A stretch of DNA of 31,888 nt, from contig LT642178.1 of assembly GCA_900128585.1 (NCBI GenBank), positions 9,471 through 41,358 on the forward strand, in the 5' to 3' direction. A program made the position numbers and the translations under genes. Every line of letters begins with the position of its first letter. The first letter of the stretch is position 1. This stretch comes from Stramenopiles sp. TOSAG23-3. Lineage: Eukaryota; Sar. Positions 1 to 31,888 of this stretch are shown in pieces. Under the pieces are notes generated by a model. That model searched no databases. It was given only the letters and a program-made list of their open reading frames with translations, and had not been told where the DNA came from.

Positions 1-231
1 ATAATAATATTATTCTTCGTCTAAAGGATTTTTTGTTGCCTTTTTATTTATTATTAGACGTACCATCCACCACGAAAACCTTGTTGTATTTTGTATACGA
101 TCCGAGGACAACTATAAAATTGTAAAATAATTGAAATTGGGTGGCATTACAGCTGTGAAAACTATAAAACTCAGACACAAAATACTGCATATAGTATTAG
201 GCTTATTGGTATAATATATATTCTATACAGT

Positions 232-951
232 ATGAGGGGGCGTGGTGTGGCGTGCGCCATTTTGTTAGCGGTGGTTCTGGTAGCCTTTCCGTACTTTGCC
301 GCTGGGGGGGGGGTGAACCAAGATGTAAAAAGAAAGCGCGATGCCAAGGGGAAAGCTAGGAAACGGTTTTTGGATAAGCATGGGATCGTTTTCGATTCTT
401 ACGGGAGAGTGCTTCGTTTTGGAAAGGTGCCGTTAAAATACAGTTGCGAGGAGTCGCCGAAGTCAGGGTGGTACTGTAAAGTCACGAAAAGTGAAGACCG
501 AAAGTACACAACGAAAGAGGAAGAGCGTCGCTCGAAAATGATCAAATTGGACAAACAGGCCGAGCTGGATGCTCAGTACGGGAGTCAAAGCAAGGATGCC
601 AAACGCGAGAAGCGCCTTAGGAAGGAAAACAGAAGGCGATGCGCGCTGTACAAAGACTGGCTGACGCAGTACAGAAAGGACGAAGGCACGGACAAGAAAG
701 GGTTCTTCAAATATTTGCAGAAGGAGTTTGTGGATTTCCACTCTCTGAAAAGGATCCAACCGGGCTCCAGAGGGAAGAGAAAGTCGAAGAAATTGTTTCG
801 AAACATTGCCAGGGAGATCCATTCCGATAAATTGCCAGACACCTGCCGAGACTCAGAAATGAAGGAAATGATGTCAACAATACTTGGAAAATGCGAAAAA
901 ATTAAGGACTGTATCGCGGAACCGCACACTTGTGCAGAGGATGAGCTTTAG
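232..951 (+). CDS. Secreted or ER-luminal basic protein with degenerate J-like domain and EDEL tail
   Basis: A 239-residue protein. Residues 1-24 form a signal peptide (short basic start, hydrophobic 7-24). The middle is highly basic and Lys/Arg-rich with a likely helical charged stretch (about 85-135). Near the C-terminus, residues about 185-225 resemble helices II-III of a J-domain: an amphipathic basic helix leads into H197-S198-D199-K200, the position of the canonical HPD loop, then a helix with the pattern seen after HPDK. The protein ends in EDEL, an acceptable KDEL-type ER retrieval signal. Several Cys (for example 71, 77, 204, 221, 227, 233) fit an oxidising lumen. The inferred role is an ER-luminal, non-canonical J-like cochaperone; the Pro-to-Ser change may weaken Hsp70 stimulation. 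Oddity: a run of ten G at 304-313 lies just after the signal peptide, but the frame holds on both sides. The coding call is firm and the function tentative. Confidence 0.72.
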   Translation: MRGRGVACAILLAVVLVAFPYFAAGGGVNQDVKRKRDAKGKARKRFLDKHGIVFDSYGRVLRFGKVPLKYSCEESPKSGWYCKVTKSEDRKYTTKEEERRSKMIKLDKQAELDAQYGSQSKDAKREKRLRKENRRRCALYKDWLTQYRKDEGTDKKGFFKYLQKEFVDFHSLKRIQPGSRGKRKSKKLFRNIAREIHSDKLPDTCRDSEMKEMMSTILGKCEKIKDCIAEPHTCAEDEL

Positions 952-1604
952 GAGTTTCGAGTGTGAAAAACAAATTATATCAATAATGCTTTAAAACTCT
1001 CATTTTGTTTCGCGTGTGATATGAAAAAACAAATTAGTCTAGTAATGCTTTAAAAAAACAATTTATATAAACATACTAAACATACTATATAATTTGTTTT
1101 TTATAAACATACTATATATATTTTTTTTTATATATATGCGCAAAAATATTTAAAATGAGTAATTAAAAATAACAGCCAAATTTTTCTAGTTTAATGAGAG
1201 TCTTAAAACATAAGATACTATAAATTTTTTTTTTTTATATATGCATAACTTATACAATTAAATAGAGCCTCCTTGGTATGTTTTTTTTTATATTATTAGT
1301 ATTATGTATGCTTTAAAACTCTCTCATTTTTTATATTTTATAGTCAAAATTACGATTTCAGTTCCAATAACCCTAGTCCTATCTTGATGTTTTTATTTTG
1401 TTTCGTTGATTGTCAATCACTGAGGAATTATTTATATTCCAATGAGAAGAATTACTACCAAGTGATAAGTGATCTGTACGCAACAAATCGATCCAAATCC
1501 CAGTCAAAGTCCCTGATAATTTCACCCGCCTCTGGAGACTCATGTGCAAAACTTAAATAACAGAAAATATTTTGTTTTTACCATTTGATAATCATACGTG
1601 TTTA
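952..1604. repeat. Convergent intergenic gap packed with dispersed repeat copies
   Basis: This AT-rich gap lies between two converging genes. It contains several copies of a short repeat. Module A (ATGCTTTAAAACTCTCATTTT type) is at about 986-1006 and 1306-1330 in reverse orientation and at about 1193-1222 in forward orientation, with a truncated copy near 1044-1053. Module B (AACAGCCAAATTTTTC, reverse) is at about 1160-1186. From about 1335 to 1552 the sequence matches, in reverse orientation, the segment at about 16176-16457, including a shared stretch reading TTCCAATGAGAAGAATT. No gene is seen here. Confidence 0.7.
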
Positions 1605-3923
1605 CTACAGGGGTGTCGGTTGCTTTCGCTCCTCCTGTTGCTGTTCCCATTGCAGCTTTGCACGCATATTGTTGACGTTGTTTTGGACGGTTTGATGCCC
1701 CGGCAAGTAAGCTAATGCTTGCTCGTAATGTTTTAACGCCATCTTCGTGTCCCCCATGTCGTCTGCGATGCTTCCCATGTTGTTCCACACGACACCATTT
1801 GCAGGCTCGATCTTTGTCGCCTCTAACAATTTTTCGAGTGCCTCATTTTTTCGGCCTATGTCCGAGAGCAGTACGGCTGCATTCACGCTGCCGGATATTT
1901 TATTTGGTTCAAGCCCTGTTGCCAAATCCCATTGGGCCAATGCCTCGTTCACACGATTCCCGCTCGCTAGGGAGAGCCCGTATTGGTTGCGAACATCAGC
2001 TTCGTTCAGTTCCGTCCCGGGTTCCAAGTATTTATACTTGTTCATTTCCAAGGTCAGTACGTAATGGTCCAATGCGTCTTGCAAACGCCCCTGCTCGTTT
2101 GCGATGTTTGCTGCGGTAAAGTACACTAACGGCATCCGACTGTTGTGTTTTATTGCAAGCTCGGACGCCTGCCGAGCCGATTCAATTAGCTGCGGGTCGC
2201 CAGCAAAGCCCATGTGCCTCAAGGCATAGAATTTGTGCATGTATTCTTGCGCCAAGTACCCGTAGCAATTGGCTATTCCACTCACTTCCATACTCACCGC
2301 CATTTTCATATAGCGGATGGCTTCGTCCCTGCGCGTAAGCGTTGAGTATGCCAAGCCGAGGTTGTAGTAGGCGCTCGGATTCTGAGGGTTTAACCTAATT
2401 GCTTTCGTTAACAGTTCACTGGCCCGCTGGGCATCGTTCGCGTCCCCGCTGCGCAGCAGGACCTGGGCTAAATTGTTCAAGACCTTGACGCTCTCTGGCT
2501 CTTCTCTGTAGCCGGCCTCGTATATCGAACTTTCGTCCTGCCAATCCAGGTTGCGGGTGTACGTTCCCGATGCCATGAGACAAACGATCACTCCAAACCC
2601 TATCCCAATAGGCAAACGAAATCGGCGGCTTGCGCGTCGCAACAACCCTACCATAGACCCTGGCAACATACGGTCCTCTGCGACACACAAGTCACTCCCA
2701 ACCTCGTTCGAAAAGGGCGCATAAATGATAATCCCAGCCAAAATGCAAAACCCCATGCTTGGAATGTAGAGCAACCGTTCCGCAAGCACTGTGCCTACGT
2801 AAAAAAAAATGTTCATCGCGGGGATAAAGGGTACTAACGCCAATGCTATCGAAAATCGCAACACTGCATTCTCGGAGACAAGTGCGTAGATTCCAAAACA
2901 AACAACAGCGATGTAAGCGCATAAAGGTTCAATCAACGCTGGGTCATGAAAGGACTCAACGTACGGAGTCGCATTGTACCCATGGTCGTACGACAGATGC
3001 TTCGGCCATACAAGCATCGAAGCGTAACGCCCATGAGTTTTTGCGACCGTCAGAGCCCTGGTCTTAAAAGAGTCAGAAAGGCCGATGTGGTTCTCCATGA
3101 TGGTCCACCGCCGTATGGCATGGTCCTCGTGAAGGCTTAAACGCAGCTTCAAAAGTACGGCAGTAAGGGTGCAAATGATCCCAATGCGGAGTCCGCTGTC
3201 TAGCGATGGGGTTTTAAAGGTTGGGACAGGCCGAATGACAAAAAAAATCTCATACGCGACCATCAACCCCATTACGGTTGCCCCGATCTCTTTGAATAGT
3301 GCAGAAACGACAGCGCAACACACGGCAGCACCAACCCACAGGGACACTCGTACAAGTTCAGCCCGACTCTGCAATGCCCGTTGGACCTTTGACGCTTTTG
3401 CGTACGCCATCAGGGCCAGCAGCATAAAGAAGCACGCCACAATGTCTGCGCGCCCAACCAATCCTGCTACGGCTTCCGTGTGCACTGGGTGAAGGGCGAA
3501 GATCGTTGCAGCAATTGCAGCAGGGCCAAAGTGCAGCAAGGTTCTTGTGTACGCATAAAATGTAACACACGTCAACCCATGCAAAATTGCATTGCAAATA
3601 TGGTAGCCCCCAGCTTCAAGTCCGAAAAAGTCGTAGTTCCACCGGAACGTAAGCACACAGAACGGCCTGTAACTTTTGTGACTATGCGGGGATGCAATGT
3701 TCTTGCCCCAAAAATCATGCCCAAAGACATCATGCCACTCTGTATCGCCCACCACGTCTGGGTTTCCCATAATCGCCGCGCGGTCGTCCCAAACGAACCC
3801 GGCATCAAACGTTGGCCAGTAGGTCAGGACGCTGGACAACAAAATGAAAAGAGCAAACAGCCATTCATAGCGTGTCCCAGGCCAAAGGCCGTTCTCCTCT
3901 CTTTCAACCTCACCTGCTGGCAT
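1605..3923 (-). CDS. TMTC-family protein O-mannosyltransferase (GT-C fold plus TPR repeats)
   Basis: A 772-residue multi-pass membrane protein. TM1 (about 21-37) is followed by the luminal acidic motif W45-D46-D47-R48 expected of a GT-C catalytic loop. The family signature HPVHTEAVAGLVGRAD is at 145-160, the DUF1736-type loop with K308-H309-L310-S311-Y312-D313 around 280-325, and A381-E382-R383-L384-L385-Y386 near the last TM helices. Residues about 478-755 are TPR repeats (NLAQVLLRSGD, YYNLGLAYS, NNMGSIADDMGD). Animal TMTC1-4 are ER enzymes that O-mannosylate cadherin-type domains; the donor is dolichol-phosphate mannose. Length and order match that family. The start at 3923 is kept because the next Met would remove the WDDR motif. 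The start overlaps the 3' end of the neighbouring gene by 14 bases on the same strand. Substrates in this organism are unknown. Confidence 0.92.
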   Translation of the reverse strand: MPAGEVEREENGLWPGTRYEWLFALFILLSSVLTYWPTFDAGFVWDDRAAIMGNPDVVGDTEWHDVFGHDFWGKNIASPHSHKSYRPFCVLTFRWNYDFFGLEAGGYHICNAILHGLTCVTFYAYTRTLLHFGPAAIAATIFALHPVHTEAVAGLVGRADIVACFFMLLALMAYAKASKVQRALQSRAELVRVSLWVGAAVCCAVVSALFKEIGATVMGLMVAYEIFFVIRPVPTFKTPSLDSGLRIGIICTLTAVLLKLRLSLHEDHAIRRWTIMENHIGLSDSFKTRALTVAKTHGRYASMLVWPKHLSYDHGYNATPYVESFHDPALIEPLCAYIAVVCFGIYALVSENAVLRFSIALALVPFIPAMNIFFYVGTVLAERLLYIPSMGFCILAGIIIYAPFSNEVGSDLCVAEDRMLPGSMVGLLRRASRRFRLPIGIGFGVIVCLMASGTYTRNLDWQDESSIYEAGYREEPESVKVLNNLAQVLLRSGDANDAQRASELLTKAIRLNPQNPSAYYNLGLAYSTLTRRDEAIRYMKMAVSMEVSGIANCYGYLAQEYMHKFYALRHMGFAGDPQLIESARQASELAIKHNSRMPLVYFTAANIANEQGRLQDALDHYVLTLEMNKYKYLEPGTELNEADVRNQYGLSLASGNRVNEALAQWDLATGLEPNKISGSVNAAVLLSDIGRKNEALEKLLEATKIEPANGVVWNNMGSIADDMGDTKMALKHYEQALAYLPGHQTVQNNVNNMRAKLQWEQQQEERKQPTPL

Positions 3924-4203
3924 ATTTTTTGGTCGCTTTCAGGAACTCTTCGTGCGCCGCAATTTTCTCGTTCGCCCTAGCCTGTATTCTCTCCTGGATT
4001 TTCCCCTGAAACTTAACTTTTTCGTCTTCACCGTCGCGCCACGATAAACCAAGGTAATAACCAAACGGCAAAATTCCAAGTGCCAGAACCCACCTAGCCG
4101 AACCAAAAGGGACGTTCTTCTCAGGGCCGGAGGATAACAAGCGCCTGGAAACAGGAAAATGCGCCTGGACAGTAGCACGTGCGCCAAGGTGTCGGATGAA
4201 CAT
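3910..4203 (-). CDS. Small single-pass membrane protein, probably mitochondrial
   Basis: A 97-residue protein. Residues 1-25 look like a cleavable mitochondrial presequence: no acids, several Arg, amphipathic, with RRLLSS at 20-25 matching a typical processing-site context. One TM helix spans about 37-54. A charged, mostly helical tail (59-97, rich in Lys, Glu, Arg and Ala) would face one side of the inner membrane. The shape recalls small accessory subunits or assembly factors of respiratory complexes, but I recognise no specific family. Its stop codon lies 14 bases inside the downstream TMTC-like gene, so the two may share a transcript or the transcription start of the TMTC gene may lie within this one. 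The frame is free of stops and has strong compositional logic; the product name is uncertain. Confidence 0.6.
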   Translation of the reverse strand: MFIRHLGARATVQAHFPVSRRLLSSGPEKNVPFGSARWVLALGILPFGYYLGLSWRDGEDEKVKFQGKIQERIQARANEKIAAHEEFLKATKKYASR

Positions 4204-4500
4204 GTAGTGCGTCCTACGGTGTGTTTCGAAAGAAGTGCAACGGTTTCTTGGGAAGCGAGATGTGCACTTAAATGTTAAATAAATTGTTGAAAGAAGGGAG
4301 GTACGATAGCGAGAACTGGCCCCCTGAAACTGGATAAAAACAAAGGCGTGTAGAAAAGAAAAAATTATCTAATACTATCATCTGTCTACCTCCTTCTTCT
4401 TTTGGTATACGACGACTACAAAATAAAAAGAAGCAATAATAATAATAATTAAAAAAAAATACAAACAGCGGAGTCGTCTCGACGACGACGACGAACGATG

Positions 4501-4582
4501 AGAAAGAAGAAGAAGAAGAAGAAGAAGAAGAAGAAGGAAGAAGAAGAAGGAAGAAGAAGAAGAAAAGGAAGGAGGAGAGGAG
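4501..4582. repeat. AAG trinucleotide microsatellite
   Basis: Near-perfect AAG/GAA tandem repeats of about 80 bases, with a few GGAAG interruptions and an A/G-rich tail. The opposite strand encodes only low-complexity Phe/Ser runs, so it is not treated as coding. Confidence 0.9.
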
Positions 4583-5146
4583 ATGAGGGAAGATAGTCTA
4601 AATAGAAGCGCGTTCCCGCCGTACGTAATATACCGTTTATTACCTCACATAAATCGGTATTAATACCTGGTACAGGTACCAACCGGTAAACATCGATAAA
4701 ATTCGTTCTCTTCATCTACAAGGCGTATCCCCCACATAAATTCATTTTTTAGTGCTAGCTATTGATAACTGGAATAGATGCGTTATGCGTTCGTAAATAA
4801 AATATATAATCCATTTTTTACTTTATTATTTTATTCTTCTTCTTCTCTTCGGTTTTTTTCTTTCTTTTCCACCGACGACTGACCAGAGCACGCAGCAGCA
4901 GTTTTTTTTTTAAATTATTATTATATAATAATTTAAAATATTATTATATTATACACAGCACCACCAATTATTCGATAGATTTTATAAAAAAAATGATGAT
5001 GATGATGGGTATAAAATATTTTATAATATATACTACTATTATAAAAAAAAAATATAATAAAAAATAATAACAAATGACTGTTTAAAAAATACCTGTTCTT
5101 AATTGATTGTGTACTTGCACTAGTTTTGATAAGGTAAATAAATGCA

Positions 5147-5284
5147 GGCACATTCCGCCATCAGTGTGTCTCACCACTATCAAAGGTAATAATTCCAACA
5201 AACTGTATTTCTGTCCCCTGTGTGCAGGTTGACAACTTTGCGAAGGCACTTGCCTTTAATTTGAGGTGGCTGCAGCCCAACATA
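5147..5284 (+). other. Possible upstream exons or spliced 5' leader of the ankyrin gene
   Basis: A candidate acceptor (TTTCTGTCCCCTGTGTGCAG, ending at 5227) is preceded by a candidate donor (AAAG|GTAATA at 5186), which would define a 42-base intron. After the acceptor, one frame reads VDNFAKALAFNLRWLQPNI before an AG|GTAGG donor-like site at about 5284. This looks more protein-like than its AT-rich surroundings. It is out of frame with the ATG at 5292, so it is either a spliced leader segment, an upstream exon joined differently, or chance. Confidence 0.25.
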
Positions 5285-5291
5285 GGTAGGA

Positions 5292-7001
5292 ATGGTTCAT
5301 TGGAAGGAATTTCTAGCGCAACAAGGACAGACGGACGTCTTGACTGAAATCCACAGAGCACTCGCAAAACAGAAGTGGGCTACCGTTCGACAGCTTTTGA
5401 GTGAATCGCCAAGCAGGGGGAAACAACGAGCGCCTGGGAAAAAGATGCCCTTGCACTATGCAGTGGAATTTAACGCCCCTGTAGATATTATCGATTCGTT
5501 GCTGGAAATCGCACCAAAGGCTCTTAAAAAAAAGACGTCGAAGAAAGCAGGGGGGAAAATGCCTCTTCACTATCTTATTGAAAATATAAATCAATGCAAG
5601 TTCGAGACTTTTGAACTATTTTTGAAACTTTACCCCAAGAGCGCGACCTTTAGGACCGCAAAGGGGCTGTTACCACTTCATATTGCTGTCATCAAAAATG
5701 CTAGGAAACCAGTTTTTGACCTGCTAATAAAAAAGAACCCATACGCCTGCGATTTAAAAACAAGACAGTGCAAAACGCTTGCCCTGCGCCTGGCAGCAGA
5801 GCACAATGTTGATGTGGGTATACGAATGTTAATATGGAAAAACATGGACTCTGATTGGATTATTGACGCAATTGAGGGCCATTTGTGGAAGGTCGTTAGC
5901 AAGTATCTGTTAGAAGAGCATGGTAGACTTAATACAAAGCGGAAGAGGGATGGGTACAACCCGCTACATTTGGCAATAAAAAACGGGGCGCCAGAAACGA
6001 CGATCGTAAAAATGATCGCGTTGCGCCCGAAGTCGGCAAAGGCGCCTTGCAAGCTACACCAGCAGCTTCCGCTCCACATTGCATGCAGCAACCAAGAAAT
6101 ACCGTGTGTTGTGATTGACGCGCTAGTGAATGCTTACCATGAAAGTTTAACAAGCCCTGACAAAGGTGGCAACATACCACTCCACACTGCCATTGTTCAC
6201 AACATGCCTGTAGAGATTATTGCAAGACTAATAGAGCACGCACCATGCACGATTGAGTACAAATCTAAAACAAAACTCTCCGAAAAGGCCGTTCATATTG
6301 CAGTACGGGCACAGTCATCCCTTGCAACGTTGCGATTTTTGATTAAAAAAGACCCGGCAAAGGATGAGCAGATAGCTGCACTGCAGCAACATTTTTTTCC
6401 AAAGTGGGGCCCCCCGATCCAGCGTTCCAAGCTGGACCGTACAATTCTTCGGGGCAACACACCGGGGGGGGTGTACCAAAATGGAATGGTTCTCAGTTGG
6501 GCATCAGGTTATAAGGTATTGCAGGACAACCGACGTTTCATGCGCAGGGAAGACATTGGCGGCTGGTATCCACAGACAACGATCGGGGGACGCCTTATTG
6601 TGCCATTTGAAGGTGAAACAAAGGCAAATGACGAAGATGAGAGCGAGACAGAGGACAATGAACAGAAGCCTCAAAAGGTCGACACGGGGGGTGACCCGGT
6701 AAAAGAACCAAACGATTCGATGCTGCATTCTGCTGCGCGCTGGGGGCATACCGAAATAGTGAAACTGCTTCTCGAGAGAGGGGCCGACCAGAAGAGTTTA
6801 AATAAGAACAAGGACACCCCTCTCCACGCGGCGGCTTTGAACGGGCACGTAGATGTTGTAAGGATATTGATGAATTCGAACAAGAAGGAATCTATTGCCT
6901 GGAAAAATTCACAGGGCTTTATTCCTGAACAACTAGCTGGCGAGTGGCCTGAAGTATTGCATCTCTTTACTCGATATAATATGGTCGGTTGGGTTGCCTG
7001 A
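5292..7001 (+). CDS. Ankyrin-repeat protein
   Basis: A 569-residue protein with no signal peptide or TM helix, so probably cytosolic or nuclear. Ankyrin units are marked by the PLH/TPLH-type turn at residues 53, 91, 128, 224, 260, 296 and 333 (divergent AVHIA), then two canonical units at about 476-535 (MLHSAARWGH and TPLHAAALNGH). Units in the first block have the form PLHxAVxxxAPxxIIxxLLxxxPKA, with longer loops than animal ankyrins, a style common in large protist ankyrin families. The two blocks are separated by about 370-475, a non-ankyrin segment with a Trp/Gly-rich patch (LSWASGYKVL, IGGWYPQTTIGGRLIVPF) followed by an acidic linker. Ankyrin repeats bind proteins; the partner is unknown. 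The ATG at 5292 follows an in-frame TAG at 5283-5285. Confidence 0.9.
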   Translation: MVHWKEFLAQQGQTDVLTEIHRALAKQKWATVRQLLSESPSRGKQRAPGKKMPLHYAVEFNAPVDIIDSLLEIAPKALKKKTSKKAGGKMPLHYLIENINQCKFETFELFLKLYPKSATFRTAKGLLPLHIAVIKNARKPVFDLLIKKNPYACDLKTRQCKTLALRLAAEHNVDVGIRMLIWKNMDSDWIIDAIEGHLWKVVSKYLLEEHGRLNTKRKRDGYNPLHLAIKNGAPETTIVKMIALRPKSAKAPCKLHQQLPLHIACSNQEIPCVVIDALVNAYHESLTSPDKGGNIPLHTAIVHNMPVEIIARLIEHAPCTIEYKSKTKLSEKAVHIAVRAQSSLATLRFLIKKDPAKDEQIAALQQHFFPKWGPPIQRSKLDRTILRGNTPGGVYQNGMVLSWASGYKVLQDNRRFMRREDIGGWYPQTTIGGRLIVPFEGETKANDEDESETEDNEQKPQKVDTGGDPVKEPNDSMLHSAARWGHTEIVKLLLERGADQKSLNKNKDTPLHAAALNGHVDVVRILMNSNKKESIAWKNSQGFIPEQLAGEWPEVLHLFTRYNMVGWVA

Positions 7002-7832
7002 ATGCGTGGCCTGGTTTTATGTATGGTGTGTCAATAACACATTTTTTTTTTAAATGCGCGTAAAATTTTAAGTCCTTCAGGGGCTTAAACACACAACACA
7101 CTTCCTTTTCTTCTCATCTCCACCAAAAATAATGGCTGCAATAAAGCAATTAAAAAATCAAATATTTTATATTTTAGTATGTTTTAAGACGACGCTCCCT
7201 TTTATAATAAAAAAAAAACAAAATATATAGTATGTTTTAAGACTCTCATTTTAAATACTACTTCAAATCCAACCCTTTTATAATAAAACAAGAAAATTGG
7301 CTGTTATTTAAGTAATTACAATTTCTGTACTGCGAACTGAACTCTAAATTTCGAACTTATCTTTGACTTTGCTCTTGTGGTGTCTATAAGCTAAATAAAA
7401 AAAAAATATAATACTAACTAATTTTGAATGATGAATACAAGAAGTCTTATTCTGGAACAAGGAGGAGTTTGGGTTCTTGAACGGTTTTACCTTCTTTTTT
7501 CTTTTCTTATTTAAAAATCATACTTAAATAACAGCCAATTTTCTTGTTTTTAATAACTAAATTTTATTACTTAAATAAACTGAATATAGTTTGGTTTTTT
7601 AATAAACTGAATAGGTAATTACAATGCTTTTTACCGGTCTTGACGGCTGATCTTATTTTCACTCTTAATACCCCAGGAAAGTTTTTACTTTCCACCATGT
7701 ACGACGAGGTATTCCCTGTACACGGACCTCTTCACTTATTACACTTCTCTCTGGCACTTTGGTAAGAATTAGTTGAGAAAGTTTGCCCTCTCCTTAAATA
7801 TATACACCCTCTTCTACTGAATTAGGTTTTTT
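7002..7832. repeat. Convergent intergenic gap with dispersed repeat modules A and B
   Basis: The gap lies between converging 3' ends. Module A in reverse orientation (TATGTTTTAAGACTCTCATTTT) is at about 7230-7252, with a degenerate copy at about 7178-7193. Module B is at about 7290-7318 (forward, AAGAAAATTGGCTGTTATTT) and about 7522-7546 (reverse). The B copies face each other across about 200 bases. The remainder (7640-7830) is less AT-rich but shows no sustained coding frame. Confidence 0.7.
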
Positions 7833-9497
7833 TTATACACCCTTCTCTACTTGTTTGTCTATTTCTGATTGAAGTTTGTCGCGAAGTTTGTTCGCGAAGT
7901 CCTCTGAGTAGCACGCGACCCGTATGCTCACACGGGATGGTACAGATTGGTTGAAAGCTTTCATTTTAGAAATCGCAATTTCATGCTCTGGACGGGTCGC
8001 GTAGTTCTCTACAACGGAGAAAGCGTACAGCATGTTGCAACTTTTGTCCGATGATACTTCCAAACCAGTCAAGTGCTGCAAACGTCGGATCTGTAAGCTT
8101 GACTCCGCAGTTACTCCCTGAGCTGCCCCAAGTTTGCTTCGAAACATCAATATGAAGCCGTCTTGAACCGAGCAAAATCGTTCGCTCCACTTGGAGAAGA
8201 CTTTTTTGCTAGTGACCCGTAGCATCAAAGTGCCGTATATGGTCGACTTGTCTTGGACAAAACAAAGGTGGCCTTTAATGGTCCCTTGCTTTTGTATTTT
8301 AAGTGCAAGTGCGGTCCCTGGTACAACCATGACTTGACCACAGGAGCATTTAAACATGTCTTGCCCGTCCGGCGGGACAATTGATTTGCTGCAATTCGGA
8401 CACTGCAAACGCATCGTCTTCTTTGTCTTTGGACTGTCATTTGGCCCTTTGCTGGAATGTTTTTTCGGTTCTTTGGGCCCTTCCTTGGCCGCCTGGTCGT
8501 GTCTTGCAGCAGCATTATCGAAAAACGCACCAAATGCCTCGCTACCCTCCGTACCCTCTTCCCCCCAAGTGACCGGCGAAGAAGACGTCTTGTCCGCGCC
8601 CCATTCGAAAGGGCTAGAAGTGCCCGAGTCCGGGTATGCCTGGTCGTTCGCAGCATTTATTGCCGCAAAATAGTCCATCGAAGAAGAGGGTTCTCTGGTA
8701 AGACTTCCCTTCGACGAACTTGCGCGCCTGCGGCCTCGACCCGTTTTAGGCTTTCGAAGCCCACCGTTCGAATCAATGCTATCACTGGAGGACATTCGGG
8801 TCGTAGGCTGAGTTATCGCGCCCACGGATAACGGGGAAGTCTGGTGCCCCCGAGGCTTTTGTTGTTCGTTGCTTTCACCAAAGGCGCCAACCAGCCCCGT
8901 GGAAATTGGGGACGGCTGTGGCGCGTTTGACTGGCTAAAATAATCGAGGGAGCCAACATCTAGCGACAGGCTCGGTCCAGACCTTGCTCTGAAGTTTTTT
9001 GCACTTGGGTTTTCGGCAGTCGCGCCTCTCGTACCGAACAGATCGAACGGGTCGCCCTCACCGTTCCCGTTGGCGTTATCGTTCTGTTGGACGTGTCTGG
9101 CGGGTGGTTTGTCAAACGCCCCCCCTTGCGCCATATTCTGTGCGACAAAAGGGTCAAAACTTTGAGAAGACGGCCTCTTCCGCTGCTCCTGCTGTTGTGG
9201 CGGCGGCACCTGGGCGCTACCTCCCGCGAAGGGATCCAAGTCGTGGTGTATCGTTTGTTTGGCTTGCTGACGAGACACTGCTTGGTCGCGCAAGTTTTGC
9301 ATTGCGGCCATCGACTTCGGTGCCGCTTTGCTTTGTGGCGCGCGTGGTGCTTCAGTAGGGTCTCCAAATGGGTTCAGTCTCGCGAGGGCATCTTGGGATT
9401 GCCGTAAGTTCTTCATGTTTGGTATTTTTTGTGCTGCCCCACCCCTGCCTCCAAATGCCGTGTTATTGGCAAATGGGTTGCTATTCTGACGTTGCAT
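7833..9497 (-). CDS. Endocytic-adaptor-like protein: NPF/DPF motifs, zinc ribbon, PH-like C-terminus
   Basis: A 554-residue soluble protein. The N-terminal 360 residues are disordered, rich in Gln, Asn, Ser, Pro and Gly, and carry NPF at 7-9 and 42-44 (EH-domain ligands), DPF at 88-90, 115-117 and 149-151 (AP-2 appendage ligands), and an overlapping DLF at 152-154. PFEWG and FGAFF are further Phe-based motifs. Residues 366-386 form a small zinc ribbon (C366-x2-C369, C384-x-C386). Residues about 405-550 look like a PH-like domain: beta-rich, with KWSERFCSVQDGFILMF and a C-terminal helix DFANKLRDKLQSEI. By analogy with epsin-, stonin- or Eps15-type linkers it would join membrane, cargo and coat. 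The assignment rests on motif clustering; no named orthologue is recognised. A highly basic patch (GRGRRRASSSK, 253-263) may be phosphoregulated. Confidence 0.78.
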   Translation of the reverse strand: MQRQNSNPFANNTAFGGRGGAAQKIPNMKNLRQSQDALARLNPFGDPTEAPRAPQSKAAPKSMAAMQNLRDQAVSRQQAKQTIHHDLDPFAGGSAQVPPPQQQEQRKRPSSQSFDPFVAQNMAQGGAFDKPPARHVQQNDNANGNGEGDPFDLFGTRGATAENPSAKNFRARSGPSLSLDVGSLDYFSQSNAPQPSPISTGLVGAFGESNEQQKPRGHQTSPLSVGAITQPTTRMSSSDSIDSNGGLRKPKTGRGRRRASSSKGSLTREPSSSMDYFAAINAANDQAYPDSGTSSPFEWGADKTSSSPVTWGEEGTEGSEAFGAFFDNAAARHDQAAKEGPKEPKKHSSKGPNDSPKTKKTMRLQCPNCSKSIVPPDGQDMFKCSCGQVMVVPGTALALKIQKQGTIKGHLCFVQDKSTIYGTLMLRVTSKKVFSKWSERFCSVQDGFILMFRSKLGAAQGVTAESSLQIRRLQHLTGLEVSSDKSCNMLYAFSVVENYATRPEHEIAISKMKAFNQSVPSRVSIRVACYSEDFANKLRDKLQSEIDKQVEKGV

Positions 9498-9990
9498 TGC
9501 GTTTCTTGAAACGAAGCTGCACTCGAATAGTTACACGTATCTGCGCAGAATGAATATATAACTGCAGTCGCCGTTTCGGCAGGTTGGACTTTTTTGTTTT
9601 ACGAAGCTCGATCTGTCTCCTTCTCTTTTGAAAGTTTCAGGTTTTAAGTAGACAAGATATATCTATACAAACATCTCTCTTTTTTTGCAATAAATAATAA
9701 TGTTGTTGTCGCTGATGATGAAAAAACATTTTCGTACTTCTTGGTACGGTAGGGTACAGGTATAATACAAGGCACACGTATTATTATTATACATGGTGGG
9801 TACACTATATAAAATAAATTATTATACTAACCCATCACAACAAAATAGAATACCATGAAGTACAAAATAAACAGTAAGAACCAATACAAGAAAACAATAA
9901 AATTGTACTACAGTAATAAAATAAGAAAATTTTTAGACATTGTACTTCTTATTATTAGTCGTCTAATTAGTTTATCTAACAGATTACAGA

Positions 9991-10047
9991 ATATATAAAT
10001 ATCATTATAGAGTACTAGCATATATAAATATCATTATAGAAAATAGC
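9991..10047. repeat. Tandem duplication, about 29-base unit, two copies
   Basis: The sequence ATATATAAATATCATTATAG is followed by a short variable end and TAGC; the unit occurs twice in succession (9991-10019 and 10020-10047). It is probably a slippage product in promoter-proximal AT-rich DNA. Confidence 0.8.
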
Positions 10048-11074
10048 ATATAAATAACAATGAGGAGGTGCAATCGGAATCTGAACATCTCAGCGGCGGC
10101 GTGGCATCATTTCTTGATTGACCTATTATTGACCTAGACTATACAGTAGCATTCATTTATTTTGGATTGTAAAATAATCTCATTTTTTAGACGACTTTTA
10201 CAGTTATACTGTTTATTATACCATATAGAGACTAATAAAAATATAATAATTTGACTGTAATTATTGTTTTTATTTTTTCATTTTTGTTGTTGTTGTTACT
10301 GTATTGTTTTTTGTTGGGGATCTTTTTTTTTTGTGTGTAAAAGAGTGTAATACTGTATGAAAGAAGAAGGACTACGGAATTATCTTATTTTTTTTCACTC
10401 GAAATGAAAAAATAGAGTTATTCATCGGGTACAGTGTACATTAATACAGTATATGGATTCTTCTTTTTAATTTTTTTTTTTTAAAACAAGAAGAAGCTTT
10501 TGTTGTTGACAGTCGTTTGTGCAACTCGAATGAATTGCTTCCACCACCATTCATTTTTATAAGACCATAGCATAATACCAAATGAAAAATTATTTTTCTT
10601 ATTTATATGTATATATTATTATACTATTGAATACCTATATATTGCGTTCAAACTCATGTTCCTGAGATCATATATATACTGAAGCTCTGCTACTCCTATG
10701 TATAAACGATTAAATATCCTTCAATAAGATTAATGTTTGTTACATGTAATATACTTACATATGTTGTATTATATTATTATATATGTTTCTATGCATTTAT
10801 AATGTAAATATATGTTTTAAACATTTGTTTTTACAGCCAACCAACCAATTCCATTCTATTTCTATATTAACAGTCTTTATTATTCATGATATCTATTGTA
10901 TTCCTATGTTAAATAAAAATAGAAGAAACAAACCAACAATAGAAAACAATTTCCACTTCTAAAACATTTAACATTTGAGATGATATTCGTATGTTATGTT
11001 TTTTTTCTTCCATAGAACAACTCGTGCAAGGAACGTCTAGTCAATTAACCATCCCACAGACTTTCCTATTCATA

Positions 11075-11224
11075 ATGTCGGTGGTAGCAGACTTGTTCAT
11101 AGAGCCGGTACAAAAAGTAATAAGCTTGCAGGGGGTTTCTGAAACGATTCTAATCAATTGTAATATTTGGAAACAAGTAGTTTTTTCTTTTTCTATTCAT
11201 CAAACAAACCAAACACATACGTAA
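11075..11224 (+). other. Upstream open reading frame in the RPS4 leader
   Basis: An ATG at 11075 opens 49 codons (MSVVADLFIEPVQKVISLQG...) ending with TAA at 11222-11224, only two bases before the RPS4 ATG at 11227. A pyrimidine-rich stretch ending CCATAG at about 11018 could be a splice acceptor, so the segment may be transcribed leader. Whether it is translated is unknown. No family is recognised. Confidence 0.3.
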
Positions 11225-11226
11225 AC

Positions 11227-12006
11227 ATGGTACGCGGACCAAAGAAACATATGAAGCGCTCCAATGCGCCAAAACATTGGATGCTGGACAAAATGGGTGG
11301 AATGTGGGCCCCACGCCCTTCCACTGGGCCTCACAAACTTCGCGAGTGTCTTCCAGTTATCTTGATACTTCGCCAGCGCCTCAAGTACGCCTTGACCGGT
11401 CGCGAAGCCACCCAAATCTGCATGCAAAAGCTTGTGAAAGTCGACCAGCGGGTACGCACCGACCCCAACTTCCCAGCAGGTTTCATGGACGTTATCTCTT
11501 TGGACAAAGCCGGCGACAACTTCCGTCTATTGTACGATACCAAAGGTCGATTCGTTCTCCAGCCATTGACGAAGAAGGAAGCCACTTACAAACTCTGCCG
11601 CGTCCAAAAGGTCGCCGTTACCAAGAAGAAAGTACCATACGTCGTGACCCACGACGCGCGTACCATTCGCTACGCCGACCCTCTTATTAAGGTTGGCGAC
11701 ACCGTTAAAGTTGACGTCAACACCAACAAAATCACCGACTTCGTTAAGTACGAACTTGGAAACCTTGTTATGTGCACTAAAGGGCGCAATACTGGTCGTA
11801 TCGGTACGTTGACCCACCGTGAACGTCACCCAGGTAGCTTCGACATTGTACAAGTTACTGACGCCGCCGGCAACACTTTTGCCACGCGCGATACCAACCT
11901 TTTCGTTATCGGAAAGGGTAGCAAGCCGATGGTTGGTGTGCCAAAAGCCAATGGTGTGAGAATCAGCATTCTTCAAGAGACTGCTCAACGCATGGAGCGC
12001 AAATAA
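11227..12006 (+). CDS. RPS4: 40S ribosomal protein S4 (eS4)
   Basis: A 259-residue protein, close to the roughly 263 usual for eukaryotic S4. It opens with [20 protein letters not shown] and contains the conserved S4 RNA-binding segment ([23 protein letters not shown] region, about 45-62), the central RPS4 domain ([25 protein letters not shown]) and the C-terminal KOW region ([11 protein letters not shown], about 180-190, then HPGSFDIV). It is a component of the small ribosomal subunit. Frame and start: an in-frame extension upstream exists, but the ATG at 11227 sits in a good AAACATGG context and gives exactly the conserved N-terminus. Codon choice is markedly C-ending compared with the neighbours, as expected for a highly expressed gene. 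No intron interrupts it. Confidence 0.97.
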
Positions 12007-12541
12007 GTTAGTTTTACAATATACATAATACTCGAATATTTTAATATTTTTTGAATAGTACGCCTCCCAGTTAGTAGACTACCAAGTTTAAAGACCTCTA
12101 AATAGTTCTTCGTATTTACGAAATGCAACCGAGTCTTGTCCGTTCCTTCTCTGTGTGCTTGATAGTTCCTGGGAAAGGACGGACGCGTCGTATGTGGGGG
12201 GGGGGGGTGCGTGGAGACAAATTGCCACTCAAAAAAATTAAATCTTATTGTGAGAGCTTTGTAGTTTTTATTGATCTGCGTCCTTCACCCCTCCCCCAAA
12301 AAATATAAGAAATTATTATTAAATAAAACATATGATACTTATATATTTTTTTTTTTTTTATTAAATAAAACGTTTAAACGGAACACTAAGATATCATACG
12401 TATGATCACATTTTGTTTATATTATTTACTTATATCATATAATTATGCCTATGCGATAATTTTATAAACGCAAAGCCCCACACGGCCCATGCCATTGGCA
12501 AAGGAAGGTACCGTAGGTAATTCCCTTGGACGCCCCGAAAC
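12007..12541. other. Convergent intergenic gap without clear A/B repeat copies
   Basis: This gap lies between the 3' ends of RPS4 and the hydroxylase gene. It contains a long G run near 12196-12208, T runs and AT-rich DNA. I found no module B and only a weak AAACATATGATACT fragment at about 12327-12340 reminiscent of module A. No gene is supported. Confidence 0.5.
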
Positions 12542-14617
12542 TTATATCGCCACTTCCAACTTCTCTCGTGACATGAGTATCACTTCCCCCACTCTGTCCT
12601 CTGTGCCTTGACGTTTAGCAATCCACTTGTGGTCCAAATAGGTGGTCGTTCGGAAAGTCGTGTCGGGCGCGAAGGTATGGAACAGCTGGTCCTCGCCGCT
12701 GTGGCTAATCCAGTAAAGGTCAACTGGGAAAGGGTTCGTGTTCTTAAACACAACGTTCAGGCGAGACGCTAAATGATTGTTCTTGGGGCGTTTTGCGTTC
12801 CATATCCACAGATTTGCAGCCCACTTTGTTCCCTGTATAATTGGGCATCCGCCATGGAAACTCTGCGGGTCAAGTTGGGCGTCCGGAGTCTGGCTGTAGA
12901 ACAGAATGGCATCACCTTTCTTAGGGTAGACAGCCAGTCCCTCTCCCTGTCCACACTCCCACGAAAACGAGTCCGCCTTATCTCCCTCTTTGTCACCGTC
13001 GCTTTTTCCACCGCAAGCCGCCTCACAGCTAAAGGCCGTGTGCTCACAATTCACTTGCATAACTCTCCGGCCCCCTTCGCACTCGCAGTACCCTGAAATA
13101 TTTTGACCCTTTGGAATTTGCCGACCACACCCCAAGTCCATAGCCGGCACCCGGGGTCCAGAGGGGTCGCAGTCTCCCGTGGCTCGCCAGCCCACGCACC
13201 CGCGTTCAAATTGCCTGTTCGAACACTCTGTGCTCTCATCTTTATTTGCTGTGCACTGAAATGGTCCCTTCGCTTTTGCATTCTCGGCAGCCTTTGCTTT
13301 TGCGCTATTTTTAGGAGAGTGGGACCTTGATTTTGGGAAAATAGTCGCCCCTCCTTCTTCCACGTCCCCAAGGTAGCAGAAAATTGTAAGAAAGCGGTTC
13401 GATCCCCCGGGCTTCGAGGGGTCGTCGTTCTCGTACTGCCCAGTAAAGTAGTCCGTGTGCCCAACGTAGGTCTGGCCCGGCAAATAGCGGAGTATCTGTA
13501 GCCCATCTGCCATCTCTTTTTTGAAAGGCAAGCGAGCCAGAGCAAACCCCCGCCGTTGCACCGCAAGGGACTCGTTTGTGCTGGTGTCCCAGGCGTTGCG
13601 ACTTGTTCGATCAACAGAAAGGCCAGTGTTGTCTATGCCCACGGACGACCGCTTGAGTCTGTCCGTTGCAACCGCCTTGAAATGATCGATTTCGGCGTCC
13701 GACAAAAAATTACTAACGCGAAATACTAATGGTGATAAAGACAAAGTTTCCAGTCCCACTCTTTCCCCTGGCTCTGCGGGCACAACGTTCGGGGGCTGGA
13801 ACTTGTGCCCAACTGCTTGAGGTGACCACACATACAGCGCGTTATGTTGGACGTAGACAAGGTTCACCACGCCGTCGCCCCCGCTCTCCAACAATGATTT
13901 TTGGGCGTGGAAGAGTCCATCCAAATTGGCAAGTGTCCCAAAATCCGTATAGAGTTGCAATGGACCGAATTCTTTGGCCGAGCTCGGTACCACTGCCTCA
14001 ATGGCGCCCCTAAGGCTTTCGAAGCTGGCCAACTCGTGCGTCCCCAGCACCAAGGGCGTGCCGAATAGGCAGCACTTTCCGTTCGCGTGAACCCGGGTGT
14101 GTATTAACGGCAGTTTCGGGGGCATTTCAAACAACATATCCATCATCAACTTGTTCCACTTGTTTTTGTCCATGGCCTCCGGGCTGGGACGTGGCAGAAT
14201 ATGCGACCAGAAATGAGTGTGCCAGTACTCACGCGCCCTTGGGGAAATGTCCGAAGTGACCAACATGAGGAGAAAAAATCCTGCCGGCAGCAGCACGACA
14301 ATTATCCAAAACAATGTACACATCCTGTCCAGTCTAAGGTAAGTTTCAGGCCGAATGTTGATCTCCTTGGTTCCAATTGGCTCATCCTTGCCCTTCTTGT
14401 CGTTATTTCCATTCTTGACGCGCTTGGAATCGCCAGGCGCGGCGTCGGCCGTCTTGGAACGAAGCGGGTTCGTCTTGGTCGCCTGGACTGTTCGTCCTTT
14501 TCCGCTGCTTTCTTCCCCCTTTTGCTTGCCCCCTTTCGTTCCCTCTTGCCTCCTCTTCTTTCGCCCCATTACTATAACTTCGTTCAAATCTATCCACGAA
14601 TTGGGGTGGGGCTGCAA
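12542..14617 (-). CDS. Prolyl 4-hydroxylase, type II membrane, with Cys-rich insert and C-terminal VHL-beta-like domain
   Basis: A 691-residue protein. A basic cytosolic tail (1-95) precedes a single TM helix (about 99-120), giving a luminal catalytic part. Residues about 170-268 form a conserved-looking globular segment with a possible doublecortin-like/beta-grasp pattern. The 2-oxoglutarate/Fe(II) P4H domain spans about 295-610: iron ligands H387-x-D389 (GHTDYF) and H588 (SFHGGCP), with K598 (GTKWAANLWIW) to bind 2-oxoglutarate. A Cys-rich insert (about 450-556) splits the catalytic fold. Residues 620-690 match the VHL beta domain: F/N/P start, Y660, H663 and W665 in TTTYLDHKWIA correspond to the VHL hydroxyproline pocket. 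It would hydroxylate prolines of secretory proteins and possibly bind the product. An alternative start is Met17 (14569). The catalytic call is firm, the VHL call good, the beta-grasp call tentative. Confidence 0.9.
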   Translation of the reverse strand: MQPHPNSWIDLNEVIVMGRKKRRQEGTKGGKQKGEESSGKGRTVQATKTNPLRSKTADAAPGDSKRVKNGNNDKKGKDEPIGTKEINIRPETYLRLDRMCTLFWIIVVLLPAGFFLLMLVTSDISPRAREYWHTHFWSHILPRPSPEAMDKNKWNKLMMDMLFEMPPKLPLIHTRVHANGKCCLFGTPLVLGTHELASFESLRGAIEAVVPSSAKEFGPLQLYTDFGTLANLDGLFHAQKSLLESGGDGVVNLVYVQHNALYVWSPQAVGHKFQPPNVVPAEPGERVGLETLSLSPLVFRVSNFLSDAEIDHFKAVATDRLKRSSVGIDNTGLSVDRTSRNAWDTSTNESLAVQRRGFALARLPFKKEMADGLQILRYLPGQTYVGHTDYFTGQYENDDPSKPGGSNRFLTIFCYLGDVEEGGATIFPKSRSHSPKNSAKAKAAENAKAKGPFQCTANKDESTECSNRQFERGCVGWRATGDCDPSGPRVPAMDLGCGRQIPKGQNISGYCECEGGRRVMQVNCEHTAFSCEAACGGKSDGDKEGDKADSFSWECGQGEGLAVYPKKGDAILFYSQTPDAQLDPQSFHGGCPIIQGTKWAANLWIWNAKRPKNNHLASRLNVVFKNTNPFPVDLYWISHSGEDQLFHTFAPDTTFRTTTYLDHKWIAKRQGTEDRVGEVILMSREKLEVAI
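12545..12760 (-). other. VHL-beta-like domain at the C-terminus of the hydroxylase
   Basis: Residues 620-691 of the P4H gene. The pattern VVFKNTNPFPVDLYWIS, then G-x2-Q-x-F-x-T-x2-P, then TTTYLDHKWIA, follows the beta domain of von Hippel-Lindau protein. At the four human hydroxyproline-contacting positions (Y98, S111, H115, W117) this protein has F646, T659, H663 and W665. The VHL alpha domain (elongin C binding) is absent, since the protein ends here. Confidence 0.72.
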
Positions 14618-15140
14618 AACAGAGAGGAAAATGCTCGTCTATTGTTTTTATTTGAAATTAATGTCATCAGACTTCACTTATCATCATTTTGATTGTTTAT
14701 TATCCTGTATTTTAATTTACCTATTATTATTTCGGGGGAGGACGGAGGGAGGAGGGGGGGATGATGATTGGTGCAGCAGCACAAGGAGGCACAAAGCACA
14801 AAAAACAATAATAATTATTATTATATATTTTTTTATTATTATTAGTAGTAGTAGGACTAATACTACTACTGTAATTATTATTATTATTTTATTATTATTA
14901 GTCCTATTATTATTATTAAAAAAAAAACAAAAAAAAAAAATTATTATTATTATGATTATAATGATTATATGGTGACATTGATCGTATATTAGTAGAGAAC
15001 TTCTATGATAGTATATTACAAGAAATAAATGGTTTGTATAACTTTGCCCGATCGATAGAATTTACTCCTGTTTTTTTCCATTCCTCTATTTGCCGTTCAT
15101 TGATAAATCGACCGACTGACCGACAGACCGACCGTGAGCC
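14618..15140. repeat. Divergent promoter region with long ATT/TTA microsatellite
   Basis: This is 523 bases between the 5' ends of the hydroxylase gene and the EMC4 gene. From about 14807 to 14970 it is an imperfect ATT/TTA/AGT array that folds back on itself (TAGTAGTAGGACTAATACTACTACT), plus an A run. Just before the EMC4 ATG is a GACC-type short repeat (about 15108-15134). Both genes must be driven from here. Confidence 0.75.
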
Positions 15141-15731
15141 ATGACGAAGAAGAACCACGCTGGGCGTCCGTGGGAGTTCAACATTAACAACTCTTCGACG
15201 ACGGATCTGCAGCTTACTGCGGGTGATGAGAAGCTGGATGGGAAAGGTGACAACCGCCCGGGTTTACAGGCGTTAGGGTATACGAGCAAATCAGTGGTGC
15301 TGGACCAGGTTGACCAAGAGGGGGGGTCTGTGGACAAGACCCAACTTGATACTTTAGAACGAGTGGCGTGGTCCACGGCCCGCGCCCCTGCGAGCCAGCT
15401 GTTCATGACCGGTTTTATGCTTTGGATGAGTGGCGCGGGGGTCCACATTTTTAGTATTATGATCACTGGTATGGCGCTTCTAAACCCTTTGAAAGCGATC
15501 GCCAACACAGGGGAGGTGTTCAAGCGCTTTAAGGCCCCCCGCGGGGCAAGGCTGAACCTGCTGCCTATGAAGCTGACCTACATAGCAATCCAGTTGGTCG
15601 CGTTTTCAATGGGTATCTGGAAGATAAACAAAATGGGCCTTTTGCCCCTTACCAGTGCGGACTGGTCGGCTTCGATGCTGCAGTTGCGGAATTTTCAAGA
15701 AACATCCGTCCATATTACGAACGATTTGTAG
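15141..15731 (+). CDS. EMC4: ER membrane protein complex subunit 4
   Basis: A 196-residue protein, close to the roughly 183 residues of human EMC4 (TMEM85). A hydrophilic N-terminus with W11 is followed by the conserved helix and first membrane segment (about 77-114: VAWSTARAPASQLFMTGFMLWMSG...IFSIMITGMALLNPLKAI), which matches the EMC4 pattern RAWExALxPxKxxxMxxFMxxMAGxxxxIFxxM. A second hydrophobic segment spans about 142-163, then the hallmark GLLPLTSADW (166-175). The complex inserts tail-anchored and multi-pass proteins into the ER membrane. The start is the first ATG after a stop-rich leader and gives the expected length. The gene shares a divergent promoter region with the hydroxylase gene. 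Confidence 0.92.
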   Translation: MTKKNHAGRPWEFNINNSSTTDLQLTAGDEKLDGKGDNRPGLQALGYTSKSVVLDQVDQEGGSVDKTQLDTLERVAWSTARAPASQLFMTGFMLWMSGAGVHIFSIMITGMALLNPLKAIANTGEVFKRFKAPRGARLNLLPMKLTYIAIQLVAFSMGIWKINKMGLLPLTSADWSASMLQLRNFQETSVHITNDL

Positions 15732-16040
15732 TGTGTGCATGTAAGAAGTACAGAGTACGCCGACAAGATAAATTATTTGTAATTCTAAAGTTTTACGTAA
15801 TAAAATCAAAATTATGGCTGTTATTGAAGTAATTTTTAAACATCCAAGAAAATTGGCTGGTAATTTTAAACTCAAGAAAATTGGCTGTTAAGCAATTAAA
15901 ACACAGTACGAAGTAGATTAAAAACAAATTTTATTTGGAACTGAAACCGCAATTGACATAAAATGAGGGTCTTAAATTGCATACTATATATTTTATTTTT
16001 GTTTTTTATTAATATTAAAGGGTATTAGTTTTTTTTTTAA

Positions 16041-16313
16041 AAGGGTATTATCATACCAAAAGAGTCGTACGGATCCTGGCAATCACAACACAATTCTAGC
16101 CGCTGTTCGAGTTCCGGTAATAAAAGGACGATTGATTCCTCAGGTGACTCTGATGAGTTCAGCGAAAAAGTGATCTTCTCACAAGACTCTCCAAAGGTGG
16201 TTGCTATTATCACGGACCTCGACTGGGAATTGAATCGTTTTGTTGAGTTCAAATCGCCTTTCACAAGAAAAGAAATATTATCACCTGGTAATAATTCTTC
16301 TCATTGGAATAAA
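16041..16313 (+). pseudogene. Coding-like relic between two repeat copies
   Basis: The frame starting after the TAA at 16038-16040 stays open for 91 codons to the N gap and has no ATG. It reads as Ser-rich then more globular (IITDLDWELNRFVEFKS). The reverse complement of 1425-1552 encodes a related but broken version (IIRDFDWDLDRFVAYRS, then a stop). Two diverged copies in opposite orientation suggest remnants of a multicopy element or gene fragment. No protein family is recognised. Confidence 0.45.
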
Positions 16314-16372
16314 NNNNNNNNNNNNNNNNNNNNNNNNNNNNNNNNNNNNNNNNNNNNNNNNNNNNNNNNNNN
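16314..16372. other. Assembly gap (59 N)
   Basis: A run of N interrupts the repeat-rich gap. In the related copy near 1390-1432 the equivalent interval is about 45 bases, so the true missing sequence may be of similar size. Confidence 0.98.
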
Positions 16373-16523
16373 AATCAAGTTAAACCATCAAGATAGGATT
16401 AGGGTTGGAACTGAAATAGTAATTGATTTAAAATGAGAGTCTTAAAACATATGATACTATACAATTTAAAAAAAAACAACAAATTTTATTTTATCATACC
16501 AGAGTCTGTTTTTTTGTTTGTTT

Positions 16524-17498
16524 TTAAAGTCGACGTTTACTGCCACGCCGCTTCTCGAATTCTTGGAGTGCTTTGTACGTCTTCACCCTTGCACTGATGA
16601 TGCTTCGCTTCGATTTGACCAACTTGAAAGCCTCGTCAATGGTGTGCCCTTTGGATACATACCATGCAAGGGACATGGTCGCGGCCCGGCCGATACCGCC
16701 TTTGCAGTGGATATACACCTTTCCCGTGACCAGCCCAGACTCTTTCTTTTTTTTGAGGATTTCGCCGATAAAGCGGACGCCACGCTCCAAATCGTCCGTG
16801 CTCGGAGAAACCGTGTCGACTGTCGGAAGACGAACTTGCTGTATACCGTACTGCGCGTATTCATCCTGTGGCCCCGCCCATTCCTTACACATGTTGACCA
16901 CCCCCACAATCCCTTTGCTGTGAAGGTATTCTACATCACTTGCCATTGGCATCGATCCAACCACGATCTCGTCGTCGATCTCGGTTTGAAAGGGCCCCAA
17001 CAGTCTATGCTCGAACACCCGACTGAGTCGTGCGACGCCAAGAAGGGGCGGGTCAAAACAGGTGCTGATTAAAGTCTTCGTCGCCGTTCCGGGGTGGTCC
17101 ACCGTCCGGCACGCCAGGCAGAATGGTACAATCCATATTACAGCACTTTGCCATCGTAGCTGCGATTTTATTCCAGGAGAAAATAGTTTTCGCACCACAA
17201 AGAACGGTAAGGACAAAACCAGAGAAACCCAAACTAAGAAGGCCACACAAAGTACAGCATCAAAAATAAATGTAACAACTAAGCTGCCCCCATCCGGTTC
17301 AAACAGAGACGGCGTCGGGCCCTTAGCGCGTGTAAATACGGACGCACACGCAAAAATAGATGCAATGGGAACATAACCGGCAAAGGGGCGCCTTTTCCCA
17401 AACAGAAATGCAGCTGAAAACGTCAAAAACCAACCGGCCAAACACCAAAACAGCGAAATTGACACATGGGTTGTTGATGCGTCATTCCCGTCCGACAT
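16524..17498 (-). CDS. Membrane-anchored dual-specificity phosphatase, PTPMT1-like
   Basis: A 324-residue protein. The N-terminal half has about four hydrophobic segments (about 13-33, 40-57, 72-102, 117-130), so it is membrane-anchored. The C-terminal half (about 168-310) is a DSP catalytic domain: EIVVGSMPMASDVEYLHSKGIVGVVNM opening, candidate general acid D228 (PTVDTVSP), and the P-loop H264-C265-K266-G267-G268-I269-G270-R271-A272-A273. C265 is the nucleophile and R271 binds phosphate, so all key residues are present. The IxxGSxP and NMCKEW elements and a Lys-rich P-loop resemble PTPMT1/plant PTPMT phosphatases, whose known substrate is phosphatidylglycerophosphate; the missing usual Ser after Arg (Ala here) occurs in some DSPs. 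Substrate and compartment are inferred. The multi-helix N-terminus is not typical of animal PTPMT1. Confidence 0.82.
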   Translation of the reverse strand: MSDGNDASTTHVSISLFWCLAGWFLTFSAAFLFGKRRPFAGYVPIASIFACASVFTRAKGPTPSLFEPDGGSLVVTFIFDAVLCVAFLVWVSLVLSLPFFVVRKLFSPGIKSQLRWQSAVIWIVPFCLACRTVDHPGTATKTLISTCFDPPLLGVARLSRVFEHRLLGPFQTEIDDEIVVGSMPMASDVEYLHSKGIVGVVNMCKEWAGPQDEYAQYGIQQVRLPTVDTVSPSTDDLERGVRFIGEILKKKKESGLVTGKVYIHCKGGIGRAATMSLAWYVSKGHTIDEAFKLVKSKRSIISARVKTYKALQEFEKRRGSKRRL

Positions 17499-17700
17499 CT
17501 TCCGATATCACTATGTATTTAACAAATCTAGACCCGAAAGAGCAGTAGGTTTTAATGTCGTCTCAGCATGATCTATTAAGAACTGCATTTTTCTGTTCAA
17601 TACCGTCTGAAATAAAGACGTTCTAATAAAGTGGTTGTTGTATTAATTATTCGATATGTTATTAGTTTTTTTTAACAAAAAAAACAAATTTTTGTACATA

Positions 17701-17757
17701 CTGCTGCTGCTATATTAATAATTTATTATTAATATTATTTTACTTACAGCAGCAGCA
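17701..17757. repeat. CTG/CAG inverted repeat
   Basis: CTGCTGCTGC at 17701-17710 pairs with GCAGCAGCAG at 17748-17757 across an AT-rich loop that is itself partly palindromic (TTAATAATTTATTATTAA). It could extrude as a hairpin. Confidence 0.75.
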
Positions 17758-17947
17758 CAGTTTTATAATTATTAGTATAGCTATATAGACTAGTAGTAGA
17801 TTTTTTTTTTCTTCTTATCACTTTTTTTTTTGGTGACGACGACGAAGAAATTATTCCATTCCGTATTATTGTATTAATTATACACCACACATACAGTATT
17901 ATTATATAATAAATAAACAAAACATTTTTTATATTTCTACTCTAAGC

Positions 17948-18042
17948 AGGTATTCCCTGGAGTCTCGTCTCGGGAGGTATTTTTAGCCGGGAGAGCGGGA
18001 CGGGAGAGATTTTTCATCGGGAGGATTTCTCCCGAAATATCA
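17948..18042 (+). mobile_element. Possible hAT-type transposon end (relic)
   Basis: The sequence begins CAGGTATTCCCTGGAGTCTC and is followed by clustered CGGGAG motifs in both orientations (GTCTCGGGAGG, GCCGGGAGAGCGGGACGGGAG, ATCGGGAGGATTTCTCCCG). A CAGGG-type end with dense subterminal GC motifs is typical of hAT elements. I could not find the opposite terminus or a target duplication, so this is a solo relic at best. Confidence 0.35.
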
Positions 18043-18325
18043 AAAAAATTAAAATACATTTCATATTTTCCTACGAAAGTTATGGAATATTGTACTTATT
18101 GACTTGTGATGTATATTTATTTTAAGACCATTAAAATATATAAATCCCTTAATTATATATTTGTTTGTTGAATATATATCATCACAGCCGGTGATATATA
18201 ATCACAGTATCTAAAAAGAGGGGGGAAAATGACGAAGTCATGAAGAGTTGTAGTTGTAGTGTCGTTAATCGTATACTACGGCTCCAGTCCTCCTCGATCG
18301 TAAGAAGACTTCAGATATAATTATT

Positions 18326-18540
18326 AATCCAAGTGATTCTTCATGTCGCATTTTAAAATTATTTTGGAAACCAACCCTTTTATTCATTTTGTATTCTAAT
18401 GTGTTTTGATAGGGATATAGGGTATGCCTATGTAATAAATATCCCTATCAAACACATATTAGAATACAAAACGAATAAAAGGGTTGTTAGTTAGTTGGTT
18501 TCCAAAATAATTTTAAAATGCGACATGAATCACTTGGATT
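18326..18540. mobile_element. Long inverted repeat, foldback or MITE-like element
   Basis: The left arm 18326-18416 and right arm 18441-18540 are reverse complements over about 90 bases with a few differences: an 8-base insertion (CTAACTAA type) in the right arm, two extra T in the left arm, and single changes. The 24-base loop contains its own ATAGG/CCTAT stem. Outer ends are AATCCAAG...CTTGGATT, flanked by ATT on both sides, a possible short target duplication. No coding capacity. Confidence 0.85.
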
Positions 18541-18689
18541 ATTGACCAACTCCATGCTCATTTTGGAGCTGATTTTGTAACGAGTTTTGAATATTCAAAC
18601 GGTTTTTTAACATTCGTGCTCTTTGGTTATTTCGTGGGTTATTCGGTACTATTGAGTTATATTCGTGTGAGTCCAGAAGCATATTGAGT

Positions 18690-18988
18690 GCATACACGTT
18701 TGGCAACTTCAGAAAGGGCGTGAGGCCAGGTGCAGCAGCATACCGGGGGCCTTTGGAACGGGGGAATGATGAGGGGTGCGGGTGAAAATACCCATAACTT
18801 GAAAAACATTGGAGAGAATCATGTTCCGAGTTTTCGATGTCCCTTCTATGGCTTCTTCCGTTTGCGTCGATTCCACTTTCAGCAAAAATGGTGATGGGAA
18901 AGTGTGTTTCTGGTACCTCACCAAGTCGGATAGTCGGGTTGCACCCCGCGCTATTTACCCAACCCCCGGCTGGAGAGCACGCTGGTGA
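18690..18988 (+). pseudogene. GC-richer coding-like relic
   Basis: A patch much richer in GC than its surroundings. The ATG at 18821 opens a 55-codon frame to TGA at 18986 that looks protein-like (VCFWYLTKSDSRVAPRAIYP). A second frame upstream (18699-18783) reads FGNFRKGVRPGAAAYRGPLE. The frames are not continuous, so this may be a frameshifted gene fragment or transposon remnant. No family recognised. Confidence 0.3.
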
Positions 18989-19033
18989 TGTGTGGAGAAG
19001 TACGAAACGTTTAAAAGACCACTTTGTGGTGAT

Positions 19034-19139
19034 TTATAATTTAAAATTATGGTCTAACTTAATATATTTTATCAAAATTCACACACTTATATTTAAAATT
19101 ATTGTTTAACGTAATATCTTTTATCTAAATTCACACAAA
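19034..19139. repeat. Tandem duplication, 53-base unit, two diverged copies
   Basis: The unit TTATAATTTAAAATTATGG... ending AATTCACACAC (19034-19086) is followed directly by TTATATTTAAAATTATTG... ending AATTCACACAAA (19087-19139). The copies differ at several positions, so the duplication is not recent. Confidence 0.8.
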
Positions 19140-20330
19140 TTTATCCAAACGACAGGTGAAAGGCAATTCTGCCACCAGATCAAGATTTAATAAAAAAATG
19201 AGTTAATGCTATTCCTATGTAATTCGTACAAGTTTTCATAAAAAATAATAAGACGACATGTTAATTTAATTACGTGCTAAAACGCGATACTGTACACCTG
19301 TTTATCAAAGTGGTCCGTGTCCTTGGCGCGAATAAAAATCCGCCTCGATTTTCAAAGTATGGAAGCGTTTAGACAGAAACTAACAAAAAAAAGAAAGGGG
19401 GACGCCTAATTGCATAAATCTAGCCCGGTTGATCGCTCCTGGAACGATGTCCGGCCATGACCGAACGTTTATAAATTGTTTGCCCTCAAATTTCGGTTCC
19501 TAGGGACAATTTGTTTGCAAATTGACGATGTAGACCAAACGCCACGCGAACAAACACTTGTTCGTTTGTTGCCGCTACAAAAATGAATCGTACCAGCATA
19601 CTTTTACATATTAGAAAGCACTTTTGGCGGTTTAAATTTATAAAAATTATTTTTATTCATAAAGATCTCTACGTTTGAAATAGTTAACTTTTTTTGTTTC
19701 CACTTTTTCAACTTTGCGCCGCATTGACTGTTCTTCGCGAGAGGAGGAAGGATATGATGGTTCCTGGGGACAATATTTGTTCTCCATGCTGTGTCTATAT
19801 AATATAGTAAATGAAGAGAAATATTATATTTCTCATCAAAATATTTTCTTCAGCGTCGTTAATTTGTGGGCAAGAACACAGTTAGCATATAAATATAAAG
19901 GAAATAAAATTTTGTTTGTTATAACTTTTTTCAATGCTATTACGTGTACAAAAGAAGAGGAAAAGCAAACATTTCCTGGATGTACTAAATTACCTTAATC
20001 ACGAATTTAAAAAAAGATGCATCCTCCAGCCTCCAGCTACGTTAATAATAAAAAAAGATGGCAGTTATTATTATTATATTATTATAAAGTTATAAATAGA
20101 AGAGGAGAAGACGACCCCTCCCCCATCCCATCATCCACCACCAATAATAAAATAATAATAATAAAAAAAAAGAAAAATAGCAGAGAAGTTATAAAAAAAG
20201 AAAAAAAAGGATTGAATGGGAAATTGTACGTCCATATGAAATCTGAGATACCAGGCATGTGGTGGTTATATTTTGTTTGTGTGTATCCGCTTAATTTTGC
20301 ATTTGTCGCGTTTGGTTCGAAAGACACGAT

Positions 20331-22376
20331 ATGGCGTCGTTCGACCAGAGCAGCCAACGGTCCCCGGATTCATCGGTTGGAGGGAGTGGGAAACGACGGT
20401 CGCGGCCAGCCCAAGCGTACCGTGGTTGGCTTATTAAAAAGTGCGGTGGGTGGAGAAAGAATTGGGTAAAACGATGTTTCGATTTGAGCGAACGGGGTCT
20501 CGTCTATGCGGGGACCTACGACGCGGTCAAAGCCGGCGAGAAAGTCAAGTCGATTGATCTTCAAGGTTGTGAGGTAGTAGACGAAGGGCACAAGAAGTAC
20601 CCCTTTTATTTTCGAATACAGCACGCAGAGCGCCGGGATTACGAGTTAAGCGCGGGGAGCCAAGTAGAAAAGTCATTGTGGGTTGATGCCGTGCGGTATA
20701 GAATTTCGCTCCTTACCGATCATAGAGAACCGAACACTTCGTCGGTCTTCTCGCCTACAGCGGACAGCCGAACAACGCTAGGCGGCGCCTCGGAAGACCG
20801 CAGCCACTTTGGCGACACTACATTCGAGAGTACGTTCGACAACAAGGCCCAGTTAGACGAGTCGCTAGATAGCACAATGGGCAGTCTCCCCGAAGATACA
20901 CTGTCGAAGAACGAGACGTTTTTGTCCCAGGATGAGAGTTACTTTGCCACTGACACCTCCGTAGAAAATTTAGACTCCAGTTTTGCCGATCAAAACGATA
21001 AGAAAATCGAGGAGCTGCTGCGGCACCAACAAAAGAGGCAATCGATTGACGAAGCCACAAGGTCCAACACAGCGCCACCGCCGCCGCCGCCGCCTTCGCC
21101 ACCCTCCGCAATAGAGGACAAAGACGAAGCGTTCGGTCGGGAGGAAAGGGGCCACAAAGCGGCTTTAATGCCAGAGGAGAGGGAGGAAACGAAAGATGGG
21201 GGGCTGCCAGCCGTGTCCCCCACTTCATCACATGGGTTCGAGGACGTCATGGAGGATGAAAACGATAGTGGTGGTGAACAGTTTGGGGTTATTTCTGGGA
21301 TCAGTACAATAGGAAGTGCAAACAAGACCTTCGCACCTTTGTCGGGCACGCCAATACCGATGCAAAAATTAAATTCTTCTAAAGCGGCCGATGAGAAACC
21401 GATTTCGAACAGGACGCCGCCGGCGGAGTTGCCGGCGCAAAGGCGTGAACAACAGCGTGAGTTTGACGTTAAGATGCAGCAACTCAAGTTTGCAATGCAG
21501 ACTGAATGGGCAGAGAAAGAGGCCCGATTGAGCAAAGAAATCTTGAGTTTGAAGCGGCTTGTGGCAGATCAGCAGGCCAAGAAGAAAGAAAGGGACCAAC
21601 GGGGCGGCGCGTTGGACTCCATGCCCCCCACTGCAAGCGTGACATTGGACAGCACGTGGCACGATGTGAGGGGACTGGCATCAAAGTCTCGGAAATCCAG
21701 TGGACGGGCGAACTCCGACAATTGTAACGAAGAGAGTATACAGCTAAAAACATACGAAAGCAAGCGAGGTCGTATGATTGAAAAGGCGTTTTTAGAGAAA
21801 ATATCCCCACCCCGTGGCGTTTCCAGGCGAATTAGAGAAGAGTATGGTAATCGTGTCGCTGCCCGTTCTAGAGCGACCGCTCACAACGACCGCAGTCGGA
21901 TTCGGCCGCGAAGAAAAGGGAGGAAAAAAAAGAAGCAAGCGTCTTTAAGCTCTTCCGGGATATCTATACGGGTGCGAAGGGTTCAGAAACAGTCAAAGCT
22001 GCCGCTGTCGGTTGTTAGGAATGGCCTCAATAGAAATAAAAAGGTCTCTTATATGCGTTTTGCGAACAACGCGCCGCCCAAAAAGGGATCCCGGGACCCC
22101 TTGTACGGTAGCAAGGCCCGAGTGCTGTCGGAAAGGATTACTCTAATGGGCGTGAAACCGCGTGCCTCCGATAGTACTCCATACAACAAGGCAAGGCCAC
22201 GGGTTGTGTATGATGATCACGAACATTTTCATGGTGGAGCTAGGAATCCCCCAGTCACCCCAGCACTGCATCAAAGTGGGCTGGAGGATATGTCCCATAT
22301 CATTGAGAGGCAAGAACAGATTGAGGCACGAACGATGGAGTTGCTAGGGCAACACAACGACAGCAATCGTTTTTAA
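20331..22376 (+). CDS. PH-domain protein with coiled coil and basic C-terminus
   Basis: A 681-residue soluble protein. A PH domain fills about 29-127: YRGWLIKKCGGWRKNWVKRCF at the start (beta1-beta2, with the basic phosphoinositide-binding loop) and the invariant Trp of the final helix at W117 (KSLWVDAVRY). Next come a disordered acidic/Ser region with a proline stretch (PPPPPPPSPPS, about 249-259) that could bind SH3, WW or profilin, a Gln/Glu/Lys-rich coiled coil (about 370-425), and a strongly basic tail (about 500-580, RRKGRKKKKQ). The domain order suits a membrane-recruited scaffold. There is no catalytic domain. The ATG at 20331 is the first Met in frame and sits directly before the PH domain. 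The specific family is not recognised; other frames upstream through 20017 are AT-rich and not coding. Confidence 0.85.
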   Translation: MASFDQSSQRSPDSSVGGSGKRRSRPAQAYRGWLIKKCGGWRKNWVKRCFDLSERGLVYAGTYDAVKAGEKVKSIDLQGCEVVDEGHKKYPFYFRIQHAERRDYELSAGSQVEKSLWVDAVRYRISLLTDHREPNTSSVFSPTADSRTTLGGASEDRSHFGDTTFESTFDNKAQLDESLDSTMGSLPEDTLSKNETFLSQDESYFATDTSVENLDSSFADQNDKKIEELLRHQQKRQSIDEATRSNTAPPPPPPPSPPSAIEDKDEAFGREERGHKAALMPEEREETKDGGLPAVSPTSSHGFEDVMEDENDSGGEQFGVISGISTIGSANKTFAPLSGTPIPMQKLNSSKAADEKPISNRTPPAELPAQRREQQREFDVKMQQLKFAMQTEWAEKEARLSKEILSLKRLVADQQAKKKERDQRGGALDSMPPTASVTLDSTWHDVRGLASKSRKSSGRANSDNCNEESIQLKTYESKRGRMIEKAFLEKISPPRGVSRRIREEYGNRVAARSRATAHNDRSRIRPRRKGRKKKKQASLSSSGISIRVRRVQKQSKLPLSVVRNGLNRNKKVSYMRFANNAPPKKGSRDPLYGSKARVLSERITLMGVKPRASDSTPYNKARPRVVYDDHEHFHGGARNPPVTPALHQSGLEDMSHIIERQEQIEARTMELLGQHNDSNRF

Positions 22377-22815
22377 GGAGCACACAGGAAATAAATAAGA
22401 GAAGAGGTTTATTATATCTTACCCTCGTGACTTAATAAAAGAAAGAAAACACCTAAACGTCACATTCAGTATGATAAGTTAAATGTTTCAATTGGAAAAA
22501 ATTATATAAAAAAACAAATTATATAGTATGTTTTAAGACTCTCATTTTAAATTCTATATAGTATCATATGCTTCAAATTGGATATTAAACCAAATTCAGG
22601 TTAATTTTTTTCTCTTCGAGGATTAATATGTTTGTTTGTGTTTGTAAAATATAGTCTGTTGCTGATTTTTTGTTTTGCAACGTGTTGAGTATGTTCCGCT
22701 GATGTATAATACGTTTTTTAAAAAATTATGATATGATAACAATTTAATAAATGATCATAATTTATCTCGTACTTCATACGACCCGTGATTCTTATGATGC
22801 ATGATCTGCTTCAAA
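22377..22815. repeat. Convergent intergenic gap with module A
   Basis: Module A in reverse orientation (TATAGTATGTTTTAAGACTCTCATTTT) is at about 22523-22549, followed by ATAGTATCATATGCTTCAAATTGG. No module B is evident. The rest is AT-rich and without genes. Confidence 0.65.
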
Positions 22816-25800
22816 CTATTTTTTGTTAGCCGGCGCAAACCTCTCCTTTCTCTGGCGCAATCGTTTGCAGCGGGGGCACGATGTGGCCTCCTCAATGCAT
22901 TGGCGATGAAAATATGATTTGCACCCCGTGCATGCCGACGCCTTCTTGATTTCAAACGCGTATATCGGCTTGTCGTCCGTGCAAATCTCGCACACAAATC
23001 CGCGGGCTGAGCACGTCGCACAATTTGTGGTAATATGCGTTGCTAGGTTTTGCACCTGCTCCATCAAAAACTTGTTTAATTGTTTCGACCGTATATCGCA
23101 GAAGTCTCTCATACTAAACATCTCTGTGCTCTCCATTAGATAGGAACCCCGCTCGTCGATTTCGGTACGAAGGTCGCCTCCTTGTCGGCATGTGTTCAGA
23201 AAATCTATCATTCGCGTGAGCTGCAATCGTAACAGTCGTGCATGTCGCAACTGTTTCACCTTCAGAAAAAGGTTTGGGTTCAGCGCGGACACGCAGAAAA
23301 TCGGCTGCCCATAAATGTCGTCCAAGTACACCATTACCTGGTCGCACACTTTGTATGATTTGAAATCCCAATGGTGAAGGACTCTTGTTGGTAAACTGCG
23401 GGCCGCGTTTGCGGAAGAGCACGTATTGCAATGGTACAATTCTGAATACTCACAGTAACGAACGCCATTCTTTACGGAAAGAAGGGACCCACATGAACCG
23501 CAGCGAAACCGCTGAAGGCCAATTCCAACTTTTGCCGGTACCGATTGCCCAGGTTTTGGCCGTCGCGTCACGGTAAGCGGTATATGGAACCCAGTCCACC
23601 CAACTTCGTGATCTGACGAGCGTTTCCTGGGCATACGCTCTTCCGCTGCAAGCTCACTCAAGTCCTCTTCGTGGACAGCCAAAAAGGAAACCAAAGGTTC
23701 CCTATCAGCAATCGGGACGGACTTCAAGATCTCTACAAGGCTGGACAAATATTCGTTGAGCTGCGCACGTTTCTTTTCTAGATAATTTGGCTCAAAGGAA
23801 CGAATGAGCTTAGAACGTGGGAGCTTTGGAAGGGTTGCTTTAATATGCTGGCGCGCCGCTAGGAGTGAGTGAGCGCTTTTAAACTGCGTGTACCGCCTTT
23901 TTATATCGTAAAAGCGCTGGGCGGGGCCTGTGCCGGCGCCAACTTGGCTTGTTGTTGATAGAAGTACTTCGCTAACGCGAATTAAATACCTCACGTGCGG
24001 TTTCGGGTGCATAACCACACGAAAATCAAAGACTTGAACATTTATCGAAAGTGTGCCCTCCATTTCACTGCTTGACTTGCCGGGTAGCAATTCAGTGGAA
24101 ACGTCATTGAACGATATTATTTCATCTCCCCCCGGAAAATCGGGATCTAATCGAAGCAGAGCAACATGATCTGCTTTGCCAACTATTCGAATATCATCTT
24201 GTAGTGACCAGTCAATCGGTGTTTTTGCAAATTCTTCGCGGGTGTACGGATCTGAACGAATGGGTGCTGTTTCAGGGCCTTCTACGCCATTTATCGCTTT
24301 GGTCTGCGCTAGCGGGTTCGGTTCGACATCCTGCTGCATTGTAAGTGACTGAAATTGAGATCTCCTTCGCTCTCGAATTGCTTCTAGATCCTTTTGCAGA
24401 CGTTTTCGCTCCGCTACGTATTGCGCATTTTCAGTCAAAATCTTTCCGGGTTCGGTTTCATCGGATTCAGTGATTACAGTCGTATCCACTGTGCTGTTGG
24501 CATTGCCGCCAGATATCTCTGCAACGCGCACCATACTGCTATGATCCTCCCACATTTTGTTGTTTCCATTTTCCTCCACCATTTCTCTAATTCTGTGTTC
24601 GAAACTATTTTCTCTAGACGGCAATGGCGGTGTTAAGGAGGGGCGTTGCTGAGGGGAGTGGGAGGGCGTTTGCTTGACGGAACGCTCACCGTCTGAAAAA
24701 AATTCTGCGTCACCTACGTATACGTTCTGGACTAATTCTGATAGGTCCTCTGAAGAGTAAGAGTCATAATGCAATGTAGGCCATTTCTCGCTGTTTGCTG
24801 TAGACTCGGCATCGGAATTTACGCCTATACGCACCCCGTTAATTTCTTTTTTTGGTGTTACAGTATCATGTTGGACGAGGTCGTCGTCCGCAAAATTCTT
24901 CTGTTCCACAATACTCGTGCTCCCGTCCGTTTTACAGGACTGTTTAGGACTTCGTACTTTGGCATCAACATGTGCCCTGACATGATCTTCTGTCTGGACA
25001 CCATAAATTGCATTTTGGGTCCCGTCAAGCTCATCTACACTTTCTTGACGGTTGGTTTGTTCTGCCTCAACAGGTTCTAAAAGTAGGCTTTCACCTTCCG
25101 CATTGCTATCTGTGATAACAGGTCCCTCTACTTCCCTAGGAGCGATTTGCAAAGAGTGAGCGTTGTGTTCCGTACCAGTCTCTACGGAGACAGGCGTTTC
25201 GGTGAGTTGAGTGGGGGTAGCTAGCTCATCAGGGTCCCCATGCAATGGTATTGCGCTCTCGGTGAACGGTATGTTCCTCCCTCTTATCAATTCGTGGTCT
25301 ATTTTGCGCGGTACGCTTGGAGTAACGGATGACGACTTTTCCATATCAGGCAAAGGGGGTTCATTGACCGCGGTCGCGCTCACCTCACGAATTAAAGATT
25401 CTACCCCTGAACTCTTCGTCTCCTCCGCTGCGTGAACTTTGCTTACGGAAGCTTCTCTTAGGTCTATGTCGGCACCAGCAGCGACTACTTTTACGTCGTC
25501 ACCCCCTCCTAACGCACTCATCATGTTATGTACAGATGGCACTTCATTATCTAAATGTGCCGAAGCCCATGAAGAACTGAACGCCAATTCAGGGTCAGCA
25601 TCGCTACGAGGAATCCCCGGGTTTTCGTCTATTTTCACTACTTTCTTTGATTTACCCTTCTCTTTTTTCTTTTTCTTGTGCTTTTTCTTTGCCTTCTTTT
25701 TCTTTGGTTTAGTAATTTCGGAAGTTAAAGGTGCTGCTAGCAAAGATGCATGGTCCCACGAAACTTGAGTGAACGGTGGGGCGTTTGAAGTGCCATGCTC

Positions 25801-26874
25801 CACTAAGCCAGTAACGGCATCTGTTTGGAGAGCGTCAGAGTTTTTTTCTGGCAGGACAGATGCGGCGGACAGTACTTTTGCCGCCAATGGCTTGGGAGGA
25901 ATCTCCGACTCCAAAAATGTTAAACCTAACGTCGGCCCTGGTATTTTGCCACCACTGGGGTGCACTTTCCACACTTCAAACGGTGGTGTATCCGCTGCCG
26001 AAGGGCAAAAGTAGTATACGACCTTTTTGTCAGGGTTTCCAAGGAACCAACGGTGTGTTGGCGCTGGAGTTGGCTCATCGTTTAATTTGGGGGGCTGATA
26101 TGGAGCCCTAAAAACTTCGTTGCTGCTCACTTCTGAGACGTAAGACAGGACGCCATCTTTTACTGGGCCTTCTCCGTAAAGCCCGTTCGCCTCAAGTACA
26201 CCAGCACCACGTAGCATGCAGTAGTTTTTCGTATTAGTAATGCGCACCTCATCCAACTCGGCGTAGTCAACCTTGAGCTCAAACCCAACCGTATTTAAAG
26301 CGATTATCATAGTCAAGAACACGTCTAAAATTTCTCTATTTTCCACTATTGCTTCCAAATAATAAGTCTTTCGTGTCATCGCCTGATCTTCAAAAAGGGC
26401 ACGCAAGTTAAACTCGAACGCATGTTGATTCAAAACTTGCCGAAGCCACGCGCGGCAACGCCCGTACGGCGTTTTCACGTTCATGCACAATTTTATCATG
26501 TCAATAGACGCCCCAAAAGACATGCTCCCTCTACCATATAATGCCTCCACCAACATCCAAAAGTTGGTGGTAGAATCCTTCTTCTTGCCGTCCGACACGC
26601 CTCCTTCCGTGCCCCTTTGGTCGCCCATCTCGTCGTTGGGATCGGTCGGGATCATCCCGTGAAACAAACACGTTTCCAAACACCACAGTAGAACTCTAAC
26701 ACTTTCTTTGCTATCGTCCAGCTGCTCCCCATTGTTGTCACGGGCGTCCTCCACCACATTCCGAATAGCAATTTTCAGGCGGTCCAAAATTATCTGGCGC
26801 GAGCACGTAAGTTCTTGTTGAAACTGACCATTGCCCAAACCTAAATAACCTGACACTTTGTAAAGAAAGTTCAT
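22816..26874 (-). CDS. RUN-PX-Rubicon-homology protein (late endosome/autophagy trafficking)
   Basis: A 1352-residue single-exon protein. The RUN domain is at about 20-225 (LLWCLETCLFHGMIP; FWMLVEALYG; CRAWLRQVLNQHAFEFNLRAL). A long disordered middle (about 300-900) carries a Lys block (about 389-414) and short coiled-coil propensity near 840-870. The PX domain is at about 940-1068 (RRYTQFKSAHSLL, then LPKLPRSKLIRSFEPNYLEKKR), so it probably binds PI3P. The C-terminus (about 1120-1352) is a Rubicon-homology/DUF4206 zinc domain: CGSC, HCNTC, a middle DFLNTCR helix region, and a final CATC/CEIC/CTGC/HRQC/CPRC ligand series. In Rubicon, Pacer and PLEKHM1 this domain binds Rab7. Inferred role: an endolysosomal Rab7 effector tethering PI3P membranes. 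The start is at the first Met, just ahead of the RUN domain. Confidence 0.9.
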   Translation of the reverse strand: MNFLYKVSGYLGLGNGQFQQELTCSRQIILDRLKIAIRNVVEDARDNNGEQLDDSKESVRVLLWCLETCLFHGMIPTDPNDEMGDQRGTEGGVSDGKKKDSTTNFWMLVEALYGRGSMSFGASIDMIKLCMNVKTPYGRCRAWLRQVLNQHAFEFNLRALFEDQAMTRKTYYLEAIVENREILDVFLTMIIALNTVGFELKVDYAELDEVRITNTKNYCMLRGAGVLEANGLYGEGPVKDGVLSYVSEVSSNEVFRAPYQPPKLNDEPTPAPTHRWFLGNPDKKVVYYFCPSAADTPPFEVWKVHPSGGKIPGPTLGLTFLESEIPPKPLAAKVLSAASVLPEKNSDALQTDAVTGLVEHGTSNAPPFTQVSWDHASLLAAPLTSEITKPKKKKAKKKHKKKKKEKGKSKKVVKIDENPGIPRSDADPELAFSSSWASAHLDNEVPSVHNMMSALGGGDDVKVVAAGADIDLREASVSKVHAAEETKSSGVESLIREVSATAVNEPPLPDMEKSSSVTPSVPRKIDHELIRGRNIPFTESAIPLHGDPDELATPTQLTETPVSVETGTEHNAHSLQIAPREVEGPVITDSNAEGESLLLEPVEAEQTNRQESVDELDGTQNAIYGVQTEDHVRAHVDAKVRSPKQSCKTDGSTSIVEQKNFADDDLVQHDTVTPKKEINGVRIGVNSDAESTANSEKWPTLHYDSYSSEDLSELVQNVYVGDAEFFSDGERSVKQTPSHSPQQRPSLTPPLPSRENSFEHRIREMVEENGNNKMWEDHSSMVRVAEISGGNANSTVDTTVITESDETEPGKILTENAQYVAERKRLQKDLEAIRERRRSQFQSLTMQQDVEPNPLAQTKAINGVEGPETAPIRSDPYTREEFAKTPIDWSLQDDIRIVGKADHVALLRLDPDFPGGDEIISFNDVSTELLPGKSSSEMEGTLSINVQVFDFRVVMHPKPHVRYLIRVSEVLLSTTSQVGAGTGPAQRFYDIKRRYTQFKSAHSLLAARQHIKATLPKLPRSKLIRSFEPNYLEKKRAQLNEYLSSLVEILKSVPIADREPLVSFLAVHEEDLSELAAEERMPRKRSSDHEVGWTGFHIPLTVTRRPKPGQSVPAKVGIGLQRFRCGSCGSLLSVKNGVRYCEYSELYHCNTCSSANAARSLPTRVLHHWDFKSYKVCDQVMVYLDDIYGQPIFCVSALNPNLFLKVKQLRHARLLRLQLTRMIDFLNTCRQGGDLRTEIDERGSYLMESTEMFSMRDFCDIRSKQLNKFLMEQVQNLATHITTNCATCSARGFVCEICTDDKPIYAFEIKKASACTGCKSYFHRQCIEEATSCPRCKRLRQRKERFAPANKK

Positions 26875-27453
26875 AGCACCCTAAAGCCACAGTTTGCCTC
26901 GCGACGGCCGTCTGGGCGCCAACTATTTGGTAAAACTGACTAGTCCTGCTAACCAACCAGTCAACAAGAGTCTTTTTCCGGGCGAGCGAGGGGGTTCGTT
27001 GACGTCTGAGCTGAAGGTCCTGCAGAATCGCAATAATTCGTGGGAGAGAATCAAAACCCTCTTCGTCGTTTGTTGGGGGGGGGATGATAATAGAAATGAA
27101 TATTAGAAAAACTGTTGTTGGTTTTTTTAATCCGACAACAACAACAACAAAAACCAGTTGAATAGATATCAATAATACAACCATCATCATCCATCTTATT
27201 ATTATTATAATAATGGGGAGGAGGAGTGGGGAACAACGAAAGTTGTTGGTTTTATATTACGGTGGTAGAAGGGTTTTGTATTTAGTAGGGTATAGGGAAG
27301 AACCACGTAAAAAACCTGGTACGGGTACCTGGTATTAACAGCCGGTTCGGTTATCATCACCACTAAAAAATATATATAATAATAGGGTCTAAATAAAAAA
27401 AGTGTTTTTTTTTTACGAGGAGCGTGTATAATAATAAGATGCTGTTTCATATT
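26875..27453. other. Intergenic region between two minus-strand genes
   Basis: The only clear head-to-tail gap besides the overlapping TMTC pair. It has a GTTGTTGG/CCGACAACAACAAC foldback near 27112-27150, a GGTAC-rich patch near 27317-27335, and A/T runs. It should contain the promoter of the RUN-PX-RH gene and the 3' end of the Cys-rich gene. No gene or A/B repeat is seen. Confidence 0.5.
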
Positions 27454-30400
27454 TTATTTTTTTTCGCTTGCTTCCATGCCTGCTTTGAGTTTTTGAACCT
27501 CCTTCTCAGCCTTAATCTTTATTTTTTCTTCCTCACTCAAATTTTCCAATTTCTTTTTCGCTGCGTCATCTGCATACTTCTTTTTCAGGTCATGTGCAAA
27601 CAAATGCTCGACGGGCTTGTAAAAATATGGACAGTACCCCAGATGGCTCATATCGCATGGGTCCATTGTAGATTCAATTTTGAGATCCTTGTTTTCGTAC
27701 TTAATTGCCATTAGGTACTGTTTCAGGAGTGTCCCCTTCTTGACTCCTTTAAATCCAGCAAATTGGATGTCCACATTCGCCGTTCCTTTCTTTTTTGCAA
27801 TGCTCAGTGCATTCTTCAAAATAAAGTTTGTGGGAGCAAATTTCCACAAGAATTTCTTTGCCATTGTGGGGCTACAATCTAAGAACCTCTTTCCTTGGTT
27901 GGATTTGGACCGTAAGTCCGTCAGTGTCTTGGGGGAGAGCGTTGATTTGGATTTAATGCAAATTTTATCGAATATATCCAAAGAAGACCCCATGGGGTCC
28001 CTCTGTTTGGATAGCATGCGCTCGCATGATTGATAACAAGTCCTTCTACCGCTCGTCATGAAATGGTCGCAAGCTTTCTTGCAAATGTCTGAATCGTATT
28101 CGTAATCATTATTCTTCATTCGGCGATCACTCACTTTCTCGTGAAACTGAAGCTGGCATATTTCGCACAATGCTTTCTTTTCGTTCGTAAGCTCGTTCGC
28201 GGGCAAACCGCCAGTAGACAGTGTATTTTCCAACGCTGTTTTTTGTGGAGTGCTCAAAGAAATAAAGTGATACTCGCCAGCTCTAGTCTCGCTTCTTTTA
28301 AAACTCATCGGTACAGAAAATTTTATGTCCAGCGGCTTACCATGGTTGTTTTTTAAGAATTTAGTGTCCCATCCAAACCCCTTTGCCTGACATACTTTTT
28401 CTGGCGCGTTACTGCATGTTTTCCCATCTGGACAACTTTCTGAACTTAGTTCCCAAGACCCACTGCTGCAGATGCGGTAAATATCCATACCCTGGTCCGG
28501 CGAACCTTCAACAACCGATCTAAGGCCACAATTGACCAAGTTTATTGCCTCGCCAATCGCTCGGTCGGATTCCAAAGTATTTTTTTCGTACTCTTTCTTC
28601 AACCGGCAACTCTGCCCCAAATGAGTGTCCCCCCACTTGAATTTTCGTTTGCAATGCTCTTTGGGCATGCATATGTCGAGCGAGTAACTCCAGAAGCAGC
28701 CTTTGTCGGATTGTGGTGGCAGGTTTGGATCTACGTCTGCACCAGAGTTGTCATAGCGAACGATACCTTTGTCATTGGGCCTGCAACTCTGTCTCAATGT
28801 CCTATCCCCCCACCTAAATTGCCATGAACAAACACCCTCCTTCTGTCTATCGTCCGCTGTGACGCACGTTGCTTTTGGCACACTCCACGTGCAGTCGTTA
28901 TCTGTCAACTGTTCTGAGCTGTCCGTAGGTTCTACTTCCGCTACTTTGCACTTTCTCGACGACGCGCATACGTGTGGGCGGACGTATTTGCTCCCATGTT
29001 GGCACCGGAAGCAGGTAGACCCATACAGGCAACATTTCCCGTCCATTTTTGGGTCTTTAGTCCAAGTGAACCAGGATTTCCCTTCTTTTGGTTTATCCGG
29101 TTTCGGCTTCTCAACTGCGGTAATATTTTTTTTATTTCGACAGCGCTGGGTCATGCTGAAATCGGTGCTCTGTGGCACAAATTCACAAGAATTAAGTGGG
29201 ACGCACCTGGCTTGTCGCCCGTCCCATTTGCAATCTTTCTCCTCCATTGGTGTAACCATGTCTTCGGCTTCTTCCTCTTCCTCGCTCGAGACTGGCTCCT
29301 TTTCCGGCTGAAGCGTTCCTTGCTGGTCGGTCTTTTTTTCTTTTTTCGTTCCAACGAAACCGCGTTCAATGAAAGAAAGGTCGTCTTCCACCCCCCCCGT
29401 CCCCCCCTCGTTGCCATCTTTCTTGCTCGCTACGGTGCCTTCCTGGGGCTTTACTCCCCCTCCTGTCATGGCTTCTGGGGGTGCATTTGGATCAGCGCAT
29501 GTGGCTTCCAGATCACTGGCTTTGAAGAACTCATCATAGGGCATCTTCCCATGGTTGTATGGATACGTGCTTTGTTTGTAGACAACGTTTAAGAACGAAA
29601 ACTCTGGCAAGCTCCTGAGTCTCAACCAGTTCTTAGTGCCACCATACAAAACATGGTATGGTGTGAAGATTCTTCCCTCAGAATTCATTTCGTGCATTGG
29701 CACAACGTTTGTGGGCGCTGCCCGCTTCTCCGGTTTCGCCGGGCTCCCGTTGAGCTCCAAAAATCCCGTGGGGGGGCTCGATTGTCGCGTTTTTAAAGAA
29801 TGCCGGAATGCTTCCAACATTCTCGTAACAACTCGGGCTGTTGTCCTCTGTTTAATTCCGGTTTCGTACTCGAACTCTACCCTCGTTAGCATCTGAAAAT
29901 ATTGTACATCCGTGAACGTGCAGTCCAGCTCGAAATTATTCAGTTCGCTCTTCAACGGCGACGAATTGTCTTTTGAGTTGCTTGCAATGGATACAGCATC
30001 AATCACCCGCTGGATCTCAATTGTTTCCAATGCGGCGGTGAAAAATTTGTGCAAATCCGTCTTGCGCTTTTCCCCCCATGCAATGTTTGATCTGAAATAA
30101 ATATTCTTTGGAATTCCGCGCTTCAAGTCAACCAAATCTTTCATGATTCCTTCTCGTATTTTGTCGTTGTTCAGTAAATCGTGCAGCCGTTTGTACCTGG
30201 GATCATCCCCCATCTTGTACGTCTGCCAATTCGCAATAATATTTAATACTTCTCCATTTATGGTTTCGAAGACCTCTTTCATACCATGCCGCATTGACAT
30301 TGTTGAGAGGGTTCTGGCCAGAACCGCTTCCGGGATGTCATCGTAATTTGCTAGCTGCGCCATGCTCCCAATGTCCGCCGATCGTCCATAAAATTCTGCT

Positions 30401-31884
30401 TTGGCGCCAGGGATGGTAGCAAACGCGTACTCAGAAAACATTACTTCGTAGCCATAAACGCCTGTCTCTTTCGTCATTAGGTTGTTGTATGATTCCCCCC
30501 CTTCTCCTATCAACACTAGCCTAGACGTTAAATATATCCCAAATTCGTCGCACTTGGCCTTGACGTCTTTAGGTGCCCCCAATTTGGAACAATAGCTCGT
30601 TATGGCGGGCGCGATTCTCTCTTGGGCGTACATGGTAGCAATGCAGTTTTCGTAGTCCTGGCCTATCGGTTTCTCTTCAAAGTCGCACTTGTTGCACGTT
30701 TTTATGGGTGGTGGCATATTTTTCCGCTTTCGACAAGACTGTCCCAAGTGCATGTCCCCGAACTGATACTGCCGATTGCAATACCGGTGTGGCATGCACA
30801 TGCCTACCTTGTAGTCCCATGTGCAATCCTTGTCTTTGTGTTCCGCTTCAAAGTCCCCCGTTGTGCCCGGGCGAACTCTGCACGAAGTATCCAACCGCAT
30901 ATCCCACAATTTTGGCTGATACTGGCAGTGTGCTTCGTTCATGCATTTGCCCACCTTTTGGAAGTTGTACTTGCAGTCGGCATCCGTCCATTTCTTCTTG
31001 TCGTCTACAGCTCTTTTCCGGTCTCGGTTAAGAGCTTCTTGGACGATCCCAAGAATTGTGCGTGCCGGCTTGAGCTCGGTGATTTTGTTCGGCCTTTCTG
31101 TGTCTTTGCCACCGCAATTTGCGGTTGCCCACGTTTCGGCGGCTTTATAATCACTCATCACAACATTAGCGATGGTTTTAACGATACCTTGAGCAGTCAA
31201 GAAACTGGCTGCAGTGCATTGACCGCCCGATGGTTTCATTGCGAGCATCTCGGCGACTTTGGGGTCCGAGTCGGCCACCAGACCAACGTGACGGGTTTTT
31301 TCGTACTCCATTCGCAGACTTTTGGGGTTATTGCAATACTTGTCAATGCCGTCAAAAATGGTCCGTGTTTCCGTCTCCCGTGCTTTGGCAGCAGCTCGGA
31401 CAAACATGTTCAGAGAGTCGCCTATAGTAATCATTGTGTACCAATTTTCGCCCGGGAAGTTCATGGAAGAAACGGCAGAAGCGTGGTTGCATAGGACCCT
31501 ACAGGACGAAAAACTTTCGCCCTCTTTAATGTTCGATAGGCACATCTCTGTATTGCATTTGGAAAAATCAAACGACAAGCCGTCTGTATATCTCGCAGCG
31601 AGTAATCCTATGATGTCTTTCATGCGAGTATTGACGTTGTCATTTGTGTTATCTTGGACGTCGTTGCTGTAAAATGAATCACACGCCTTTTGCGCATCTT
31701 CCTCGCTGGAGGAGCCTTCCGTTCCCTGGAACAAAATTTTGCACGATTCCCTGGGCAGAGTCATCGGTTGCCTCATTGCCGAGTCTGGGTTGCCCTGTTG
31801 CGTAGTGATAAACCGGAAGACAAAGGTCAAAAAGTTGTTGATTTTGACATCGTTATCTGCCTCGTTCCTGTAGTATTCGCACAT
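27454..31884 (-). CDS. Large Cys-rich protein with five-copy Cys repeat, 5' end cut by window edge
   Basis: At least 1476 residues; the frame is still open at the right edge, so the Met at 31884 is probably internal and any signal peptide lies outside. Five repeats of about 37-45 residues share D-x-[DG]-C-x-[WFY], a second Cys, a third Cys and a final SCR or RCR: they begin at Cys 304, 354, 885, 998 and 1063. Between repeats 2 and 3 lies a 480-residue segment with few Cys and mixed helical character. Other Cys clusters are at about 40-140, 385-440 and 1240-1300, and a CCLYGSTCFRCQHG block lies near 955. The C-terminus is Lys/Glu-rich and helical (KLENLSEEEKIKIKAEKE). The Cys pattern suggests an extracellular or luminal protein. 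I recognise no named family. Confidence 0.85.
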   Translation of the reverse strand: MCEYYRNEADNDVKINNFLTFVFRFITTQQGNPDSAMRQPMTLPRESCKILFQGTEGSSSEEDAQKACDSFYSNDVQDNTNDNVNTRMKDIIGLLAARYTDGLSFDFSKCNTEMCLSNIKEGESFSSCRVLCNHASAVSSMNFPGENWYTMITIGDSLNMFVRAAAKARETETRTIFDGIDKYCNNPKSLRMEYEKTRHVGLVADSDPKVAEMLAMKPSGGQCTAASFLTAQGIVKTIANVVMSDYKAAETWATANCGGKDTERPNKITELKPARTILGIVQEALNRDRKRAVDDKKKWTDADCKYNFQKVGKCMNEAHCQYQPKLWDMRLDTSCRVRPGTTGDFEAEHKDKDCTWDYKVGMCMPHRYCNRQYQFGDMHLGQSCRKRKNMPPPIKTCNKCDFEEKPIGQDYENCIATMYAQERIAPAITSYCSKLGAPKDVKAKCDEFGIYLTSRLVLIGEGGESYNNLMTKETGVYGYEVMFSEYAFATIPGAKAEFYGRSADIGSMAQLANYDDIPEAVLARTLSTMSMRHGMKEVFETINGEVLNIIANWQTYKMGDDPRYKRLHDLLNNDKIREGIMKDLVDLKRGIPKNIYFRSNIAWGEKRKTDLHKFFTAALETIEIQRVIDAVSIASNSKDNSSPLKSELNNFELDCTFTDVQYFQMLTRVEFEYETGIKQRTTARVVTRMLEAFRHSLKTRQSSPPTGFLELNGSPAKPEKRAAPTNVVPMHEMNSEGRIFTPYHVLYGGTKNWLRLRSLPEFSFLNVVYKQSTYPYNHGKMPYDEFFKASDLEATCADPNAPPEAMTGGGVKPQEGTVASKKDGNEGGTGGVEDDLSFIERGFVGTKKEKKTDQQGTLQPEKEPVSSEEEEEAEDMVTPMEEKDCKWDGRQARCVPLNSCEFVPQSTDFSMTQRCRNKKNITAVEKPKPDKPKEGKSWFTWTKDPKMDGKCCLYGSTCFRCQHGSKYVRPHVCASSRKCKVAEVEPTDSSEQLTDNDCTWSVPKATCVTADDRQKEGVCSWQFRWGDRTLRQSCRPNDKGIVRYDNSGADVDPNLPPQSDKGCFWSYSLDICMPKEHCKRKFKWGDTHLGQSCRLKKEYEKNTLESDRAIGEAINLVNCGLRSVVEGSPDQGMDIYRICSSGSWELSSESCPDGKTCSNAPEKVCQAKGFGWDTKFLKNNHGKPLDIKFSVPMSFKRSETRAGEYHFISLSTPQKTALENTLSTGGLPANELTNEKKALCEICQLQFHEKVSDRRMKNNDYEYDSDICKKACDHFMTSGRRTCYQSCERMLSKQRDPMGSSLDIFDKICIKSKSTLSPKTLTDLRSKSNQGKRFLDCSPTMAKKFLWKFAPTNFILKNALSIAKKKGTANVDIQFAGFKGVKKGTLLKQYLMAIKYENKDLKIESTMDPCDMSHLGYCPYFYKPVEHLFAHDLKKKYADDAAKKKLENLSEEEKIKIKAEKEVQKLKAGMEASEKK
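28594..28893 (-). repeat. Cys repeat copies 4 and 5 in the large protein
   Basis: Copy 4 starts DNDCTWSV and carries a slightly longer middle (TADDRQKEGVCSWQFRWGD). Copy 5 starts DKGCFWSY, has DICMPKEHCKRKFKWGD, and ends GQSCRLKKE. Copies 2 and 5 are the most alike (both MP-x2-C and DxHLGQSCR). Confidence 0.8.
29125..29232 (-). repeat. Cys repeat copy 3 in the large protein
   Basis: The copy starts EKDCKWDG, has ARCVPLNSCEF, and ends TQRCRNKKN. It is separated from copy 2 by about 500 codons and lies after an acidic low-complexity stretch (SSEEEEEAED). Confidence 0.75.
30717..30975 (-). repeat. Cys repeat copies 1 and 2 in the large protein
   Basis: Copy 1 starts DADCKYNF and copy 2 starts DKDCTWDY. 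Both contain KVGKCM or KVGMCM, then EAHCQYQ or HRYCNRQ, a W/F-x-D-M-x-L step, and end TSCR or QSCR. The spacing between first Cys residues is 50 codons. Confidence 0.8.
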
Positions 31885-31888
31885 AGAA

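Follow-up and report, generated by a model that had tools for sequence, protein, structure and literature searches.

A prolyl 4-hydroxylase with a C-terminal VHL beta-type domain in a stramenopile, and its relatives among protists

Proteins that read hydroxyproline are, to our knowledge, few, and pVHL is the textbook case. The locus described here raises the question of whether a prolyl 4-hydroxylase (P4H), an enzyme that makes hydroxyproline, may carry a reader of this kind within its own chain, and what such a join would do. The window (the whole stretch of DNA that was analysed, 31,888 nt of contig LT642178.1) contains a frame at 12542-14617 on the minus strand that is open over 691 codons and has TTG as its first codon; the gene likely starts with the ATG that encodes residue 17 (position 14569), which gives a product of 675 aa. 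This product, P0002 in our protein collection (10 member sequences, 11 contigs) and here called P4H-VHL, runs from a basic N-terminal tail through a hydrophobic helix, a small N-terminal domain and a split P4H domain with a Cys-rich insert to a VHL-type C-terminal end. Its main parts are:

12542..14569, minus strand: P4H-VHL coding region, 675 aa counted from the likely ATG, uninterrupted; the TTG of the open frame lies at 14617
14258..14314, minus strand: single transmembrane helix, residues 102-120 (691-aa numbering), from hydropathy
13850..14107, minus strand: N-terminal domain, predicted beta-beta-alpha-beta-beta-alpha-beta, in which an N-G-x-C-C motif is invariant across the family
12797..13750, minus strand: prolyl 4-hydroxylase catalytic domain (2OG-FeII_Oxy_3), split by the Cys-rich insert
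12971..13264, minus strand: cysteine-rich insert between the catalytic halves; eight of its cysteines do not vary among the nine closest family members
12545..12772, minus strand: VHL beta domain, residues 616-691, Pfam VHL (PF01847)

The surrounding genes are ordinary eukaryotic ones, among them ribosomal S4e, a dual-specificity phosphatase, and ankyrin and PH proteins. ER proteins are among the neighbors: a TMTC-like O-mannosyltransferase with TPRs (1605-3923, minus strand) and EMC4, ER membrane complex subunit 4 (15141-15731, plus strand). Elsewhere in the window, a 1,352-residue protein (22816-26874, minus strand) combines RUN, PX and Rubicon homology domains and is reminiscent of animal Rubicon/PLEKHM proteins; a 1,476-residue frame (27454-31884, minus strand) has no Pfam match over the cut-off and shows, by eye, a Cys-rich unit that recurs in the form C-x-W-x(n)-C-M-P ... 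G-D-x-x-L-x-Q-S-C-R. Across the 12.9-Mb assembly (660 contigs), PF01847 matches once, in the P4H-VHL gene, and no second VHL gene appears among PF01847 matches, a search by which Pfam would overlook divergent tails elsewhere. The 2OG-FeII_Oxy_3 domain occurs in at least nine places, the P4H-VHL gene included, and a VHL-like tail is missing from the open frames of the eight other loci found.

The original prediction of a complete P4H catalytic domain is borne out by a match to Pfam 2OG-FeII_Oxy_3 (PF13640; E 1.5e-12, 48.7 bits vs a curated cut-off of 27) and by the four catalytic residues that it had named:

13457..13459, minus strand: H387, iron ligand (HxD), invariant in 32/32 aligned P4Hs
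13451..13453, minus strand: D389, iron ligand (HxD), invariant in 32/32 aligned P4Hs
12854..12856, minus strand: H588, distal iron ligand, invariant in 32/32 aligned P4Hs
12824..12826, minus strand: K598, 2-oxoglutarate-binding lysine, invariant in 32/32 aligned P4Hs

In the structure model the catalytic fold is that of solved P4Hs; the predicted fold does not resemble PHD2 more than it does P4Hs of the algal or transmembrane type, and does not mark the protein as a HIF prolyl hydroxylase (PHD/EGLN). The catalytic domain and its HxD...H...K arrangement resemble Chlamydomonas Cr-P4H-1 (2jig/3gze), a P4H of the algal and plant type, with 38% identity over 201 residues to 3gze. Unlike Cr-P4H-1, P4H-VHL has an N-terminal domain, a Cys-rich insert and a VHL-type tail, for any of which the 3gze chain (213 residues) is too short. 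Human P4H-TM (6tp5), which carries an EF-hand domain, has no VHL domain, in contrast to P4H-VHL. The Cys-rich insert has the pattern C-x-x-W ... C-D-P ... S-G-Y-C-E-C ... C-E-H ... C and no Pfam match.

At the C-terminal end, Pfam VHL matches the full protein at residues 619-675 (E 8.6e-09, 35.7 bits vs a curated cut-off of 21), and so the profile search proposed with the original prediction gave a significant PF01847 match; the isolated 86-aa tail matches at E 3e-10, and phmmer aligns that tail gaplessly to human pVHL (1lm8_V) at E 7.3e-5. Modelled on its own, since a VIA run on the full-length model listed the P4H part only, the tail is predicted to adopt the pVHL fold, the beta-sandwich of the beta domain, in a comparison at fold level. 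The likeness to metazoan pVHL (PF01847; 1lm8, 1lqb, 4awj) extends across the beta fold over pVHL 67-151 and includes W88, S/T111, H115, W117 and an aromatic residue at 98. The hydroxyproline contacts of pVHL, which we take from the VHL-HIF structures 1lm8 and 1lqb to be W88, Y98, S111, H115 and W117, correspond to the following residues (counts refer to 142 VHL-tailed protist P4Hs described below):

12710..12712, minus strand: W636 = pVHL W88, pocket position; 98 W, 21 Y, 18 F in 142 tails
12680..12682, minus strand: F646 = pVHL Y98, pocket position; F/Y in the nine closest family members, where its conservation ends
12641..12643, minus strand: T659 = pVHL S111, pocket position; S/T in 137/142 tails
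12629..12631, minus strand: H663 = pVHL H115, pocket position; H in 132/142 tails
12623..12625, minus strand: W665 = pVHL W117, pocket position; W 108, F 33 of 142 tails

The F, T, H and W reported for four VHL contact positions are thus correct on the pVHL alignment, and the fifth contact (W88, here W636) matches too; judged from sequence, the pocket set of W, F, T, H, W departs from that of pVHL by two conservative changes. In pVHL, S111 and H115 hydrogen-bond the hydroxyl of hydroxyproline, and H115 and W117 line the open ligand pocket. The peripheral HIF contacts of pVHL are not kept in P4H-VHL, and N67, R69 and H110 are replaced by H615, A617 and T658.

Unlike metazoan pVHL, P4H-VHL has neither an alpha domain nor an elongin-C box, is fused to the hydroxyproline-making enzyme and has a predicted luminal membrane anchor. 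The missing alpha domain had been noticed from the outset, and the protein indeed stops 26 residues past W665. P0002 lacks an elongin-C BC box, and among 122 tails of the collected P4Hs the BC-box motif matches in one. The suggestion that coupling to a ubiquitin ligase is unlikely therefore stands: with its alpha domain missing, P4H-VHL falls outside the VHL ubiquitin-ligase receptors (CRL2-VHL), though it belongs to the P4H family and contains a VHL beta domain.

The join of the two domains is not peculiar to this contig. A protein search returned eight homologues that share its architecture and, across the aligned region, 40-48% of their residues. VHL appears in the precomputed Pfam annotation of 6/9 members of this family and in 9/9 when matches up to E 10 are admitted; W88, H115 and W117 are invariant among the nine, position 98 holds F or Y, and position 111 holds S or T. 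A profile built from these nine alone finds a VHL-like tail in 112/169 collected protist P4Hs (103 outside the nine) and, after iteration, in 142/169, a share that could well be lower among protist P4Hs at large, because the 169 were gathered with tail-bearing queries, from the best 120 of 247 matches in one search and with the scored candidates being those that share most words. The survey of P4H-VHL fusions in other protists proposed with the original prediction therefore has a positive outcome. Rather than an isolated oddity, P4H-VHL is one member of a family that is large and widespread among protists, a point that the original prediction had missed.

Pfam is largely blind to these tails. 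Its VHL profile finds 3/20 relatives in one set, equal to the count of nine-family members in that set, and 13/42 in a second set at E up to 1, where nine of the rows are the nine-member family; among the best 120 of 247 matches, the precomputed annotation gives the catalytic domain only in 120/120 rows. Shuffled tails never matched the tail profile (0/2,440 at E <= 0.01), and this control, together with the W, F/Y, S/T, H, W shared by all nine proteins, indicates that the pattern is not due to chance. When 32 divergent tails (one per 40%-identity cluster, none from the nine) are combined into a profile, its best match among solved structures is human VHL, at E 6.5e-6. A smaller profile from 22 of these 32 cluster representatives reaches human VHL at E 0.0012 and ranks two designed Scone proteins, whose scores are sums of weak repeats, above it; the ten representatives absent from it included four without H115, and the 32-tail profile took all.

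Among the best 120 of 247 matches, tail carriers include the oomycetes Phytophthora, Aphanomyces, Saprolegnia and Achlya as well as Ectocarpus, Pylaiella, Tribonema, Nannochloropsis, Nitzschia and Cylindrotheca. One tailed record, P0017, stands under a Cercozoa taxid, and transcriptome labels of such kind can be wrong. In a catalytic-domain tree (FastTree; 80 rows, 66 tailed) the nine family members form one clade with support of 99, and the tail label changes twice, vs a mean of 13 when shuffled. One fusion and one loss fit this sequence tree; such a history is compatible with it rather than proven by it, because 25 forks are open, some branches are long and the root serves for drawing only. 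Related to the tailed P4Hs is a tail-less clade (P0013, P0014, P0016, P0028, P0034, P0038, P0044 and kin), with diatom names among its members and no [ED]L ending; the VHL-type tail seems to have been lost here.

The seven most conserved columns over 120 tails correspond to pVHL 78, 115, 76, 117, 88, 86 and 111, and include four of the five hydroxyproline-contact positions, Y98 being the exception; the motif used for cutting tails overlooked 22 tailed proteins that a full-length scan recovered, and the conserved-column, shuffle, BC-box and topology counts refer to this smaller set. An aromatic residue at 88 with S/T111, H115 and W/F117 occurs in 132/142 tails and in 52/57 clusters at 50% identity, vs 53/142 tails once an aromatic residue at 98 is added. 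The Y98 position is M in 44, W in 37, L in 17, F in 15 and Y in 1 of the 142. On these counts, nearly all tails keep the side of the pocket that binds the hydroxyl, but not the Y98 side, the nine family members excepted. H115 is lost in 10/142 tails (P0018, P0037, P0042, P0045, P0057, P0113, P0121, P0123, P0125, P0145), where its place is taken by R, D, Q, A, V or T; these keep the domain with an altered pocket. These ten tails and the tail-less clade indicate that the tail is dispensable for catalysis in general.

Bacterial VHL-beta proteins, for example that of Litorilituus (PMC9002001), offer a control. VHL over the cut-off was found in 22/282 genomes of the phylum of a Myxococcales genome; searches of six individual genomes (0/6), of the class Gammaproteobacteria (0/369) and of the family of a Colwellia genome (0/147) returned none. 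From 20 bacterial loci fetched, 19 yielded 21 VHL domains by profile and one (L124) none. W88, H115 and W117 are present in 21/21 of these domains and S/T111 in 18/21, although the comparison is shaped by selection, the bacterial domains having been chosen via PF01847, which favors pocket residues, and the P4H tails mainly via the enzyme. The bacterial proteins thus share the domain and its pocket residues with the P4H-VHL tail; no P4H was found in their loci of about 3 kb (2.1-3.2 kb each), where no frame of at least 50 residues beats E 0.34 with a P4H profile, a negative that covers the fetched loci and would not reveal a P4H that is distant or encoded outside them. Since the pocket residues are kept equally well in bacterial domains with no P4H seen nearby, they mark the domain superfamily and are no proof of a hydroxyproline ligand. 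The identical H and W singled out in the original prediction are therefore real, but they are a weak argument for hydroxyproline reading. Several of the bacterial proteins look secreted or lipoprotein-like, judged from their N-termini, and frames L114 and L120 have two VHL beta domains each. A scan of genome contigs based on two short patterns found no prokaryotic P4H-VHL, and VHL had no match on plasmids. A viral origin was considered and rejected: two viral-contig scans gave no relatives, and Foldseek against viral models gave low identity only (best match, pithovirus LCPAC202, E 2.3e-4, 10% identity).

The placement of both domains in the lumen, also part of the original prediction, agrees with what can be predicted from the sequence. 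The lone N-terminal helix, which the structure model places over residues 74-108 of P0002, is preceded by 23 K/R vs 11 D/E, and this basic N side suggests a type II anchor with both domains predicted to be luminal. A luminal site is also in line with the [ED]L endings in 79/142 VHL-tailed relatives vs 0/27 without a VHL domain (KDEL is the commonest, 23 of 79). An ER-retention ending is absent from the window protein itself, which counts against an ER-luminal reading, and its own location is probably, rather than certainly, luminal. The N-terminal domain found no convincing match in Pfam and PDB profile searches; the strand order in the model resembles a beta-grasp arrangement and had suggested a doublecortin or ubiquitin-like identity, which those profiles do not support. 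One protein of the 42-relative set has a weak Ubiquitin_DCDC1 match (E 0.0049).

What, then, would the tail do? We give roughly an even chance to an ER-luminal type II P4H whose VHL-type tail holds the enzyme's own substrate in a pocket that would accept proline or, with greater likelihood, hydroxyproline. The catalytic domain would hydroxylate prolines in the ER lumen, within the secretory pathway, and the tail would hold the same substrate chain through its pocket; with the hydroxylated stretch held, the active site could move to the next proline, so that neighboring prolines would be modified in turn, and the tail might also retain modified chains in the ER. The proposal is made by analogy with the collagen P4H peptide-binding domain and with enzymes that bind their own mark, of which others exist. 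In the collagen P4H alpha subunit (catalytic part 7zsc), a separate peptide-substrate-binding domain with a TPR fold, on the N-terminal side, grips the proline-rich chain and so helps the enzyme to act processively. This subunit is an analogue in the way it works; P4H-VHL differs in that its additional domain is a VHL beta domain and is C-terminal. Both the ligand of the tail and its effect on catalysis are matters that we infer. Against hydroxyproline reading stand the bacterial conservation of the pocket, the aromatic residue at 98 in 53/142 tails only, the absence of N67, R69 and H110 from the window protein, the ten tails without H115 and the tail-less P4H clade.

Several of the same observations lend themselves to other explanations. 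The tail may be a VHL-fold module for a different ligand, such as unmodified segments of proline-rich or polyproline II type or a substrate glycan, and hence a general substrate-targeting domain; we regard this as possible, with an appreciable minority chance, in view of the pocket residues of bacterial proteins with no P4H seen nearby, the M, W or L that mostly occupies the Y98 position in relatives (44, 37 and 17 of 142) and weak CBM49 matches in 2/20 relatives (best E 0.045). However, the two positions that bond the hydroxyl in pVHL are the ones kept as S/T111 in 137/142 and H115 in 132/142 tails, and the nine closest proteins have F or Y at position 98. It is unlikely that the tail is purely a structural or folding element, packed against the catalytic core or used for oligomerization, with conserved residues that maintain the fold. 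Conservation of the pocket residues throughout the superfamily is what fold-keeping residues would show, N78 and F76 are equally conserved and are not hydroxyproline contacts, and ten of 142 tails retain the fold signature without H115; but in pVHL the ligand pocket is open, is lined by H115 and W117 and itself serves binding, and a related P4H clade manages without the tail.

Two further explanations carry little weight. An oxygen-dependent ubiquitin-ligase receptor like metazoan VHL would account for the VHL beta domain, but the alpha domain and BC box are both missing, and the predicted membrane anchor and the [ED]L endings in the family speak against it as well, which leaves it very improbable. 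An assembly artefact or a read-through of two genes has practically no chance of being correct: no evidence was found in its support, there is no stop between the domains, the protein is present in 11 contigs, and the eight homologues with the same architecture exclude it.

P4H and the VHL beta domain are known kinds; no P4H-VHL fusion is described in the titles and abstract openings found by searches of the open-access literature. The closest published biology among the literature examined appears to be that of Phytophthora infestans, with a 17-member P4H family of which 12 are induced in mating; the main text of that study does not mention VHL (PMC5999078), and VHL is likewise absent from the main text of PMC11321763.

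It is conceivable, though doubtful at present, that several stramenopile groups (and perhaps protists beyond them, given the record under a Cercozoa taxid) have long used a self-reading luminal P4H, that hydroxyproline reading by VHL is older than, and separate from, HIF and the ubiquitin ligase, and that the oxygen-sensing PHD-VHL pair of animals derives from an ancient partnership of writer and reader that served the synthesis of matrix proteins and was later split and relocated. A VHL beta domain inside a hydroxyproline-making enzyme offers a direct way of asking what the VHL pocket may do outside HIF degradation, and the family offers a route to how protist wall and matrix proteins get hydroxylated processively. 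The C-terminal ends of oomycete, brown algal and diatom P4Hs gain an identity as VHL-like domains, and the arrangement shared by so many protist relatives suggests that an enzyme and a possible reader of its product may work as one unit.
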